From a virus, in IMG/VR virus record IMGVR_UViG_3300047546_003518, positions 1-64,000 of that record: a stretch of 64,000 nt of DNA; one strand, written 5' to 3'. The translations under genes and the position numbers were made by a program. Shown piece after piece: positions 1 through 64,000 of the stretch. Each line of letters begins with the position of its first letter. The first letter of the stretch is position 1. The notes below the pieces were generated by a model, which ran no database searches, was not told the origin of the DNA, and was given only the letters and a program-made list of their open reading frames with translations.

Positions 1-42
1 CCATATGTACTCCTCTAGTTAGATGATGTTACTTTAGAATTA

Positions 43-118
43 TGGTGCTGGTTGTCGGATTCGAACTGACGACCTGCCGCTTACAAGGCGGCTGCTCTAC
101 CAACTGAGCTAAACCAGC
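43..118 (-). tRNA. tRNA-Thr (anticodon TGT)
   Basis: Complete cloverleaf on the minus strand: 7-bp acceptor stem starting GCTGGTT, D arm TAGCTCAGTTGG, anticodon loop CTTGTAA giving TGT, T arm GTTCGAATC, and an encoded CCA (43-45). It is the last tRNA of the cluster in transcription order and reads ACA codons. Confidence 0.95.
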
Positions 119-139
119 ATAGGAACTTTACTTATACTT

Positions 140-214
140 TGGTGGGCGGTGAGAGGGTCGAACTCCCGACATCCTCGGTGTAAACGAGGCGCTCTACCAC
201 TGAGCTAACCGCCC
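140..214 (-). tRNA. tRNA-Val (anticodon TAC)
   Basis: Cloverleaf on the minus strand with acceptor GGGCGGT/ACCGCCC, anticodon loop TTTACAC (TAC), T loop GTTCGAC and encoded CCA. Its first 10 bases overlap the 3' end and TAG stop of the upstream acetyltransferase gene, so processing at the tRNA 5' end would cut that mRNA at its stop codon. Confidence 0.95.
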
Positions 215-648
215 GAAAGATACTCATAGTTTACCGAATCTTCGTTTTGCCTAAAAATAATAGCACCATTCTTGATATGAAACCTACGAGCTGTTTCTGT
301 TTGTGGGCTCAAAGTCACATACCTTGTGATATGTGGTTTGTTAGCTTGAATGTATTGTACAGCATCATTAATCAGTTGTCTACCTGCTCCTGGCTTGTAA
401 CTCCAGATGGTATAAAAAACTGCACAATTTGGTTCTGCAACATACTCAAACAATTCAGCTTCGCTGGCAGGAATGTGCTGTTGATAACTCACACAAGTAA
501 TTGCCAGCGCAGTTTTATCTTCTGCTTGAAGAACAAAAACATCTTTGTTAGAGCCAAGGCGTTCCACATAAGGAATGTGTGGGCGCACTGGATCATCTTT
601 GAGCAGATCCGCTAAACTTTCGCTAAGGTCGCGTAATAGATAAAGCAT
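205..648 (-). CDS. GNAT-family N-acetyltransferase
   Basis: 147 residues. Predicted acetyl-CoA-dependent N-acetyltransferase of the GNAT fold. A strand followed by the turn YKPGAGRQL (about residues 84-92) and a helix matches motif A, which binds the CoA pyrophosphate, and the C-terminal part looks like the remaining GNAT strands. The substrate is unknown. The gene sits in the tRNA cluster and its stop codon lies inside tRNA-Val, so it is probably read on the same transcript as the tRNAs. The family call rests on fold-level pattern only. Confidence 0.65.
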   Translation of the reverse strand: MLYLLRDLSESLADLLKDDPVRPHIPYVERLGSNKDVFVLQAEDKTALAITCVSYQQHIPASEAELFEYVAEPNCAVFYTIWSYKPGAGRQLINDAVQYIQANKPHITRYVTLSPQTETARRFHIKNGAIIFRQNEDSVNYEYLSGG

Positions 649-656
649 ATGATTAC

Positions 657-851
657 TTATTCTTTATCAGACGGCGATGTATCAGAATCTTGGCTGTCAA
701 GGTCATAGTATTCATCCTTAAGCCAAGCCTCAGCTTGTTTCTCTTCCTCAGATTTTTTCTTCTTGCCAAAGATTGCGTCCCAGTTGTCAGTAAAAGTTTT
801 CTGATCAACGCTGAACGGCCTTGGAGAAGAACCTTTACCTCCATGACTCAT
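657..851 (-). CDS. Small charged phage protein, unknown function
   Basis: 64 residues. It begins MSHGGKGSSPRPF, a glycine/serine-rich start that I recall from small proteins of aquatic T4-like phages, and ends in a Lys/Glu/Asp/Ser-rich tail. An AAGGAT ribosome-binding site lies just upstream of the ATG, which supports this frame over the overlapping minus-strand frame at 653-844. It lies between tRNA-Ala and the acetyltransferase gene. No function can be assigned. Confidence 0.7.
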   Translation of the reverse strand: MSHGGKGSSPRPFSVDQKTFTDNWDAIFGKKKKSEEEKQAEAWLKDEYYDLDSQDSDTSPSDKE

Positions 852-866
852 ATATTATCCTTAAAA

Positions 867-942
867 TGGTGGAGGTGGACGGGATCGAACCGACGACATT
901 TAGCTTGCAAAGCTAACGCTCTCCCAACTGAGCTACACCCCC
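867..942 (-). tRNA. tRNA-Ala (anticodon TGC)
   Basis: Cloverleaf with acceptor GGGGGTG/CACCTCC including the G3-U70 wobble pair that identifies alanine tRNAs, anticodon loop TTTGCAA (TGC) and encoded CCA. Confidence 0.95.
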
Positions 943-950
943 AAATTAAT

Positions 951-1622
951 TTACCAAAAAACAGTTCCTTGACTGTTGATTAAATTTACATGCATTTGCA
1001 ATGTAATCCGATGCTCGCCTGGCTCTAGTGTCATTGGTCCAATTGAGTGCATTAAGTCTCCAGACCAAATTGCCATCATACCAGGCGAATATGTAAAACT
1101 TTGATCGTTGTCCATTGCTAGCAAGCGTCGATCTTTACTGGTACGAAATTCGTTAAAAACCAATGTTCCTCCAGTGACTGGCAGCTCAATGGGAACTATG
1201 ATTGAATCAATGCGCCCCACTGGCATATAATAATGAATTTCATCAAATGCATCTTTGTGAAAATTAACTCGGTTATAGGTGCTGGTTGTGTCTTTGGTAT
1301 TTGAAAACACATGAAATCCTGGCAACTGCAAGTCTGGATGAAAAATAATTGGACGTTGATAATATTCACTTAACCTATTTTTTACTTTTTCATACACAGC
1401 CGAGAAATTTCTCATCATTACATCATTGCTCTCAGGTATTTCTGCTGAATTATAGTTTTTAGAATACATGCCGGCGGGCAGCATGGCTCCTAAGATATGT
1501 TCTTCCTGACTTGGAATTACAATTTTCCAACGATCTTTGAGCGCAAGAACTTTGGTTCTAATACCATTGCGCTCGCTTTGATCTAGAAAATTCTCATCAA
1601 TGATGGTTGGTTTGATTAACAT
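951..1622 (-). CDS. 2-oxoglutarate/Fe(II)-dependent oxygenase-like protein
   Basis: 223 residues. The iron-binding triad of the 2OG/Fe(II) dioxygenase fold is visible: H122-x-D124 (NFHKDAF), then H192 (LMHSIGP), with R205 (EHRITLQ) placed to bind 2-oxoglutarate. Such enzymes couple oxidative decarboxylation of 2-oxoglutarate to hydroxylation of a substrate, unknown here. It is the first of four proteins with this signature in the first 10 kb. A TAAATA late-promoter motif ends 4 bases before the ATG with no ribosome-binding site between, so the mRNA may be leaderless. Confidence 0.75.
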   Translation of the reverse strand: MLIKPTIIDENFLDQSERNGIRTKVLALKDRWKIVIPSQEEHILGAMLPAGMYSKNYNSAEIPESNDVMMRNFSAVYEKVKNRLSEYYQRPIIFHPDLQLPGFHVFSNTKDTTSTYNRVNFHKDAFDEIHYYMPVGRIDSIIVPIELPVTGGTLVFNEFRTSKDRRLLAMDNDQSFTYSPGMMAIWSGDLMHSIGPMTLEPGEHRITLQMHVNLINSQGTVFW

Positions 1623-1626
1623 GAAC

Positions 1627-1632
1627 TATTTA
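1627..1632 (-). promoter_or_regulatory. Late promoter motif TAAATA
   Basis: TAAATA on the minus strand, ending 4 bases before the start codon of the oxygenase gene at 951-1622. Confidence 0.5.
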
Positions 1633-1639
1633 TCTTAAA

Positions 1640-1784
1640 AATCCAGTGGGCGCAACTTCTTTCTGTCGTTTAAGACTACGCAGCTTACTTGCGCTCCTGA
1701 CACCAGGAGCCTCTCCAGTACAAGAGCTGGGCACATTGTCCTCCCGACAAGTGCAAGGCGCCGGCGGCGCCAGTCCCCATTCCT
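1640..1784 (-). ncRNA. Structured spacer RNA downstream of tRNA-Leu
   Basis: No protein gene. It directly follows the CCA end of tRNA-Leu on the minus strand. It can form three local hairpins: GCTCCTG/CAGGAGC with a 4-base loop (1693-1710), a GCAC...GTGC helix with inner GTC/GAC pairs (1731-1754), and GGCGCC/GGCGCC (1757-1771). Such GC-rich paired structure stands out from the surroundings and suggests a stable RNA of unknown type processed with the tRNAs. Confidence 0.45.
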
Positions 1785-1870
1785 TGGTGCCCGGAGCCGG
1801 ACTCGAACCGGCACACCTAAAAGGCGAGAGATTTTAAGTCTCTTGTGTCTACCTATTCCACCATCCGGGC
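1785..1870 (-). tRNA. tRNA-Leu (anticodon TAA)
   Basis: Class II tRNA with a long variable arm, acceptor GCCCGGA/TCCGGGC, anticodon loop TTAAAAT (TAA), T loop GTTCGAGT and encoded CCA. Confidence 0.95.
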
Positions 1871-1876
1871 ATTGCG

Positions 1877-2034
1877 TTTGTTATTTGTTTAGTGCTATCT
1901 GCTCAATTTAGGCGTACGGTGCTTCCGTGCCACAGCGACTAAGCAGTTATCTCAGGACCTGTCCCTCGCCAGTTAGGCCCGCATAGTGTTGGCGTCCCAA
2001 CACGATACCCTGATAACACTAAACAAATAACAAA
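1877..2034 (-). ncRNA. Structured RNA closed by a 23-bp helix, between tRNA-Glu and tRNA-Leu
   Basis: The ends 1877-1899 and 2012-2034 are inverted repeats of 23 bases that pair throughout with a single wobble position. The enclosed 112 bases contain further hairpins: GTGTTGG/CCAACAC, and CACGG/CCGT(A) around an AAGCA loop. No open reading frame of note. Position inside the tRNA cluster recalls the two stable non-tRNA RNAs of the T4 tRNA cluster (RNA C and D), but I see no sequence match to any family I know. Confidence 0.6.
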
Positions 2035-2109
2035 TGGTGCTCCGTAGGAGAATCGAACTCCTCTTTCCGGCGTGAAAGGCCAGCGTCCTAACCGATAGAC
2101 GAACGGAGC
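2035..2109 (-). tRNA. tRNA-Glu (anticodon TTC)
   Basis: Cloverleaf with acceptor GCTCCGT/ACGGAGC, anticodon loop CTTTCAC (TTC), T loop GTTCGATT and encoded CCA. Confidence 0.95.
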
Positions 2110-2229
2110 ACTTTTGTACTAAACCTATCCAAATTGTCAAAGAGCGGTGCTGTGTTTCAACAGCATGTGCGTACTATACGCGGTTACTGCAATTCTGTCA
2201 ACATCTTTTTTTTACCAAAAACACAAGTC

Positions 2230-2305
<76 letters not shown>

Positions 2306-2310
2306 ATCAT

Positions 2311-2340
2311 AAAAAAACCCTGGAGTTTTTAATTCCAGGG
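2311..2340 (-). terminator. Intrinsic terminator upstream of the tRNA cluster
   Basis: On the minus strand CCCTGGA/TCCAGGG pairs around a 9-base loop and is followed by seven T. It lies between a strong promoter (2441-2470) and tRNA-Gly, so it either ends a short transcript or attenuates tRNA transcription. Confidence 0.8.
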
Positions 2341-2366
2341 CCGTTGTCTTTGCTTTATGCAGAGGA

Positions 2367-2435
2367 CTACGACCCTAGAGAATCCTCTGTGGCTGGACCT
2401 GTATTACCTGGTAAATTTACAATATTCAACATCAT
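2367..2435 (-). CDS. Possible 22-residue leaderless micro-protein or part of a small RNA
   Basis: A 22-codon frame starts MMLNIVNLPG and ends EDSLGS before a TAG. Its ATG lies exactly 5 bases after the TATAAT of a strong promoter, the same spacing seen for several recognisable genes in this window. The unit ends at the terminator at 2311-2340, giving a transcript of about 120 bases. Downstream bases can form a CAGAGGA/TCCTCTG hairpin. It may equally be a non-coding small RNA; the frame is too short to judge coding potential. Confidence 0.35.
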   Translation of the reverse strand: MMLNIVNLPGNTGPATEDSLGS

Positions 2436-2440
2436 AGTCT

Positions 2441-2470
2441 ATTATATATCCTCTTGAGGCCTTTTGTCAA
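2441..2470 (-). promoter_or_regulatory. Sigma-70-like promoter, TTGACA-18-TATAAT
   Basis: Perfect consensus hexamers on the minus strand with an 18-bp spacer. It drives the short unit at 2311-2435 and, by read-through, perhaps the tRNA cluster. Confidence 0.8.
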
Positions 2471-2474
2471 CCTC

Positions 2475-3431
2475 TTATGGATTATTTAGTGTCTCGCCTC
2501 TGAGTCTATTAAGCATTTCGTTGTACTCTACACAATGTTCTGCGTAATGCGAGGAATATTTCTCACTGAGGACCTGACGAATTGTATTGTCAAGCTGGAC
2601 CATTCGCTCAAATCCTGTGTATTTTTTGCGAGTTAGAAAATCAGCGTCAGGATAGTGACTCTGATACAACTGTTGTTTGATGCTGGCGTTATTCAGTGGT
2701 TCATTAATTGCAATGTCTGTGCTCTGAACTAGCTTTTGTATCAGTGGATCTGACAGATAGGCCAACATCTGGTCTGGAGTGTATTGGTGAAATCCTGCAG
2801 TTCCTTTGATACCTGTGAACATCCAAAATTTATGCCAGGAAACAATTAACTCTTTTTCTCTAAACCACCATTTGCCAAACTGTCTGTACATATAAGGTTC
2901 GCCCTGACCCAGTACAATATACCCATTGCCCAGCTGCTTGGCCGCCCACATAGAACAGGCCAGCTGACCACTGCGTGTTTGTGCAATGTCGGCAATTTCA
3001 CGAACCTCATCAGAAGCAAAGAATTTAACTGGGTCAAGAACTAGATCTAATTTGTTAACTGAATATTGTTTGCAAAATCTGTCAGCAAATCTAGATTCGT
3101 GAAAGTTCCATGGTCGTTCTTCTGAGTTAGTTTTGTATTTTACCACAACAGCAGTAAACGGTACATCAGCATCGAGAAACGCTCTAGCAGCTACTTCTGA
3201 GTCAAGCCCGCCACTGAGTAAAAGGTAAATTGGTACACCCAGGCGCTCGGCTTCTTCCCAAATTTTTACGGCAGCATCAGCATTGGCCTGTTTTACAGTA
3301 TAACTCGGATTTTCAGCAATGCCATAATCGCACATCCAGGTCTGCTTTGGGCTGGAACGATTGATGTACCATTGGTTATCGTAACCAAATTTGAAATGAT
3401 TCTTATGGGTAAAATCAGTGTGGAATTTCAT
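2475..3431 (-). CDS. PP-loop ATPase, asparagine-synthetase-like
   Basis: 318 residues. The PP-loop motif SGGLDS (residues 73-78, in YLLLSGGLDSEVAARAF) is the ATP-pyrophosphatase signature shared by asparagine synthetase, beta-lactam synthetase, NAD and GMP synthetases and QueC-type enzymes; these adenylate a carboxylate or carbonyl so that an amine can attack. There is no N-terminal Cys2 glutaminase domain, so the amine donor is not glutamine hydrolysed in the same chain. Residues further on (VLGQGEPYMYR) sit where asparagine synthetases have their second ATP-contact loop. A second PP-loop protein lies at 5438-6538. Confidence 0.75.
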   Translation of the reverse strand: MKFHTDFTHKNHFKFGYDNQWYINRSSPKQTWMCDYGIAENPSYTVKQANADAAVKIWEEAERLGVPIYLLLSGGLDSEVAARAFLDADVPFTAVVVKYKTNSEERPWNFHESRFADRFCKQYSVNKLDLVLDPVKFFASDEVREIADIAQTRSGQLACSMWAAKQLGNGYIVLGQGEPYMYRQFGKWWFREKELIVSWHKFWMFTGIKGTAGFHQYTPDQMLAYLSDPLIQKLVQSTDIAINEPLNNASIKQQLYQSHYPDADFLTRKKYTGFERMVQLDNTIRQVLSEKYSSHYAEHCVEYNEMLNRLRGETLNNP

Positions 3432-3500
3432 TATAAGTATAGTTATCTTAAAAATAACACTGGTGCGAAACCAAACTGTTGATGCAAATATAGGATTTAT

Positions 3501-4328
3501 ATGTCAGGTCATTTCCTTTGTGACTATTCAAAATTTTTAAAAGCATGGCATTATCGAAGTAATATGGAACTGGTGCCATTGACACAGGTGTCTAGAGACA
3601 TGGCCACCTCCACTGGATTTACAGTAGAATTTGATTTTTCTAGTGTGCCAGATCTTCCATTGATTGAGCTTGCTGCCACTTTAATTAAACAGCTTCCAGA
3701 AAATTTTGTGTTTATCAATTCGAGATATGGATTGATCACAGAATCAGTTAAAAATTTTTGCAAGCAAGTGGGTCGCAATGACATTGGCTTTGTAGAAATT
3801 GACGGGGATATTGATGCTACCTGGTGGGAACATGCCAAAGAAAATTATTTTGTCAATGATCCAGTTACTCTGCATGAAATGTCAACCGCAGCAAGGCTAT
3901 GTCAAGAAGGCCGTCAATGTGGAAGGATTGGTCATTTTATCGGATTTCATGATGTTGCCACTGCACTTAAAACCAGCACAGCATTCCACGGTGCCACACC
4001 AAATTGGCAAATAGTATTTCCATACAATGAATTGCCAGTGCTGAGACAATATAAGGATTTACAGGAAAATTTTATTGCGCCAAACTTTTCGTTGCTTTTG
4101 CTAAAAGCATTTTTAAAAGAAGTCAGACTTGACACCATGGCTCATGTGTATCGAATGTTTACTGTGAATAAATTTGGTCCAGTAGGGATCGCCATGCTGT
4201 TATCTCCTACCAGTTTACACGATCTGTCAACCTTGAGTGTAAACACGCCACCATTTTATCCAGGGCTGATTGTGAGAGACTTGCAGGGGTGTTATATTCC
4301 TCCTGCTATTATTTTTGAGGGGAACTAA
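3501..4328 (+). CDS. Unknown protein, first gene of the accessory operon
   Basis: 275 residues, function not recognised. The protein is aromatic- and histidine-rich in the middle (HFIGFHDVATALK) with no transmembrane segment or signal peptide. It is divergent from the PP-loop gene at 2475-3431 and followed one base later by the acetyltransferase gene, then by two overlapping genes, so the four plus-strand genes to 6538 form one operon. A weak resemblance of the segment near VFINSRYGLITESVK to a degenerate PP-loop was considered and not accepted. Confidence 0.7.
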   Translation: MSGHFLCDYSKFLKAWHYRSNMELVPLTQVSRDMATSTGFTVEFDFSSVPDLPLIELAATLIKQLPENFVFINSRYGLITESVKNFCKQVGRNDIGFVEIDGDIDATWWEHAKENYFVNDPVTLHEMSTAARLCQEGRQCGRIGHFIGFHDVATALKTSTAFHGATPNWQIVFPYNELPVLRQYKDLQENFIAPNFSLLLLKAFLKEVRLDTMAHVYRMFTVNKFGPVGIAMLLSPTSLHDLSTLSVNTPPFYPGLIVRDLQGCYIPPAIIFEGN

Positions 4329-4329
4329 G

Positions 4330-4773
4330 ATGGAAATTAGAGAAAGCAGTTATACCGAATGCTATGCGCTCATGAAAGAGCTATGGCCCGATAAAGACCC
4401 TGTTCCTCCCATCGACAACACACTGGGGATGATAAAGTATTCAGGCGCCGATTATGCAAAAATGAAGCCTAAATTTATGATTGCTATCAATGATTCGGGT
4501 GTTCCTTTTGCCTGTACACATGCCTATGAAACAGGACCAGGCGAACTACGAATCAGAGGCACATATTGTAAGCCAAATTCTAGAGAAAGCGGAGTTGCAG
4601 CGCAGCTGGTGAATGGTGTTATCGATCTCTTTCCGCATTGCAATTATATCTACACCTTCCCCCGCTTTGGTGTAGAAGGGTTCTATCAAAAAATTGGATT
4701 TACCATTGGCGAACATACTTGGCCCGACATCTACAAGGGCGTGAGATTTGCTTACAAGTATAGAGATGCTTGA
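4330..4773 (+). CDS. GNAT-like acetyltransferase
   Basis: 147 residues. The stretch LRIRGTYCKPNSRESGVAAQLVNGVIDLF has a strand, a CoA-loop-like turn and a helix in the order of GNAT motif A, and the C-terminal FGVEGFYQKIGFT resembles the motif-B segment in which a Tyr precedes a GF turn. The ATG at 4330 is chosen over the in-frame one at 4315 because GAGGGG lies 7 bases before it. The stop overlaps the next start (TGATG), indicating translational coupling. Substrate unknown. Confidence 0.65.
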   Translation: MEIRESSYTECYALMKELWPDKDPVPPIDNTLGMIKYSGADYAKMKPKFMIAINDSGVPFACTHAYETGPGELRIRGTYCKPNSRESGVAAQLVNGVIDLFPHCNYIYTFPRFGVEGFYQKIGFTIGEHTWPDIYKGVRFAYKYRDA

Positions 4774-5441
4774 TGGCAAAGGAAAAGCGTAAAACACTTG
4801 AGTCAGGCCGCATCAAATATCCTGGATGCTTCCTCATTGACTTATCAACTCAGGCTGTGTTGTACGCCACTCCTTTGACTCCGCAGTTTGGTTTACCGGT
4901 TATAACTGAGTTGAGAAAAATTACCTTTAATTCAATTACAAGAACTGTACAATTTGATTCACCTGTAGCGAAGTTTGCCACTCCTTCCTTTACTCTCGAA
5001 AATCATCGCAAGTGGAAGGAGGATCGTTGGAACAGACAAGTTGATCTAATAGAAATCATTAATGACACAGAAGCACTTGTGGATAAAAAGTTATTGGTAG
5101 CTGAAAAAGCGTCGGCTATAAAAAACATGCTGTTTACTTGTTATCTCATACTGGGTGAATATGCAATGGGTTATGGAGACATAGACTACGACAGCGCAGT
5201 TGAATATGCCCTGACCAACGAAGAACTGCTTCAAGAATATGCTCTTGCCAATGGGTTAACTACGGAACAGGCCCTGCGAGAGTTAAATTTTGACTATCAC
5301 GAAAGACAAACAAAAAAGTTTAGGATCTACTCGTATCAAAAAAAGTTTCTTGAGGAAATTAGAGTCGCGCAAACAATTAGAGAAGTTAAAACTATTAGAC
5401 AAAGAATCCAAAATCACTTTTGGAAAAACGGATTTGTATGA
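4773..5441 (+). CDS. Unknown protein of the accessory operon
   Basis: 222 residues, not recognised. The N-terminal third is strand-rich, the rest is helical and strongly charged, ending in a Lys/Arg-rich coiled-coil-like region. The start (ATG in TGATG) overlaps the acetyltransferase stop and the gene's own stop overlaps the next start (ATGA), so it is coupled on both sides to the enzymes around it. A scaffold or substrate-carrier role is possible but there is no direct evidence. Confidence 0.65.
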   Translation: MAKEKRKTLESGRIKYPGCFLIDLSTQAVLYATPLTPQFGLPVITELRKITFNSITRTVQFDSPVAKFATPSFTLENHRKWKEDRWNRQVDLIEIINDTEALVDKKLLVAEKASAIKNMLFTCYLILGEYAMGYGDIDYDSAVEYALTNEELLQEYALANGLTTEQALRELNFDYHERQTKKFRIYSYQKKFLEEIRVAQTIREVKTIRQRIQNHFWKNGFV

Positions 5442-6538
5442 CACAGCAACTATACGCCTACCACTCCTCAAACTTCAAAGGCGACAGCGAAGACATTCGC
5501 TTGTGGAAACTTTTGTACAGCTCTATACTGACAGCCAGCTCATCATATATTGATCGCACAGGTACCATTAACTTGCCAATCAATGTAGGCTATCCTGAAT
5601 CATTGGCTTTACCGGACTATGATGAAAAGTTTTCAATGTCATATGTTGAATGCTGCCAAGCCAGAGTCTCGGAACTATTACACCGCCAGGAAAAAATAGA
5701 TGGTCCTATTAGGATCATGTACTCTGGTGGCATTGATTCTAGCCTAATACTTTCTAGCTTTATTGAACGACTAGGCATAGAGCAATGTGGTCACCGAATT
5801 GAACTGGTGATGACTAATCTAAGCCGAGAAGAAAATCCCACAATGTGGGAAAAGTTTATCCGGCGAAGCAACATTAAACTAATCAATGCGTTTGACTTTG
5901 GTATAAAATTAGAAAAAAATGCAATACTAATTTCAGGTGAACTCAATGATCAGCTGTTTCATCCAGCCACCCAAACCTGTCCGCTATTGCATTGGACTAG
6001 CATGGAAGAATTGCTTAAACCGTGGTCAGAAGCAAAGTTGGTCGACTACTTTGTTTGGGCTAAACTAGAATTAAGCGATGCTGAATTTTATGCTGATCTG
6101 TTGGCCAAGCTAGCTCGACGAGCCAAATTCGAAATCTCTAGCCTCTGGGACTTGTTTTGGTATTTGAACTTAACCGGAAAATGGACATCTTGCTTTTTTC
6201 AAAATTTGCTTATGTTTAACTCAGGCGAAGTTGGCATTGACGCCGAGATCATGGAGCAAGGACGATTTGATCACTTTTACTCCAGCAAAGAGTTTCAGCT
6301 CTGGGCCATGGTTAACCGGGAACACAAACACAAAGGTACACCAGATTCTACCAAATGGTATCCTAGAAAACTAGTAGCTGACTTTATGCAAGATTCGGCA
6401 TACGAACACAAGTCCAAGTATGGAAGCCTATATCACATTGTTAGAGCCAGACATGCTCATGTTGGTATGGATAACGATTTTAATTTTGTTGGTGACTTAG
6501 ATAGCTTTTATAATCCCAACAACTCTTTTAAAAAATGA
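5438..6538 (+). CDS. Asparagine-synthetase-like PP-loop ligase without glutaminase domain
   Basis: 366 residues. SGGIDSS (96-102) is the PP-loop, and SGELNDQLF (166-174) matches the conserved SGEGxDELF segment of the asparagine synthetase B synthetase domain, including the acidic residues that bind Mg-ATP. The chain begins without a catalytic Cys2 glutaminase domain, so ammonia or another amine must come from elsewhere. By family it should form an amide or lactam through an acyl-adenylate; the substrate is unknown. The ATG at 5438 overlaps the upstream stop (ATGA). It is the last gene of its operon and is followed by a strong hairpin. Confidence 0.8.
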   Translation: MTQQLYAYHSSNFKGDSEDIRLWKLLYSSILTASSSYIDRTGTINLPINVGYPESLALPDYDEKFSMSYVECCQARVSELLHRQEKIDGPIRIMYSGGIDSSLILSSFIERLGIEQCGHRIELVMTNLSREENPTMWEKFIRRSNIKLINAFDFGIKLEKNAILISGELNDQLFHPATQTCPLLHWTSMEELLKPWSEAKLVDYFVWAKLELSDAEFYADLLAKLARRAKFEISSLWDLFWYLNLTGKWTSCFFQNLLMFNSGEVGIDAEIMEQGRFDHFYSSKEFQLWAMVNREHKHKGTPDSTKWYPRKLVADFMQDSAYEHKSKYGSLYHIVRARHAHVGMDNDFNFVGDLDSFYNPNNSFKK

Positions 6539-6558
6539 ATCCGGCGACGCCGGATTCA
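6530..6558 (-). terminator. Intrinsic terminator between convergent genes
   Basis: Ten-base-pair stem TGAATCCGGC/GCCGGATTCA with a 3-base loop. On the minus strand it is followed by six T, so it ends the gene at 6587-6898; the hairpin also follows the plus-strand operon. Confidence 0.85.
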
Positions 6559-6586
6559 CATTGGTCTAAGTTAAGTTAAAATTTAA

Positions 6587-6898
6587 TTAAACAGGATCAG
6601 CTTCTTCGTGTGTAGCACGAAGAGTCATGTTAATGCCATTCGCTGTATTATAAGTTTCACGTGCTGCTAAATTCTGCACTACCACCGGATCTGCCTTGTA
6701 CTCATTGAAAGCAGCTTCGCTGGCCCAGCGATTTACTACAATCAGTACTTTATCAACTGCATTGAATTCAGCAGTGGTATCCAGAAGCTTGTTTGTGCTT
6801 CTATAAGTGTTATTAATGTGCGATTGATAATCTGCTGGGAAGCTGTAAAAGGAGCCTTCCTCATCAGGTTTTCTAAAATGTTGAGTGATTACAAACAT
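6587..6898 (-). CDS. Small ABM-like ferredoxin-fold protein
   Basis: 103 residues. The pattern MFVITQHFRKP...VLIVVNRWASEAAFNEYKADP resembles antibiotic-biosynthesis-monooxygenase (ABM) family proteins: a short dimeric ferredoxin-like fold with a strand, a W-containing strand and a helix ending in xxFxxYxxxP. ABM proteins oxidise small molecules or simply bind them. GGAGAA precedes the ATG at a short spacing. It sits among the accessory enzymes. The family call is tentative. Confidence 0.55.
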   Translation of the reverse strand: MFVITQHFRKPDEEGSFYSFPADYQSHINNTYRSTNKLLDTTAEFNAVDKVLIVVNRWASEAAFNEYKADPVVVQNLAARETYNTANGINMTLRATHEEADPV

Positions 6899-7019
6899 TG
6901 CTGTTCTCCAAATTTATCTCACTAATATGAGACTGTTTCTATGAGTTATTTATGCTGAAGTGTAGTAACTAAATATCTTTGCTCAGCTACTTATCAAGAT
7001 TTGGAGAAAAAGAAGCGTT

Positions 7020-7910
7020 ATGTCAAAAAAATACTATGTCAAAGATTGCCCAGACTCTAGCACCATAATAAAATGGCTGTATAGTCAAAGCGATTGGAAG
7101 GACGCTCAACGAGCTGTAAAGCCAGCTCGTGACTACAACAAGTTGCTTTGTTTTAACATTAAAGATTTTGACCCTCAAGTTCTCACCAATGACATTTGGG
7201 AAGCTACTAAAATCTATGGAGAGCATGGCTGGATTTCCAGCGATGGAATCAGTGACTACTACACCGGTTTCAGCTTGGTACATAATCCCAATCACGTTGA
7301 CTCGCTAGATCAGCACTCAAGTACCCTAGGAACTGCTCTCAACAGCTTACTCAATGGTGGATTTTTTTATGGAGTTACAGTTGAGCACAAGGTCTTAAAA
7401 AATGGTTATTTTGATGGCTACGGGATGAATTCTCCTACCATGGCCAGTGGATTCAAAAGCATAGGTGAGCTAATGGCCAGAAGCAAGCGCACTCGCATAC
7501 GCAGTAGACTAAGCATTATCCACGGAGATACTGCTTTTGATCAGCGCAGAAAAGAAGAAGGTGGCTGGCACAAGGATGAGCGCATCTTTGAAAATATTAG
7601 AATTAACATTCCAATATTAACCAATCAAGATTATCTTTTTGAAATTGAAGGCAAGCCAGCTACGCATTTGCCTGTTGGACATGCATACAGCTGGGATACA
7701 CATATTCCACATAGAGTTTTTGCCAATGCACCGTCGGCGCACCCAAGGATTCATTTTGTATTGGGATTTAGCCCTTGGTGGGATTACGATCCTGTTGACC
7801 AATGCTGGACACAAAATGAATTTTATGGCAAAAAGCATCCCTTTGATATGCTGGCCGACGGAGACATTTTTAGTGGACTTGAGTTAGATTCAACCAAGTT
7901 TATTCTCTAG
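7020..7910 (+). CDS. 2OG/Fe(II) oxygenase-like protein, aspartyl/asparaginyl hydroxylase type
   Basis: 296 residues. The C-terminal half carries GWHKDE (H184-x-D186), HIPHRVFA (H231) and PRIHFVLGF (R243), the two-histidine-one-carboxylate iron site and 2-oxoglutarate arginine of this fold; the spacing and the W-H-x-D context resemble aspartyl/asparaginyl hydroxylase-like oxygenases. The N-terminal 150 residues are not recognised. GGAGAAA upstream is the likely ribosome-binding site. The 3' end overlaps the convergent gene at 7890 by 21 bases. Confidence 0.7.
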   Translation: MSKKYYVKDCPDSSTIIKWLYSQSDWKDAQRAVKPARDYNKLLCFNIKDFDPQVLTNDIWEATKIYGEHGWISSDGISDYYTGFSLVHNPNHVDSLDQHSSTLGTALNSLLNGGFFYGVTVEHKVLKNGYFDGYGMNSPTMASGFKSIGELMARSKRTRIRSRLSIIHGDTAFDQRRKEEGGWHKDERIFENIRINIPILTNQDYLFEIEGKPATHLPVGHAYSWDTHIPHRVFANAPSAHPRIHFVLGFSPWWDYDPVDQCWTQNEFYGKKHPFDMLADGDIFSGLELDSTKFIL

Positions 7911-8435
7911 ACAATCTTTAAATTTATCACGACATTCTTTAAAAGAACCACTGCATCCCCAACTGGCAATAATCCTTGTTTCAGATGCATTGGTTCTTTT
8001 CACATCATGAGCAACATCATTGCGAATTAGTGCTGGCCTTGTTAGAGAAAATCGATAAACTTCAACCATTTCACCTGAAACTCGGTAGTGTCGCTCATCT
8101 GGCTTGTAAGTTTTAACCCATTCAGTAACTGGTTCGTACCATATGGTATGACTAGTTTCATCACAGCCGCTAATGGGTATATTGAATGCAGCCAGGCGGT
8201 GACCATCAATGTGCAACGGTATATAACCGTTCTGCGGAGTATGATATATGTTCAACCAAGATCCAAGGAAGTCAAAATCTCTCATTACAGATGACAAGTA
8301 CAGATCTTGCGTTGCATCAATACGCACATAACCTTGCCGGACAAAGTCAGTTTCTAGTTTTTGCATAACTAGTTGCTGTATGTAGGCAAGGTCTAAAAAA
8401 TCTGGGGTTTCGTAGACAAAATAGTTATCGATCAT
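7890..8435 (-). CDS. 2OG/Fe(II) oxygenase-like protein
   Basis: 181 residues. GYIPLHIDGHRLAAFNIPI gives H75-x-D77 and the conserved strand after it; VAHDV gives H143; ETRIIASW gives R154. This is again an iron/2-oxoglutarate dioxygenase arrangement, in a shorter chain than its neighbour. A TATAAATA late promoter ends 5 bases before the ATG and there is no ribosome-binding site between, so the mRNA is probably leaderless. Divergent from the methyltransferase-like gene at 8458. Confidence 0.7.
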   Translation of the reverse strand: MIDNYFVYETPDFLDLAYIQQLVMQKLETDFVRQGYVRIDATQDLYLSSVMRDFDFLGSWLNIYHTPQNGYIPLHIDGHRLAAFNIPISGCDETSHTIWYEPVTEWVKTYKPDERHYRVSGEMVEVYRFSLTRPALIRNDVAHDVKRTNASETRIIASWGCSGSFKECRDKFKDCLENKLG

Positions 8436-8440
8436 ACAGA

Positions 8441-8448
8441 TATTTATA
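8441..8448 (-). promoter_or_regulatory. Late promoter TATAAATA
   Basis: Exact T4 late consensus TATAAATA on the minus strand, 5 bases before the start codon of the gene at 7890-8435. Confidence 0.7.
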
Positions 8449-8457
8449 GGAGAAGAA

Positions 8458-9267
8458 ATGGACTATTCCTGGCGCAATTTAAAAAACATCTATGAACACT
8501 TGCTAAAGCTTGGTATGCTAAGTCCTCCTGAAGACATCATTGGAAGCTGGATGCTGTTTGGTAGTTTGCCTAAGATTAACAATTTTTTAGAGCTAGGTTC
8601 TTACATTGGCGGCGGCGTTGCTGCATTCAACGAAGCCTTGTATGAAACCGGGCATACTGATGTCAACTTTGTTGGTGTAGATCATTTAGAATTCATTGGA
8701 GCAAAAACACAGGGGCGTAGTGGAGCCTGGTACACTGACCATTTTAACCGCTGCCTGACACCTGAAGAAATAAATCAGTTAGGAAAACTTGTTGCACCAG
8801 AAGAAGCTGCACAGTGGATCATTGAACGAACCAATCGCCTAACTAACAAGCAGTTGAATTTAACATGCCTGCTGTCAGAATCTGAACTAGGCAGCGAGCA
8901 GAGATTTGATATTATACATCATGATTATGGTGATGGGGTAGAAGAAAACCTAACAACCATGCGTCGGTGTGTTCCTTTGTTATCCAACAACGGTGTTTAT
9001 ATTGTAGATGATTGGTGTACTGGTGCGCCGCTTCGTACTTGGGCTACTGTTCTTGCCCAACAAGAGAATCTGTTATTCCCCTTTATGTGGTGCAAGAACA
9101 AGGTGTTCTTTGCCAAATCTTCAGATGCAGCACAGGACATAGTAAAAAAGATATTGTCAAATCCAAATTGCAATCGCTTGCTGTTTAAGCCCATGCGCGG
9201 GTCTGATTATTTTGGAAAAGATTATGTTACTATTAGAATGCATTGGCAGGCTATGCAATGGGCATAA
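8458..9267 (+). CDS. SAM-dependent methyltransferase-like protein
   Basis: 269 residues. FLELGSYIGGGVAAF is a class I methyltransferase motif I (acidic residue then a Gly-rich SAM loop), FVGVDHL holds the motif II acidic residue, and FDIIHHDYGDG...NNGVYIVDDW matches motifs IV-V of the Methyltransf_24/cephalosporin-hydroxylase-like group. Substrate unknown. GGAGAAGAA lies directly before the ATG. The 3' end overlaps the next oxygenase-like gene by 10 bases, so the two are coupled. Confidence 0.65.
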   Translation: MDYSWRNLKNIYEHLLKLGMLSPPEDIIGSWMLFGSLPKINNFLELGSYIGGGVAAFNEALYETGHTDVNFVGVDHLEFIGAKTQGRSGAWYTDHFNRCLTPEEINQLGKLVAPEEAAQWIIERTNRLTNKQLNLTCLLSESELGSEQRFDIIHHDYGDGVEENLTTMRRCVPLLSNNGVYIVDDWCTGAPLRTWATVLAQQENLLFPFMWCKNKVFFAKSSDAAQDIVKKILSNPNCNRLLFKPMRGSDYFGKDYVTIRMHWQAMQWA

Positions 9268-9830
9268 ACTATCAAGCCATTGAATGCCCATGGGCTGTTG
9301 ATGACAATGGACAGTTTGACTACCTATGGGAATTAACCGACGCAAAACATTTTGGATTTCCTACCAGCAAACTTTCAGCAAAGCTGTTTGAGTGGGCAGA
9401 CTCAAAGAACCTGCACATAAGCTTTGCTGAAATATTTTATTTGCCTGCTCATTGTAGTGTGCGTAGAATACACACAGACTTAGATCATATTACAGAGTCT
9501 TGTAGCAAGATAAATTTTATCATTGGGGGCGAGGATGCGCCAATGCAATGGTTCAGTTTGAAGGAAGGTGCCAAAGGCCACTTTGACATAAACAAAGCGC
9601 CTACTGTGTTAAACAAAAAGCAAGTGTCACCTTATCTCAGCTGGCCAAGAGAAGAATGTATTTTAATAGATGAGGCTGTTCTCAGTGGCGCCAATTTGAT
9701 ACATGCTGGTATACCGCATGTTGTGTTTACCAAAGAAAAACCTCGCATTGCAATTAGTGTGGTATTGCAATGCAAGGTTAATAGAACTAGACTAAGTTGC
9801 GAGGAAGTTTTACTTAGATTGAGAAACTAA
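9258..9830 (+). CDS. 2OG/Fe(II) oxygenase-like protein
   Basis: 190 residues. RRIHTDLD gives H72-x-D74, NLIHAGIPH gives H149/H154, and KPRIAISVVLQ gives R163: the metal and 2-oxoglutarate residues of the dioxygenase fold in the right order. The ATG at 9258 is used because the longer in-frame start at 9243 is a TTG. Coupled to the methyltransferase-like gene before it. It ends 21 bases inside the convergent gene that stops at 9810. Confidence 0.65.
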   Translation: MGINYQAIECPWAVDDNGQFDYLWELTDAKHFGFPTSKLSAKLFEWADSKNLHISFAEIFYLPAHCSVRRIHTDLDHITESCSKINFIIGGEDAPMQWFSLKEGAKGHFDINKAPTVLNKKQVSPYLSWPREECILIDEAVLSGANLIHAGIPHVVFTKEKPRIAISVVLQCKVNRTRLSCEEVLLRLRN

Positions 9831-10277
9831 TTTACAAGTGGCTTCAAACTCATCATAAGCTGCTTTTACCATTGGATTTGACAGCAATTCTTGAGCTTGA
9901 GCAACCATTGCATTGACACCTGCTTCAGCAATTTCCCTGGCACTTGGCCAGGCCAGGTATCTTGCACCTTCACCAAACTCATGAATGAGATTTTCCCAAG
10001 CTTGCTTTTGACTTGGAGTTAATGCTCGCTCTTGCTCGGACCTTTGCATATGAATTTCACTGGCTTTCATAACAGCTTGACTGATTTCTTCCTCAGCTAC
10101 TCGACCAGCCGCAATCATTGGTGCAAGCTTAGGATTAACATTGAACCTCCGCAGACTTCCACCTGGATAACATTGAACCAAGTGATCGCCTTTGGGAAAG
10201 GCATCGCACAGTTGCGAGTCGTACTCACTTACCGGAACATATCGACGACCAACCTTTTTATAAAATACAGTTTTCAT
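9810..10277 (-). CDS. Conserved phage protein, unknown function
   Basis: 155 residues from the ATG at 10277, which overlaps the upstream stop (ATGA); the longer reading from 10316 would lie inside the upstream gene. The N-terminus (MKTVFYKKVGRRYVPVSEYD) is a beta-hairpin-like basic segment, the rest is helical. No function recognised. It is the fourth gene of the minus-strand operon that starts at 11301. Confidence 0.7.
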   Translation of the reverse strand: MKTVFYKKVGRRYVPVSEYDSQLCDAFPKGDHLVQCYPGGSLRRFNVNPKLAPMIAAGRVAEEEISQAVMKASEIHMQRSEQERALTPSQKQAWENLIHEFGEGARYLAWPSAREIAEAGVNAMVAQAQELLSNPMVKAAYDEFEATCKLVSQSK

Positions 10278-10495
10278 TTTTCTTCGCTGGCTTGAGCAGG
10301 TGCTATAGGGTTCCACCTGGTGTTGGCATACTGTTTCCTACATTCTTCCTTGGCCTTTAGTGGAAAGTCAGGACTAATCTCTGCTATCCTGCAGTCGTAT
10401 ACTCTATAGCTAGGCATTGGAATTGTAAACAACATATACACGCAAACACACAATGCTGTGATTGCACCACACAGTTCCCAATTAATTTTACTCAT
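10274..10495 (-). CDS. Small membrane protein
   Basis: 73 residues from an ATG; a GTG at 10504 is an alternative start. A hydrophobic stretch LCGAITALCVCVYMLFTIPM (about residues 7-26) is a single transmembrane segment, followed by a charged domain with two cysteines. It overlaps the genes on both sides, so it is translationally coupled. Function unknown; position does not suggest a holin. Confidence 0.65.
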   Translation of the reverse strand: MSKINWELCGAITALCVCVYMLFTIPMPSYRVYDCRIAEISPDFPLKAKEECRKQYANTRWNPIAPAQASEEK

Positions 10496-11081
10496 TGTCG
10501 TCACCTACAGCAATACCATTGCGTTCTTGATAAGCCTTTTCGTGTTCGTCACAGAGTGTACGGATCCATCCACCACTACGAGTTTTGCCTTCATTGCCGC
10601 AGGTTTCACAGGTTACGGCAGACATCGCTTCGGCCATACGCACTACTCCGTCAACCATGTCATCACCACCGTTGTAGTAAAAACGCAAAGTGCCAAATTT
10701 TTCTTTGATTTGTGTTGCTACAACTTGTGGACATGCAGGCTTTACCTTACGAAATTTTTTCTCTGCAATTTCTTCTTCAATCTGATTCAAAAACCATTCG
10801 CTGGGTTTGCGGCCGCCCGTGGAATAAAAACGCATCAAGGCTGCGCGGTTACCAGCAATGGCCTGACGCAGAGCACGATTAAACCTCAGTGTACGAGCGC
10901 GATCATTTCTAGTCCAGTCAATGTGGCTTTGAATCAGTGAGCAAGCATTTCTAATAATATTATACCAACCATCTCCGTGATCAAATCCCCAGCACATACA
11001 AGTTTGGGTCATTGGTGCATTTCGATCACGAAAAATTTTAGGAAAGTCAGTACACAATTTTGTATCTAAATCTTGATTCAT
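10488..11081 (-). CDS. Putative zinc-binding phage protein
   Basis: 197 residues. The C-terminal part has a zinc-ribbon-like C-x2-C (CETCG) followed about 16 residues later by a C and H (TLCDEH). It also has KEKFGTLRFYYNGGDD, a segment I associate with a widespread phage hypothetical family. Function unknown. One base separates it from the upstream 72-residue gene. Confidence 0.7.
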   Translation of the reverse strand: MNQDLDTKLCTDFPKIFRDRNAPMTQTCMCWGFDHGDGWYNIIRNACSLIQSHIDWTRNDRARTLRFNRALRQAIAGNRAALMRFYSTGGRKPSEWFLNQIEEEIAEKKFRKVKPACPQVVATQIKEKFGTLRFYYNGGDDMVDGVVRMAEAMSAVTCETCGNEGKTRSGGWIRTLCDEHEKAYQERNGIAVGDDNE

Positions 11082-11082
11082 G

Positions 11083-11301
11083 TTACGCTCCGTAGTCTTT
11101 AATAATCAAATTTAGTGCTTCTATTCTGAGAATGTTACCGCTGACATCTTCTGGGTGCATCCATACACCAGTAGGATTGTCATCAGAATGAGGATTCTTC
11201 TTCCATTCAGACAACTCCTTCTTAAGATAAGAACGATAGTCTTTGAGGTTGAGGACCGTAATGCGGTCCGCTGTTTCTTTGTCAATTTCCAACTTCTTCA
11301 T
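11083..11301 (-). CDS. Small conserved phage protein
   Basis: 72 residues, charged and helical, function unknown. It is the first gene of a minus-strand operon to 9810. A TTGACA-17-TAAAAT promoter ends 6 bases before the ATG, so the start codon falls at the predicted transcription start and the mRNA would be leaderless. Confidence 0.7.
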   Translation of the reverse strand: MKKLEIDKETADRITVLNLKDYRSYLKKELSEWKKNPHSDDNPTGVWMHPEDVSGNILRIEALNLIIKDYGA

Positions 11302-11307
11302 ACTAGT

Positions 11308-11336
11308 ATTTTACCCTAAAGAAAAATCATTGTCAA
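11308..11336 (-). promoter_or_regulatory. Sigma-70-like promoter, TTGACA-17-TAAAAT
   Basis: Consensus -35 and near-consensus -10 on the minus strand. The -10 ends 6 bases before the ATG at 11301. Confidence 0.75.
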
Positions 11337-11342
11337 CCTAAG

Positions 11343-11368
11343 AAAAAAGCTCGCTGTTGCCAGCGAGC
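11343..11368 (-). terminator. Intrinsic terminator
   Basis: GCTCGCTG/CAGCGAGC with a 4-base loop followed by six T on the minus strand. It ends the gene at 11403-11681 just upstream of the next promoter. Confidence 0.9.
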
Positions 11369-11402
11369 CTTTCTTGTCTAATTAATAGCTTGAGCTACTA
11401 TA

Positions 11403-11681
11403 TTAGACTGTGATGCCCATGCTCTGTGCCTTATAAGCAAGAGCAACCATCTTGCGGCTGGCTTCACCATGACGGTATTCAGTAACCTGAACGCCGTTGC
11501 CAGCCTTACGGCTGTTAGCATAAACAGCATAACCACGCTGACGAATCTGGCTGATTGTAGCGGTAGGGTTCTTGATGCCAAAACGCTTCTGGATAGCGGC
11601 TTCGGTGAGAGACTCACCGTTAATTACAAGAGCACGGAACAGCTTATACTGCTTGGTGGTTTCATCGAACTTCTTCAACAT
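11403..11681 (-). CDS. Putative helix-turn-helix DNA-binding protein
   Basis: 92 residues, basic. The segment SLTEAAIQKRFGIKNPTATISQIRQRGYAVYANSRK reads as a helix-turn-helix followed by a wing, as in winged-helix regulators, so a DNA-binding regulatory role is likely. It has its own promoter (TAGACT-17-TATAAT) with a leader of about 37 bases that contains a CATCAC/GTGATG hairpin, and its own terminator, so it is a single-gene unit. Confidence 0.7.
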   Translation of the reverse strand: MLKKFDETTKQYKLFRALVINGESLTEAAIQKRFGIKNPTATISQIRQRGYAVYANSRKAGNGVQVTEYRHGEASRKMVALAYKAQSMGITV

Positions 11682-11724
11682 TTTAGTTTCCTTTTCTTAT
11701 ACATCACTTTGTGATGCTGATATC

Positions 11725-11753
11725 ATTATAACATTAGTCTGCTAGGAAGTCTA
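11725..11753 (-). promoter_or_regulatory. Sigma-70-like promoter, TAGACT-17-TATAAT
   Basis: Perfect -10 and a 4-of-6 match at -35, upstream of the helix-turn-helix gene. Confidence 0.55.
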
Positions 11754-11789
11754 TATGATATGTTACCACATAGACCCCTTATGGCTACA

Positions 11790-12062
11790 TTACTTTGTGG
11801 TTATGAATTGGTACAATTCACTGGCCTTGTTCTTAATTTCTTCTGGCGTTGGAAACGCTGGCAATTCCGGTTGGGTTGGGAATTCAACATCCGAATAGCC
11901 TTGTGCGTTGGCCTTTGCTCGCGCAAAGTCAACGGCCATTTGAAATTGAGATTGGATAACATCTCGCTTGGTGTGGAATTCTTGTTCAACAATTCCCAGT
12001 GCCATCTTTAGCACTTCCAAACGAATCATGTAGCCATTTGTGGCTTGAGTTGAGTTACTCAT
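11790..12062 (-). CDS. Conserved phage protein, unknown function
   Basis: 90 residues from the ATG at 12062, chosen because GGAGAAAT lies just before it. A helical N-terminal part (MIRLEVLKMALGIVEQEF) is followed by a Pro-rich segment (FPTQPELPAFPTPEEI) and a final helix. No catalytic motif. A terminator lies upstream of it, so it is transcribed separately from the outer-membrane protein gene. Confidence 0.7.
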   Translation of the reverse strand: MSNSTQATNGYMIRLEVLKMALGIVEQEFHTKRDVIQSQFQMAVDFARAKANAQGYSDVEFPTQPELPAFPTPEEIKNKASELYQFITTK

Positions 12063-12125
12063 TTTATTTCTCCTGTGAGTGTGTTGCACGACTAATGTCT
12101 ATGCACTATACTTACTGTGCATAAA

Positions 12126-12155
12126 AAGAACAAAGCCACCAGTTACGGTGGCTTT
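12126..12155 (-). terminator. Intrinsic terminator
   Basis: AAAGCCACC/GGTGGCTTT with a 6-base loop, followed on the minus strand by GTTCTTTTT. It ends the outer-membrane protein gene. Confidence 0.85.
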
Positions 12156-12182
12156 GGCTAAACTAATCTAATTTAGATTGGC

Positions 12183-12746
12183 TTAGAAACTACGAGTGTA
12201 GTTCAATGCAAAAACATCTTGCTTGGCATCTTGCATGACTCTGTCATAGCGAACACCAATGCTGTCTTGCTTGGTAATGGCATAAGACAGACCTACGCGA
12301 GCTGTACTGGTAGTATCAGCAATGGCGCTATCAAAGGCAGCACGATAGCGATAACCAGCATGGGCCGAAAGGCCAGCACCAAGGGCAGCACGAACGCCAG
12401 GCTCCACAGAATAGTAACTGTAGTTGCCCACAGCTCTAAACGCTTCACCGGCTGCGACTGTTGTGTACCCACTGAATGGACCAACAAGCTTGATGGAAGC
12501 TGTTAGGCCAGCCTCTAGTCGATTTGTCAGTGCATTTGTAGTGTCAGTCTGTGTGCCACTAGCTTGAACATGTCCACTTAGAATAGAGTTGATGTCTCTA
12601 CGAACAGTCATGTTAAAGTTTTTGGCATCAGCAGCACCATCACGACCCTGAATGGATTGACCTTCCAAGGTAACGGAATCGGCTGCAATAGCCTGACCAC
12701 TCAGAGTGGCTACGGCAAGTGCCGCAATTACAAATAGCTTCTTCAT
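12183..12746 (-). CDS. Outer-membrane beta-barrel protein with signal peptide
   Basis: 187 residues from the ATG at 12746 (AAGGAAATT upstream). Residues 1-21, MKKLFVIAALAVATLSGQAIA, are a classic Sec signal peptide with an A-x-A cleavage site. The mature part alternates short polar turns with amphipathic strands (VRAALGAGLSAHAGYRYRAAF, ARVGLSYAITKQDSIGVRYD) and ends in an aromatic residue (NYTRSF), the usual C-terminal signal of bacterial outer-membrane barrels. About eight strands fit the length. A phage-made porin-like protein would change the infected cell's surface. A late motif lies about 45 bases upstream. Confidence 0.8.
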   Translation of the reverse strand: MKKLFVIAALAVATLSGQAIAADSVTLEGQSIQGRDGAADAKNFNMTVRRDINSILSGHVQASGTQTDTTNALTNRLEAGLTASIKLVGPFSGYTTVAAGEAFRAVGNYSYYSVEPGVRAALGAGLSAHAGYRYRAAFDSAIADTTSTARVGLSYAITKQDSIGVRYDRVMQDAKQDVFALNYTRSF

Positions 12747-12790
12747 TAGTTTAATTTCCTTTAAAAAATGCAGTGGAAACTGCATACTAG

Positions 12791-12796
12791 TATTTA
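12791..12796 (-). promoter_or_regulatory. Late promoter motif GGTAAATA
   Basis: GGTAAATA on the minus strand, about 45 bases before the outer-membrane protein ATG. Confidence 0.5.
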
Positions 12797-12824
12797 CCAC
12801 GATTTTTGCTGGGTAATTTCCAAA

Positions 12825-13379
12825 CTACCTTGCATAATGTTGGCGTATAGGCTGCTGTAGAGCCTGTTTTACCACATCATCTAACAAAAACGGAGTACAC
12901 CCATTGAGATCCATGCCTACATCCATGATGCGTCCTTGAATTCCATGTGGACGACCATGCAAGTGACCATGAAAGTGTACCGAACCTTGATGCATTTGGT
13001 CCCATTCCCAAATTGGATAATGGAACATTACTACAAAAGTTCCCTTGTGATTCACAGTTAGGTAATTGTGAATTTGAGAAAAACAAGACCTGTAGTTATA
13101 GTCATTGAGATTTTTGGTATCATGATTTCCTGTAATTAAAATCTTTTCACCAAAGCACCTGTTGACAATACGAGCAGACCTTTGAGCATCTGCAAATGCA
13201 ACATCACCTAGAATGTAAACTCGATCAATAGGACTGATTATAGCATTCCATTGACTAACAATCACCTCATTCATTTCCGTGGCATCGCTGTAGGGGCGCG
13301 AGTCAGCACAATACTTTAAGATATTGTGGTGATAAAAATGGATGTCGCTGGTGATCCAAGTCTTGCTTTCTATTGCCAT
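12825..13379 (-). CDS. Calcineurin-like metallophosphoesterase
   Basis: 184 residues. All motifs of the binuclear metallophosphoesterase fold are present in order: D12-x-H14, GD (58-59), GNHD (84-87), H120 and HGHLHG (137-142). The substrate could be a cyclic nucleotide, a phosphoprotein or an RNA end; it cannot be decided from sequence. It has its own promoter (TTGACA-17-TAGAAT) about 21 bases before the start. Confidence 0.9.
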   Translation of the reverse strand: MAIESKTWITSDIHFYHHNILKYCADSRPYSDATEMNEVIVSQWNAIISPIDRVYILGDVAFADAQRSARIVNRCFGEKILITGNHDTKNLNDYNYRSCFSQIHNYLTVNHKGTFVVMFHYPIWEWDQMHQGSVHFHGHLHGRPHGIQGRIMDVGMDLNGCTPFLLDDVVKQALQQPIRQHYAR

Positions 13380-13406
13380 AAAAAATCCGCTTTACAAGTC
13401 ATTTTA

Positions 13407-13435
13407 TATTCTAACACAAGACATTGGCAATGTCA
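13407..13435 (-). promoter_or_regulatory. Sigma-70-like promoter, TTGACA-17-TAGAAT
   Basis: Upstream of the metallophosphoesterase gene on the minus strand; predicted start about 13400. Confidence 0.75.
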
Positions 13436-13456
13436 AGAAAAAATTGGCAACTTGTC

Positions 13457-14428
13457 TTATTTGAGTTTGGCAGTTATGGCGCGGCGGCAAGATATCAGTT
13501 GATTTCTAAACTGGTTAAAATTTGGTAAAGTAAGAATCTCTAATGCAGCATCAATGCTTTCAACAGTTTTTGGGATTTCGTCTTTGTCGATGTTAAACAC
13601 AGACAAGTGTGCTGGCCGGCGTGCTGTATGAATATTAAAAGTGCATGATGGTTTTTTAGTTGCTATATCAAAAAAATACTTTGCCAAAGAATGAATGTCT
13701 GACAATGATATTGTGGTCAGAGTGGTATGGAATTGAATACGGATTGGAAGCTCTAAAAACTTATTGACATTTTCGTTGACTACTGTCCAGTTGGTCCCAG
13801 TTCGTTGTGCAACTGCTGTGTCACCTACTGCGTCAATGCTTAAATGTAGCCTAGTGTTGAACTTCAAAATCTTTTCTATAAAAATTGGATTGTATACGCT
13901 GGCATTTGTGTATATGCGTAGGTTGAGATCTGGTTTGCCAAGCATTGCTAAATGATCTAATAACTCATAGTAATGCTTTATCAGCATTGGTTCGCCACCA
14001 GTGAGCACTAGAGTTTTTAAATTTTGAGCAATTAGTAATATTTCATTGAAGTTTTCATCTGTTATGTTAAAAACTTCGTTTGCAATCAATGAACTTGACT
14101 CTGCATTGCACATCTTACATTGAAAATTACAAAGATTGCTGGTCCGTAGTTCCATGTAATCTATAGTAGAAGTTATGTTCTCTCCATATAGCCCAACCAT
14201 GTGCTGTCTAACACTTTGTAAACCTGCGTCCTCTAAGCGTTTGCAGGTAATACAGGTGTCGTCAAATTCCTCGTTTAAAAATTTTTGCCTTAGCTCTTTG
14301 AGATAATCACTGTTAACAAATTGCATTGGTGTCATGCTAAATTTCTTAGCACTGACACAACATACTGCTGCTTTGTCAACATGATAATAAATTGAACGCC
14401 AGGGCGCAGGACAGAAGAATTTTCTCAT
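13457..14428 (-). CDS. Radical SAM protein with extra cysteine clusters
   Basis: 323 residues. C100-x3-C104-x2-C107 (NLCNFQCKMCNAE) ligates the SAM-cleaving [4Fe-4S] cluster; LVLTGGEPML is the GGE motif that binds SAM. Extra cysteines at C6, C23, C24, C59 and C62, ahead of the core, may hold an auxiliary cluster as in SPASM/twitch-type enzymes that modify peptides or proteins. The substrate is unknown; no small precursor peptide is evident next to it. A TAAATA motif ends 5 bases before the ATG at 14428 with no ribosome-binding site, so the mRNA is probably leaderless. It lies just downstream of the tmRNA gene. Confidence 0.85.
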   Translation of the reverse strand: MRKFFCPAPWRSIYYHVDKAAVCCVSAKKFSMTPMQFVNSDYLKELRQKFLNEEFDDTCITCKRLEDAGLQSVRQHMVGLYGENITSTIDYMELRTSNLCNFQCKMCNAESSSLIANEVFNITDENFNEILLIAQNLKTLVLTGGEPMLIKHYYELLDHLAMLGKPDLNLRIYTNASVYNPIFIEKILKFNTRLHLSIDAVGDTAVAQRTGTNWTVVNENVNKFLELPIRIQFHTTLTTISLSDIHSLAKYFFDIATKKPSCTFNIHTARRPAHLSVFNIDKDEIPKTVESIDAALEILTLPNFNQFRNQLISCRRAITAKLK

Positions 14429-14433
14429 ATAGG

Positions 14434-14439
14434 TATTTA
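14434..14439 (-). promoter_or_regulatory. Late promoter motif TAAATA
   Basis: Ends 5 bases before the radical SAM start codon at 14428. Confidence 0.6.
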
Positions 14440-14443
14440 CACT

Positions 14444-14471
14444 AAGAAAGCCCACCGAAGTGGGCTTTCTT
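14444..14471 (-). terminator. tmRNA terminator hairpin
   Basis: Twelve-base-pair stem AAGAAAGCCCAC/GTGGGCTTTCTT with, in the minus-strand RNA, an exceptionally stable UUCG tetraloop. It marks the 3' end of the permuted tmRNA precursor. Confidence 0.8.
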
Positions 14472-14748
14472 GGTTTGTTGGGTTACAAGGCCTTTCCTGC
14501 CCCGCTGGGTTACGCCGCTAGGCGTAGATCCTCAGAGTAATAATTGTCGTTTGCAATTATTGAGTTTGCTTGATTTAGGGTCATCGCCTACCCTGCTGTC
14601 CACTTCAATACTCATTGCCCTGTCGATCCTAGTTCAGGCCCATCATAAGCATATTAGTTGTATCCATTTGTCCAATATGCTTATGGTGGACCTGGCCGGT
14701 ACTGCCCCGGCGTCCAGAACACCTTTTTCGTTGCTTCATACAGCAATA
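14472..14748 (-). ncRNA. ssrA: Circularly permuted (two-piece) tmRNA
   Basis: Minus-strand order is acceptor piece, intervening segment, coding piece. The acceptor piece (about 14748-14684) ends in a 5-bp T stem GCCGG/CCGGC with loop GGCAGTA, as in permuted tmRNAs, then CAGGTCC, A and CCA. The coding piece starts at 14641 with GGGCCTG, which pairs with CAGGTCC and gives a G3-U70 pair for alanine charging, followed by the tmRNA-like GGATCGACAGGG. CAGGGCA can pair with TGTTCTG of the acceptor piece as helix P2. The tag frame 14554-14510 encodes ANDNYYSEDLRLAA and TAA. The intervening segment 14642-14683 folds as an 11-bp perfect hairpin. The 3' end of the coding piece is approximate. Rescues stalled ribosomes and tags their products for proteolysis. 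Confidence 0.93.
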
Positions 14749-14754
14749 AAGATA

Positions 14755-14783
14755 TTTATACTACAGTTGCCTAGTATTGTCAA
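14755..14783 (-). promoter_or_regulatory. tmRNA promoter, TTGACA-17-TATAAA
   Basis: Consensus -35, 17-bp spacer and TATAAA on the minus strand, placing the transcription start near 14748 at the head of the acceptor piece. Confidence 0.85.
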
Positions 14784-14827
14784 GTTAGCTATTTTTCAAA
14801 AGGCCAACCAGATAATGTGGGTTAGGG

Positions 14828-16648
14828 TTAAACAAACTTCAGCAATCCAAAAATTGTTCCATCTTCGTTGCTGTAAGCAAGATAGTTTACATGTGGGTCA
14901 TTGGCAATATTGCTAGAACCAAACCAGCGGTCTTCGCGTTCCTGTTGTGTGACTTCAACCCATTGGCCGCTGCCATCAATGACATCGCCAAATGTGTCTG
15001 GGTCGCTGGCATCAGTATATCTATTTAGAACCCATCGTTTAGTCACGCAGGTTATTGGATGGAACCACCACACTTCTTCATTGGGTGCATTAGGCGGTTC
15101 TTCGCCTGTGTAAACTTTATTTTCGGCTTGGAAGTAAATGTTGGTTCCCAATGGGTTGTTTAATCTTCTTTCTAGACCTTCGCTGCCAGCAATACCATTG
15201 GCATCGTCTAATAACTCAAATGTTTCTAGTCTGCTCAGCCCAAGATTAAACTTTACTACTTTGCCGTCTTGTAGTCTAGGCGTTAGGTCTGCATTGACAT
15301 AACAAATATAAAATTCAGGGGCTATTGAAGCAGGGTTAACTGTTTCGCCGTTGACTACAAAGCCACCGATGTCAGAACTGGGTACGCCAAATGTATGACT
15401 ATAACCGCGTCTTAATTCAACAGTTGGATTGGCGTTTAGATATGTGTCTTTTCTGCCATTGATAATTTGTTCGCTTTGAACACCGGTAACACCCCAGCAT
15501 TGACGATCTTGTATCCAGACAAAATTAAAGTTGGTTACTGGAGGATTTAGTTCTGCATCTAAGATTGGATCACCAACATCGTCAGCTGGATCACCTGTAA
15601 TCACTGTGGACTCATAGCCTATTAGTTTTCCGCAGTAATCGTAGATAGGATCTTGCTGAGCAAAGAATGGATCCTGTGGTGTTAGTGCTGTTACTGCCAA
15701 GGCATAAACTTCAGGACCAACTAGCCCTGGCCAAATATTTGTAGTAACAATGCCATCTGTCTTGACAGGATAGCTTGCTGTCTTCCGTACATTACCTACT
15801 ATTGCATTGGCTTGATTTGTGGCTTCTTTTAGATTTGGCGTTTCGGATGGTGGATAAGGACCGTTCCATTGATTTGATAAGGGTGGTGGTGGTGCCATGG
15901 TAATGACTGGCACTGGTGTATTTGCATTTGATGCACCAGCAGGTACTAAACCGGCTTGAGCAAAAGTTTGTCCTGGCACATATGGCTTGCCTGTTACCAA
16001 ATTTGTTTTGTGTCTAAAGTCAGGGAACAATTGACGATTGATTGACTTGTTTAAGGCAGTTCTAATACCTTTAACTCTGTTTAGCAATCCGTTGACTTTT
16101 TGTCCGGGAATATCTGCCATGCGGCCGCCATGCTTTTGTATGCTACCCAAGATGCTTTCTGGATTATAACTACCAGTGTTAATTCCACCATCTCCATTTA
16201 AGCAAAGTTGCGGCTTGGCCAGTCTTCCAATGTCTTTTAAAATTGAATTCATTTCTGCAAATTCAGCATCAATGATTTGTCCCAGTACATCTGGTATCTT
16301 TGGAGCCTTCATTGGAATTTTACAAAGACCATCAAGTGCCAACAGACTTTGAACTTCAGCAATTGCACCATTGATGCGATTCAGGGTATCTTTGATTCCT
16401 GCCAGATCTTCAGCAGCCTTGAGTTCGTTTTTTAATTCTTTCAGTTCGTTTTGTAAATCTTTAATGCCCGGTAGGCCAGTGTTTTCTGTGATCAACTTGT
16501 CAAGGTCGGCTTGGATACACAAAAGAGGTCCTTTGAGCATGTTTGCCAGGCCACCAAAAAGCAAAGCACAAATAATGTCCTTTAGTGGCTTATTGAGAAT
16601 CCCTTTGGTTGCAACTTGTACACCGGGTATAACTGGAATAATTGCCAT
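14828..16648 (-). CDS. Large virion structural protein, probable baseplate component
   Basis: 606 residues, function not recognised. The N-terminal 150 residues are helical with a predicted coiled coil (LQNELKELKNELKAAEDL); a Pro-rich linker (TMAPPPPLSNQ) near residue 260 is followed by a strand-rich C-terminal half with many Trp and Tyr. It is directly followed in coordinates by the M15 peptidase and PAAR-CHAP genes, all minus strand, which suggests a baseplate or spike-associated structural protein. No signal peptide. Confidence 0.65.
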   Translation of the reverse strand: MAIIPVIPGVQVATKGILNKPLKDIICALLFGGLANMLKGPLLCIQADLDKLITENTGLPGIKDLQNELKELKNELKAAEDLAGIKDTLNRINGAIAEVQSLLALDGLCKIPMKAPKIPDVLGQIIDAEFAEMNSILKDIGRLAKPQLCLNGDGGINTGSYNPESILGSIQKHGGRMADIPGQKVNGLLNRVKGIRTALNKSINRQLFPDFRHKTNLVTGKPYVPGQTFAQAGLVPAGASNANTPVPVITMAPPPPLSNQWNGPYPPSETPNLKEATNQANAIVGNVRKTASYPVKTDGIVTTNIWPGLVGPEVYALAVTALTPQDPFFAQQDPIYDYCGKLIGYESTVITGDPADDVGDPILDAELNPPVTNFNFVWIQDRQCWGVTGVQSEQIINGRKDTYLNANPTVELRRGYSHTFGVPSSDIGGFVVNGETVNPASIAPEFYICYVNADLTPRLQDGKVVKFNLGLSRLETFELLDDANGIAGSEGLERRLNNPLGTNIYFQAENKVYTGEEPPNAPNEEVWWFHPITCVTKRWVLNRYTDASDPDTFGDVIDGSGQWVEVTQQEREDRWFGSSNIANDPHVNYLAYSNEDGTIFGLLKFV

Positions 16649-16658
16649 AGTCTCTTAC

Positions 16659-17324
16659 TTATGCCCATCTAAGGTCAGGAGGCAGAGCAGATCCAGCACG
16701 ACCGCCACCATTTTGATAAGGTGCTCTGCCAGTTCTAGTAACCAATACTGCTACACTTGCTGGGCTGGCGCCGTTGTAGGCTACATGAACCCATCTTCCT
16801 TCATAAATTAGTTGGCTATATGGTAAACCGCTGCTACCAATAAATTTAAAAAGTTGTTTAGCACCTTCTTCACCACCAAGCTGTATGTCTGCAGCCTTGC
16901 CGTAAGTATGATCACCGTTTCCGCTTCCGCCTAATTCTCTATCATAAGATGACGGTCTAAACCCTGAACTAATTGTCATGCCCGGGAACTGTGTTTTAAC
17001 TTTGTCAAGTATATTTTGGCAAAGCTTTTGCCAGTTACAAGCTACTTCGGCTTCTGAACAGCTACCTCCTTGTGGCTTTCTATTCATGTGAGCAAACTTG
17101 AATTTTTCACTGCATCCTGTGTCCCATTGGGCGTCAGTGTAGGTTGTGCAGTCTGTTAAATCTGTAGGAGGCTGATCACCACCTGGTGGCTGCGTAGCCT
17201 CGCCTGCGCCTGGGCCCATTGCAGCAGTTTCGCCAGCTCGCTGAGCTTTATTGTCAGCATAGTATGGTACACCGCTGGGTGTAGTTAGTACATTGCCGGA
17301 TCCGGCTGGTTTTGCATCACACAT
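16659..17324 (-). CDS. M15-type D,D-peptidase (baseplate lysin or endolysin)
   Basis: 222 residues from the ATG at 17324; GGGAGG lies upstream. SSGFRPSSYDRELGG...GDHTYGKAADIQ...GRWVHVAY contains the M15A zinc-peptidase pattern: R123, H139, D146 and H180, the ligands and catalytic residues of VanX/Ply-type D-Ala-D-Ala or L-Ala-D-Glu peptidases that cut peptidoglycan cross-bridges. The first 70 residues are a Gly/Pro-rich tail. The neighbouring PAAR-CHAP spike suggests virion-borne wall digestion, but a lysis role is equally possible. Confidence 0.8.
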   Translation of the reverse strand: MCDAKPAGSGNVLTTPSGVPYYADNKAQRAGETAAMGPGAGEATQPPGGDQPPTDLTDCTTYTDAQWDTGCSEKFKFAHMNRKPQGGSCSEAEVACNWQKLCQNILDKVKTQFPGMTISSGFRPSSYDRELGGSGNGDHTYGKAADIQLGGEEGAKQLFKFIGSSGLPYSQLIYEGRWVHVAYNGASPASVAVLVTRTGRAPYQNGGGRAGSALPPDLRWA

Positions 17325-17325
17325 T

Positions 17326-17359
17326 AAAAAGCCTCCCATGTATTTATGGAAGGCTTTGT
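17326..17359 (-). terminator. Terminator hairpin with a late promoter in its loop
   Basis: AAAGCCTTCCAT/ATGGGAGGCTTT (17328-17357) pairs over 12 bp on the minus strand and is followed by TTTTT, ending the PAAR-CHAP gene. The hairpin holds CATAAATA near its top, and its 3' arm supplies GGGAGG for the next gene. Confidence 0.7.
17341..17346 (-). promoter_or_regulatory. Late promoter motif CATAAATA
   Basis: TAAATA in the loop of the terminator hairpin, 16 bases before the M15 peptidase ATG. Confidence 0.6.
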
Positions 17360-18337
17360 TTAACAATCTAAGCGTACCACCTTGGTAATACCACCTAAAC
17401 TAGGCACCCAGCCACCTGGGTAACTTATGGTAACATCCCCGTCGTTGTTGGGGTCTCTAACCGGTGGTGTAGCCGCTCGACCAGGCATTTGATTGCCTCC
17501 AACAAAGGTATATCTACCATTATTTGCTGTGTAGCAAAAGCTGACATGACCAGATCCCCATAATACAAGATCTCCTGCTTTCATCTCGCTTAATGGTACT
17601 GTTTTATAGTTTGGGTCAACGCTACCGCTGCCTAACTTGTTTGCAACACTAAAAGCATTGGCATCTCTAATGTATTTCATTCCGCTTTGTTTCATGGCAA
17701 AGCAAACAAATCCTGCACACCACGGTGTCTGATCACTGGTATAGTATGTTATACCAATGTCTCTCCACATATTGATAATGTTTGGATTACTTGGACGACC
17801 ACCTTGCCCAGTTTCCCGCCAGGTTCCATTTTTTGCTTCTTCAAGGCACCTGCTTAGGAAGCCTAGTACATTGGGCTTGCCTGGTTCGCATTGAGTAACC
17901 GGTTGGTCTTGAATAGGAGGTGTGTCTGCAACTCCTGGATTATTGGGCGCAGTACCTGCTTGTACATTCTGGGCTCGTGTAGGAGGAGGCGCAGTTCTGC
18001 GATATGGACTCTGATCGGCTGCTATTGGGGTTGGTGGCTTAACAAACAAAGCCGATCTGGGTGCTCGCGGAGGAGAACCAAAAGCCGTATCCCCAACAAA
18101 TACATTTGGACTTCCTTCGGCTCTAGCACAGCCACTTTCGTCCTCGTCGCCTTCTCGGTTAACTGGTATACCGTTTATAAAAACAGTTTGGCTTCCATTA
18201 GCTGTTTGATCGCTTTCAACATCACTGCCGTCAATACTAACCAAGAGATTATTGGCGTATACGGTGCCTTGTATTACTTCTGTAATTTCACCGCCGCACT
18301 CGTTGATGTCTCCTAGTCTATGTACTGGCCGTGTCAT
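17360..18337 (-). CDS. PAAR spike tip fused to CHAP-like cell-wall hydrolase
   Basis: 325 residues. Residues 1-85 have the PAAR layout (RLGD...G...VYANNLLVSIDGS...VFINGIPVNREGD...GSPNVFVGD), which forms the metal-tipped cone capping gp5-type tail spikes. After a Pro-rich linker (about 90-150) the C-terminal domain has PWCAGFV (C206) and GHVSF (H263), the catalytic Cys/His of CHAP or NlpC/P60-like amidase-peptidases, with AGDLVLWG before the His. The fusion would deliver a peptidoglycan hydrolase at the point of the tail. The start overlaps the stop of the upstream Sm-like gene (ATGA). Confidence 0.8.
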   Translation of the reverse strand: MTRPVHRLGDINECGGEITEVIQGTVYANNLLVSIDGSDVESDQTANGSQTVFINGIPVNREGDEDESGCARAEGSPNVFVGDTAFGSPPRAPRSALFVKPPTPIAADQSPYRRTAPPPTRAQNVQAGTAPNNPGVADTPPIQDQPVTQCEPGKPNVLGFLSRCLEEAKNGTWRETGQGGRPSNPNIINMWRDIGITYYTSDQTPWCAGFVCFAMKQSGMKYIRDANAFSVANKLGSGSVDPNYKTVPLSEMKAGDLVLWGSGHVSFCYTANNGRYTFVGGNQMPGRAATPPVRDPNNDGDVTISYPGGWVPSLGGITKVVRLDC

Positions 18338-18654
18338 GCATCAAGCCTCAATCCAGCTGGTGCCGCTACTATTCCACTCATTGCTGAAGAATACTGTGTG
18401 GCCAATTCTTTTTCAGTAGTTGCAACGCAAACTACTAAAGATTTATTGAATGCGATATCTCTAGCATTCTGTGGATTAACTGTCATAAGATATGGAACCA
18501 AAGCTGGTTTTCCATTTGGACCAGCTGTCAATGACACCGGTCTATCAATGATATAGCTGGTAGCATCATCGCCCTTGTATGTTCCAATAAGTTCTTCACC
18601 TGAACTCATTTTTAGTGAAACAGTATCACCTGGTTTTCTAATATTAAGAAGCAT
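18334..18654 (-). CDS. Small Sm-like-fold phage protein
   Basis: 106 residues. LKMSSGEELIGTYKGDDATSYIIDRPVSL reads like an Sm/LSm core (strand, G-E-x-x-x-G turn, D-x-x-x-Y-x-I strand). LSm proteins bind RNA, but in tailed phages this fold is also used in structural proteins. The neighbours, glutaredoxin upstream and PAAR spike downstream, do not decide between them. It overlaps both. Confidence 0.6.
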   Translation of the reverse strand: MLLNIRKPGDTVSLKMSSGEELIGTYKGDDATSYIIDRPVSLTAGPNGKPALVPYLMTVNPQNARDIAFNKSLVVCVATTEKELATQYSSAMSGIVAAPAGLRLDA

Positions 18655-18928
18655 TGTTTTCCTTTAAAAATTTATCAATTGCTGGACTACCGCCTATGTA
18701 TTGTCCTTTGTACCAAAACTGTGGAACTAAATTTGGATTATGCCCTAGTCGATGCTTCCATACTTCAAACACTCGCCGAGTACCAATTTTAGTTACATCG
18801 TAAATCACAAACTCATAACCAGCTTCGTGTAATTTACGAATAGCAGTCTTGCAAGATTCGCAAAACTGCATGGTATAAAGTTCGCTTACTTCAGAGTTTG
18901 AATCCAGCGAAGGTGTTTCTATTGACAT
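18644..18928 (-). CDS. Glutaredoxin-like protein
   Basis: 94 residues. Active site CESC in YTMQFCESCKTAIRKL, then VPQFWYKGQYIGG, the cis-proline and GG motif that bind glutathione in glutaredoxins. It most likely reduces the ribonucleotide reductase encoded just upstream; the gene starts inside the nrdB 3' end. The ATG at 18928 (GGAGG upstream) is preferred; an in-frame ATG at 18952 is possible. Confidence 0.85.
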   Translation of the reverse strand: MSIETPSLDSNSEVSELYTMQFCESCKTAIRKLHEAGYEFVIYDVTKIGTRRVFEVWKHRLGHNPNLVPQFWYKGQYIGGSPAIDKFLKENNAS

Positions 18929-19991
18929 CTTGCTTGATTCCTCCAATGACATAGGACTCAATTTCTGTTTCCTGTGGTGCTACTTGTAATCCCTTACTAC
19001 TGGTCCAGTGTTCTGTCCATGGCAAAGGATTATCATTGGCACTACGCTCGTACCTAGCTTCAAGACCTAGCCCTTTGAGTCTACGATTAGCTATGTATTC
19101 AATGTATTGGTGCAATAGTTTTTCATTTAAGCCAACAATGGCACCACGGCTAAAAAGATAATTAGCCCAATCTTTTTCTTCTTCAACCACTAGATCATAA
19201 ATCTCGCCAATGGCAGAAAGATTTTCGTTGGCAATCTTTTCCATTTCAGGATCATCACCTTTGAGCCAATTCTTAATGATGTGACTGGTAATGCTTAGAT
19301 GTTGACTTTCGTCACGAGCAATAAGGCTAATGATCTTGGCCGAACCTTCCATCTTCTTTAGCTCGCCAAAGGCAAAACTACAAGCAAAGCTTACATAGAA
19401 TCGAAGTGCTTCTAGAGCGTTAACATTGACCATAGCCAAGAATAGCTTTTTCTTAACATCTTGAAGCGAGCCCTTGCCGGTGACTTCATATAGCTGGGCA
19501 GCATTGATAAACTCGTCATACGCTTTGGTTACACTTTTGGCTCGAGCAATAATTTTTTCATCGTCGAGCATGGTGTCAAATACTTCAGTGGGATTTGAAT
19601 ACACATTCTTAATGATATGTGTATAACTGCGGCTGTGAATGTTTTCAAAAAACTGCCAGGCATTCATGCAACCTTCAAGCTCAGGTAGACTGCAATAAGG
19701 CATAAATGCCATTGCCGGTGCTCGTCCTTGAACGCTGTCTAGCAGAATCTGGTATTTGAGGTTAGCAGTAAAGATAAACTTCTGCTCATCGCGAAAGTCT
19801 AGATAGTCACTGCGATCCTTTTGTAAGCTGACTTCCTCAGGACGCCAGAAATAACCAAGCTGAGTTTGAGTCAGCTTGTCAAATACTGGATACTTGAAGG
19901 TATCAAACCTTTGGGCATTGAGGGCTTCACCAAAGAACATAGGCTGTTTGGTGAAATCAATTTTTTCTTTGTTAAAAACTGTTACGGTCAT
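18891..19991 (-). CDS. nrdB: Ribonucleotide reductase class Ia, beta subunit
   Basis: 366 residues. Provides the di-iron/tyrosyl radical for ribonucleotide reduction. Iron ligands are visible as FENIHSRSY (ExxH), NALEALRFYVSF (E) and ARDESQHLSI (ExxH). Length fits the family. The ATG at 19991 is used; the longer frame begins at a TTG. It lies 11 bases after nrdA and overlaps the glutaredoxin gene, making a complete dNTP-supply operon. Confidence 0.95.
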   Translation of the reverse strand: MTVTVFNKEKIDFTKQPMFFGEALNAQRFDTFKYPVFDKLTQTQLGYFWRPEEVSLQKDRSDYLDFRDEQKFIFTANLKYQILLDSVQGRAPAMAFMPYCSLPELEGCMNAWQFFENIHSRSYTHIIKNVYSNPTEVFDTMLDDEKIIARAKSVTKAYDEFINAAQLYEVTGKGSLQDVKKKLFLAMVNVNALEALRFYVSFACSFAFGELKKMEGSAKIISLIARDESQHLSITSHIIKNWLKGDDPEMEKIANENLSAIGEIYDLVVEEEKDWANYLFSRGAIVGLNEKLLHQYIEYIANRRLKGLGLEARYERSANDNPLPWTEHWTSSKGLQVAPQETEIESYVIGGIKQDVNRNTFAGFKL

Positions 19992-20002
19992 CAAATTTCC
20001 TA

Positions 20003-22330
20003 TTATATGGTACAGGCTTCGCAGGCTTCGTCGTTGTCTACTACTGTGTTGCTTAATTTTAGCATAGGTGCTTGCTCAATTACAATAGCTTCTTCATCCT
20101 CGCCCTTCATGTCGTAGGTATTATGGTAGTAACTGGTTTTCCAGCCCAACTTGTATGTAGTTAGAAGATCATTGAACATCACGCTCATTGGTACTTCGTT
20201 GTTAGGATAATGTTTTGGATTGTACGACCAGTTACCGGAAATCGATTGATCAAAATATTTCTGCATTGCTGCAACAATACGGATATAGCCTTCGTTGACA
20301 CCATCTTCGTAGAGATAAGAGTAGTTATTTTTTAAGCTACCGTATTGTGGAACAATTTGCTTTAGAGGTCCTTTCTTGGACTTCTTGGTGCTCATAGCTG
20401 CTCGAGGTGGCTCAATGCCGTTGGTTTCATTAGATACTACCGAACTTGATTCGCTGGGCATCTGTGCGCTCAAAGTGCTATGACGCATGCCGTGTGCCAA
20501 CACTTCCTTGCGTAGTGCTTCCCAATCATAATGCAGTTCATTGCCAAGGAATTCGTCAATGTCACGCTTATAGGTGTCTACTGGCAGTACTCCATTGGCA
20601 TATTTTGTACGGCTAAACAATTCACACGGTGCTGTTTCTTTGGCAAGATTGACACTGGCCTTGATCAAATAATACTGAAATGCTTCTGTCAAACGATTGA
20701 CTGCGCGAGCAGCATCTGGATCACTATACTTCAATCCTTTCTTAGCAAGATAATGAGCCAACCCAATATAGCCAACACCAAGACTACGGCGAGCCTTGGT
20801 ACTACGCTCTGCTGCCAATACCGGATACCGTTGATAGTCAATGATCTGATCTAGAGCACGAACAGCAAGGTCACATAGGTTTTTCAAGTCATCCAATTCA
20901 CGGAGATTGCCAACATTAATGGCGCTGAGAATACACAGAGCAATCTCACCATTGGCATCGTCTAGAGATTGAATAGGATCTGTAGGCAAAGTAATCTCTT
21001 GGCAAAGATTGCTCATACGGACCATGTCAGTAAAACTGCTATGACTGTTGCAGTGGTCAATGTTCATGATATAAACACGACCAGTTTCTGCCCTTTCTTT
21101 TAGTAGTTCGCTAAAGAGGTGCATGGCTTTGACAACCTTTTTAGAAATCTTTGAGTCGTTTTCGTACTTTACATACAGACTGTCAAAGACATCATTGTTG
21201 CCAAAGGCTTCATAGAGATCTGGTACATCGTGAGGACTAAACAAGCTGATGTTGCCATCAGTGAGCAATCTTTCATAGAATAACTTACTGAGTTGAATTG
21301 AATAGTCTAGCTTACGGACACGGTTATCTTCGGTGCCTTTGTTGTTCTTTAATACAATGATGTCTTCGATCTCTTTGTGCCAAATTGGAAAATGCACAGT
21401 GGCGCTACCACCGCGCACACCGTTTTGTGTGCAACTACGCACCACAGACTCATAGACCTTTAAGAAGGGAATAACACCTGTGTGTGCTACTTCACCTCCA
21501 CGAATCTTAGAATTGATAGCACGAATGCGGCCTACATTGAGACCAATACCTGCTCTCTGTGCAATGTAATATCCAACTGCGGTAGAACTATTAAAGATTG
21601 AAGGAAGCGTGTCGTCAACATCAACTAGAACACAACTTGCAAACTGACGGATAGGTGTACGCACACCGCTCATCACTGGAGTTGGAATGTTGATTTTGAA
21701 AGTAGAAATGGCGTCATAGTAACGGCGAATATAAGTTAGTCTCTTATCAGCAGGATAGGTTGCAAACAAGGTAGCGGCAATCATCATGTACATGTACTGA
21801 GGAGTCTCGTACACACGACCACTGCTACGATCCTGAACTAGATATTTGTCTACTACTTGGCGCATACCAGCATAGGTAAAGTCCAAGTCTCTTTGATGAT
21901 TGATATACACATCTAGCTGACGCCATTCAGCTTCTGTGTATTGAGTCAACAGTTCAGCATCGTACACTCCGCGGTCAACATTTAGTTTGACCAAGTCGTA
22001 CAAAGGAATATAGTCAAACTGACCAAATACATCCTTGCGTAGTCCGTAGAGCAAGAGTCTTGCAGCCGCAAACTGATAGTTAGGCTTTTCTAAGCTGATT
22101 AGGTCGCTGGCGCTGCGAATGAGAATTTCTTGAATATCAGCAGTTGTGATACCATCAATGAATTGCAAGTCAGCATTCATTTCGATTTGACTTACACTTA
22201 CTCCAGCTAAGCCTTCGCAGGCTTCCTCAACCATGATATGAATTTTATTAATATCTAGCGGTTCTTTTCTACCGTCTCTCTTAATTACATTAATTGTGCT
22301 CTTGCTCATAAGTTCTACCAATTGATCCAT
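20003..22330 (-). CDS. nrdA: Ribonucleotide reductase class Ia, alpha subunit
   Basis: 775 residues from the ATG at 22330 (GGGAGAAC upstream). An N-terminal ATP-cone (INVIKRDGRKEPLDINKIH) controls activity. FASCVLVD and EIALCILSAINVG hold the redox-active cysteine pair, and NLCQEITLP holds the thiyl-radical cysteine; the C-terminal CEAC is the shuttle pair that passes electrons from glutaredoxin. The subunit reduces ribonucleoside diphosphates to make DNA precursors during infection. Confidence 0.96.
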   Translation of the reverse strand: MDQLVELMSKSTINVIKRDGRKEPLDINKIHIMVEEACEGLAGVSVSQIEMNADLQFIDGITTADIQEILIRSASDLISLEKPNYQFAAARLLLYGLRKDVFGQFDYIPLYDLVKLNVDRGVYDAELLTQYTEAEWRQLDVYINHQRDLDFTYAGMRQVVDKYLVQDRSSGRVYETPQYMYMMIAATLFATYPADKRLTYIRRYYDAISTFKINIPTPVMSGVRTPIRQFASCVLVDVDDTLPSIFNSSTAVGYYIAQRAGIGLNVGRIRAINSKIRGGEVAHTGVIPFLKVYESVVRSCTQNGVRGGSATVHFPIWHKEIEDIIVLKNNKGTEDNRVRKLDYSIQLSKLFYERLLTDGNISLFSPHDVPDLYEAFGNNDVFDSLYVKYENDSKISKKVVKAMHLFSELLKERAETGRVYIMNIDHCNSHSSFTDMVRMSNLCQEITLPTDPIQSLDDANGEIALCILSAINVGNLRELDDLKNLCDLAVRALDQIIDYQRYPVLAAERSTKARRSLGVGYIGLAHYLAKKGLKYSDPDAARAVNRLTEAFQYYLIKASVNLAKETAPCELFSRTKYANGVLPVDTYKRDIDEFLGNELHYDWEALRKEVLAHGMRHSTLSAQMPSESSSVVSNETNGIEPPRAAMSTKKSKKGPLKQIVPQYGSLKNNYSYLYEDGVNEGYIRIVAAMQKYFDQSISGNWSYNPKHYPNNEVPMSVMFNDLLTTYKLGWKTSYYHNTYDMKGEDEEAIVIEQAPMLKLSNTVVDNDEACEACTI

Positions 22331-22389
22331 TGTTGTTCTCCCTGGAGTAGTAAGTTTCTTACTTAACCAAGGTGGGTGACGCAATATCT

Positions 22390-22836
22390 TTACAGTTTAA
22401 CCAGCCTAGTCATATCGCTAGGAGCCCATACTTTCAAAATTTGCAAATCAGTTTTTTCAATGTCAACTACTTCGCCATCTATGTAATTTAAAATCTTTTT
22501 ATCTGGTAAAATTACTAGTAGTCTAGCTTTATTGTCAACAATTGCTAGTATTAGCTCGCAATCGATACGAGCTAACACTAAAGAATAAAAAATGCCTAGG
22601 CCTTGGGCACTAGGGCAAAAGCTTCCGCCAGCAACTAGATCCCAGGGATTAGGCCAAGTCTCCATACGCCAAGGGTCAAAAGTTTTGTTTACCAAGGGTA
22701 CAAACTTCCACCATTGTGCAATTTCGTTGTAAAGGTCGTTGTCAGAAAGTGTAGATAACTGTTCTCTCCACTCTCTCCAAGCCAGTAAGCGACTTTGCCT
22801 ATCTGAGAACCAATGATCTAAGTTGCGGGCTTCCAC
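22390..22836 (-). CDS. Conserved phage protein with GTG start, unknown function
   Basis: 148 residues, Trp-rich N-terminal half (WFSDRQSRLLAWREWREQL) and LVAGGSFCPSAQGLGIFYSLVLA in the middle; I recall similar proteins in other phages but no function. The start is GTG at 22836; AATAAATA ends exactly 5 bases before it, the same spacing as in several other late genes, which supports the GTG and suggests a leaderless mRNA. Confidence 0.7.
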   Translation of the reverse strand: MEARNLDHWFSDRQSRLLAWREWREQLSTLSDNDLYNEIAQWWKFVPLVNKTFDPWRMETWPNPWDLVAGGSFCPSAQGLGIFYSLVLARIDCELILAIVDNKARLLVILPDKKILNYIDGEVVDIEKTDLQILKVWAPSDMTRLVKL

Positions 22837-22841
22837 GTTGA

Positions 22842-22847
22842 TATTTA
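22842..22847 (-). promoter_or_regulatory. Late promoter motif AATAAATA
   Basis: Ends 5 bases before the GTG start at 22836. Confidence 0.6.
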
Positions 22848-22875
22848 TTTGCGGTGTTTGTTAAGTTGATATCGT

Positions 22876-23592
22876 TTACACTAATTTGTAATACTGCTCG
22901 ACACGCCTGAGCCATTGATCAGTGTAGTACCTGAAGTCTGCTCCTTCAAGTACAAATTCTTGATATTCTGGTTTACCAACAATGTTGTGATCCTGATCTA
23001 GTTCGGGTTTAACACACATTAGCACAACGCCTTTTTTAATGCAAGTGCCATGTAATTCGTTATGTGCTTCTGCATAAGCGCAGAGTTGAATGAAATAGTC
23101 TTCAATCCACTCGCGCTTTTTGGGCTTGTTGGTTTGCTTGTAGTCTAGGATAGCTTCTTCATTTAGATGTATGCCCGCACCATCTGTAGTTCCTGCGTAC
23201 AAGCCCGGAAAGTACAGAGGTACCTCAACTCCCCAAATCTCGCTAACATTAATCAAGCCCTTGTCAATGACTTCTTGAGCCATTGCATAACTGGGCCAGC
23301 TGAAAGGATTGGATCCTTTTTGTGGCATTGCTCCTTCCTTGATGTATCTTTCAAGGTAGGTGTGCATCCGAGTTCCACGATTGGCGGCTTCGGTTGTGAT
23401 TTTTTGAGCTTGTTCTTCTCCAACCCTGGCTCGCCATTGTGCTAGCGCGGCTTTCTTTTCTTCAGACTTGGTCTTGTCTAGAATTGTGGTTACAGAGGGG
23501 AGCCGGTCGCCATCAGGTGTAGTATAAAGTCTAGTAGCACCTTCAGATCTAGCTAATTTTTGATAGTTGAATTTAGGATTATAAGTTGTCAT
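22876..23592 (-). CDS. PD-(D/E)XK nuclease, Cas4/RecB-like exonuclease
   Basis: 238 residues. SVTTIL near the start, NRGTRMHTYLERYI (motif with H and E), GTTDGAGIHLNEEAILDYKQTNK (catalytic D then D-x-K) and FIQLCAYAEAHNE (QLxxY) match the RecB/Cas4-type PD-(D/E)XK nuclease order. Such phage enzymes act on DNA ends in recombination or host DNA breakdown. The ATG at 23592 fits the promoter better than the one at 23598, since the predicted transcription start is about 23594. Confidence 0.8.
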   Translation of the reverse strand: MTTYNPKFNYQKLARSEGATRLYTTPDGDRLPSVTTILDKTKSEEKKAALAQWRARVGEEQAQKITTEAANRGTRMHTYLERYIKEGAMPQKGSNPFSWPSYAMAQEVIDKGLINVSEIWGVEVPLYFPGLYAGTTDGAGIHLNEEAILDYKQTNKPKKREWIEDYFIQLCAYAEAHNELHGTCIKKGVVLMCVKPELDQDHNIVGKPEYQEFVLEGADFRYYTDQWLRRVEQYYKLV

Positions 23593-23600
23593 TGTCATTT

Positions 23601-23629
23601 AGTATAGCAAGATTTGCTACACAAGTCAA
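23601..23629 (-). promoter_or_regulatory. Sigma-70-like promoter, TTGACT-17-TATACT
   Basis: The -10 ends 8 bases before the nuclease ATG at 23592, again implying almost no leader. Confidence 0.75.
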
Positions 23630-23639
23630 TGACTATATG

Positions 23640-23987
23640 TCACCAAGAAATGACCCATTGAAATGTGGTCTGGGTAGTTGAGTTGGTCTGGCGATCAACT
23701 GTATAACCAAGGTCGGTGAAGTATTGTACTACCTTAGCCATTTGCAAAGACTTGGCCCTGTCATCGCTAGCGCCAACCCATACATCGTAATATTCGGCTG
23801 CTAGTGCATAGCCGGTGTCGGCAGCATTCTTTGCCATGGTTGTTGTTGTAGATACAATGACTTGGTATCCTCCGGCTGCTGATTCTATTAGAATAAATTC
23901 TTCTAGGTCACGAACTTCGCGTAAAACTATAAGATCCTGCAGAGCTTTGGTTCTGGCTTCGCCAGCAGTTAACATTAATCTACTCAT
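23640..23987 (-). CDS. Conserved phage protein, unknown function
   Basis: 115 residues, helical N-terminus and strand-rich C-terminus ending in TTFQWVISW. Last gene of a minus-strand group from 31506; overlaps the next upstream gene by 4 bases (ATGA). No motif recognised. Its place among virion-associated candidates is the only hint. Confidence 0.65.
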   Translation of the reverse strand: MSRLMLTAGEARTKALQDLIVLREVRDLEEFILIESAAGGYQVIVSTTTTMAKNAADTGYALAAEYYDVWVGASDDRAKSLQMAKVVQYFTDLGYTVDRQTNSTTQTTFQWVISW

Positions 23988-24325
23988 AGTCCTAGTTCCT
24001 TCATTGCTGCGGCAGTTGCATCTTTGCTGATTTCAATCTTGTTTAGTTCTGCTTGATCTTGTGTATCTGCCGAAGGAACTGTTGTCAGTGTAATTTCGTC
24101 GTTATTAACATCAGAAATTAGTTTATCATTTTTTGCCTTGAATGTGGCCACTAGTTCTCGTATAGCATTGACCTGACCACCAGCACTGAAACCCATTTTG
24201 TTCAATGAGGCAATCATGTCTTTCATCAGAATTTTAGACTGGCCTTGATTCTGACCACGAATGATCAGCATCTTTACAGCATTAGCAAAACCCTGATCAG
24301 CTTTAACTAGTTCAAGCAGCGTCAC
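23984..24325 (-). CDS. Small helical phage protein, unknown function
   Basis: 113 residues from a GTG at 24325 (GGGAG 7 bases upstream). An alternative GTG at 24364 would overlap the previous gene by about 50 bases. Mostly helical (LLELVKADQGFANAVKML), no motif recognised. Coupled to genes on both sides. Confidence 0.6.
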   Translation of the reverse strand: MTLLELVKADQGFANAVKMLIIRGQNQGQSKILMKDMIASLNKMGFSAGGQVNAIRELVATFKAKNDKLISDVNNDEITLTTVPSADTQDQAELNKIEISKDATAAAMKELGL

Positions 24326-24935
24326 TCTTAATCTCCCGTCCAGTGGCTTCGGCTTCTGGGCCACTACTACTTGGGAAGATAGGAGCCGCTGCGGCGTCAG
24401 CAGCAGGTGCTGCCGGCTCGGCTGCTGGTGCTGGTCCAGTCAATCCTGAAATAGCGCCATCTAGGCTGTCTTTGGTTTGTGTTAGGGTATCAATTGCACC
24501 TTCTAGTGCAGTCTTGACTGTTTGTGCATATTGTTCACCAGCAGCATCACCAAAGCGAGCTTTGATTTGATCTACTAAAGTAATCATGTCGCTGCCTAGC
24601 ATGTCAGCAACATCTTCAATCATGGATTGAAATTCGTTATTCATTGCACGGGCAGCGATGACAACTTCTGCTTGCTCAATATTTTCGTCGTCTAAATCAG
24701 CTTCAAAGATTACCGCATCAACTTTGGCCATATCTTCGTAGATTTCTCTGTGAAGGATTGCCCTAGTATATGCTTCACCGCCCTTACTGGCCAGTGTGTC
24801 AATTTCTTCGTTTACACGTTGAAGTTCTTCGCGTAGGCGACGGCCACCTAGATCAGCTACTTCAATGCTTTCTTTACGCAAAGCCTTTTTTGCTGCCTGG
24901 GCCGGATTGGTTGATGTAATATCGTTAAATTTCAT
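24312..24935 (-). CDS. Helical phage protein with Ala/Pro tail, unknown function
   Basis: 207 residues. Residues 1-150 are predicted long helices (LREELQRVNEEIDTLASK), followed by an Ala/Pro-rich flexible segment (about 155-190). A TAAATA late motif and a GGAGAA site precede the ATG, so it is expressed late; a virion or scaffold role is likely but unproven. Confidence 0.65.
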   Translation of the reverse strand: MKFNDITSTNPAQAAKKALRKESIEVADLGGRRLREELQRVNEEIDTLASKGGEAYTRAILHREIYEDMAKVDAVIFEADLDDENIEQAEVVIAARAMNNEFQSMIEDVADMLGSDMITLVDQIKARFGDAAGEQYAQTVKTALEGAIDTLTQTKDSLDGAISGLTGPAPAAEPAAPAADAAAAPIFPSSSGPEAEATGREIKSDAA

Positions 24936-24952
24936 TGTGTTCTCCAGTAATC

Positions 24953-24958
24953 TATTTA
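24953..24958 (-). promoter_or_regulatory. Late promoter motif CTAAATAG
   Basis: About 17 bases before the ATG at 24935 and overlapping the stop of the basic-protein gene. Confidence 0.5.
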
Positions 24959-25222
24959 GCGTCTTCTTTTGTTTAATCTGGTTACTCTTTTGCTCAAAGG
25001 ATTAAACTTTTTGGTTCTTCTGGTTTTCATGATAATGCGGCCACGCATCCTAGCTTTGGTACGCTTAAACTGCATCCTCTTTTTAATGTCAACTTTTTTA
25101 CTGCAACTACTAGCAGAACTTACAACTCTACCTTTGCGTCGTCCAGAAGTACAACGCACTTTTCTAGCTATTTTTTTGCCTTTACGGGCCCATACAATCT
25201 TGGCTTCTACTACTATTTTCAT
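24956..25222 (-). CDS. Small, extremely basic DNA-binding-like protein
   Basis: 88 residues, over one third Lys or Arg, with runs such as RGRIIMKTRRTKK and NKRRR at the end and two or three Cys. The composition is protamine-like. A role in coating or condensing packaged phage DNA, or in ejected virion content, is plausible from composition and from its place among virion-associated genes; no family is recognised. It overlaps the upstream gene by 4 bases. Confidence 0.7.
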   Translation of the reverse strand: MKIVVEAKIVWARKGKKIARKVRCTSGRRKGRVVSSASSCSKKVDIKKRMQFKRTKARMRGRIIMKTRRTKKFNPLSKRVTRLNKRRR

Positions 25223-25512
25223 TTTGGCAAATGTGTTAGAAGGTAACCAAGCAAGCCAATTAAGCTAACAATTACTGTACCGGTCACAGTTACCATAACC
25301 TTGAACTTTTCATCTTTTGCATTGGATAGCATGGTCTTGATATCAGCCATGTTTTTGGAATTTTCAGATTTGAATGAATTAAAATCTCTATGAAGATTAT
25401 CAAGTCTAGTTTCAACTAGCTCAAATTTTTCTTCTAAGCGATTGTACCTTTCTGCACACAGTTCAACGTGCATTTCAAGACTGGTACTTTCCGTTATTTT
25501 CGTAGCGGCCAT
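25219..25512 (-). CDS. Coiled-coil protein with C-terminal membrane segment (XhlA-like)
   Basis: 97 residues from the ATG at 25512. A long amphipathic coiled coil (AERYNRLEEKFELVETRLDNLHRDF) is followed by one transmembrane segment near the C-terminus (VMVTVTGTVIVSLIGLLGYLL). This is the layout of XhlA/haemolysin-type accessory lysis proteins, so a role in host lysis or membrane attachment is possible. No second holin-like gene is adjacent. A late motif lies about 125 bases upstream. Confidence 0.6.
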   Translation of the reverse strand: MAATKITESTSLEMHVELCAERYNRLEEKFELVETRLDNLHRDFNSFKSENSKNMADIKTMLSNAKDEKFKVMVTVTGTVIVSLIGLLGYLLTHLPK

Positions 25513-25638
25513 GCCCTGGTAAACTCCGTTATTTTCCAATGTAAAATTACACAGCAAAGCATCGTGCTTTGAGTGTATTGTTTAGTTCAAATTTTGGAGC
25601 CAGGGTGAGTTGTTATAACGGATGTTAAATTTACTGTA

Positions 25639-25644
25639 TATTTA
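25639..25644 (-). promoter_or_regulatory. Late promoter motif CTAAATA
   Basis: In the 138-base gap upstream of the coiled-coil membrane protein; the rest of the gap shows no other signal. Confidence 0.45.
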
Positions 25645-25650
25645 GCCAAA

Positions 25651-26061
25651 TTAAAAAGAATCGTGCCTAATAAAAAAGGTGTTTGTTTGGGGTCCTGATG
25701 TGATAATTTTTCCGGGCAATTTAACAGTATCGTGCTTGCTGAGTTGCATTACTATGCCTTCGGCATCTTTCATTAAGGTTTCTTCGGTCATTTGTGCAAT
25801 GCCACTGGCAATCCACTTTAAGCAACAGACTCTGTGAACTCCATTGTATTCTGTGCCAAAATATCCATCTGTTAAATCCTGCGATTCAATAATCTCTATA
25901 CCGGCCAACAACGGTTGTCCTCTATTGGCTATAATGGTCATTAGCCTTGTGAGATTTTCTGGGCTGGTTGGGCTGATGTCATAGAGAGTCCAAGCAGTAA
26001 AAAACTCTGGGTCGGCTCCAAGGTGCTTGCCCGGAAGCATGTAAGATTTTTTGTCTGTCAT
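25651..26061 (-). CDS. Phage protein, unknown function
   Basis: 136 residues, soluble, mixed strands and helices, four Cys/His-containing positions without a clear metal site. Overlaps the upstream gene by 4 bases. No family recognised. Confidence 0.65.
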   Translation of the reverse strand: MTDKKSYMLPGKHLGADPEFFTAWTLYDISPTSPENLTRLMTIIANRGQPLLAGIEIIESQDLTDGYFGTEYNGVHRVCCLKWIASGIAQMTEETLMKDAEGIVMQLSKHDTVKLPGKIITSGPQTNTFFIRHDSF

Positions 26062-26843
26062 TTGGAACTATCAGTTTTAAAAATAGCATGTCCTAGTGCT
26101 GCTCCAATTGCAGCACCTGCGGCAACTTTGGCTATGGTTGAAAGAAACCCGTTGCCTGATCTGGAACCTACAATGCCGCCTGCACCAATGGCTGCTAGTT
26201 CGGCGTTGGCTACATCTGTTAACTCTAAGCCTTTGTTACGAGCTAGTGCTTCTAACACTGGCAATAGTTCGCTACGACGACCTCGGATTCTATAATATTG
26301 AAGCAGTCTGGTTACACACATTTGTTTTTGATATGTGGTTTGATTTTCCCAATCTGTCATAAGTCTACGCAGGCTCTTGTAGTTGCTGATATCAATGGCC
26401 ATTTGTCCTTCAAGTCTATACATGATACGAATGGCAGCAACTCGATCTAAGGTGCCGTCGGCAATACCTTTAAGAAATAGTCTGACCAATTTGCTGTTGG
26501 TTTTGAGTTGAGCAGCCAATGCTTTATTTTGTTCCGAGGCTTTGAGTCTCCCGGCTGCATCACCGTTTGGATTAAGCAAAATGTGCAATCCCTGATACAA
26601 GTCAGTACCGCCCACTCTTGGTAGTGCAAAATTTCCAAACATCAGTGTTCGTCTGGCATAGTCTTGAGCAAAAGGACGAGTTTCAAACTCTGCACTCAAC
26701 ATATACAATGTTAGCATGTTAAGAAACACACTATCGGCTGTGTCTCTAAGAGTCAGTTGAGACAGGTAATTGTTACGAAACATTTTACTTTCGTTACAAT
26801 TTTCTCTAATAAAACTAAAACTGTTGTCTTGTTCGTTTTCCAT
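26058..26843 (-). CDS. Phage protein with glycine-zipper C-terminus
   Basis: 261 residues, helical. The C-terminus IAKVAAGAAIGAALGHAIF has Gly/Ala spacing of a glycine-zipper membrane-interacting segment. Located directly downstream of the 1,074-residue protein and coupled to the gene after it. An ejected or membrane-touching virion protein would fit, but this is inference. Confidence 0.65.
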   Translation of the reverse strand: MENEQDNSFSFIRENCNESKMFRNNYLSQLTLRDTADSVFLNMLTLYMLSAEFETRPFAQDYARRTLMFGNFALPRVGGTDLYQGLHILLNPNGDAAGRLKASEQNKALAAQLKTNSKLVRLFLKGIADGTLDRVAAIRIMYRLEGQMAIDISNYKSLRRLMTDWENQTTYQKQMCVTRLLQYYRIRGRRSELLPVLEALARNKGLELTDVANAELAAIGAGGIVGSRSGNGFLSTIAKVAAGAAIGAALGHAIFKTDSSK

Positions 26844-26852
26844 TATACACCT

Positions 26853-29800
26853 TTACTTTTTCATAAACACAGGACGATTAACTAATTTAATTTTACCGTG
26901 CGGTGTATCTGCCACAAAGCCTTCGTGCCCTGACTGGCCTTTAACTGTTGCAAGCACAGAGTTATTCTGACTAGCGTGTGCATCTAGCTGAGCCTTGAGT
27001 AGATATTTTAAATTAACCAAAGCATTGGCCAATTTAAATACTGCGTCAAACCCAGCCTTGTTCTTTTCTAAATGTGCCATGACATTTTGTAACTTGTTGG
27101 CTGTCAGCTTACTGTCTGGACTGTTCAGCCAGTTAAGGAATTCTTGTTGGACAAATCCATCCTTGCCTTGGTAAGCTTTAAAATTCAAGAAGCTCTTGAA
27201 AATATCTGGTAGGTTAGAAATTTTCATTGAGCTAACAGTCATGTTATCCAGCAAGCGATCAATGGCTGGACCCTTGGATTGAATAAACTGTTGTACTTTT
27301 TCAATGTCGGCCTTGGGCAATTCAAATGCCTCAGATCTCACCTGCATCACTGGACTCAGTACCATTAAGCCTGGACTTGTTTTCAATGATTCAATTTCTG
27401 CAGGAGACATTGCTCTAGGCTCTTCTTCGGTTTTATCAGAGAAGTAGCTGTGTACCACAATACCAGCTTGACTCTTTTTAATCTTCTTACCTAGGTCACT
27501 GCTGGCATCAATGGTGTACTTTACCTTGAGAGGTTGAATCTCAAATACGCCGTTGTGTTCTTCCAGTGGATTCATCCACATCACATCGCCTTGAATAAAT
27601 CCACGGAATTTAACTGGTACCATCTTTTCCAACATAGGGAATAGTTTGGCCAACTGTGTGGAATACTCAAGTCTACCTGGCTCGTCGGGCTTGCGATTGT
27701 ACAGCATATCTCTAAACATTGTGCTACTGCGAGCCATACCATCATATTTCTTGGCACCAAATCCTGACTTATCTGTTAGAATAAATCCCTGATCATCTCG
27801 ACCAAATATAATAGCAGGAGTTCCGTCCCATTTGACTGTGGCTGTACTTGGATTCTTTGCAGTATGAACAATGGCCTCTAATGCACGACGGGCACCGGCT
27901 GAACCTTCTTCAAAAACTAGATCTTCAGGATGGTCGATGCGAGCCTTTGCTTCAGTGAGCATTACCTGCTGACGACCACGAGCAACCGCTTCTGTCAAAG
28001 ATTTTTTGACGACTTGTACACTTTCTTTAGGTGCAGGTGTTGCTTCTGCTTTAGAAATGAGAGCTTGTAATCTGGCCTTTACATCATCTGGCAGCGCACC
28101 GCCTTTGTCTTTGAATGCTTTTACATTTGCTGCTAGATTTTTAAGAGCAGCCGGTTCAGCAGAAGTTGGTGTAGTTGATGTAGTTGTTGTGGCTGTGGTG
28201 TCGCTGGTTGGAGTGGTTGTTGTAGTAGGAGTTGTTGGCTCTGTTGTTGGAGTAGTTGATGTAGTAGTTGCAGTGGTATCAGCTGACTTGCCGTCAGCTG
28301 GTTTAGTATCAGTTGGTGTTCCCTCGCCAGACTTTGTATCATCTTTCTTTGGTGGACTGACTCGTTTGACATTCTGTGTTGGTGCTGCGTGGCCTAAGAC
28401 TTCGTATGTTTTTGCCACTATTGCTGAATCAACTCCTTGCCCAGTCAAAAAGTCATGTAAATCTTCACTGTCCATTGGACTGCCGGCCTTTTCCCAAGCC
28501 TGTCTAAGTTTATCTGCTGTTACCTTATTGGTAATATTGCCACCCTTGACTGCAAGCTTTTGCAACAACTTGCTGGCACTGGTTTGGATTTGAGTTAGTA
28601 CTGCTGGATTTTCATAGATATACTGAATAGCTTCAAACACGGCAAATTGCTTACCCGGAGCAAGCCTTCTGCTTTCCAAGGTGAATAATTTTTTAGCACT
28701 ATCCTTGTCGATGAACAACCTATGCACTTTCCTTGATGTGTCGCGCTGTATGTTATTCACTCGATCTGTTGATGGATCATCGATGATTCTGTCAAAGAGG
28801 GCGCCGCCTAATAATTCCCATTCTTTGCCGGCTTCACCAGTCCATTGAGCACTACTTGGATCACCAGCGGCACCAAACTGAACAATGTCACCAACCTTGC
28901 GATTACCTGGTCCGCTTTTTTCTTTGTCCTTCTCTGTGTCAAACGCTGTGCCCTTTTCTTCTGGCTTTTCAGCGTCTTTTTTGTCACCAGGCATGGCAGA
29001 TGCGGCTGCGGCTGCGCCTTGTCCAAGTGCAATTATGGCATCACCAACACCATTAATACCGTCTCGTACTGTGTCAAAGACAGCAACATTAGATAGTGTC
29101 TCACCGGACTGCTGAGCTGCCGCTGCCAATTTGGCTGCATACTCTGCTGTACTGACTTCGGCTAACTTTGCATAAAAGGCCTGATGTGCTGATGCAAAGG
29201 CTGCGGCATCTCTTTCTGCTGATTGAAATACTTGGTCTCTTAGGTTGTCCAGTACTTCATAGTCAGCTTTAAACATTGGCATGTTGCTGACATCAATATA
29301 AGAACGACCGTTGACTTCTACCATCATGTTCACATCACCAATAACATCATTTACTGGTGTAATGTTTGTGGTAATCTTATAGATATCAGCAATGCGGTCA
29401 AATACTGCCAAGATGCCGTCCTTGACCAATTCTAGGGCCTGACCTGCCAACCAAGTAATGGCATAAGTCTTAAGACCTCGTCCAACTGCGGTAGATAGCT
29501 TTTCGCCTTTGACTAGTTCTAAAGCACTTCTAAGCACAAGTGCAACAACTGTACCAGCTGCTGGACTACCAGCAATGCTGGCAATCACTGTCATTAAACC
29601 AATTACGGCTGCTGAAGTACCTGGGTTATCTTTGGCCCATTGTCCTAAGCTGTTAATACCCTTCATGACTCTGCTATCGTCGCCCAAAGAGGTCTTAATA
29701 GTTTTTTTCAGTTTTTCAAATTTTTGATCTGCGGCTTGGACTGGAGTGGTTGTTTGTAGCCATTCGCCAAACTGATCTGCAATCTTGTTTGCTTCTTTGG

Positions 29801-30077
29801 CATAATCAACGCCTTTACCAATTAGTGTTCTATTGTTACCAGCGGCTACTGCGCCACTTTCAATACCTTGAAAAATCTGATCAACTTGTGCCTTGGTCAG
29901 CGGTGCTTCCGTCAGCATTGCATGAATCAGTGGAGTAAATTGATTGTATATGTAATTTACAACTCTGGTTTGATCTTCAGTGAGGCCACTAACTGACTCA
30001 GCAAGAATTTGTCTGCTATACACAAGTCCTTCATAAAGCTTTTGTCGTTGTACTGTGTTGACTTCTTTTAATTTCAT
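26853..30077 (-). CDS. Giant virion-associated protein with C-terminal KxDG nucleotidyltransferase-like domain
   Basis: 1,074 residues. N-terminal 350 residues are helical with a hydrophobic stretch (about 155-185). A Thr/Pro low-complexity linker occupies about 600-640. From about 710 on, ATVKWDGTPAIIFG (KWDG 749-752) with GFIQGDVMWMNP and GIVVHSY resembles motifs I, III and IV of covalent nucleotidyltransferases (DNA/RNA ligases). L-x-E|A/S sites like those cut by T4 prohead protease gp21 occur at LAE|S (25-28), LTE|A (55-58), LTE|A (694-697) and LTE|A (707-710); the last two would free the ligase-like domain. It may be packaged in the head and ejected with DNA. Function inferred. Confidence 0.6.
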   Translation of the reverse strand: MKLKEVNTVQRQKLYEGLVYSRQILAESVSGLTEDQTRVVNYIYNQFTPLIHAMLTEAPLTKAQVDQIFQGIESGAVAAGNNRTLIGKGVDYAKEANKIADQFGEWLQTTTPVQAADQKFEKLKKTIKTSLGDDSRVMKGINSLGQWAKDNPGTSAAVIGLMTVIASIAGSPAAGTVVALVLRSALELVKGEKLSTAVGRGLKTYAITWLAGQALELVKDGILAVFDRIADIYKITTNITPVNDVIGDVNMMVEVNGRSYIDVSNMPMFKADYEVLDNLRDQVFQSAERDAAAFASAHQAFYAKLAEVSTAEYAAKLAAAAQQSGETLSNVAVFDTVRDGINGVGDAIIALGQGAAAAASAMPGDKKDAEKPEEKGTAFDTEKDKEKSGPGNRKVGDIVQFGAAGDPSSAQWTGEAGKEWELLGGALFDRIIDDPSTDRVNNIQRDTSRKVHRLFIDKDSAKKLFTLESRRLAPGKQFAVFEAIQYIYENPAVLTQIQTSASKLLQKLAVKGGNITNKVTADKLRQAWEKAGSPMDSEDLHDFLTGQGVDSAIVAKTYEVLGHAAPTQNVKRVSPPKKDDTKSGEGTPTDTKPADGKSADTTATTTSTTPTTEPTTPTTTTTPTSDTTATTTTSTTPTSAEPAALKNLAANVKAFKDKGGALPDDVKARLQALISKAEATPAPKESVQVVKKSLTEAVARGRQQVMLTEAKARIDHPEDLVFEEGSAGARRALEAIVHTAKNPSTATVKWDGTPAIIFGRDDQGFILTDKSGFGAKKYDGMARSSTMFRDMLYNRKPDEPGRLEYSTQLAKLFPMLEKMVPVKFRGFIQGDVMWMNPLEEHNGVFEIQPLKVKYTIDASSDLGKKIKKSQAGIVVHSYFSDKTEEEPRAMSPAEIESLKTSPGLMVLSPVMQVRSEAFELPKADIEKVQQFIQSKGPAIDRLLDNMTVSSMKISNLPDIFKSFLNFKAYQGKDGFVQQEFLNWLNSPDSKLTANKLQNVMAHLEKNKAGFDAVFKLANALVNLKYLLKAQLDAHASQNNSVLATVKGQSGHEGFVADTPHGKIKLVNRPVFMKK
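28140..28290. repeat. Low-complexity Thr/Pro codon run
   Basis: Near-continuous ACA/ACT/ACC/CCA-type codons encoding the Thr/Pro linker of the giant protein; reads as GTT/GTA repeats on the plus strand and creates a spurious Val-rich plus-strand frame. Confidence 0.8.
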
Positions 30078-31258
30078 TTCATTAATTCCTTGAGTATAGC
30101 TAACTGTTCGGGTGTAATTGTTCCACCAGAGGCCAAATGTTTTTCCAACTCCTCAACGAATTTTCCTGCATCATCAAGTGGGTTGGCTTCTGGCTCTCCG
30201 GGTGCAGTAGGAGCAGTAGGAGCAGGAGCAGATCCGTACTTGCTTTGATCAAGCATCTTGATCACAGTTCTAGCCCATTCTGTGTACAAGTTTAAAGATT
30301 GTTGTGGCTTTCTTCCTGTGGCTGCTTCATCAGCTGCCAATTGTAACCAAATTTTAAATTGTCCTTGTACGGCTTCTGTTACGGAATTAATTACTGCATT
30401 TAATGGGTCTGATTGAATGCCTGTCGGATTATGCTGTGATAAAAATCTCTTATACTCACCAGGAGTCAAAATAACTGGTGTTTTTGATATCAACTCAGTT
30501 AGTTGAGCAGCAGTCATTACCGCATATCTCTTTCTAATACGCTCATTGAGATAATGAACAATGATTAAGTTTTTAATGTTGTCTATGAAATCTTGATTCT
30601 GCTTTAGTCCGTTTGCTGGATCTAATAGAATATCTAATATCTGTGCGCCAAGCTCTTCAAATTTTTGCTTGAGTTCAGGATCCATTTTAAATGGTGTTTC
30701 GCTTAGATCCTCGCCAGTGGCTATGATAGTGGCTGCGGCAAGAGACAAGCAAATACCGTCAAGTGCCTTTTCATATTTTAAGTTTTCAATGGCTGTTGCT
30801 TCGGCTCCGCCAGCCACCTGTACAATTGCGTCAACAATGGCATTTACTCCGCCACCGGCCACAGTAACCACAGAACGCTTGTTGTTTTTAATAAGCTCGG
30901 CAATTTGAGCAGCACTCACAGGATCTGAACTAGTTGTGCCAGCGGCTGTGGCTGTGCCGGTTTCTTTAGACGATACTGCTTCGGCAGATTTCAACCCAAG
31001 CTTGATCATTGCAGTTAAAGGCAACGGTACTTGATCTCTTTGTATCTTGGCAAAGTTTTGTCCGGCTTGCTTGCGAAGCTCGCCTACCAGACCCACTTCA
31101 ATAGCATCAGCTAGTTTCTTTAATGCGGCACCTTCGCCTTGTAAACTTCTAATAAAGCCGGTAATACCGTCGCCGCCGGACATACCAATTGCTTTACCTA
31201 CTAGGTTATCAATAAAGCCTTCTTCAAGTGGTGTGCGTTTTAACTCAGTTACTTTCAC
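30074..31258 (-). CDS. Helical virion-associated protein with prohead-protease-like site
   Basis: 394 residues, mainly helical with Ala/Gly-rich segments and a Pro/Ala linker near residue 345 (APAPTAPTAPGEPEAN). Near the start, TPLEEGFIDN contains LEE|G (11-14), the consensus cleaved by T4 gp21, which would remove a 13-residue propeptide. Its 3' end overlaps the giant protein gene by 4 bases. Probably an internal head protein; not recognised by family. Confidence 0.6.
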   Translation of the reverse strand: MKVTELKRTPLEEGFIDNLVGKAIGMSGGDGITGFIRSLQGEGAALKKLADAIEVGLVGELRKQAGQNFAKIQRDQVPLPLTAMIKLGLKSAEAVSSKETGTATAAGTTSSDPVSAAQIAELIKNNKRSVVTVAGGGVNAIVDAIVQVAGGAEATAIENLKYEKALDGICLSLAAATIIATGEDLSETPFKMDPELKQKFEELGAQILDILLDPANGLKQNQDFIDNIKNLIIVHYLNERIRKRYAVMTAAQLTELISKTPVILTPGEYKRFLSQHNPTGIQSDPLNAVINSVTEAVQGQFKIWLQLAADEAATGRKPQQSLNLYTEWARTVIKMLDQSKYGSAPAPTAPTAPGEPEANPLDDAGKFVEELEKHLASGGTITPEQLAILKELMK

Positions 31259-31506
31259 TGTTCGTTTTCCTTGATAGATCGTACACCGCGAGTAAACTTA
31301 GCTGGATCACCATTTTTGATGGCCAGTTGTAGTCTACGAATTAGTTCGTCGGCTTGGTGCTGCGGATAATTTTGGTGAATTACTTCCGTTAGGTTGATAA
31401 TTCGCGCAATGGCTTGCACAGCTAGACTTTCCACAAGAAAATGCTTGTCTTGCTTGGGTACTAAGCCGGTAATTTCGTCTAAAATGCTGCGGGTTTGTTT
31501 TCTCAT
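31255..31506 (-). CDS. Small helical phage protein
   Basis: 83 residues, helical, unknown. First gene of the minus-strand group to 23640. CATAAATA of the palindromic promoter lies 10 bases before the ATG, leaving a leader of about 4 bases. Confidence 0.65.
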   Translation of the reverse strand: MRKQTRSILDEITGLVPKQDKHFLVESLAVQAIARIINLTEVIHQNYPQHQADELIRRLQLAIKNGDPAKFTRGVRSIKENEQ

Positions 31507-31516
31507 GATGATACTC

Positions 31517-31532
31517 TATTTATGCATAAATA
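31517..31532. promoter_or_regulatory. Palindromic back-to-back late promoters
   Basis: TATTTATGCATAAATA is a perfect 16-bp palindrome, so a CATAAATA late element faces each way: leftward to the gene at 31255-31506 and rightward to 31555-31986. Confidence 0.65.
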
Positions 31533-31554
31533 AACTTATTAGGAGACTCAACTC

Positions 31555-31986
31555 ATGCAACTTTCAACAGGTGCAAAAGAAATTCGTGCGCTAGCCGAGC
31601 GTTTAGCACAGATCAGCGAACTTGATACCAATGCCGATACTGGCGAGCCTGGACATGAAATCAATGCCAGCGAACTTGCCCGCTTAAAGCTGGCTCTAAA
31701 GCCACTGGTCAGTGATGAGCTACAGAGTCGCTTTATGCAGGTTTTGAACAAATTATCAGCAGAGCAGCCAATTACCTTTGCTGAATCCAAGCTATTGACT
31801 GCGGCTTTTGCTAGCATGGCTGACATCATTGCCAGTGATAACTCATTGATCCAGAGAATGCGTAGCGACATCCGTGATTTTAATGTATCAGCTGAGGAAG
31901 ACGAAGCTGATATTGCAGCTGATGTAAAACCAGAACTTGGTGCTACTGAAGAAGAACCAATGGTTTCTAAATACGAGCCAAAATAA
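31555..31986 (+). CDS. Acidic helical phage protein, unknown function
   Basis: 143 residues, helical with an acidic C-terminus (AEEDEADIAADVKPELGATEEE). GGAG lies 11 bases before the ATG and a late motif 22 bases before. A lone plus-strand gene between minus-strand groups; it stops one base before the helicase gene's end. Function unknown. Confidence 0.65.
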   Translation: MQLSTGAKEIRALAERLAQISELDTNADTGEPGHEINASELARLKLALKPLVSDELQSRFMQVLNKLSAEQPITFAESKLLTAAFASMADIIASDNSLIQRMRSDIRDFNVSAEEDEADIAADVKPELGATEEEPMVSKYEPK

Positions 31987-31987
31987 A

Positions 31988-33475
31988 TTAGATTTCTCTC
32001 GTTACAATTTTAGCCAAGGCTGCTCGTTGAACACTGGTGGCCACTGGTGCAGTACTGGAACGCTGTTCAGCTTTTTCTGCTCCAGAATTATTCATTGGCT
32101 TTTCCCAAGCATGAGTTCCAGTGGGCTTCTCCCAAGGAGCCGAAGCCGAAGATCCTGTATTCACAGTAGTTCCTACATTTGACCTTTGTTTGATTCTTTC
32201 GTATACATCTGATGCTTTGCTAACATTAGCATTGCTGTCATCGGCAGCGTCAGATATACGCAGAGTATCTGGATTAAAACTTAGATCAATCTTTTGCCCA
32301 ACTGCGCTAGAACTACGAGTTTTCATAAACTGGATCTGCACCATGCAACGCTCTCTCATTGCAGGTGTACTGTAAATACCAAACACATTGTCCGCAGTTT
32401 GAATCTTACTAAGTCCACCGGCAATCATAGAGTGGTCAAACTCCACGCTTTCAACTGCACTACGATTCAACTGGCTAGCTGTTGCCAACAATAACTGTTC
32501 GCTGACAACCAAGTTACGCAATTCTTCTGCTACCAGCTTGTCCTTAACAAACATATCACTAACACTGATCTTTTGACTTGCTGGCATCATCAAATCCAAG
32601 TAGTCAACCAAGATAGCATCTACTTTGATTTTGCGCTGTGTTTGGAACTCGCGCACCCATGCCAAGATGTCGTTGGCTGTAATGCCGTTGGTCAGCTGTA
32701 CAATTTGCAGTACTCCGGCCTTCTTACCACTCATTCTAACTTTGAGATCGACATCTTCAAGCCGCTTAAACACTTCGCGAGTTGGTGTGTCTGTTAGCAT
32801 TGCATCCATACGCATACTACACAGTCCTTCACTCAATTCAAGACTAAAGTAAACTGTGTTAAGGCCAGTCATTGCCCAGTTAAGCGCAAGATTTTGTAAG
32901 AACAAACTTTTACCTGCACCTGATGCACCTGCAAAGATGTTTAGTTCGCCTCTATTAAAACCACCATACAACTTATCGTCCAGTGTCTTCCAACCAGTGC
33001 TCAACTGGCCGTTGTTATCTTTTAGTGCGGTTAGTCGCCCTTGGGGATCTGCAAAGTAATCTGTGCCAAAAGTCTTTGGTAGTCCAACCTGAACTGCATC
33101 TTTGATTAGCTTTTCTACTGCACCATACTGGCTCTTATCCAGCAAGTCGGCGCTTTGGAGAATAGCCTTCTCCAATGCCTTATGTCTGGCAAAGCCCTCA
33201 AACTCATCCAAGAACCACGAGCTATGTTCATGTGCTCGGTCACCTAGGTCAGTTAATTCAATATTTGTTGATGCCTTGATCTGTATGGCATCAGGAATGT
33301 TGCCGTGTTCGTTGATATAGGTTTTAATAAACTCGGCAGCAGCTCTGAGCCTGCGATCAAAGTGTTCCGGCTCTAACACATTCTGACAACGAGCAGCCAG
33401 ATCTCGATTACTGATCAAAAACGATAAAAACAGTTGTTGTATATCATGCCCGTAGTTCTTAGCTTCGTCTGCCAT
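31988..33475 (-). CDS. Replicative DNA helicase, gp41-like
   Basis: 495 residues. DnaB/RecA-fold helicase: Walker A GASGAGKS (183-190), Walker B ILVDYLDLMMP near residue 285, and the ATASQLNRSAVE sensor segment typical of gp41/DnaB. It unwinds the lagging-strand template as a hexamer together with the primase encoded upstream. The ATG at 33475 is in TAATG overlap with the preceding gene; GGGGGA lies 8 bases before. The C-terminal 80 residues are low-complexity. Confidence 0.93.
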   Translation of the reverse strand: MADEAKNYGHDIQQLFLSFLISNRDLAARCQNVLEPEHFDRRLRAAAEFIKTYINEHGNIPDAIQIKASTNIELTDLGDRAHEHSSWFLDEFEGFARHKALEKAILQSADLLDKSQYGAVEKLIKDAVQVGLPKTFGTDYFADPQGRLTALKDNNGQLSTGWKTLDDKLYGGFNRGELNIFAGASGAGKSLFLQNLALNWAMTGLNTVYFSLELSEGLCSMRMDAMLTDTPTREVFKRLEDVDLKVRMSGKKAGVLQIVQLTNGITANDILAWVREFQTQRKIKVDAILVDYLDLMMPASQKISVSDMFVKDKLVAEELRNLVVSEQLLLATASQLNRSAVESVEFDHSMIAGGLSKIQTADNVFGIYSTPAMRERCMVQIQFMKTRSSSAVGQKIDLSFNPDTLRISDAADDSNANVSKASDVYERIKQRSNVGTTVNTGSSASAPWEKPTGTHAWEKPMNNSGAEKAEQRSSTAPVATSVQRAALAKIVTREI

Positions 33476-33672
33476 TAATTTTTCCCCCATCGCAACATCA
33501 TTGTTACAGCATCTTCTTTATTATCAAAATCAAAAATCATGTAATTTTCTGTGAACCTTATGTTGTAGCAACTGCCCGGTAGTCCAAATTCTTCTAAGAC
33601 CCAAGCACAGGCTTGATTCCACCATTCCTCTGTGTCTTGACCTAGTTTCCAATCTATTCTAACTTCAAACAC
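33475..33672 (-). CDS. Small phage protein between primase and helicase
   Basis: 65 residues, Trp-rich (WKLGQDTEEWWNQACAWVLEEFG), alpha/beta, function unknown. Overlaps both the primase and the helicase genes, so it is part of the primosome operon. Confidence 0.65.
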   Translation of the reverse strand: MFEVRIDWKLGQDTEEWWNQACAWVLEEFGLPGSCYNIRFTENYMIFDFDNKEDAVTMMLRWGKN

Positions 33673-34633
33673 ACCACCGCCTTGCTAGTAATTTAATCTT
33701 TAGCGGACTAGGTTCAATTGCCATAATCACGCTTTGTAGTGTGGCAGCTCTTCCAAATTGTTGTGCAGCCTCGTTAGCATCCTTAATGCCATCTGGCCAC
33801 TCTGGAAAACTCACACTCCATCCCAGTTCGGCTGCTTGTAAAGCCAAGGTCATTCCGGCACGATCGCGGTCAGGCAAAACAACAGGTTCATTATCAATGT
33901 CCTCAATGATTTTAGCTTGTTCGGGGCTAATTTCATTGGTCATAATTGCAACACCATCCAGCGTCAATGCATCATATTCGCCTTCTGTTACTATTGTGTA
34001 CTTACGCTGTTGGCTTTGATGATCTAGGTTGAATACAAAGCTTGGAGGTCTACTGCTAATCATCTTTGCAGTTTTCTTATCTGGCACATTGCCAATCCAA
34101 CGAGCACTATATCCTACAATCTTGCCATCGCTGGTATAAGGCAATATAACACGACTGTCCATACTTTGCAGAGGACTTGCACTTGTATACCAGTCGCTAA
34201 GTTCTAACACGCCTCTGCTGTCAAGATATTCTGCGGCTTCAAGTGTTAAATCTCTTACTGTCCAGGGCCATTGTATTTCTGGCCAATCTGGCTTTTTGAA
34301 TGGCTCTTCAATGCTAACTTCATCCGGTACTACTTGGTCCCAAAGCTGTATTTTTAAACGCTGGATTTCGCCTTCATCAATGCCAACAGCTCGCATGAGC
34401 TTGATCAGCTTGATGCCAAGTCGTTGACCAGGCCTCCATCCTGTGGTGAATCCACAGTTAAAGCAATGATAACCTACTTTGTCTGTGTCAAATCTAAAGC
34501 CGCCTCGATAACGAGTGTCAGGCCTGGGCTGGCCATTTTGCACACAAACCGGACAGTTCATGCTGAGCCAGCCAGACGAGCTAGGTTTTAATGCAGGTAG
34601 GTGGGACCGTAGAGTAGTTTCAACTAGACTCAT
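33665..34633 (-). CDS. DNA primase, gp61-like
   Basis: 322 residues. Zinc finger C27-x2-C30...C57-x2-C60 (CPVC, CFNC) followed by a TOPRIM domain with TIVTEGEYDAL (catalytic Glu) and VLPDRDRAG (DxD). It makes RNA primers for the lagging strand and works with gp41. A TTGACA-17-TAAACT promoter ends 9 bases before the ATG. Confidence 0.92.
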   Translation of the reverse strand: MSLVETTLRSHLPALKPSSSGWLSMNCPVCVQNGQPRPDTRYRGGFRFDTDKVGYHCFNCGFTTGWRPGQRLGIKLIKLMRAVGIDEGEIQRLKIQLWDQVVPDEVSIEEPFKKPDWPEIQWPWTVRDLTLEAAEYLDSRGVLELSDWYTSASPLQSMDSRVILPYTSDGKIVGYSARWIGNVPDKKTAKMISSRPPSFVFNLDHQSQQRKYTIVTEGEYDALTLDGVAIMTNEISPEQAKIIEDIDNEPVVLPDRDRAGMTLALQAAELGWSVSFPEWPDGIKDANEAAQQFGRAATLQSVIMAIEPSPLKIKLLARRWCV

Positions 34634-34642
34634 TATAGAGCT

Positions 34643-34671
34643 AGTTTACACTCTAATTAGGATTTTGTCAA
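34643..34671 (-). promoter_or_regulatory. Sigma-70-like promoter, TTGACA-17-TAAACT
   Basis: Drives the primase-helicase operon; predicted start lies about 3 bases before the primase ATG. It overlaps the end of the structural gene upstream. Confidence 0.75.
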
Positions 34672-35443
34672 GAGTTCCAGCGTTGCTTGAGCTGTCGGCG
34701 CGAACAGTTCTTAACCAACGAACACTACCATAATAGTTGTATGGGTCAATGCCAGTATAGCCAGTGAGTGTTAGTATAGGCGAACTGGCATCTTGTGGCT
34801 TTAGGTCTGCCCAAAGAGTGTTTCCGGTCACCACCTCATCCAGTGTGCCTTGTATTTTGACGGTGCCAGTATAGTTGGTTGCGTACAAGGCCACCGAAAA
34901 CAGACTCGAATCTTTGCGATAAAAACTGGGTCCGTTTACAGCACTGGAAAAATAATTGCCGCCGGAGTTAGTCCAAGAGTCAACTGCAACTGTGGTTCTG
35001 CTAGTTGGAATTACTTCGTCTTTGATTTCAATGTCAAATCCAGCTTGCATTGCTCTATTCCAAGTTAGGGCAGTTTCTAAACCGTTGCCATCAACAAAGG
35101 TAGCACCTAACTTGTAAATTCCGCTGGGTGTGGTCATTAAATCTCTGGCAAAAACAGTTAGTCTGGCTTGTCCATTTTCTGGAACGGTGGCAATAGCTCG
35201 GCGTCGAAAAATTGTAGTTCCTGTTGTGGTATCCCATAGGGTGACTGTTAATTCTTTATTCAATAAACTTACAGGTCTACGATCTGTTCCTGTAACGGTA
35301 AGATCTAATAGATTATCCACACCTTTAAACCAAACTATGCGTTGATCAGTGTAGCTCGGTGCATGTCGTGTCAGACTATGCCCGGTGCCCGCACCAGCGT
35401 AGTTAAGAGAAGCTGTTGGAATAGTTGTGTTTAAAGTAGCCAT
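34646..35443 (-). CDS. Putative virion structural protein, baseplate-like
   Basis: 265 residues from the ATG at 35443. All-beta pattern with an N-terminal segment (VWFKGVDNLLDLTV...LTVTLWDTTTG...IFRRRAIATVPENGQARLTV) resembling receptor-binding or baseplate-upper-protein N-terminal domains, and a second beta domain with VKIQGTLDE. The ATG at 35443 is preferred to 35458 because TAAATA ends exactly 5 bases before it, as for other late genes. Embedded between replication genes but with its own late promoter. Confidence 0.6.
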   Translation of the reverse strand: MATLNTTIPTASLNYAGAGTGHSLTRHAPSYTDQRIVWFKGVDNLLDLTVTGTDRRPVSLLNKELTVTLWDTTTGTTIFRRRAIATVPENGQARLTVFARDLMTTPSGIYKLGATFVDGNGLETALTWNRAMQAGFDIEIKDEVIPTSRTTVAVDSWTNSGGNYFSSAVNGPSFYRKDSSLFSVALYATNYTGTVKIQGTLDEVVTGNTLWADLKPQDASSPILTLTGYTGIDPYNYYGSVRWLRTVRADSSSNAGTLDKILIRV

Positions 35444-35448
35444 ATCAT

Positions 35449-35454
35449 TATTTA
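35449..35454 (-). promoter_or_regulatory. Late promoter motif CTAAATA
   Basis: Ends 5 bases before the ATG at 35443. Confidence 0.6.
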
Positions 35455-35491
35455 GCATGACCGCTAGACAAATAAAAGGTAAGTAAAGACG

Positions 35492-35866
35492 ATGGATAGT
35501 AAGCTAAAAGAATTTCTAGAACGCTTTCCTTTTATGAGCTTGGTGCGCTACGGCGACAGCGAATTGGTTGGAATTGTACAAAACAGTGACCAAACTGTGG
35601 TCACAATGTATGTCTACAACCAGCTAAAAGGCGACGATGACAAAACTGCATTCATTGAATGTGGAGAAGAATGGTGGTGGGGATCAAACCGCCTAATCCC
35701 TATTAATATTGTGCTCAAAGAGCCCATGCGTCGGTTTTCATATATCCTCAAAACTTTTAGCACCAAAGACTTTGAAATGCTGTACGGGCATCAAACTAGT
35801 CTGACAAATGTGATTACCAAGCGAACTAAACGGCGACAAATTAGCCTTATTAGAAAGATGTCTTAG
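35492..35866 (+). CDS. Conserved phage protein, unknown function
   Basis: 124 residues. Beta-rich N-terminal half (RYGDSELVGIVQNSDQTVVTMYVY) with ECGEEWWWGSNRLIPINI, and a basic helical C-terminus. Sole plus-strand gene here; its end overlaps the convergent gene at 35863 by 4 bases. Not recognised. Confidence 0.65.
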   Translation: MDSKLKEFLERFPFMSLVRYGDSELVGIVQNSDQTVVTMYVYNQLKGDDDKTAFIECGEEWWWGSNRLIPINIVLKEPMRRFSYILKTFSTKDFEMLYGHQTSLTNVITKRTKRRQISLIRKMS

Positions 35867-36462
35867 AGCTGATTCGTACTTTTAAAAAGTACAAATTCTT
35901 CGCAAATCAAATTCATCTGCGCCACGATTGCAACTGCATAAGCTACAGCGTGAGCCTTTTTAAAGTAATACTCACCATTCTTAGGCTTCGTCCACACTTC
36001 CTTCATAATCGTCGTCCAGGGTTTCCCAATCAGGTATCTCTTGGCGGGGCGGATCATCGCTAGGACGGCAGCTAATTGTTCCACGGAAGTAGGGCAAGTC
36101 CTCTTCAGAACATCCCCATGCCCGTTCAAATGAAATAACAGATCGACGAATTCCTCTTGTTGTAAAAGTTCCCATACCGGCTCCTGATTGGCAAGCTTAT
36201 CCAAATGCTCTTTGCTTTGGACTCGTTGATACAAGTTTACATTTAATAAGTCAACTTTAAAAAATCCCAGTTGTTCGGCTGCTTCGTAGTCAAGGCTGCA
36301 CCAACCTGTATAGGGATTGACCGGCACTGGATGAAAATACACGCCAGTCTTGTGCTTTTGCTTGCTACCATTGGATCCTTGCATTGCAGGAACATGTTTC
36401 AGCAAACTGAGGATCTGTTCTCTATTGGCAAAGTCAATGTCAATGTCAGGCTGATTTATCAT
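35863..36462 (-). CDS. Miniature DnaE-like (polymerase III alpha) protein
   Basis: 199 residues. PDIDIDFANREQIL matches the catalytic PDxDxDF segment of bacterial polymerase III alpha; GFFKVDLLNVNLYQRV matches KFDFLGLRTLT; LNGHGDVLKRTCPTSVEQLAAVLAMIRP matches the fingers segment with RPGP; YYFKKAHAVAYAVAIVAQ matches FNKSHAAAYAL. All are in order but in one fifth of the normal length, with no PHP or OB domains. The catalytic aspartates of the first motif are kept; it may be a relic or a repurposed regulator. It lies in the replication module. Confidence 0.65.
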   Translation of the reverse strand: MINQPDIDIDFANREQILSLLKHVPAMQGSNGSKQKHKTGVYFHPVPVNPYTGWCSLDYEAAEQLGFFKVDLLNVNLYQRVQSKEHLDKLANQEPVWELLQQEEFVDLLFHLNGHGDVLKRTCPTSVEQLAAVLAMIRPAKRYLIGKPWTTIMKEVWTKPKNGEYYFKKAHAVAYAVAIVAQMNLICEEFVLFKSTNQL

Positions 36463-36649
36463 TTTTAATCATGTCTGTCAGTAGTTTTTGCTGTTGTTTG
36501 ATTTCGCTGAGTTCTAGGGTCAACTTGTCAAGTTTTTCAATGAACTCCAACAACCTGCGTTCTAAGGACTCATACTGAGGGCCTGCTGCATCATTGTGTT
36601 GATCCAGGTCACTTCTTTGGGCTCTTTGTTCAGTTTTCTTTTCCACCAT
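36446..36649 (-). CDS. Small coiled-coil protein, start uncertain
   Basis: 67 residues from the ATG at 36649; the C-terminal 40 form a heptad-like helix (LERRLLEFIEKLDKLTLELSEIKQQQKLL). The reading overlaps the upstream zinc-finger gene by 88 bases, so a later non-ATG start is possible. It overlaps the DnaE-like gene by 17 bases. Confidence 0.45.
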   Translation of the reverse strand: MVEKKTEQRAQRSDLDQHNDAAGPQYESLERRLLEFIEKLDKLTLELSEIKQQQKLLTDMIKNDKSA

Positions 36650-37254
36650 TCCGTATCCACATGTTTAGTAACTATTGTTACTTGTCCTGGTTCCATACGA
36701 TCAATGAGATTTTGAGCAGAGTCTGTTGAATATATAATCCAAGGACTGATCTTGCCCATGGTTATCATATTCATTCCGGTAACTGGTGACACCTTTTCAA
36801 AAAAGGTTCTCCAGTCATTACCAGTACTCAATCCCCATTCCTGCATAACCAAGATGGTTCTTTCTAATGCTCTGGCTGCACTTTCTTTTTTTGATGCCTC
36901 TTGGATGTAAAGTTGATAGGTTCCTGGCTTCTGCCAATCGCCTAATCTCACACCCATCTTAAACAGCCAGTTAATAAACTTATCGCATTCGTATGGTTTC
37001 AAGTCTATCAAGTAATTAGCAAATTTGATAAAAGCCAAATAGTCAGGACTACGAACAAAATCTTCAAATGTCTTGGTCTTTTTAGTGTGTGGGCTCACAT
37101 ACTTTAAAAAGTCTAGCCACACACTAAATCCAATCCTACTTTCAGCTTCATCCTTGTTCATCCAGCGACGCTTCTTTTCGCACATATGGCTGCTTAAAGT
37201 ACGCTCTCTGGTGAATGACTTGTTACAAAATTTACATTTATATTCCGTAGTCAT
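36562..37254 (-). CDS. Zinc-finger phage protein
   Basis: 230 residues. N-terminal CKFCNKSFTRERTLSSHMC has the C-x2-C-x12-H spacing of a C2H2/C2HC finger; the rest is helical and basic. I associate such proteins with replication-module genes of T4-like aquatic phages, and a DNA-binding role is likely. It directly follows the clamp-loader-like gene (one base between). Confidence 0.65.
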   Translation of the reverse strand: MTTEYKCKFCNKSFTRERTLSSHMCEKKRRWMNKDEAESRIGFSVWLDFLKYVSPHTKKTKTFEDFVRSPDYLAFIKFANYLIDLKPYECDKFINWLFKMGVRLGDWQKPGTYQLYIQEASKKESAARALERTILVMQEWGLSTGNDWRTFFEKVSPVTGMNMITMGKISPWIIYSTDSAQNLIDRMEPGQVTIVTKHVDTEWWKRKLNKEPKEVTWINTMMQQALSMSP

Positions 37255-37743
37255 TTATTTAAACAATTCTTTGATATCTTTATCACTAAGGTTTTGAGCT
37301 CTGGCCATATCTTCTAGAAAATCATCGCCGTTGATTTCTCGAAACAGCTCAATTTCCTCGTCTGCCAGCGATGGGAATCGTTCAATTAACCAGGCAGTTA
37401 ACTTGTCTTTCTTTTGACCCTTGGGAGGAATAAATTCATGTCTAAGCTTGGAACCAAGACCACATAAGGCAATCACACGCCAACGCATTTCATCATGCTG
37501 ACTGGTGGTAGCAATGTAGTCAATGTTGGATAGGTCGTTTATGGTAACAAGATAGTGCTCTTGAATTTCTCTGCTTCCTTGTACCTGACTTGCCCATCTT
37601 TGAGCCATAAAAGTGTTTACGGACTTGCGATCCTCATCAGACAACTTGGAATAGTAATCGCCATTTCGCAGGTCTACCGCAGCCATCACCTGATCGATGG
37701 GCACTTTGTATGCGGCTGTGCTGGTTTTCTTTTTTGTTGCCAT
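37255..37743 (-). CDS. Putative clamp-loader small subunit, gp62-like
   Basis: 162 residues. Helical throughout, with MRWRVIALCGLGSKLRHEFIPPKGQKKDKLTAWLIERFPSL, a segment that fits gp62 of T4-like phages better than any other family I know; gp62 joins gp44 to load the sliding clamp. The gp44 gene is not in the window, which weakens the call. TTGACT-17-TAATAT ends 6 bases before the ATG, so the mRNA is predicted leaderless. Confidence 0.5.
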   Translation of the reverse strand: MATKKKTSTAAYKVPIDQVMAAVDLRNGDYYSKLSDEDRKSVNTFMAQRWASQVQGSREIQEHYLVTINDLSNIDYIATTSQHDEMRWRVIALCGLGSKLRHEFIPPKGQKKDKLTAWLIERFPSLADEEIELFREINGDDFLEDMARAQNLSDKDIKELFK

Positions 37744-37749
37744 GCGCTA

Positions 37750-37778
37750 ATATTAAAACCAAATCTTGTTTAAGTCAA
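37750..37778 (-). promoter_or_regulatory. Sigma-70-like promoter, TTGACT-17-TAATAT
   Basis: The predicted transcription start coincides with the A of the ATG at 37743. Confidence 0.7.
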
Positions 37779-38259
37779 GTACTTCAGGCACCTTGTTTAC
37801 TTCTTTGAGAAAGAAAGCGCACATGGGATTATCTTTCTTTTCTAGTGGTACTGCTAGTATGTGACCAAATTTAAGCTTGGGCACATACCATTTGACTTCT
37901 TGATAAATGTTTACAACTTCAACCTTTTGCCAGCTGGGCTTGTAGCCGTTGATAGGGTTAAACACAAAGGTGCTGAAGCCACGATCGTTAAGACTCATGA
38001 TGCTGATGACTTCGGGCTCTCCGTGATCTGGTTCACCGATAATCAATGACCAATCCAACGGAACCTTAACTTCGTATTCACCAATACGCAGTACTGCTGC
38101 CGGACAACTAAAGCTTTCGAGGAATACCAAAGGCACAAATACATAGTCTACATCAGCAGGATTGCTGTAGTCAAGTACACCGTAACGCAGATCTTCGTCA
38201 ATTTCTTGAGGCAAACGATCCAAGTCGTAGGCTAAATTGTTAACTGTTAGAATATTCAT
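37753..38259 (-). CDS. Conserved replication-module protein, unknown function
   Basis: 168 residues, soluble, beta-rich (PLDWSLIIGE, STFVFNPINGYKP, VVNIYQEVKWYVPKLKFGHILAVPL). Overlaps uvsW by 4 bases, so it is translated with it. No motif allows a function. Confidence 0.65.
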   Translation of the reverse strand: MNILTVNNLAYDLDRLPQEIDEDLRYGVLDYSNPADVDYVFVPLVFLESFSCPAAVLRIGEYEVKVPLDWSLIIGEPDHGEPEVISIMSLNDRGFSTFVFNPINGYKPSWQKVEVVNIYQEVKWYVPKLKFGHILAVPLEKKDNPMCAFFLKEVNKVPEVLDLNKIWF

Positions 38260-39713
38260 TTATACAAAACCTTTTCTGTTTGGTAGGGATAGTTTGCTTC
38301 CTCATAAAACTTTTTGCGCTTAGCCAAATGTCTTTTTGCAAACTTTGCTGTTGATGTGATGTCCCAGATTTGAACAAAATCCTTGTCCTGTGCTTTTCTT
38401 ATGCCGCGCCCAATACTTTGGATAACTCGTACAAAACTCTTACCAGGTTCGACAAGAACAAGATTAAAAATGCGAGGAATATTAATACCAACAGCGGCGA
38501 CACCGTAGGTCGCAATAATGATCTTATTATCGCTGACAGTGACCTCATCGTATTCTTCCTTTCTGTCTTTGCTTTTCATATTGCCGCTGACAAAAACGCT
38601 GTCGGCTAATCGCTCTGCTAGCATTTTACCGCAGGTGATTCTATCTACCAATACTAGAGTATTGCCGCCTTGACTGATAGCATCAATGGTTCGTGCTAAC
38701 TCGTCGATTCTGCGCTCGTTGGTAGTTAGATATGTCAGTTCTTCCTGATAGGTTTTGTAATCAACCTTATCGTCAAACTGCAATACTTTAACATGGCAGT
38801 TACTAAGCACACCTATATCTTGAAGCTCGCTGGCTTGCAGCCTGTGTAACACTTGCCCCAAGCTTGCAATTAGGCTGATATACTCGTGTTCTTCTTTGGG
38901 AACCGTACCAGTTAGTCCCCAACGAATTGGTACATTAGCAAAGGGCCCAGTCAGCAAAGTTCTAAGCACATCGGCCTTGGCCATGTGTACTTCGTCAACA
39001 ATAACAGCAATCAAATCATCTGTTAATGCACTTACACCAACTTCGCTAAGACCTTCTTTGTGCCTTTTAATTAGCGAGTTGATGCTTTGCCAAGTAGCAA
39101 TAGTATGAGTGTGTCCTAGATCCTTTTCATCCCCAAAGTACACACCAACATCTAGCCCCATGTTCACATAGTCTGCATGAGTCTGTCTTACAAGATCCTT
39201 GTTAGGAACGATAACAATTGTGCGCCCATAGGGTTCGCAACACAAACTCATAGCGGCTGTCATAAGCGTCTTGCCAGCACCAGTTGCAATCTCTTGCACC
39301 CCATGTGGGTTGGCAAGAAACCTGTTAATACACTCTACTTGATAGTCGCGTATCTTGATAGGCTGACCTTCTGCAGGGTGACCTTTGGGCCAAACAATAT
39401 GGCTAAAGGTGTCCTCGGTAACTTCTGCAAAATTGAAATTGTGTACAAGTCTACGATCTTCAATTTCAATTCGCCAACCTTCTTCGTCTAAGATTGGCAG
39501 TACCCGATCCAATAGATTTAGATATGTGGCACCGGCCGTTGTAAAGAAACCAACCTTACCATCCCACCTTCCTAACCTAAAGGCAGGCACATGGTATGCA
39601 TAAGGCAGTTGGTATTTTAGTTTAGCTTCGCATCTTCGGCGTGTTGATGCATCCAAGTCATGAAACTTGATGTTTACTTCGTCACGGATTTCTAGTCGAC
39701 ATATTCCTGGCAT
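38256..39713 (-). CDS. uvsW: UvsW-type DNA/RNA helicase
   Basis: 485 residues. Superfamily 2 helicase: an N-terminal substrate-binding domain, Walker A ATGAGKT (143-149), DEVH (240-243), LTGT motif III and QSIGRGIR motif VI. T4 UvsW unwinds branched DNA and R-loops and promotes fork regression at late times. An extended -10 (TGCTATAAT) ends 5 bases before the ATG, consistent with a leaderless mRNA. Confidence 0.93.
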   Translation of the reverse strand: MPGICRLEIRDEVNIKFHDLDASTRRRCEAKLKYQLPYAYHVPAFRLGRWDGKVGFFTTAGATYLNLLDRVLPILDEEGWRIEIEDRRLVHNFNFAEVTEDTFSHIVWPKGHPAEGQPIKIRDYQVECINRFLANPHGVQEIATGAGKTLMTAAMSLCCEPYGRTIVIVPNKDLVRQTHADYVNMGLDVGVYFGDEKDLGHTHTIATWQSINSLIKRHKEGLSEVGVSALTDDLIAVIVDEVHMAKADVLRTLLTGPFANVPIRWGLTGTVPKEEHEYISLIASLGQVLHRLQASELQDIGVLSNCHVKVLQFDDKVDYKTYQEELTYLTTNERRIDELARTIDAISQGGNTLVLVDRITCGKMLAERLADSVFVSGNMKSKDRKEEYDEVTVSDNKIIIATYGVAAVGINIPRIFNLVLVEPGKSFVRVIQSIGRGIRKAQDKDFVQIWDITSTAKFAKRHLAKRKKFYEEANYPYQTEKVLYK

Positions 39714-39718
39714 GACTT

Positions 39719-39747
39719 ATTATAGCAATTAATGCAGGCAATGTATA
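39719..39747 (-). promoter_or_regulatory. Extended -10 promoter, TGCTATAAT
   Basis: Perfect -10 with the TGn extension and a weak -35 (TATACA, 17-bp spacer), 5 bases before the uvsW ATG. Confidence 0.55.
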
Positions 39748-39850
39748 CGATACACATTACCATAACACTCAAAGTCGTTCTTTGGGAGAGCTTATACTTA
39801 GCACAAAAACCATGATTTTAAAATAGGTAATTTGTCCATACCATGGCCAA

Positions 39851-39876
39851 AAAGAAAGGGCTCCTAAGAGCCCTTT
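39851..39876 (-). terminator. Intrinsic terminator after the RNA ligase gene
   Basis: AAAGGGCTC/GAGCCCTTT with a 4-base loop, followed by CTTTTT on the minus strand. A second inverted repeat, CACCAACTG/CAGTTGGTG, lies between it and the gene end. The gap 39748-39850 shows nothing else. Confidence 0.85.
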
Positions 39877-39918
39877 CCCCACCAACTGCATTCCACGCAA
39901 ATAGTCAGCCAGTTGGTG

Positions 39919-40959
39919 TTAACCGCTAGTCTTTAATAGAAAACGATTTGAAATGGCCTTGAATGAGCACTGAAACTGTTTGCTCTTAAAGACCAGGCCT
40001 TCTCGTTCAGGACCATTGATATCTCCCATTACACTCTTGCCTTCGGCAATCTTTAGCAAGTCAGCAATGGTAGTTGACTTGTCCATTACCAAGGTTCCTA
40101 GCACAGGCACATGAGCAATGCCGTGCTTGGTAACCAATGCCTTTCGCTCCTCAGGAGTAAAATAGCACCCGCGATCAATGTCGTAGATGTCAAACACATA
40201 GTAAGCTTGTCCGCGAAGCTTGTAAGGATTGCCTTGAATGCCTTCTCCTACCAACTCACCTTGCAGGGCAAGATTGCGGCCTTCTGCTCGCAGTTTGCTT
40301 TCTAGATTGTCCTTGACGGCAACCTTCCACAGAGAGTTTTCTGCATTGGGCTTGAGCTCAAGATTGCGACTGCATACACCAAATTCACCGTTGTTAAGAT
40401 ACACGGTCATTGAACTGCCGTCAAGCTTTTCGGTCATTTCCCAAGCATGAGACTCGCTGATCCAATGTGCTAGCTCGCTAGAAAGATTCTGGATACGCTC
40501 CTGATCTGTCTTTTGCAACCAACCAGGAAACAATCCTTTGACTTCCCCGGCAAGCTGAGCCGGAACAGGCGGCTCGTACTTCTTAATTCCTAGAAGCTCG
40601 CTGACATCGAATGGTTCATTGCTGGCCAAGCGAGTCTTATGAAACTCGTTGACCACCGCAGGGTAATCCCAATAATTGAGCAGTAGGCCTTGGCTTAATT
40701 GTCCACGAAGCTTTACAGTACGCAGGCGTTCACCACGTACACCTTCAAACTCGCGAGGCTCCTGTCCTCGGCTAAGGAACGGTGCAAGCTCATGGGGGAT
40801 CCAGCTGTCAATTTCACAGTAGATTGCCACATCCCCGGGCTTGAATTCGCCCTTCTTGGTAACTACTGTCCATCCACCAACTACTGCACACTCAATGGCA
40901 TCCGCACCTTCAATGGGACGGACTTCATCAATTTGTCGCATTGTTGCCATCTTACGCAT
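39919..40959 (-). CDS. RNA ligase, DraRnl/Rnl5-like
   Basis: 346 residues from the ATG at 40959 (GGAG upstream). Nucleotidyltransferase motif I is TEKLDGSS (176-183, lysine 178 is the adenylated residue), followed by VCSRNLE, LQGELVGEG (motif III), YYVFDIYD (IIIa), REGLVFKS (motif IV) and FKAISNRFLL (motif V). The N-terminal 130 residues resemble the OB-like domain of the Deinococcus DraRnl family, which seals nicked RNA. A likely role is repair of tRNAs cut by host defence. Confidence 0.9.
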   Translation of the reverse strand: MRKMATMRQIDEVRPIEGADAIECAVVGGWTVVTKKGEFKPGDVAIYCEIDSWIPHELAPFLSRGQEPREFEGVRGERLRTVKLRGQLSQGLLLNYWDYPAVVNEFHKTRLASNEPFDVSELLGIKKYEPPVPAQLAGEVKGLFPGWLQKTDQERIQNLSSELAHWISESHAWEMTEKLDGSSMTVYLNNGEFGVCSRNLELKPNAENSLWKVAVKDNLESKLRAEGRNLALQGELVGEGIQGNPYKLRGQAYYVFDIYDIDRGCYFTPEERKALVTKHGIAHVPVLGTLVMDKSTTIADLLKIAEGKSVMGDINGPEREGLVFKSKQFQCSFKAISNRFLLKTSG

Positions 40960-41023
40960 TTTAAAACTCCTTATCGAAACGGGTCTTATTGACATTGCCC
41001 GTTACGCACACGGCAGGGGTAAC

Positions 41024-42079
41024 TTATTCGCCGCGCTTCATCACAGTGGTCTCTGCAAGACGCTTCCACTTGTCGCCTTCACCAACCATCTTACGCAAGT
41101 CAGCAATCTTAATCACAGTACGCAGGCTCAGCTCGCGCAGACGATCTTTGTTGGTGTCAACATACTCGTAGAGTTCTTCTTTGACACCGTCAGCAAAGTC
41201 ATAATGGTCCAGCATACCGTCCATCATAATCTGCTTGATGCGAAGCATCTTGTCGCGGGTGGTATCCAGCGTTAGATCCAGATAGTGGCAACGGCTTTCC
41301 AGCGCACCAAGGTGATCCTTAAGCTTGGCACTCTTAACATGCTCAAACTTGATATTGGTGATGAAGATGGCCGAGCCCTTGAACTCAAAGCGGTCCGGCA
41401 CACCTTCGCTACGAAGCATACGGCTGTCAGTGTTCCAGCAGATGGTGCGCTTCTTGCTAGAGTCCAGAGCAGCCTTGAGAATGTTCAAGCTCAAGTCATC
41501 AAGCAGAACGCTGTCGCAGTCGTCAAACACCAGCACATTGCCGGCGTCAGAGTAATTGTAAAGCTTGCAGTACAAGCCAATGGCACTCATAGCACCCTTA
41601 ACCACTTCGTAGCGAGGACGCTTACCACCGATCTTGTCGAACATAGAAGCCTTGTCCAGTACCTTCTCGACACCAAAGCTCTTGCCCACACCCGGAGGGC
41701 CAACAACAATCATAGCACGAACCGAGCCGTCCACAGCACCCTCGGTCATTTCCTCAAGGATGTCAAAACGCTCACGAATGCGTTCAATGGCCTGCTCGTC
41801 AGTCTCTTGCACTTTGGGTTCCTTTCGCTTGGGTGCATTATAATTAGCGTCGATGCTGTTGGTAGCACACTCGGCGGCACTGGCCGGCACAACATCGCGC
41901 ATGGAGTCAACCTTGACGCGAACTTCGCGTCCTGCAAACTCGCCCAAAGTTTCATCGGCAATAACAGTAACATAGCCACCCTTGGTGCCTTCCTTGTAGT
42001 CGGCAACAAGCTGGAATGTCTGATTGGAGATGTTGAAGTTACGGTAGGAACCGTTGCGGATAGTGATATAAGCTGACAT
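41024..42079 (-). CDS. AAA+ ATPase of the replication module
   Basis: 351 residues from the ATG at 42079 (AAGGAAAC upstream). Walker A GPPGVGKS (127-134), Walker B VLVFDDCDSVL, and FITNIKFEHVKS with the arginine-containing C-terminal helices are typical of AAA+ proteins. The first 60 residues form a beta domain. Its exact role (DNA replication factor or protein remodelling) is unknown. Two tandem sigma-70 promoters drive it. Confidence 0.85.
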   Translation of the reverse strand: MSAYITIRNGSYRNFNISNQTFQLVADYKEGTKGGYVTVIADETLGEFAGREVRVKVDSMRDVVPASAAECATNSIDANYNAPKRKEPKVQETDEQAIERIRERFDILEEMTEGAVDGSVRAMIVVGPPGVGKSFGVEKVLDKASMFDKIGGKRPRYEVVKGAMSAIGLYCKLYNYSDAGNVLVFDDCDSVLLDDLSLNILKAALDSSKKRTICWNTDSRMLRSEGVPDRFEFKGSAIFITNIKFEHVKSAKLKDHLGALESRCHYLDLTLDTTRDKMLRIKQIMMDGMLDHYDFADGVKEELYEYVDTNKDRLRELSLRTVIKIADLRKMVGEGDKWKRLAETTVMKRGE

Positions 42080-42116
42080 GTTGTTTCCTTTGCGTGGAAT
42101 GTTTAACACAATATCT

Positions 42117-42145
42117 ATTATGCAGTAACAGGGCTCAAAGGTCAA
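42117..42145 (-). promoter_or_regulatory. Sigma-70-like promoter P1, TTGACC-17-CATAAT
   Basis: Proximal of two tandem promoters of the AAA+ gene, within a 36-base direct repeat (42131-42166). Confidence 0.75.
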
Positions 42146-42166
42146 CCGTTTTTTGACGGTTTTTAG
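42131..42166. repeat. Promoter-containing direct repeat, copy 1
   Basis: 36-base unit repeated at 42239-42274 with one mismatch, period 108 bp. It carries the -35 element and an AACCGT/ACGGTT inverted repeat just upstream of it. Confidence 0.85.
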
Positions 42167-42224
42167 CAATGTTGCACACATACAACACTTGCTGTTTTTG
42201 GGCCTTGTTTTGCATCATGTTCTT

Positions 42225-42253
42225 ATTATGCTGGATCTGGGCTCAAAGGTCAA
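42225..42253 (-). promoter_or_regulatory. Sigma-70-like promoter P2, TTGACC-17-CATAAT
   Basis: Distal copy of the tandem promoter with identical hexamers and spacer length. Confidence 0.75.
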
Positions 42254-42274
42254 CCGTTTTTTGACAGTTTTTAG
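42239..42274. repeat. Promoter-containing direct repeat, copy 2
   Basis: Second copy of the 36-base unit; the inverted repeat has one mismatch (ACAGTT). Confidence 0.85.
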
Positions 42275-42306
42275 GGGGTTTGTAAGTCATTGATTTGTAA
42301 GCAGAT

Positions 42307-42370
42307 TTTTTGTGGCTTTTTTGCCACAAAAATAGCCCAAAAATGTGGCTTTTTTGCAACACTTTTGGGC
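42307..42370 (-). terminator. Double hairpin after uvsY
   Basis: TTTTTGTGGC/GCCACAAAAA (42307-42332, perfect 10 bp, 6-base loop) and GCCCAAAA...GTG/CAC...TTTTGGGC (42335-42370). Both can form in the minus-strand RNA just past the uvsY stop and probably end that transcript before promoter P2. Confidence 0.65.
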
Positions 42371-42391
42371 CTAAAAGTTAGTATTTGCTAA

Positions 42392-42853
42392 CTATCGCAG
42401 TTCTACATCTTCTAAGCCTGCAACTCGCAATTTAGTAACATTATTAATTTGAAACTGTTTACTATCAATGGCCTTGGTAAGGCCAATGAACTTGTTTCTT
42501 ACTAGAGCAAATTCATTGACAATACTGTCCATGTCTGCAACCTCTGGTTCGCCATCTACATACTTCTCTGCGTCACGACTGCTAAGAGTTCTATTGTAGT
42601 GTTCCGTAAATTGACGGAACTTGGCACTACGAAGTTTGCGAAGTTCGATATTCAGGTGTTCAAGAATGGCTTCAATTTCTTGAAGCTGGTTGAAACGATA
42701 CTCAACAATGCCTGGCATTTCTCTGCTGGCCCGTTCTAAACTACCAATCATTTTGAGCTCACCACGAGCTTCAATTAATTGGTTTTCAAAATAGGCAATG
42801 CAGTCAGGAAGATTTCCAATATCTTGTGCTACCTTCCTATACCACTGGCTCAT
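42392..42853 (-). CDS. uvsY: UvsY-like recombination mediator
   Basis: 153 residues, helical. The segment REMPGIVEYRFNQLQEIEAILEHLNIELRKLRSAKFRQFTEHYNR...SSRDAEKYVDGE...INEFALVRNKF...KQFQINNVTKLRVAGLEDVELR fits UvsY of aquatic T4-like phages. UvsY helps UvsX displace gp32 from single-stranded DNA. It overlaps the preceding small gene by one base, and uvsX and gene 32 lie nearby on the same strand. Confidence 0.85.
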   Translation of the reverse strand: MSQWYRKVAQDIGNLPDCIAYFENQLIEARGELKMIGSLERASREMPGIVEYRFNQLQEIEAILEHLNIELRKLRSAKFRQFTEHYNRTLSSRDAEKYVDGEPEVADMDSIVNEFALVRNKFIGLTKAIDSKQFQINNVTKLRVAGLEDVELR

Positions 42854-43092
42854 CAGTATTCCTCGTTGTAATCGTGATCTTCTTCGTCAGGATCTTCGCC
42901 TAGTAACTCAGCAAAGGCACCTAGTAATGCGCTGTCGGCATCATCTGTTGCTTCTTCTCTGATTGCTTCCAGATCAACAAAATCCTCACAACTTCTTAGA
43001 AAGGCCACTGCTGCTTCTGACCTTTCCTTCTTGTCAATATACGGTTTTAGGGATAGCCACATTTGCGCTATCATTACACCCATGTCTTGCAT
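42853..43092 (-). CDS. Small acidic protein upstream of uvsY
   Basis: 79 residues from the ATG at 43092; GGAGAG lies 6 bases before it. An in-frame ATG at 43098 and a TTG at 43119 are less likely starts. Very acidic C-terminus (LLGEDPDEEDHDYNEEY). Coupled to uvsY by a one-base overlap. Function unknown. Confidence 0.6.
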   Translation of the reverse strand: MQDMGVMIAQMWLSLKPYIDKKERSEAAVAFLRSCEDFVDLEAIREEATDDADSALLGAFAELLGEDPDEEDHDYNEEY

Positions 43093-43134
43093 TATCATCT
43101 CTCCATAGTTGGCGTACAAATTAGTACTGGATAC

Positions 43135-43614
43135 TTAGTAATCCAAGTTCTCTTGTTTAGCCTTTTTAGTCAGGTATATTTCATTGTGTATCCAGCGATC
43201 TTGTCCTTTGCTGGACACTAAGAATCCCCACTCGCGCTTTTGAGGACCCGGCATAAACAATGTCCAACATTCTACGCTAGGATCAAGTTCAATCCTATGA
43301 TAGCTTTCGGCGCCGCATGTACGAAAATGTCCAGGGCCTCGCCAGTGTTGTACTTCGCCGATCTTTTTCCCGGTGTGGTCAAACTTGGGAGTCCATTCGT
43401 AGTATCCGCCACGAAGAATTAAAGTGGCATACGGCCATGGGTGATCATGTACATCATCCGGATCGCTTTTAAGGAACTTATGCAAAAACACATTGAAAGG
43501 GAACCATTTTCTATCCTTAAGGAAAAGATAGTATCTTTCAAGGTATGGTTCATTGGATTGCCTGTCAAGAATGACTCTATGACGATCCAGGCGTTGCATG
43601 AGTTTTTTAAACAT
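43135..43614 (-). CDS. Cupin-fold protein
   Basis: 159 residues from the ATG at 43614. DDVHDHPWPYATLILRGGYYEWTP (H-x-H, G) and ESYHRIELDPSVECWTLFMPG form the two cupin motifs around a metal site. Cupin members include dioxygenases, isomerases and sugar or nucleotide modifying enzymes; the substrate is unknown. A TATACT box ends 5 bases before the ATG, the leaderless spacing, which decides this start over the TTG at 43629. Confidence 0.75.
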   Translation of the reverse strand: MFKKLMQRLDRHRVILDRQSNEPYLERYYLFLKDRKWFPFNVFLHKFLKSDPDDVHDHPWPYATLILRGGYYEWTPKFDHTGKKIGEVQHWRGPGHFRTCGAESYHRIELDPSVECWTLFMPGPQKREWGFLVSSKGQDRWIHNEIYLTKKAKQENLDY

Positions 43615-43619
43615 AGTAC

Positions 43620-43648
43620 AGTATAGCAAAAATTTGTGTTAAGGCCAA
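43620..43648 (-). promoter_or_regulatory. Sigma-70-like promoter, TTGGCC-17-TATACT
   Basis: Weak -35, good -10, ending 5 bases before the cupin ATG at 43614. Confidence 0.55.
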
Positions 43649-44019
43649 TATGTATTTTCACCAAGCAAGGCTCTAATGGACTGAAATTCTCGCCAGGCTT
43701 CTTTGTACATTGGATTTTCGCGCAGTAACTCTTGGTGTCGTTCAACACCTTTTGCATATTCAGTCACCGGTGATGAATTGTATCTGTCTGCTAACTCTAT
43801 TAAATGCTTTAATTGTCTACTGTTCCTACTCCAACGCTCCAGTAAAGCGGCAGGAACTTCGAGATGATAGAGGTAATCGTCAACAGTATTCACAGTGGCC
43901 ATCATATCCGTAGCTGTATAATTAACTGGCATACGGTCTAGGATATAGCGGCGAAAGGACTGCTTCCCAACAATCCTTGCACCTTGTTCCCGTAACCATG
44001 TTTCATGGTCATCAGACAT
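43639..44019 (-). CDS. Helical phage protein, unknown function
   Basis: 126 residues, helical and charged, no motif recognised. It lies five bases after uvsX and overlaps the promoter of the next gene, so it is the last gene of the uvsX transcript. Confidence 0.65.
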   Translation of the reverse strand: MSDDHETWLREQGARIVGKQSFRRYILDRMPVNYTATDMMATVNTVDDYLYHLEVPAALLERWSRNSRQLKHLIELADRYNSSPVTEYAKGVERHQELLRENPMYKEAWREFQSIRALLGENTYWP

Positions 44020-44024
44020 GCTGA

Positions 44025-45119
44025 TTACTCTTCGATTGGAGCAGCGTCAGCTTCACCATTAGGACTAATAGCCCCTTGGTAAGCCATGTCAGTTCCGCGA
44101 GCAACCACATCCTTCATGATCACATCGAGAATTTCATCTGTGTAGCCTTTACGGAATTCCTTAATTACTTCGCCGTCTAGCGTAGTGTAGGACAGCTTGT
44201 TGCCTTCCTTTTTCAACCAGCCGCGAGCTTCAAACAAGTCAACAAGACCTGAATAAGGATCCATACCTGTGGAGTAAGGAATTTCAACCTGCACACTTTC
44301 AAATGGCTTTGAATAGCGAGTTTTCATAATCTTACATGCGGCACGAATACCATTTACAGTTGAAGTCTTGTTGCCGTCAGCATCAGTCTTCAACTTGAGC
44401 TTACGCATGGCCACTACCATACTCGATGCATAGATAAAACCCTGTCCACCAGTAATCTTGTCATCTGGGTCAAACATGTCTTGGCTTGCGTATGTGTGGT
44501 TAGTAACAACCAACCCTACTGGGTGCGGTGCAATCCTGTTTACGGTGTTCTTGATCAGGGCAGTCAGTGCCTTGGCCTTACGACCCATGTCGCCTTTCAT
44601 GTCACCGGCTTCAAACTGGTTGATGTCGGTAGGAGTCAGCAACATACCCACAGAGTCAATAACAAACAAGACCTTTTGCTGGTCTTCGTATGGCATCTCG
44701 CCATATGCGTCCTTGTATTCCTTCATGAATTCTGAAATGAACTTGGCCACTTCATCGATCATGCTGACACCAAAGCGCATCAACTTGTCAGGTGCTGTGT
44801 CAATACCCAATGCTCGCAACCAGTCTTCGTCCAGTGCGTTTTCGCTGTCAAGGATCACTGGGAGAATACCCTGTGCTTGTGCGTTCTTTACAAGGTTACC
44901 CGAACAGATGTAACTCTTGCCTGCGCCGGATTCACCAGCAAACATGGTAACCTTACCCAGTGGAATGCCGCGATTGAAGTCGCCGGTCATAAGGTAGTTG
45001 AGAGTGTGATTACCAGTACTGATCCAGTCTCTTGGATCGTTGAAGCCTGAGCTCATGCCAGGCACAGCCTTGGTCAGGCTCTTTCTAAATTTACTTACAT
45101 CAAATGCTTTTTGAACCAT
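44025..45119 (-). CDS. uvsX: UvsX RecA-like recombinase
   Basis: 364 residues. RecA-type core with Walker A GESGAGKS (62-69), Walker B VLFVIDSVGML, and VVTNHTYASQDMFD in place of the RecA L2 region. It forms filaments on single-stranded DNA and performs strand exchange in recombination-dependent replication with UvsY and gp32. AAGGATA lies upstream of the ATG. Confidence 0.95.
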   Translation of the reverse strand: MVQKAFDVSKFRKSLTKAVPGMSSGFNDPRDWISTGNHTLNYLMTGDFNRGIPLGKVTMFAGESGAGKSYICSGNLVKNAQAQGILPVILDSENALDEDWLRALGIDTAPDKLMRFGVSMIDEVAKFISEFMKEYKDAYGEMPYEDQQKVLFVIDSVGMLLTPTDINQFEAGDMKGDMGRKAKALTALIKNTVNRIAPHPVGLVVTNHTYASQDMFDPDDKITGGQGFIYASSMVVAMRKLKLKTDADGNKTSTVNGIRAACKIMKTRYSKPFESVQVEIPYSTGMDPYSGLVDLFEARGWLKKEGNKLSYTTLDGEVIKEFRKGYTDEILDVIMKDVVARGTDMAYQGAISPNGEADAAPIEE

Positions 45120-45143
45120 GATATCTATCCTTTATTAATGATG

Positions 45144-45169
45144 AGGAGGGTAGAATCATCTACCCTCCT
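45144..45169 (-). terminator. Hairpin after gene 32
   Basis: AGGAGGGTAG/CTACCCTCCT, perfect 10-bp stem with a 6-base loop, between gene 32 and uvsX. No T run follows, so it may stabilise the gene 32 mRNA 3' end rather than terminate. Confidence 0.6.
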
Positions 45170-45182
45170 TGTGTAGTGTCAA

Positions 45183-46172
45183 TTAGGTCTGACGGCTACG
45201 AATCATCTTAAGGATATCATCAACGCTGGGCTTGGCTCCACCCTCGGCTGCTGGTGCTGCCGCTGTAGCAACTGGTGCCGCAGGCTTTGACGCAGGGGCC
45301 GCTACTGGCTTGGAAGCCACTGGCGCAGGCGTATCTTCATCTACATCGTCATCAGTCTTGGAAGCTGTAGACGAACCAGCCAACTGCACGCCGGTTGGGC
45401 GATAGAACTTGCTCCAACGATCTGGATCATACAACTGACCATCTACAGATGCTTCAAACATCTCAACGATGGCACGAACTTCGTCTACACCCGGACGCTT
45501 GGGCATGAAGTCGTTCAAGTTGAACAAGCCGTGAGTTGCAATAGCCTGCAACTCGGTTTCGTTTAGACCACGCTCCTTACGAGCCCATGAGCTGGTAGAG
45601 TAGTCAGCATAGCCACCCTTCTGGGTCTTGTTCAAACGGAAGTCGGTACCACGCTGATAATCAGTTGGCAGTTCTTCCATCTCAGGATCCATTAGTGCCT
45701 GCTTGATGATGGTAAAGATCTGAGGACTGATGATAAACCTACGAATAGGATTTTCTGGAGTGTTTTGTTCCTCAATGGGGCTGTTTACAACAAAGCCCTG
45801 GAACACATAACTACGCTTCTTCCAATACTTACGGCCCAAAGACTCCATGTTAGGATCCTTAAACCAAGGACGGATTTGTGCGTGTACAGGGCAAGTCTCG
45901 CCCCACATTTCAACGCAAGGAACCTGGACTACAACCTTTTTGTTTTCGTCGCCGCCCTTAACACCAGCGAACTCAAAACGCATCATCTGACGCTCACGCC
46001 AGAAAAATGTGTTGGAATCGTCGCCGTCTGGGAGGAAACGAATTGATGCGGATGTACCTTCGGGGATGTTCCAGTGTGCGAAAATTGCGTTGTCACCGGT
46101 ACCGGTATTAGAACCACCGGATTTTGCTGCCTGCTCGGCTAGGCGAGCGCGGATTTCTGCTAGAGAAGCCAT
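45183..46172 (-). CDS. Single-stranded DNA-binding protein, gp32-like
   Basis: 329 residues. MASLAEIRARLAEQ is a short cooperative-binding N-terminus; the core has CVEMWGETCPVHAQIRPWFKD, a Cys/His zinc-site segment like that of gp32, and SYVFQGFVVN; the C-terminus is a long Ala/Pro linker ending in an interaction tail (VDDILKMIRSRQT). Coats single-stranded DNA during replication and recombination. The 185 bases upstream hold a possible extended -10 (TGGCTAATAT) but no clear -35. Confidence 0.88.
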   Translation of the reverse strand: MASLAEIRARLAEQAAKSGGSNTGTGDNAIFAHWNIPEGTSASIRFLPDGDDSNTFFWRERQMMRFEFAGVKGGDENKKVVVQVPCVEMWGETCPVHAQIRPWFKDPNMESLGRKYWKKRSYVFQGFVVNSPIEEQNTPENPIRRFIISPQIFTIIKQALMDPEMEELPTDYQRGTDFRLNKTQKGGYADYSTSSWARKERGLNETELQAIATHGLFNLNDFMPKRPGVDEVRAIVEMFEASVDGQLYDPDRWSKFYRPTGVQLAGSSTASKTDDDVDEDTPAPVASKPVAAPASKPAAPVATAAAPAAEGGAKPSVDDILKMIRSRQT

Positions 46173-46315
46173 AATGTTTTTCCTTTATATATTAGCCATT
46201 ATTAGTGTTAGTCTCTTAGTGAGCCAAACAACTCATGCTCAGATTGTCTTTGCATGTGTTGTATTGTACTTATGACCGCAGACAAAAAGCAATAGCCAAT
46301 TTCGCCAAATAACGG

Positions 46316-46321
46316 TAAATA
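46316..46321 (+). promoter_or_regulatory. Late promoter motif CGGTAAATA
   Basis: Plus-strand CGGTAAATA about 36 bases before the fibre ATG, the same octamer as before the gp14-like gene. Confidence 0.6.
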
Positions 46322-46357
46322 TGAAAATAGCTACATTGCTGATGCAAAGGATACAAT

Positions 46358-48835
46358 ATGACTGCTTTTCGAAAAATTCTAACCTTTAAGGTTAACGAAG
46401 CAAACCCATCGACCCACTACGGAAGACTTGGTGAGATCACCTATAGAAATGGTAATCTTTATTATCATGACGGTACTGTTGCCGGTGGTACTTTAATTGG
46501 CGGAGGAGGAATCGGGGCGCAGGGACCAAAAGGTGATACTGGTGAAACAGGTGCTACAGGTGCCACAGGTCCAGCTGGAGCAGATGGCGCACCAGGACCT
46601 AAAGGAGATACCGGTGAAACAGGTCCAGCTGGAGCAGATGGCGCACCAGGACCCAAAGGAGATACCGGTGAAACAGGTGCTACAGGTCCACAAGGACCTA
46701 AGGGAGATACAGGTGAAACAGGTGCTACAGGTCCACAAGGACCTAAGGGAGATACAGGTGAAACAGGTCCACAGGGACCACAAGGACCCAAAGGAGATAC
46801 AGGCGAACAAGGTCCAGCTGGAGCAGATGGCGCTGCAAATTTACCAGCAGATGCTTTTGGATATTTAAAAAATGATGGCGTAGGCAATTTGACATGGGCA
46901 GCAGGTGATGGTACATTTAGCGGTGATTATAATGACCTAACCAACAAACCCTCAATACCAACTTCAACGAATCAATTAACAAACGATAGTGGTTTTATTA
47001 CCCTAGCAGATGTGCCAGCACCATTCAGTGGTGATTACAATGACCTAACAAACAAGCCAATAATTTCTGCCAGTACTAATCAGCTTACTAACGGCAGCTA
47101 TAACTTTACCTTAGAAGCACAAGGCTATATCAAAGTGCCAACTTCGCAGTATGGCACAGCGCAGATGTTTAGTAATGCTGGTGTTGATTTATTATTAGGA
47201 ACACTTGATTCTGGAAACTTTTGGCAACTTAAGACTAATGGAACTTTAGTATTTCCAGATTACACAATTCAAACCACAGCCTATACTGGCGACTATAATG
47301 ACTTAACCAACACTCCGACTATTCCTACGGATACTAATCAATTAACTAATAGCGCCGGGTTTATTACCCTCGGCGATTTGCCTGCACCATTTAGCGGTGA
47401 TTACAATGATCTAACTAATACCCCAACTATAATTAGGTCTGCACCACAATGGACAGTGAATCATACTATTGCCGATGGTACTCGTTATTTGGCCGGCGAT
47501 GTGGTTTATGACAACGGTAATATATTTGTGGCAAATTATGACAATGAAAGTTTGCCAACATCAAATACAACTTATTGGACTGACTTGGGTCCTGGCAATC
47601 GTATTAATGTTGATGGTCGTGATATTCCTAATATACAATATAGTCAAATTGCAAATACTCCAACATTGGCCACAGTAGCGACCAGTGGAGACTACGATGA
47701 TCTAACCAACAAGCCAACTTCATTTACTGGTTTAACAAGCATCGATGCCGGCAGTATTACACTCAACGGTGAAGCACTTACAGCCACTGGACTGATAAAC
47801 AGCAGTTATCTATTCGCAAAAAATAACGCCACCCAAAGTGGGATTGGAATAGGTCAACCCATTAACTTCCAAACAACATTAAACAGTAATGGTAATTTAA
47901 TCAACAAGATCAGCAATACACAAGTCAGACTCACTGGTGGCCACACATACAAACTTGAAGCCATTATAGGAAGATTTGTTTCCAGTAGTACCTGGGGTAT
48001 GTTCCGTTGGTATGATGTGACTAACGGTGCTTATGTCGGTGTAGAAGGTTTCAGCGAAGTTGTTAGTGCTCCTGGTGCAATAGGCACAACTAATAATGCT
48101 AAAGCTATAGTATCACCTAGCTCGAATACAACTTATGAATTACGCCAAACAACAGGCAATACTATTGAGGTTTCGGGTGACTATGCTCATATGGAAGTCA
48201 CCCAAATCAATCCTACAGTAACATTAGGTTCTGTTAGCACTATCACTGCAACCGGCGCGGTCAGCGGAAATACTTTAGTTTCTACAAATGCCAGTGCCAA
48301 CGAGGGCGGCGAAGTACAATTAGCTAAATCACCTAATTCTAGCCTAAGTGGCAGTAATGTTGTTATTGATCAGTATGTAGATAGAGTTAGAATTTATGAA
48401 AATGGCAGCAACTATAGAGGTGCTTATATTGATCTATCAATAGCCGCAACAGGAGTAGGTACACTACTGAATAACAGAGCGAGTGGGTTCGTCAACGCAG
48501 GTGTTGATGTCACATTAGGTAATCTACGAGCAAGAATACCAACATCAGGCAATCGCAGTTTGCAGGTATCAACTGTTAGCGGAACTTACTCTGTATACGG
48601 ATCTAGCGTCTACAATGCTGCCGGTACAATAGGTGGCACTAATATTACCAGCGTGTCACCATTGAGTGTAACAACAACTCCTGCTTACTTGAACGCTGTC
48701 AACAACTTTACCGTTGCAGGCGACAGTGGCACTTGGACTATCAATGACACCGGTGCTGGACTAGCCTGGCGCATCTCGTTTGTGATAGGTCCCGGCTACG
48801 CCAACAATATGATTTCTATTGAACGACTAGTATGA
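46358..48835 (+). CDS. Collagen-like tail fibre or fibritin protein
   Basis: 825 residues. After a 50-residue N-terminal virion-attachment-like segment come about 36 Gly-X-Y triplets (53-159; repeats of [10 protein letters not shown]), which form a triple helix. Then five copies of a motif close to [10 protein letters not shown] (roughly residues 187-450), and a beta-rich C-terminal half probably carrying the receptor-binding tip, ending in ISIERLV. It is the only structural gene here on the plus strand with replication genes to its left. Likely binds the host surface. Confidence 0.85.
46514..46840. repeat. Collagen-coding tandem repeat
   Basis: Imperfect tandem units of 9-63 bp (GGACCTAAAGGAGATAC, GGTGAAACAGGT, GCTGGAGCAGATGGCGCA) encoding the Gly-X-Y run; a recombination-prone array that allows fibre length change. 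Confidence 0.9.
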
Positions 48836-48921
48836 TAATACAAGGTGTATCACTAAATGGTGTTCGTGTAATTGATGCTAGCTGGAATAACAACTTTATC
48901 TGTATAGAACGATTGGTGTAA
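48832..48921 (+). CDS. 29-residue protein repeating the fibre C-terminus
   Basis: Starts in ATGA overlap with the fibre stop and ends [11 protein letters not shown], matching the fibre's own end [10 protein letters not shown]. The DNA of the two ends also aligns over about 33 bases. It may be a left-over alternative fibre tip or a tiny tip-associated protein. A terminator follows directly. Confidence 0.55.
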
Positions 48922-48922
48922 T

Positions 48923-48948
48923 AAAAAGCCCCTTTTAAGGGGCTTTTT
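48923..48948. terminator. Bidirectional intrinsic terminator
   Basis: AAAAAGCCCC/GGGGCTTTTT around TTTTAA, with T runs on both strands, between the convergent fibre and 48952-49803 genes. Confidence 0.9.
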
Positions 48949-48951
48949 AAA

Positions 48952-49803
48952 TTAACTTAGTAATTTGCTTAGTGAATCACTGAGCTCGCCAACTGCTTCG
49001 CTGACCATTGATTGTTCAATCATTTTGTCTTTTGCAGGTAGTTGAAATTCACGGATTTCAGATAAGTCGCCGGTACGAGCTGCTCGCTCCATCATACGAC
49101 GAATCATAAAGACTTCATCTTTGCCACGCTTTTTAATTTCTGTAATGTGGTCAGTTTCTTCAAGTTTCTTTGACCAGCGTAGCAGTTCCATGATTTCTCG
49201 GCGACGACGGCTAATTTCTAAGATCTTCTCACCAAGATCGTCCCAAGGTCTGCCACCGCTTTCAACATGCAAGCCCATAACACGAGCACCCATCAAATGA
49301 TTATAAGGGAAGCGAAAACGCTCTCCATCTTTCTCAATGAATACTGCCTTGATGTTTCGACTACGAGCACCTGGCTTTTCTTCAGTAATTGACTTGGTAT
49401 GAGCTACTCTAATTTGAGTATCTCCCAATGGGTGGTAGCTGATTTTTAAACTGTTACGGCTTTCGGTTACCTCAGTTCTATGACTTAGCTGTTTTGGTTT
49501 AATATCACCTTCATAGCTACGAACGCTGGTTCCATACAAATAACGACGGGCAATAGCTTCTAGCATTGGCTTAAAATTATTTGCAAGCCATTCATCGTCT
49601 GTTTTTACAGGATCATACCAAATTTCAACATCGCTGTTTTCATGATTAATAAAAACCATCATGCCAAACTTTGGCAAATACAAATAAGTTGCTTGTTCTT
49701 GCTGTAGGGTATCGTTGCCGTCAGAATCCTTGAAATTAGCATCGTGGCTAACTCCGGCAACAGCAGCAGCAATTTCTTTGGAAATATCGGTAATCGTTGA
49801 CAT
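48952..49803 (-). CDS. Phage protein downstream of terminase, unknown function
   Basis: 283 residues. N-terminal half beta-rich (YLYLPKFGMMVFINHENSDVEIWY), C-terminal half helical and basic (EISRRRREIMELLRWSKKLEE). TAAATA ends exactly 5 bases before the ATG, so it is a late, probably leaderless gene. Not recognised. Confidence 0.65.
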   Translation of the reverse strand: MSTITDISKEIAAAVAGVSHDANFKDSDGNDTLQQEQATYLYLPKFGMMVFINHENSDVEIWYDPVKTDDEWLANNFKPMLEAIARRYLYGTSVRSYEGDIKPKQLSHRTEVTESRNSLKISYHPLGDTQIRVAHTKSITEEKPGARSRNIKAVFIEKDGERFRFPYNHLMGARVMGLHVESGGRPWDDLGEKILEISRRRREIMELLRWSKKLEETDHITEIKKRGKDEVFMIRRMMERAARTGDLSEIREFQLPAKDKMIEQSMVSEAVGELSDSLSKLLS

Positions 49804-49808
49804 GTGTG

Positions 49809-49814
49809 TATTTA
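49809..49814 (-). promoter_or_regulatory. Late promoter motif CTAAATA
   Basis: Ends 5 bases before the ATG at 49803 and lies at the terminase gene's end. Confidence 0.6.
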
Positions 49815-49815
49815 G

Positions 49816-51366
49816 TTACAAGAAGCCTATTGGCATGGGCTTTAGAACTTCCTCAGAACCTGCATTTACCAGCCTGTCATAGGTGTTAGCGTCCCAGGTC
49901 ATTACTACTTCTACTATGCGGAGCATTAGGATGGTTGCCATTACTAGATCGTCTGTTTCACCATCTTTGGCTGCAAAGCTTGCGCCCCGGGCAATAAAGT
50001 TCTTGAGTTCGCGCAGTAGATTATGACTGTAAATGGTCATTTTGTCGCTTTCAACATAGTTCTTAAGTCGCATACAGGCTGTAATTTTAGCTTTATGCGT
50101 TGTGTTGAATCCCCGGCGACCGCGACTCTGTCCTGCTCTTCGAATTTCTTGGACAAATGTGCCCGGAATGTTTTGCTCGCCGTATTCGCGTATGCTAATA
50201 AGTGCTGCTTCACCTATGGTGTTGTTTTCCACACTCCAGTATAGCTCGGCTGTGCCTCGAGTTTCGTCTTTGAGCCATTTTAAAATTTCAACTAGTGTTC
50301 TAAGCTGACCTTGCACATCAGTTTTGTTGTGTTGCCACTCAGCAATTTGCTCTAGTTCAGGCAGTTTGAAAACTTGAATAGCTGCCGGATCTCCTCCAGT
50401 TCCTAAGCTAGGATCCCATCCTATAACATAGGCTCCTTGAGGCTGCGGATATTTAAAAATACGAACTTGCCCAAGCTTGCTGCTAGGATCTCGGCTTTCC
50501 ATGGTAACCAACTTCATAGAATTTACCAAGGTCTCATCAGCAATAATAAATTCACATTCGTGTTCGCGCAAGAATCTTTCTTCACCAATCTTGCTTCTTT
50601 CTACCTGAGCCCATACTTCGTCACGCTCTGGATGAGCACTCCATATGAACTTGATGTGAGAGAATCCGTTACGACCAATCTTGGTAGTGTTTCCGTACTC
50701 GTCAATGTTCTTTGTAGCGTCTTTCCAAATTCTAGCAAACTGATCATCGTCTTGGTTGGGTGTACTTGTAATAATACACTTACCACCAGTTGATAGTGTT
50801 GGTGAAATAGAAGTCCAAAACTCGCTGGCAATTCTTGGTTTAACGAATGCAAACTCGTCTAAGTAGATCAGTGACAAACTCATACCGCGAGCAGTTGTTT
50901 CAGTTGTGGTAGTTGATACAATGCGCGAACCGTTGTCAAAGTCAATGCTACCTTTGTTGTAACTGGTAGCACCGGCCTTCAACCAATGAGGCAATGTTTC
51001 ATAGGTATAACGAACCCTTTGCATAATTTCTTGAGCACCAGCAAACTTGTGTGCGGCAATGAGAATTGTGCTATCTGGTATAAACATAGCATACCACACT
51101 AGATAAGCAGCCGCACAGGCAGTCTTGCCCATCTGTCGCCCAAGCATGTTGATACTATAGCGATTTTCGTGATAGCAATTTATTAGTTCTTTTTGATAGT
51201 CGTAAAGTTCAAACTTGACCTTGCCTCGAATGGGATGCTGAACCCAACAATAGTTGTCAATGAAGTATACAGGATCTTGAGCGCACAAGGCAAGCTCACG
51301 GACGTTGTCGTCCGTGAACTTTTCTACTTTAAAAGGTGATTTTACAAAAACATTTTCTAAGGCCAA
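49816..51366 (-). CDS. Terminase large subunit, gp17-like
   Basis: 516 residues. ATPase domain: Walker A GRQMGKT (76-82), Walker B LIYLDE (166-171), coupling motif STPN; nuclease domain begins near VIGWDPSLGTGGD with the RNase-H-like catalytic Asp. It packages DNA into the prohead and cuts the concatemer. The start is TTG at 51366 with a strong AAGGAGG 6 bases upstream; no ATG lies near. Confidence 0.95.
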   Translation of the reverse strand: MALENVFVKSPFKVEKFTDDNVRELALCAQDPVYFIDNYCWVQHPIRGKVKFELYDYQKELINCYHENRYSINMLGRQMGKTACAAAYLVWYAMFIPDSTILIAAHKFAGAQEIMQRVRYTYETLPHWLKAGATSYNKGSIDFDNGSRIVSTTTTETTARGMSLSLIYLDEFAFVKPRIASEFWTSISPTLSTGGKCIITSTPNQDDDQFARIWKDATKNIDEYGNTTKIGRNGFSHIKFIWSAHPERDEVWAQVERSKIGEERFLREHECEFIIADETLVNSMKLVTMESRDPSSKLGQVRIFKYPQPQGAYVIGWDPSLGTGGDPAAIQVFKLPELEQIAEWQHNKTDVQGQLRTLVEILKWLKDETRGTAELYWSVENNTIGEAALISIREYGEQNIPGTFVQEIRRAGQSRGRRGFNTTHKAKITACMRLKNYVESDKMTIYSHNLLRELKNFIARGASFAAKDGETDDLVMATILMLRIVEVVMTWDANTYDRLVNAGSEEVLKPMPIGFL

Positions 51367-51381
51367 GGCCGGCCTCCTTGC

Positions 51382-52449
51382 TTACTTTTTCTTGCTAATA
51401 TTTTCAGCAACAAACTTTCTGTACTCGCCCATAGCAGCCTGGAATGATTCTTCCATATCTAAGCTGTGTAGGGCCATTGGGTTTTCGCCGCCCATGTTAC
51501 TTTGGCGTGTACCGTAGTCTGGCTTGCCTGCGCCTGTGCCTTTTTCACTAGGCAAGTTATCAAACACCTTTGGTTCATCCATTGATGTACCAGCTGGGCT
51601 GTTCATCAGCTTGCTTTCGTCGAGACCAGCAAGAGCTAGAATACGAATGGACTCGTTCTTGGCTTCGTCCTTGTCTTCTTCTGCATCTTCCCAAGATTCT
51701 TTTTCGTTGCCGTCATTGTCAACATCAGTGAAATCTGGTTTAGCTGATTCTTTTGGTTCTTTGTCGTCGGACATTTCTGCTTTATGATCAGACATGTCAT
51801 GGTCGCCGTCACCATCTACATCGCCAGGAACTTCGCTAGGCATTGCAGGTTGGGCATCACCGGCACCAACATATAGCACAGCTGGTTCACCGGTTGGTGC
51901 TTCTGCGTTGTGGTCGGCCATGTCATGATCGCCGTCACCATCTACATCTCCTGATGCTACACCGCCTACATTAATGCCTGCCAGGCGTAGGATATTTCCA
52001 ATTTCATCGGCGCTGTCTGTAGTAACACTGATATTCTTGCCTGGCATAGAAATTGTTACTGACATTTGCTCGCCTGCGTTGTCTTGTGTCATTGCTTGAC
52101 CCTCCATGTCATTCCAACATTCTTCTATGCCTTCTTTGGCCATTCGAATGCCTTCTGCTACTGCTTGAACACTTTCTTGTTTCTGATGATACTTTTCAGC
52201 ATCAACTCTTCTCAACATAAGAGCTGCTTTGTTGGTAATATCCTGAGGAGCATCTACCAGGCCAATAAAGGCCTTGGCAGCAGAGCCTACCTCTTGATAA
52301 CTAGGACGCTGTCCTGACTTATGTTTGCGAATAAAATTAGCCAAACGGGTTGTATCGCTGGGATCCAAGCCTAACATTTCAGCAAATTGTTTGACATTGA
52401 AACTACCATGTAGTTCAACGCCATCTGAGTCGTCTCTTGGATTGCTCAT
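51382..52449 (-). CDS. Protein with dockerin/EF-hand-like calcium motifs, next to terminase
   Basis: 355 residues. DVDGDGDHDM occurs twice (168-177 and 210-219) and DVDNDG once (242-247); these DxDxDG loops are the calcium-binding loops of dockerin and EF-hand-like repeats. The N-terminal 120 residues are helical, the C-terminus is acidic and probably disordered until a final helix. Function unknown; it lies between the terminase subunits and is coupled (4-base overlap) to the gene before it. Confidence 0.65.
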   Translation of the reverse strand: MSNPRDDSDGVELHGSFNVKQFAEMLGLDPSDTTRLANFIRKHKSGQRPSYQEVGSAAKAFIGLVDAPQDITNKAALMLRRVDAEKYHQKQESVQAVAEGIRMAKEGIEECWNDMEGQAMTQDNAGEQMSVTISMPGKNISVTTDSADEIGNILRLAGINVGGVASGDVDGDGDHDMADHNAEAPTGEPAVLYVGAGDAQPAMPSEVPGDVDGDGDHDMSDHKAEMSDDKEPKESAKPDFTDVDNDGNEKESWEDAEEDKDEAKNESIRILALAGLDESKLMNSPAGTSMDEPKVFDNLPSEKGTGAGKPDYGTRQSNMGGENPMALHSLDMEESFQAAMGEYRKFVAENISKKK

Positions 52450-53051
52450 TTTTTATCTCCTTTTGGCATCTTGGGGTTTTTAGCACCACTCAGCGGACTT
52501 GCACTCTGCTTTGCCTCAAAGTCTGGTCCAGCATCTTTGGATTCAGACTTGGCTTCTGATTTGACAATTCCAGCCTTGACATCTTTGCGAGCAGCATCTA
52601 AGTCTTTTAAAAGATTTTGATTGTATTTGTCGCCTGCAACTTGGTCCGGTGAAATTGCGTTTGCTTCGGCTTCAGTGTAGTCTGTGCCTGTAATTGGTGC
52701 TGTTTTCTTTTCGTTTGCTTCTTTCTCACTTGGCTCATCGCGACCAATAACTCGTAGTGTTCCTTCTGGAACAAAAAGCAAGCCGCGCAATTCTGCTTCC
52801 AAAGTTGGATGGCTAACTGGTAAACGAGTTACTACATCAACAATAACAACTTCATGCCCTGCGTACTGCGGGAAATCCATTGGCTTTGATTGTAACATGA
52901 GCTTTTCTGGGCGGCTAACCTCAAGAGCGTCGTATTTTTTCATGTGTCGCTCTAGTACTTCAAGTTGCTTTTCAGAAGGTGAGAATATCATTTTTACGCG
53001 ATAACGATGTTCTCGCTGTAGTTGATTAATGTATTCTAATAAACTGGGCAT
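52446..53051 (-). CDS. Conserved late protein between terminase genes
   Basis: 201 residues. MPSLLEYINQLQREHRYRVKMIFSPSEKQLEVLERHMKKYDALEVSRPEKLMLQ is an alpha/beta domain I recognise only as a conserved T4-like hypothetical; the second half is charged and low in complexity. Late motif AATAAATA and GAGAGG precede the ATG. Function unknown. Confidence 0.65.
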   Translation of the reverse strand: MPSLLEYINQLQREHRYRVKMIFSPSEKQLEVLERHMKKYDALEVSRPEKLMLQSKPMDFPQYAGHEVVIVDVVTRLPVSHPTLEAELRGLLFVPEGTLRVIGRDEPSEKEANEKKTAPITGTDYTEAEANAISPDQVAGDKYNQNLLKDLDAARKDVKAGIVKSEAKSESKDAGPDFEAKQSASPLSGAKNPKMPKGDKK

Positions 53052-53071
53052 AATTAAATCCTCTCATGTGA

Positions 53072-53584
53072 CTATTTATTATTACCCACACTCTTTAGGA
53101 TGGCTTTTACAATGTCATTGCGATTGCCAACTACGCCATTGTCTGTTGCATCAAGTACATTATTGTCTGGATTTTCTTTTTTGTCGCTGTCTAGGCGAGC
53201 TTTGCGTAGTTGCAGTTCAACCATTTTGAGCTTCTTTTCAAGCTTGGCAGTTTTTGCATCTACTGCTGTTTTTAATAACTGTGCAGCCACTTCAAAGATT
53301 TTACCAGCATTCCTGTCGTCAACATTAAATCCTAAATCCATTAAGCGTTCACTCTGTTCCTGTGCTTTGCTAGCTAAACTGTCTAATTCGCGTTCAGCAC
53401 TAGACATGTCAGTTACTGTTGGGAGAGCTATATCAACACGATTTGCCATGTCAATTGTAGCCGCAGCAGTTTCTAGCTCGCGTTGAATTTCTTCAGGAAC
53501 TTGTGCTTCTGCTTGAGTGTTCAGTTCGAGGTTAGTTTCCTCAATAGATGGAAAACCAAATACCTCTTCTAATTTTTTAGTCAT
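53072..53584 (-). CDS. Terminase small subunit, gp16-like
   Basis: 170 residues. The helical core NAGKIFEVAAQLLKTAVDAKTAKLEKKLKMVELQLRKARLD has the pattern (...R.FEVVAQLVKT..DANK.LL...) found in gp16 of aquatic T4-like phages. gp16 forms a ring that recognises DNA and stimulates gp17. It precedes the gp17 gene by two intervening genes, whereas in T4 the two are adjacent. Confidence 0.7.
   Translation of the reverse strand: MTKKLEEVFGFPSIEETNLELNTQAEAQVPEEIQRELETAAATIDMANRVDIALPTVTDMSSAERELDSLASKAQEQSERLMDLGFNVDDRNAGKIFEVAAQLLKTAVDAKTAKLEKKLKMVELQLRKARLDSDKKENPDNNVLDATDNGVVGNRNDIVKAILKSVGNNK
53073..53078 (-). promoter_or_regulatory. Late promoter motif AATAAATA
   Basis: 22 bases before the ATG at 53051, overlapping the stop of the gp16-like gene. 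Confidence 0.55.
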
Positions 53585-53597
53585 GAACTACTTATGA

Positions 53598-54047
53598 CTA
53601 TTTGCGCTGCTTCTTAGTGGGATTAGTATTATTGTAGATATCTTCTTCTGTTAATACTCTAAATTTAGCACCCATGCGCTTGCACCATATCTGTGCAGCT
53701 TGCCATTTTACCATGTTAAGCGCCACAGCAGCCTTTTCTTGTTGACTGCGAGCATGTTCCATAACTGTTTGCCCTTTGGGCTTGATTTCAATGAGCTCGG
53801 CTTGGCGGCCAGCACCGTTTTGATAAACTACAAAAAAATCAGGAACATAAAATGTGTCTCTGCCAGTGAAAGGATTCTTGTAAGGTATTCTTACATTTTC
53901 ACTGGCCCAGCTAATCACACTAGGATGGTTATCACAAAATCGCATAAAAGTTAGTTCCCAACCACTGCGATATTTTGGAGTTCCAGATCCTACATATTTT
54001 TCTGGATGGATTAGCGTATAAAACCCTTGCGAGTAACTTCTGGCCAT
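53598..54047 (-). CDS. Head-completion nuclease, gp4-like
   Basis: 149 residues. YRSGWELTFMRFCDNHPSVISWASENVRIPYKNPFTGRDTFYVPDFFVVY...AELIEIKPKGQT matches T4 gp4 (gp50) closely: E of WELxFM, D of VPDFF and ExK of EIKP form the TnsA/PD-(D/E)XK-type nuclease centre. gp4 completes the filled head before tail joining. It overlaps the preceding gene by one base. Confidence 0.9.
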   Translation of the reverse strand: MARSYSQGFYTLIHPEKYVGSGTPKYRSGWELTFMRFCDNHPSVISWASENVRIPYKNPFTGRDTFYVPDFFVVYQNGAGRQAELIEIKPKGQTVMEHARSQQEKAAVALNMVKWQAAQIWCKRMGAKFRVLTEEDIYNNTNPTKKQRK

Positions 54048-54337
54048 TATAGTTCACGCAATACAAGATTAGATGCTTTGCTAAGAGTGTCTTTTCTATA
54101 ACGAATTGTAGGTGGTAATGTTTTGTTAATATAATCTAGTACTCGTTGGTCAACATCTAGCTGACCATCAACAATGCTAGCATCTAAAAATTTTTTAAAG
54201 TCTAAATCTAGGTCCTGAGAAATTTTCCAAAAAGATAAGACTATGTTTTCAGCAGATACTCGGCTTAGTCCCAGCGAAGTAATTCTTTGTGTTGATTTAT
54301 CAAATTCAACTTGCGATATTGTCTTGTATTCTGCCAT
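54047..54337 (-). CDS. Small structural-module protein, unknown
   Basis: 96 residues, helical (LSRVSAENIVLSFWKISQDLDLDFKKFLDA). Lies between the tube-like gene and gp4, all on one transcript. Its size and helical build recall small baseplate or head-completion proteins, but I cannot match it to one. Confidence 0.6.
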   Translation of the reverse strand: MAEYKTISQVEFDKSTQRITSLGLSRVSAENIVLSFWKISQDLDLDFKKFLDASIVDGQLDVDQRVLDYINKTLPPTIRYRKDTLSKASNLVLREL

Positions 54338-54351
54338 GTGATGTTTCCTTG

Positions 54352-55794
54352 TTAGCCACCGGGTGGTGTAGACGGTGTTGATCTATTTCTATTTTGCTGC
54401 TCTAGTCTTTGCTGTCTTTCAACTGCTTCGTTTCCTCGAACATCGTTAGGTCGTGTGCGCTGAACTTCGCTGCCATTGCGAACAGGAGCAGGTGCAGATT
54501 CTCGATTAGTAGTAACACTTGATCCATCGGTTCTTGTTACTCTGACCTGACTTGGATATCGTGGATGTTCGGCTGACGCTCGAGCTTCAGCAATGCGTCT
54601 TGCTGCGGCAGCAGACTGAGCACTATCAGTAACCGGAGGATTTTGTTCAAGGTTTCTTATATAAGCTTCTTTCCATGCTGGGTTAAAGTTTGCATTACGC
54701 ATACTTTCGCGTTCGTTTTCTATGACAGTTCGCTGTGTGGAAGTCAGTGGTCTTTGTGGTTGGCGATTTGTTGTTGCCGGAGTATTTGGTCCAGTGCTGG
54801 GATTGCTTGTTGCACCTGGTGGAACGCTAAATCCTTCTGCTTCCATTGAGGAGCCTGTTCCTCCGGGTGCATTGGTTTGATTGCGAGATGGCCAACTAAA
54901 GAAATTTCTAATGCGCTCGCCAACGCTTGGACCTGGTGGGTTTTGTGCTTCGCGCTCTCTTCTTAGTCGTGCTTGTTCTTCTCTGTTTCTACGAATTCTT
55001 TCGCCTTGACGCAGCAATGTTGGATTTCCGTAGGCTGCGCCACCTGCTGTTTCTAGGCCACCAGCTTCCACCCAACGATTAGGTTCGGTTTCTGTTCTAG
55101 CATCTGGTGGTATTCTTTGCTGAGTCTGAGGAGTGAAGTTTGAACTGGTTGTTCTTCTATCTTCTCTTCTTTGCGGGGCGGGTCTTGGTTGTCGAGCTAC
55201 GCCGGTTGCAGCCACTGGTGCTGGTCCTTTAAAGTCACAGTCATCTATTTCTAATTCTTCATATCTAACAGTAACAGTCCAAAGAACAACATCACTGGTA
55301 GAATAGTCTAAGGTATCGTGCTGAGCATCAACAATGTAGGCTTTTTTTAGCTTGTATACCTTATCTTGTGCGCTAGGCCCGCTGAGATTTTTCATACGGA
55401 TTTCTAGGTCAAGATCTTTGTGCTTGGGTGCTTTACTACCGTCGGGCGCATCAAATTGTGCTTTTACAAAATGCCAAATCAAGCATTCAGCTGACTTGTT
55501 GATCTGATCATAAAAACTAATAGTAATTGGCTCCCAATTGAATTTTGTCTGGACAATTGTTTTGTGATTATAGACATTTATCAATTGTGTGTCGGTGCTC
55601 CAACGGGGAAGTTCAACTGTTTTTGCAACCAATGGTGGTAATCCTATTAATAGGTTTCCTTTGCCGTCGGTATCTCGAACATAAAGTTCCCATGCATATT
55701 TTAAATAAGGGAAGTTTTCGCCCAGTCCAATCCCACTTCCGTGAGACTGAATGCCTGACATTATTCTTTTAGTTGCTGTATTACTATAAGTCAT
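54352..55794 (-). CDS. Tail-tube-fold protein with long disordered tail
   Basis: 480 residues. The first 190 residues (VAKTVELPRWSTDTQLINVYNHKTIVQTKFNWEPITISFYDQINKSAECLIWHF...VYKLKKAYIVDAQHDTLDYSTSDVVLWTVTVRYEELEI) follow the gp19/gp54 tube fold, so it is a paralogue of the tube protein, perhaps the tube initiator or cap. The remaining 290 residues are Arg/Pro/Gln/Asn-rich and probably disordered. GGAG lies 11 bases before the ATG; an in-frame ATG at 55761 is possible. Confidence 0.65.
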   Translation of the reverse strand: MTYSNTATKRIMSGIQSHGSGIGLGENFPYLKYAWELYVRDTDGKGNLLIGLPPLVAKTVELPRWSTDTQLINVYNHKTIVQTKFNWEPITISFYDQINKSAECLIWHFVKAQFDAPDGSKAPKHKDLDLEIRMKNLSGPSAQDKVYKLKKAYIVDAQHDTLDYSTSDVVLWTVTVRYEELEIDDCDFKGPAPVAATGVARQPRPAPQRREDRRTTSSNFTPQTQQRIPPDARTETEPNRWVEAGGLETAGGAAYGNPTLLRQGERIRRNREEQARLRREREAQNPPGPSVGERIRNFFSWPSRNQTNAPGGTGSSMEAEGFSVPPGATSNPSTGPNTPATTNRQPQRPLTSTQRTVIENERESMRNANFNPAWKEAYIRNLEQNPPVTDSAQSAAAARRIAEARASAEHPRYPSQVRVTRTDGSSVTTNRESAPAPVRNGSEVQRTRPNDVRGNEAVERQQRLEQQNRNRSTPSTPPGG

Positions 55795-55814
55795 CTACAA
55801 TTTTGCTCCAATAG

Positions 55815-55838
55815 AAAAGGGCGATTTCTCGCCCTTTT
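55815..55838 (-). terminator. Intrinsic terminator after gp19
   Basis: AAAAGGGCGA/TCGCCCTTTT with a 4-base loop, ending in CTATT on the minus strand, between the gp19-like gene and the tube paralogue. Confidence 0.8.
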
Positions 55839-55904
55839 CATCTATGTAAGGGCAAGCAGTTTGCTTACACTTACTTATCACTTTTATTAAAGCTTCAGTT
55901 TATA

Positions 55905-56519
55905 TTAACCGCCAGACTGTGAAGCTGGATCAGATGGCGTACCTACGCCGCCTTCTAGTAATGCTTCAGATTCTTCGCCTAGGTAATGATTTGCATTATC
56001 ATACTTGATAGCGATTGTAATCTGTAACGGATCGCTGGTTGCATAGTTATTTTCGCCGTAGTTTACGTTTTGAATATAACAACCACCAAGGTGCCACACA
56101 TCAAGTACGCCCTCGCCGGTGGCAGGATTTGAACCGTCTAAGTTTTCAATTTTCACTTCAAACTTGTAACCGCTACCTGATTTAGCACTGGCCTGATCAG
56201 CGTGATCAACTTGCTTTTGAATTTGACTTGCAATAGCCCTGGCAACACCACCTGTTACATCATCACGAACTGTTAGCGTAATAGGATCCCAGGTGTGCTT
56301 ACCGGCCAAGAAGATTCTTGAGTTGTAAACATCAACAACCACATCGTCGTGTGTGAGACTGGGTCTGCTAACGCTTACAACTTGGCTTGTTAGCTGCTGA
56401 GTTTCTGCGTTGGAACCAAAGCTTATCAGAGTAACTCTAAATCTATAAGAAAGCTTTGGTTGAACCAAAACACCGTCGGCTCCGCCTGGTACATTAAATT
56501 TGTCTAAATTGACTGCCAT
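55905..56519 (-). CDS. Tail tube protein, gp19-like
   Basis: 204 residues. Beta-rich tube protomer: YRFRVTLISFG...LTSQVVSVSRPSLTHDDVVVDVYNSRIFLAGKHTWDPITLTVRDDVTGGVARAIASQIQKQ...VWHLGGCYIQNVNYGENNYATSDPLQITIAIKYDNANHY matches gp19. Hexameric rings of it form the inner tail tube through which DNA passes. It follows the sheath gene as in T4. A late motif and GAGGAG lie upstream. Confidence 0.93.
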   Translation of the reverse strand: MAVNLDKFNVPGGADGVLVQPKLSYRFRVTLISFGSNAETQQLTSQVVSVSRPSLTHDDVVVDVYNSRIFLAGKHTWDPITLTVRDDVTGGVARAIASQIQKQVDHADQASAKSGSGYKFEVKIENLDGSNPATGEGVLDVWHLGGCYIQNVNYGENNYATSDPLQITIAIKYDNANHYLGEESEALLEGGVGTPSDPASQSGG

Positions 56520-56538
56520 TTTGAATTCTCCTCAGTGC

Positions 56539-56544
56539 TATTTA
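56539..56544 (-). promoter_or_regulatory. Late promoter motif CTAAATAG
   Basis: 20 bases before the gp19-like ATG at 56519. Confidence 0.6.
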
Positions 56545-58923
56545 GCGTGTACCACCGGCAATCGCGCCAGTGTTAACCACTCTAACAGGAATGTAGATGA
56601 ATTCTGCGGCTTTAACTGGCTCAATTGCCACATCAATGTACAGTTCGTTTCTATCAATTCTTGCTGGTGTGTTGTTTGTTTCATCACATACTACCAAGAA
56701 GTCGTATACGGCTCTCTTAACAAACAAGTCTTCCATAAAGCCGTTGAATACTGCTACTACGCGATCTCTTGTGCGCTTGTCGTTTGGTTCAAAGATGAAC
56801 GGACGAGCAATAACATCAAATCTTTCGCGCAAGTAAGCCAATAGTCGTCCAACGTTTACACGATCAAGTGCAGAGTCTGCTGGATACAGAGTCTTTTGAC
56901 CCCAAATGTACAGACCTTGTCCTGGGAAGTTGACCATTGGGTTGATCTTCTTCAAGTACAGAGTATCTCTCTGCCCTTGGTTTAGCGCGACTGGCATAAA
57001 CTCATTTTCTGAATTTACTAGGCCTAGGTTGCTGATACCGCTTAGAGCACCGCGTGTTAGACCAGCTGGTGCAAACCATGGATAGCTAACCAAGTCATTG
57101 TAAGCAATACCGCGCAATACTGCATGGCTTGCTGGTACAGCTACATCGTTACCTGATAAGTCAGTTGACAAGCAGCTTGGGTAGTAAATTGCTGCTCCGC
57201 CGTTGCGTGTTACCAGTCCATCTGCTCCGTTAGTACCAGCGTTGGTACCATTTGCCCATGTTGTAACATCGCTCATTCTGCTTGAAAGCTTCATTGGTGT
57301 GTCAGCGATTACAAATGCAGTTTCCTTACGATCCACATTCAATGTAATCATTTCGTCCAAGCACTCAACATAGCCAGGTGTGGCAATGATGTTGAATGTT
57401 AGTGTTTCTGCACGAAGTTCTTCGTTATCAGCCAATGCTTCCTGTAGACGCTTGACAACTACACGACGCTGAGCCTTTTCAAACATGTAAGGTGAACCAG
57501 CTTTTGGTCCTGAATCAATGTTACCAGATTCTGTTTGCCAGAACTCTTCTGTGGCATTCCAACGCTTGACATTACCTGAGCTTACTGCATGATTCCATAA
57601 CAGCATGTCGTCTGGATAATAAGCAGGATTTGGTGTTTCATCGTCCATTGGTGTTGCACCACCTGCAACACCGCTGGTGTCACCTGCTGTGGCAGTTAGG
57701 TCAACGAACAAGCATCCGTTTTCGGTTGTTTGGTCTGCGTTGTCGCGTGTTACCCAATCTGAACCATCATAAAATTTAATAACAGGATAGTTTGCCATGT
57801 CATTGGTATCAATCCAAACATCTCCTTGGCTTGGTGTACCTGGTTCTTCAGTGTTTACTGTTACGCTGGAAACAGGCTTCCAAGTTGGTACTCCACCAAC
57901 AGTATCTTTGATGTACATGTCAACAGTATCACCGGCATCGTACCATAGTTTGCCATCAGGAATTGCACCAGTTGGAGCAGTGGCAGAAACACTAGGTTCC
58001 AAGCTAATCCAAGTACTGCCTGTATAACGCTTGATTGTAAAAGCTGCGGCATTTGGATCTGCTGTTTGAACATAAATGTCGTTAGTGCTTAAACCTGCAC
58101 CAAACGCAGCTGATGCAGTGGCATTATCTTCATATGCAACCAACATGTCAATCTTGCCTGGTCCAATTGCTTGTACAGTCCAGCTTTCAGATGTTGCATT
58201 GTACTTCTTCAGCTTAAGGTTAAAACCTGCATTAGGAGTTGTTGTCTTAAACCACACATCACCGGCTACAGAACCAGTTGGAACATTGTAGTGTGGACCA
58301 ACATTGACAGTTTGAGAAAGGTCACTTGAAGTAACTTTTTTCCATACTCCGCTGACTTTCTTGTAAAACTCAAACAAGGCATTTGAAACATCTACGGCAT
58401 ATTGACCGTTGCTGCCGGTGCTGACACCCGGTACACCATTGGATACTGTAACTGCTTTGGATACCCAAGCAGTTCCTGAGTATTCAAAAATACCCCATGA
58501 TGTTACATCGCTTTCTACCCAGTATTGGTTGTTGGTAGGAGGACCTGCTGGAGCAGTTTCGCTTGGCTCCAATTCTTCCATCTTTAAATCTGCGCGAACT
58601 AGGATTGCGCGATTGGCAATACCTAGGTAGTAATATGCTGCCAACAAACCGTATTCGTTTAGTTCGTGACCGTGAATTGGTGTACCATCAACAATGGTAA
58701 ATTCTGGTTCGCCGTATAACTGCGCCAATTCTCTTTGACTTGTAAGCAGTAGCGGCTTTTTAATGTAAGGTGCTGTTGTATAAAGTGCTGTAGAACCGTC
58801 AGGTGCTGTTTTGTTGGCTCGGGTGGCCAACACAATAACAGGAACCGTTCCGTTACCAGCTGATGCATAAGCACTTTCATCAATAATGCTAACACTTACG
58901 CCTGGGGAAACTAGCTGAGCCAT
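56542..58923 (-). CDS. Tail sheath protein, gp18-like
   Basis: 793 residues. Starts MAQLVSPGVSVSIIDES, the sheath N-terminal arm, and ends with the conserved polymerisation domain (NVGRLLAYLRERFDVIARPFIFEPNDKRTRDRVVAVFNGFMEDL...). The middle (about 135-420) is an array of short Trp-rich beta repeats (WVESDVT, GDVWFKTT, WYDAGDTVD, GDVWIDT) inserted as surface domains. The protein forms the contractile sleeve. GGAGATATTTAT lies just before the ATG and a late motif 50 bases upstream. Confidence 0.95.
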   Translation of the reverse strand: MAQLVSPGVSVSIIDESAYASAGNGTVPVIVLATRANKTAPDGSTALYTTAPYIKKPLLLTSQRELAQLYGEPEFTIVDGTPIHGHELNEYGLLAAYYYLGIANRAILVRADLKMEELEPSETAPAGPPTNNQYWVESDVTSWGIFEYSGTAWVSKAVTVSNGVPGVSTGSNGQYAVDVSNALFEFYKKVSGVWKKVTSSDLSQTVNVGPHYNVPTGSVAGDVWFKTTTPNAGFNLKLKKYNATSESWTVQAIGPGKIDMLVAYEDNATASAAFGAGLSTNDIYVQTADPNAAAFTIKRYTGSTWISLEPSVSATAPTGAIPDGKLWYDAGDTVDMYIKDTVGGVPTWKPVSSVTVNTEEPGTPSQGDVWIDTNDMANYPVIKFYDGSDWVTRDNADQTTENGCLFVDLTATAGDTSGVAGGATPMDDETPNPAYYPDDMLLWNHAVSSGNVKRWNATEEFWQTESGNIDSGPKAGSPYMFEKAQRRVVVKRLQEALADNEELRAETLTFNIIATPGYVECLDEMITLNVDRKETAFVIADTPMKLSSRMSDVTTWANGTNAGTNGADGLVTRNGGAAIYYPSCLSTDLSGNDVAVPASHAVLRGIAYNDLVSYPWFAPAGLTRGALSGISNLGLVNSENEFMPVALNQGQRDTLYLKKINPMVNFPGQGLYIWGQKTLYPADSALDRVNVGRLLAYLRERFDVIARPFIFEPNDKRTRDRVVAVFNGFMEDLFVKRAVYDFLVVCDETNNTPARIDRNELYIDVAIEPVKAAEFIYIPVRVVNTGAIAGGTR

Positions 58924-58973
58924 ATAAATATCTCCGTATTCATTCTAAGGGATTTTCGTACCCTTCTTGAAGA

Positions 58974-58979
58974 TATTTA
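58974..58979 (-). promoter_or_regulatory. Late promoter motif CTAAATA
   Basis: Upstream of the gp18-like gene; a second TAAATA occurs at 59003-59008. Confidence 0.55.
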
Positions 58980-59031
58980 GCAGATTACGGTAAAAGAGGA
59001 CCTATTTATTGAAATATGTTAGATTTGCTTT

Positions 59032-59655
59032 TTACTGGACAACCGTTTTCAACTGCAAATATAGCTGATCAATGCTGCCATTGTTATCAATCACATGATC
59101 AAACTTTGTGCCAACCCAGGCTGTTTCGCTGGCATGGATACCCAGCTGTTTTAACTTAGCGGCTGCAACTGCATCACCCTTGTTGGCATTAGCTGCCATA
59201 ATATGCCAACTAGGTAGTTGACCTCGCTGTACCCAAATCACCTGCCCACCTGCTTCTTTGATGGCTTTGATTTCATTTGGAAACCGACAGTCACTGATAA
59301 CAATGTTGTCTTTGCTGCTACGCAATCGAGCTTCTAAGCTGGCAATCCAGATGTCATCATGAAAGCCTTTGCGACATACTTCTGTGCCCCAGTATTGTAG
59401 GACCCAACGAGGAGTCAGTTCTGGCATGTCAAGCTTTTTAGCCCACCACGGATCTACTTGCTCTCGCCATGATCGGGCTTCTTTGGTTCGCCCTTCCAGG
59501 AGTTCTCTGTCCCAACCAAATACTGCGGCTACAGCATCTTTAAGAGTGGATGCAAACGAATCGCGTCGGAACTCGTGAAAGTTTACAAGATAATCTGCGG
59601 CTGTATCTTTGCCAGATCCAATAAAACCGCATACGCCAATAATTTGTTTTGTCAT
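59032..59655 (-). CDS. Deoxynucleoside monophosphate kinase, T4 gp1-like
   Basis: 207 residues. P-loop GFIGSGKDT (10-18) with the dNMP-kinase features FRRDSFASTLKD and QYWGTEVCRKGFHDDIWI, then VISDCRFPNEIKAI. It phosphorylates dNMPs toward dNTPs, complementing the ribonucleotide reductase. TTGACA-18-TAATAT ends 5 bases before the ATG. An early-type gene set between late structural genes. Confidence 0.92.
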   Translation of the reverse strand: MTKQIIGVCGFIGSGKDTAADYLVNFHEFRRDSFASTLKDAVAAVFGWDRELLEGRTKEARSWREQVDPWWAKKLDMPELTPRWVLQYWGTEVCRKGFHDDIWIASLEARLRSSKDNIVISDCRFPNEIKAIKEAGGQVIWVQRGQLPSWHIMAANANKGDAVAAAKLKQLGIHASETAWVGTKFDHVIDNNGSIDQLYLQLKTVVQ

Positions 59656-59660
59656 GCACT

Positions 59661-59690
59661 ATATTAGCAAAAAAGCCAACATAATGTCAA
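59661..59690 (-). promoter_or_regulatory. Sigma-70-like promoter, TTGACA-18-TAATAT
   Basis: The -10 ends 5 bases before the dNMP kinase ATG. Confidence 0.75.
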
Positions 59691-59698
59691 GTTACCAA

Positions 59699-60454
59699 TT
59701 ATCCAAATATAAAGCCTAGAGGTGTTCCGCCTTCGGCGTAAGTCTTAAGATCTTCTTCAAGCTTTTCTAATTCGGCCTGTGCTTGTGTGATCAAGTCGGC
59801 TCCATTGAGCTGTACACCACCCTGAGGACCCGCTAGTTGAGCAAACTTGCTTCGAGCTTGTCCTAGCATCATTTTAGCGTGTGCTAGTGCATAGTCTTTG
59901 ATCCATGGCGCAGAGCTGGTGTCTGCTAACAACTCTTCATCAGGTCTATAATTGTAGGTGTGAATAATTATTTGCTCTTCAGAATTAAATCGTCTGTGCA
60001 ACGACAATCTTTTTGAAGTATTTGAAAAATTATAAGTTACATAGGCACCAAACATTGTGGCCAAAAGTTCTCGATGTCCCATGTATAATTCAAATGTTGT
60101 TGCTCGTCCTGCTTTAGCATAGCTCAACAAATACATGTTCAAATAGCCAGCTTCAAAAGGATCAAAACCAGTGGCACCAGACCCACCTGAGCTCACGCCA
60201 CCGCTGTTTTGTCTATAGACATTTCTGACTTCAATTACTTCGTCAGGAAGCACATATTCATTGACTTCAGGCTCTAGAGTTAGAACCATAAAACTTTCTT
60301 CAACTGCGCGACTACTGCGCTGGCGGTATTTAGACACGGCTTTATCAATAGCCATATCATAGTGCTCTTTATCAAGTTCAACATCTACCATGCCTCCGCC
60401 GAGGCTTAGTTCAATGAACTTTTGAGCTTTGTTTCTTTGAGTAGTATCTGCCAT
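59699..60454 (-). CDS. Neck protein, gp13-like
   Basis: 251 residues. Helical N-terminus (LDKEHYDMAIDKAVSKYRQRSSRAVEESFMVLTLEPEVNEYVLPDEVIEVRNVYR) and the later segment WIKDYALAHAKMMLGQARSKFAQL correspond to the gp13 layout in aquatic T4-like phages. gp13 binds the portal and seals the filled head. In T4 it is directly followed by genes 14 and 15 on the same strand; here those lie on the opposite strand. Confidence 0.7.
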   Translation of the reverse strand: MADTTQRNKAQKFIELSLGGGMVDVELDKEHYDMAIDKAVSKYRQRSSRAVEESFMVLTLEPEVNEYVLPDEVIEVRNVYRQNSGGVSSGGSGATGFDPFEAGYLNMYLLSYAKAGRATTFELYMGHRELLATMFGAYVTYNFSNTSKRLSLHRRFNSEEQIIIHTYNYRPDEELLADTSSAPWIKDYALAHAKMMLGQARSKFAQLAGPQGGVQLNGADLITQAQAELEKLEEDLKTYAEGGTPLGFIFG

Positions 60455-60470
60455 GTGGTGTCTCCGATAG

Positions 60471-60476
60471 TATTTA
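60471..60476 (-). promoter_or_regulatory. Late promoter motif GGTAAATAC
   Basis: 16 bases before the gp13-like ATG at 60454, with CGGAGAC between as ribosome-binding site. Confidence 0.6.
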
Positions 60477-60497
60477 CCGGAGACACCTTGGCAAAAC

Positions 60498-61748
60498 TTA
60501 CTTGATAACGCGGAGCAAGATAGTTTCTGGACTAATGCGGGCTTTTAGCTTGGTTTCTACGCTCTTGATAGGGTCCATAAACTTGCGTAGTTGTGGCTTT
60601 CCGGACACTTTAAACCTATCTAGTACTTCCTGTGGCTTGCGTAGAGTTTTGCAAACACTCAGCGTTTCGCTAAAGCCAGTAATAGCACTACCTTTAACGC
60701 CCAAGCTAGTGATTACCATATCACCATGTGTATTGGCATGGAATCTGCCTAGCTTGCGAGTCTTAGTGTTATAGACCCAGAGCTCAGTGCAGCCAATAAT
60801 GTCTCGCGGATCAATACTGTTAAGCTTGAGCTCAGGGAACTCTTTGAGATACTTTAGATTTCTAACCAGCTTTTCAGGTGACACTGGCTTGCGCTTAGGC
60901 TTGGCACGGGTTGCAATTTTTGCAGTCTTGTATGCATTGGCTCCGTCAATGATGCTTTGGTAAAATTTGATTGCATCCTTGGCACCTCGCTTGCCAAGGT
61001 GCTTGTAACCTTCAAGCAATTGCGGGCACTTACCTTCGAGGTATTCTTCCAGTTCAGCAATATGACGCTGATATATTTCTGGAATCTTTGCGGCAAATTG
61101 TGCCGGTAGGCCCGACGCTTGCAAGAATTTGTAAGTGTCAAACTCCTTCTTGCTGTCAAAGTATTCGTCAATGGCTCCTTCAATTTCGCCTACTACTTCA
61201 CTAAACTTTTCACGCAGGCGGTCCTGAATGGTTTCTTTCTTTGTTTCTACTTCAGTAGCCGACGGCTCTGCTTTTGCAGGCTTTTGCTTTGTCAGCATTT
61301 CTTCGCACTCTGCAATGCGTTTATTAATAAATGCCAGGTCTTTTTCCGGATCTTTTACCTTAAGTCCGGCCATAAACATCCTGCAACGGAAGCCCAGTGT
61401 AGAGCCAAGGTGCCAATCTGCCAATGGTTTAAACTTTTTTGGATACTCCTCATAGCCCGGGGTTATAGCGCACCAATCCTCAAAGAACTCACGAGCATCT
61501 TTGCCATCACAATTGTAATTGTACCAGTTGAATGCTCGCCCCAAGCGCGAGTTCAGCTCTTCTGTAGTCCAAGACTCTTGGTTCTCCCAAGAAGGTTCAT
61601 CTCCTAGGTATTTTACATCAATGCTTTTAATTGCCCGAAGCTTGGTTTTGCCGTCTGCCATGTATTTGGTAGCAGGCGCAGTTCTAGTACTGCGGGCAAT
61701 GGGCTTTTTGGCCCTCTTAACAGGTGCGGATTTAGTTGCTAGTGCCAT
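60498..61748 (-). CDS. Basic phage protein, unknown function
   Basis: 416 residues, basic, beginning with a Lys/Arg/Ala-rich tail (MALATKSAPVKRAKKPIARS). ENQESWTTEELNSRLGRAFNWYNYNCDGKDAREFFEDW is a conserved-looking Trp/Tyr-rich segment, then long helices. I recall similar proteins from marine phages without function. A perfect TTGACA-17-TATAAT promoter and AGGAGAG lie upstream, so it is expressed early and strongly. Confidence 0.7.
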   Translation of the reverse strand: MALATKSAPVKRAKKPIARSTRTAPATKYMADGKTKLRAIKSIDVKYLGDEPSWENQESWTTEELNSRLGRAFNWYNYNCDGKDAREFFEDWCAITPGYEEYPKKFKPLADWHLGSTLGFRCRMFMAGLKVKDPEKDLAFINKRIAECEEMLTKQKPAKAEPSATEVETKKETIQDRLREKFSEVVGEIEGAIDEYFDSKKEFDTYKFLQASGLPAQFAAKIPEIYQRHIAELEEYLEGKCPQLLEGYKHLGKRGAKDAIKFYQSIIDGANAYKTAKIATRAKPKRKPVSPEKLVRNLKYLKEFPELKLNSIDPRDIIGCTELWVYNTKTRKLGRFHANTHGDMVITSLGVKGSAITGFSETLSVCKTLRKPQEVLDRFKVSGKPQLRKFMDPIKSVETKLKARISPETILLRVIK

Positions 61749-61782
61749 GGTTCTCTCCTAAGAGTATGTATCCAATATGACT

Positions 61783-61811
61783 ATTATAGCTTCTCTCACA
61801 CTTGCTGTCAA
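61783..61811 (-). promoter_or_regulatory. Perfect sigma-70 promoter, TTGACA-17-TATAAT
   Basis: Full consensus on the minus strand; predicted start about 61776, leader 28 bases. It lies 15 bases from the rightward late promoter at 61826. Confidence 0.9.
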
Positions 61812-61825
61812 GCAAAAGGATACGG

Positions 61826-61831
61826 TAAATA
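61826..61831 (+). promoter_or_regulatory. Late promoter motif CGGTAAATA
   Basis: Plus-strand late motif 16 bases before the gp14-like ATG. Confidence 0.65.
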
Positions 61832-61847
61832 AGCTTGAGGATCAAAT

Positions 61848-62966
61848 ATGCCAAAATTATCACTGTGGAAAAACGCTAAAACCAAAGACTATTTTTATCA
61901 GGATCGTGTGATCCGTGAAGCCGTTGGTGCGGGCGGAACTTCCTTTTTGATCCATAAGTATCTTGGGCCTGCCGCTACAGAAGATGGTAGTGATCCTGCA
62001 AGACCAAAATTATCTGAGCAGGACCAAATTAGCGAGCTAGACATGCAGGACCTGTTGTTTATGGAAAATCGTGACCGCGTATACGACACAACTATTTACG
62101 AATTGCGCGGCACCTACAATGTAACTGATCAGGATTTTGATCTAAGCCAATTTGGTTTGTTTTTAAATGCTGATACTTTGTTTATTACCTTTCATACCAA
62201 TGAAATGGTAGAGCGTTTGGGCCGTAAACTTATGGCAGGGGATGTTGTTGAAGTTCCTCACCTAAACGACGACTTATTGCTAGATGCTACTGCAAAAAGC
62301 ATTAACAAATTTTATGCTGTGCAAGATGCAAGCCGCGCCGCAGAAGGTTTTGGCCCAACATGGTGGCCACACTTGTGGCGTGTTAAGGTATCACCAATTA
62401 ATGATGCACAAGAGTATCGTAGCATACTAGGCGATCCTGAGGATGCTGATAGCTTAAAGAATGCTCTAAGCACTTATCAAACTGAAATTAAAATTGACAA
62501 AGCCATACTTGCAAGTGCAGAGTCGTTTACGCCAGGTGTAGGATATCCTGCAGGATATCCAAACAATTCTCCCGACGAGCCCACTTACACTCCTGCTATC
62601 AATGTGATGCGAACAGGTGGTATTAGTGACAATACTGTAATGACTAGAGAATTGGCAGCAGCTCGCGGCGATACCACTGATGTGCCAACTGGGTTAACAT
62701 TTCCTAGTCAACCCAATCAAGGTGATTTGTTTATTCGTGTTGACTTTACTCCTAATCGACTGTTTGCTTATCGAGGATCAAGATGGCACAGAGTTCTTGA
62801 TGTTGAAATTACCGACTGGCGAGCTAATACTGTTAATGCTGGTAGCTTTATTCAAAATCCGGCCGGCACAACTGCCAACGGATTTGGAACAGATATATCT
62901 TCAGTACCAAGCAGTCAACCATTGAGTCAAGTATTTACTAAACCAAAACCCAAGGCAGACAACTAA
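61848..62966 (+). CDS. Neck protein, gp14-like
   Basis: 372 residues. The segment RVYDTTIYELRGTYNVTDQDFDLSQFGLFLNADTLFITFHTNEMVERLGRKLMAGDVVEVPHL...FYAVQDASRAAEGFGPTWWPHLWRVKVSPINDAQEY follows gp14 of T4-like phages (Y-E-x-x...F.LFG.....D...F........G.R...GD.V..P) with a longer C-terminal extension. gp14 joins head and tail with gp13 and gp15. Stop and next start overlap (TAATG). Confidence 0.7.
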   Translation: MPKLSLWKNAKTKDYFYQDRVIREAVGAGGTSFLIHKYLGPAATEDGSDPARPKLSEQDQISELDMQDLLFMENRDRVYDTTIYELRGTYNVTDQDFDLSQFGLFLNADTLFITFHTNEMVERLGRKLMAGDVVEVPHLNDDLLLDATAKSINKFYAVQDASRAAEGFGPTWWPHLWRVKVSPINDAQEYRSILGDPEDADSLKNALSTYQTEIKIDKAILASAESFTPGVGYPAGYPNNSPDEPTYTPAINVMRTGGISDNTVMTRELAAARGDTTDVPTGLTFPSQPNQGDLFIRVDFTPNRLFAYRGSRWHRVLDVEITDWRANTVNAGSFIQNPAGTTANGFGTDISSVPSSQPLSQVFTKPKPKADN

Positions 62967-64000
62967 TGAGTCAACAATATTTTTATGATCAACAAATTAG
63001 ACGCTGGCTCTTACAGTTTATGCGCTTGTTCAGTGGCTTTTCTGTAAAGATGGGCAAAGACGGCACTGGTGCCGACCATTATCATCAAGTACCAGTGCGT
63101 TACGGTGATACAACTCGCATGAGTCAGCACATTCTACGCAAAAACAGTGAAAACACTATTCTAAGCGTGCCGGCTATTAGTTGTTACATTGCTGAACTGT
63201 TGCCTAATGCTGAAAGAAGAATGACTCCGACTTATCAAGAAACGGTTCAGATATACGAAAAGCTTTATGATGACGCCACTGGTACCTACCAAGATAAGGT
63301 TGGCGAGACATATTCGCTTGATAGACATTCTCCTATTCCGTATGACTTAACAATCAATGTTGACATATGGACTAGTAATACGGAACAAAAACTTCAACTG
63401 CTTGAACAAATCTTGTTGCTGTTTAATCCCAGCGTTAACTTGCAAAGCAGCCAAAATCCTTACGACTGGACTAGCTTGGCAGTGGTTGAGTTAATTAACA
63501 TCACATGGACGGCCAGGGCAATCCCTCAAGGCACCGACGACATCATTGATGTTGCTAGTTTAATCTTTCAGTTGCCTATCTTCCTTACACCTCCCGCAAA
63601 GGTCAAGAGACAAGTTCTCATTCACAGTATTCTAAACAATGTTGGTGCTGACTTTGGCTTTATCGACGACATTATCATCAACAGCAATTTTCAAAGTCGT
63701 CAATGGATTACATTCAAAGACAGGCACATTCGTGTTACCGGTGAGTATGTACAGTTGTTAAACAAAGACAACACTATTGTTGATCCAGAGACTGGTGAGA
63801 ATTTAAGTTGGAAATTGCACTTTGACAACTATGGCGGTATCAATGATGGTATCACTGAAATTAGACTTAAACTGGGCAGCATTGATGATCCGCAAGAGGT
63901 TATTCTTAAAGTAAGTCAGGTCGGTGGAAATCCCAATATACTAAGTTACGAAATGGACAATTCCACTTTACCAACCAATACTATTGGCATGATCAACGGT
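62966..64000 (+). CDS. Tail terminator / sheath stabiliser, gp15-like (partial)
   Basis: First 345 codons; the frame runs off the window. YFYDQQIRRWLLQFMRLFSGFSVKMGK...YHQVPVRYGDTTRMSQHILRKNSENTILSVPAISCYIAELLPNAERR...YDLTINVDIWTSNTEQKLQLLEQILLLFNPSVNLQ matches T4 gp15, which caps the finished tail and joins it to the neck. It is already longer than T4 gp15 (272 residues). The start overlaps the gp14-like stop. Confidence 0.85.
   Translation, partial: MSQQYFYDQQIRRWLLQFMRLFSGFSVKMGKDGTGADHYHQVPVRYGDTTRMSQHILRKNSENTILSVPAISCYIAELLPNAERRMTPTYQETVQIYEKLYDDATGTYQDKVGETYSLDRHSPIPYDLTINVDIWTSNTEQKLQLLEQILLLFNPSVNLQSSQNPYDWTSLAVVELINITWTARAIPQGTDDIIDVASLIFQLPIFLTPPAKVKRQVLIHSILNNVGADFGFIDDIIINSNFQSRQWITFKDRHIRVTGEYVQLLNKDNTIVDPETGENLSWKLHFDNYGGINDGITEIRLKLGSIDDPQEVILKVSQVGGNPNILSYEMDNSTLPTNTIGMING

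Follow-up and report, generated by a model that had tools for sequence, protein, structure and literature searches.

Fusion gene and its genomic neighborhood

The window, i.e., the whole stretch of 64,000 nucleotides that was analyzed, forms the start of a virus record of 177,701 bases. On its minus strand, a single gene encodes a chain in which an N-terminal virion-type protein is joined to a ligase-like domain of the Pfam family DUF6267 (PF19782). The following features are located in this gene (arrows mark predicted cleavage positions):

26853..30077, minus strand: fusion gene of the N-terminal virion-type protein and the DUF6267 ligase-like domain (1,074 aa, ATG start)
30030..30077, minus strand: predicted capsid-targeting leader MKLKEVNTVQRQKLYE, cut before G17 (LYE↓G at residues 14-17, conserved in the relatives L003 and L004)
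29994..30005, minus strand: second site, LAE↓S, residues 25-28 (conserved in L003 and L004)
29904..29915, minus strand: third site, LTE↓A, residues 55-58 (conserved in L003 and L004)
27999..30029, minus strand: N-terminal region, residues 17-693, helical/hydrophobic and virion type, without a known fold (homolog of the L050 protein)
28161..28280, minus strand: Thr/Pro linker, residues 600-639
27987..27998, minus strand: junction site LTE↓A, residues 694-697 (same site in the relative L002)
27948..27959, minus strand: junction site LTE↓A, residues 707-710, immediately preceding the domain and equivalent to the leader end of free relatives
26856..27950, minus strand: DUF6267 domain, residues 710-1074, predicted ligase-type covalent nucleotidyltransferase (Pfam match and confident AlphaFold2 model, with weak Foldseek matches)
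27822..27833, minus strand: motif I, KWDG, residues 749-752, with K749 as the predicted AMP-accepting lysine (K, D, and G invariant)
27585..27593, minus strand: motif III-like QGD, a beta-strand in the model (D invariant, G nearly invariant)
26913..26924, minus strand: motif IV, EGFV (E, G, and V invariant)
26874..26888, minus strand: motif V-like KLVNR (K, V, and R invariant)

The open reading frame is not an assembly artifact, because a 100% identical copy of the protein is present on a second contig (L001) and the fusion junction is spanned in L002 at 90% identity with an unbroken reading frame. The chain length, the Thr/Pro linker, the KWDG motif, and the LTEA sites given in a preliminary description of this DNA are all real and were correctly placed. 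It had missed that the domain belongs to a named family and that the N-terminal part is a separate protein that has been fused to it. The N-terminal ~690 residues have a free homolog of 805 aa in the relative L050 (phmmer, 4e-26), whose gene is located directly upstream of a gene for a family X polymerase-like (PolX-like) protein and a DUF6267 gene; this distant homolog starts with MSAQHFSRNILTE↓SVW. Judged by this homology, the N-terminal 690 residues are a separate virion-type protein outside the enzyme, fused to DUF6267 in the lineage of the window. An internal start at Met706 (CAGCAGGTA-ATG), which would give a free domain, has a weak ribosome-binding match; it is unneeded but not excluded.

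The neighborhood and the remainder of the record contain further relevant genes:

30074..31258, minus strand: 394-aa upstream neighbor with the leader MKVTELKRTPLEE↓G (LxE↓G in all relatives examined, down to 29% identity)
31255..31506, minus strand: 83-aa virion protein (phrog_11854, "virion structural protein," 7.8e-16)
24956..25222, minus strand: 88-aa basic protein, MKIVVE↓AKIVWARKGKK, with the same leader type (homologs with LITE↓A and IMTE↓S leaders)
24312..24935, minus strand: 207-aa virion protein family (homolog of PA5oct gp247, detected by ESI-MS/MS, 1.1e-13)
34646..35458, minus strand: 270-aa virion protein family (homolog of PA5oct gp262, detected by ESI-MS/MS, 2e-17)
39919-40995: separate RNA ligase
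76847-78052: major capsid protein
78068-79180: scaffold-like protein
79191-79733: gp21-type prohead protease (phrog_207, head maturation protease, 1.9e-54)
80939-82621: portal

The portal, protease, scaffold, and major capsid genes constitute a T4-type head module, and the nearest relatives of the scaffold are found in the jumbo-phage clade of PA5oct, the CBB-like phages, and Atu_ph07. Around the fusion gene, the order is a DnaB-like helicase followed by genes for proteins of 83, 394, 1,074, 261, 136, 97, and 207 aa. Behind the helicase of PA5oct, the same slot is filled by consecutive genes, many of whose products are flagged as ESI-MS/MS-detected virion proteins, and the homologs of the 83-aa protein (PA5oct gp259 and CBB_292) are annotated as (virion) structural proteins. 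No homology of the N-terminal 690 residues and the 394-aa neighbor to PA5oct gp257/gp258 was found. The proposed link to gp21-type proteolysis holds computationally: this genome has the protease gene, and relatives of the neighboring genes encode virion proteins known from annotation or confirmed by MS.

The DUF6267 domain and its resemblance to ligases

Residues 714 to 1072 match DUF6267 with an E value of 2.6e-35 (122.9 bits versus a cut-off of 27), covering profile positions 4 to 368 of 376. DUF6267, equivalent to phrog_455 and cyanophage T4-GC71, is a family without an assigned function, and no mention of it was found in the literature searched. Members occur in hundreds of phage contigs, where they usually stand alone or are joined to a family X polymerase-like domain; the copy in the window is attached to a virion-type protein instead, and a cleavage site lies between the two. 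Among possible cellular homologs, 34 genome-contig matches were nearly all from MAG contigs, which probably represent binned phages (not checked individually).

The motifs I, III, IV, and V follow one another as in ligases, with motif V reading K-x-V-x-R instead of K-x-K. In 52 homologs, K749, D751, and G752 (motif I), D831 (motif III), E1052, G1053, and V1055 (motif IV), and K1064 (motif V) are invariant. The AlphaFold model of the domain (pLDDT of 93.6, pTM of 0.87) has a beta-rich core with a helical insert of ~115 residues ahead of motif IV, and neither a C-terminal OB-fold nor an Rnl helical domain follows motif V in the model. The domain shares with RNA_ligase (PF09414) and the ATP-dependent DNA ligases the order KxDG ... 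(Q)GD ... EGxV ... K and, judging from weak structural matches, a similar beta-rich core, but it differs from them in the missing OB-fold, the helical insert, and the altered motif V.

The comparison with ligases by Foldseek suggested earlier had a divided outcome. The PDB list is headed by ligases, i.e., T4 Rnl1, Naegleria RNA ligase, archaeal and human DNA ligases, and Rnl3, but the scores are weak (E value of ~0.1 or worse, probability of ≤0.63, TM score of ~0.2), and the kinship is therefore distant. In a viral structure library, DNA and RNA ligases matched the model at probabilities of 0.1 to 0.97, and PA5oct gp256, which carries KIDG, EGYV, and VKIVDK and occupies the syntenic slot, matched with a probability of 1.00 at 12% identity; KLDG proteins are located in the syntenic slot of Phosso and Atu_ph07. 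Sequence comparisons did not reveal such a relationship: the window protein has no Pfam match to PF09414, PF09414 and other Pfam ligase models were absent among the best 25 of the 31 families matching the 52 members (E ≤ 1), an hhalign comparison of DUF6267 with the phage's own RNA ligase family was not significant, and a sequence search of the PDB gave no useful match.

The nucleotidyltransferase-like C terminus of the preliminary description has held up computationally, with the four motifs in order, a confident model, and ligases at the top of the PDB list, albeit with weak E values. On the strength of motifs and model, the DUF6267 domain is probably a ligase-type covalent nucleotidyltransferase; its chemistry and the formation of K749-AMP are inferred. 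Alternatively, release and packaging could take place as proposed while the domain lacks ligase activity, being instead an enzyme that adenylylates a protein or a small molecule, or a structural relative without catalytic function. The lack of an OB-fold or Rnl helical domain after motif V, the ~115-aa insert before motif IV, and the K-x-V-x-R motif are compatible with this, and nucleotide-cofactor chemistry might be indicated by the NMNAT/cytidylyltransferase-like enzyme that accompanies DUF6267 in cyanophages. We regard this as unlikely, given that K, D, and G of motif I and E, G, and V of motif IV are invariant in 52 divergent members, as they would be in active enzymes, and that the PolX-like partner described below points to nucleic acid ends.

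A conserved cleavage signal at the domain boundary

The 1,074-aa chain contains exactly five [LI]xE[AGS] sites, at residues 14, 25, 55, 694, and 707, and none inside the C-terminal domain. With ~1.9 sites expected from the composition, this number by itself stands out only a little, and it is conservation that decides the matter. A scan for relatives of DUF6267 retrieved 514 proteins, of which 80 were kept and 62 representatives with <80% identity were used for site counting. An [LIVM]xE motif is present ≤14 residues ahead of the domain in 57/62 representatives, versus 14% at random positions of the same proteins, so that the LTE↓A ahead of the domain cannot be attributed to chance. The site was found in 17/17 fusions and 40/45 standalone proteins but in only 1/34 N termini of the adjacent DnaB-like helicase, which served as a negative control. 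These counts vindicate the earlier reading of LxE↓A ahead of the domain as genuine gp21-type sites.

In the 57 site-bearing proteins, P3 is L (37), I (15), or V (5), P2 is any residue, P1 is E as a uniquely required residue, and P1' is A (30), G (9), or S (7), i.e., one of these three in 46/57; the next commonest residue at the position of the glutamate occurs in only 17/62 proteins. The leaders mostly comprise 9 to 19 aa. Propeptides of T4 internal proteins have 10 to 19 aa and are cut by gp21 after L/I-x-E (PMC9026906). At the level of sequence, the DUF6267 site logo and leader lengths match the published gp21 specificity and the T4 propeptides.

In relatives from IMG/VR, DUF6267 is a free 384-aa protein that starts with MKIFEI....ML[ASV]E↓AKARIDHPED, and the MLTE↓AKARIDHPED of the window is therefore the remnant of a leader at the fusion junction. 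The DUF6267 protein of the Methylophilales phage Melnitz also bears a leader (MLTLINFSKYITE↓D). Leaderless copies are present in the cyanophages S-PM2, S-WAM1, Syn1, and S-SM1, and accordingly not every DUF6267 protein is packaged via a leader. A genome-wide enrichment of N-terminal [LI]xE[AGS] in the phage of the window was also considered, but it is too weak to count on its own because it is only 1.7-fold (25 versus ~14 expected) and gene starts are rough.

Partner enzymes and evidence from virions

At ~55 loci, a PolX-like nucleotidyltransferase (GSTG..SGDxD...VQxD) adjoins DUF6267 or is fused in front of it. Its model (pLDDT of 95.5) retrieved Pol mu, Pol lambda, Pol beta, and TdT with a probability of 1.00; it shares motifs and the predicted fold with these family X DNA polymerases but has only ~226 aa and lacks the lyase/8-kDa and BRCT parts. 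In 34/35 representatives, [LIVM]xE directly precedes a conserved GG (LxE↓GG). In the relative L090, a single chain of 990 aa consists of the leader LNE↓A, DUF6267, PIDE↓G, a PolX-like domain, LITE↓G, and a second PolX-like domain, with an LxE-type site ahead of each of the three enzyme domains. PA5oct gp253, a homolog of the PolX-like protein of L050 (8.5e-20), is leaderless and was detected in virions by ESI-MS/MS. The PolX-like partner was not found in the 177.7-kb record, including the window.

In cyanophages, the partner of DUF6267 is a HIGH-type (NMNAT/cytidylyltransferase-like) cytidylyltransferase. The enzyme beside DUF6267 in S-SM1 starts with MKKFSAFLNE↓A and was detected in virions (PMC3037559); its S-CREM2 counterpart starts with MKNFSSFLTE↓A and was likewise detected in virions, where the authors did not exclude carry-over of an abundant cell-expressed protein (PMC10665884). 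These two cytidylyltransferases are the best experimental anchors for the assumption that the leaders mark packaged proteins. When the virion proteome of S-CREM2 was tested for leaders, the strict pattern fell short of significance (P = 0.11), and the value obtained with a post hoc pattern (P = 0.03) is only suggestive. For DUF6267 itself, gp256 in the corresponding slot of PA5oct is not marked as MS detected, and the leaderless S-SM1 protein (T4-GC71) is not named among the virion proteins in the main text of the report (PMC3037559).

These observations bear on the possibility that DUF6267 is an ordinary cytoplasmic ligase of a replication/repair locus, that LxE↓A is merely an N-terminal capping element, and that the protein never enters the capsid. 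The gene is situated near helicase and primase genes, some cyanophage copies lack a leader and start at the domain, and direct MS support for DUF6267 is missing. However, the motif fits the gp21 logo and is retained in divergent leaders of variable length as well as in all fusions; leaderless copies have a complete fold without it, it is also found ahead of two unrelated families of enzymes (PolX-like and HIGH cytidylyltransferase), and motif-bearing cytidylyltransferases were detected in virions. A purely cytoplasmic role is therefore quite improbable in our view. Packaging of the DUF6267 enzyme is likely, even if it has not been directly demonstrated for this family and no virion proteome of this virus exists.

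Proposed mechanism and implications

We consider it reasonably probable that the 1,074-aa protein is a virion-packaged precursor that is targeted to the prohead, from which a gp21-type protease releases a ligase-type domain for injection. The N-terminal and junction L-x-E↓A/G/S signals would direct the precursor into the core of the prohead, as inferred from their conservation and by comparison with the capsid-targeting sequences of T4. The protease, whose gene is present, could then cut at the conserved sites after E16/E27/E57 and E696/E709, and this inferred cleavage would part a virion-type protein of ~690 aa from a DUF6267 domain of ~365 aa. The freed domain, with its modeled fold and observed motifs, is presumed to act as a ligase-type covalent nucleotidyltransferase that carries AMP on K749. 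Finally, it may be ejected together with the genome and act on nucleic acid ends before phage genes are expressed. Incorporation, cleavage, ejection, adenylation, and action on ends are all inferred.

Because the usual partner is PolX-like and bears the same site, gap filling and sealing of incoming DNA is the most likely task. Elsewhere in the record, which may be incomplete, searches revealed no DNA ligase family. RNA repair, of the host or the phage, is the main alternative: a packaged RNA enzyme might reseal tRNA or other RNA species after cleavage by host defense nucleases, with the PolX-like enzyme or the cytidylyltransferase mending the ends. The PDB matches include RNA ligases (T4 Rnl1, Naegleria Rnl, archaeal Rnl3, and Trl1) as often as DNA ligases, and RNA repair is part of the biology of this phage, since it encodes a separate RNA ligase (39919-40995) and several tRNAs. 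The partner model, however, is closer to family X DNA polymerases than to CCA-adding or other RNA nucleotidyltransferases, and a search of the record for end-healing phosphatases of the family PF08645 was negative. An RNA substrate thus remains possible but somewhat doubtful.

Packaged enzymes that are matured by gp21 are already known, e.g., T4 Alt. T4 IPI to IPIII and the enzyme Alt carry a short leader ending in L/I-x-E that is cut in the prohead, and the mature part is packaged and injected (PMC9026906, PMC9958956). In contrast, the cargo of DUF6267 precursors would be a ligase-type nucleotidyltransferase, and the fusions have their site exactly between domains, which is not shown by the T4 proteins described (PMC9026906, PMC9958956). 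The ejection proteins of SPN3US and phiKZ also have propeptides, some with multiple sites, that are removed in the head before the cargo is ejected, but the consensus is A-x-E (SPN3US sites shown) and the cargo is unrelated (PMC10052503). As far as the literature searched shows, what is new is the kind of enzyme, the wide occurrence of the family, its pairing with a PolX-like enzyme, and a cleavage site that serves as the border between fused enzyme domains.

More tentatively, and with less than even confidence, it can be proposed that many T4-superfamily phages package and inject an end-repair kit of DUF6267 and a family X-type polymerase, often as one precursor chain that is cut in the capsid by the prohead protease. 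With the present findings, a family of unknown function that recurs across hundreds of phage contigs gains a role that can be tested. They also suggest that T4-superfamily phages use the T4 capsid-targeting signal as a general and modular means of sending enzymes along with their DNA. With the [LI]xE boundary rule, injected proteins and their exact mature ends could be predicted from sequence alone. If true, a virion-borne pair of enzymes that fills gaps and seals them would be a new answer to the question of how a phage genome is protected before phage genes are expressed.

Predicted prohead-protease sites in basic and enzymatic proteins

The window encodes a small protein with a leader and a predicted cleavage site of the T4 gp21 type:

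24956-25222, minus strand: small basic protein with a CTSG-RKGR motif and a leader (sequence and homologues)

The leader sites of this protein and its homologues (VVE↓A, LITE↓A, and IMTE↓S; arrow, predicted cut) are of the same type as those of the DUF6267 proteins, and the family probably represents a packaged DNA-binding protein. Sites of the L/I-x-E↓A/G form also precede each of the three enzyme domains of a long chain on a relative's contig, L090, which from its sequence looks like a prohead-protease polyprotein:

L090 3918-6887: 990-aa chain, DUF6267 plus two PolX-like domains

On another relative's contig (L041), a HIGH-type nucleotidyltransferase and DUF6267 form one fusion, in which SLME↓Q separates both domains. 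The window phage's own HIGH-type enzyme lacks an LxE leader, and its gene directly precedes a plus-strand run of large genes:

Full record 92759-93406, plus strand: HIGH-type nucleotidyltransferase, MKISDLRPRIVAVYAGRFHPFHIGH

T4-like leaders are present on three virion-detected proteins of Synechococcus phage S-CREM2, the SAM hydrolase (MKDFDSFLEE), the kinase (MKRFDAFLTEE), and the Cas9-like nuclease (..FASFMAEA), which suggests a packaged anti-defence set.

A permuted tmRNA gene

Permuted tmRNA genes are unusual in phage genomes. The window contains one:

14443-14797, minus strand: permuted (two-piece type) tmRNA gene (Rfam RF04321, ARAGORN)

The RF04321 match (135.7 bits) overlaps one to RF01850 (beta_tmRNA), and ARAGORN predicted the tag peptide ANDNYYSEDLRLAA. 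The permuted gene is a possible hint of a betaproteobacterial host.
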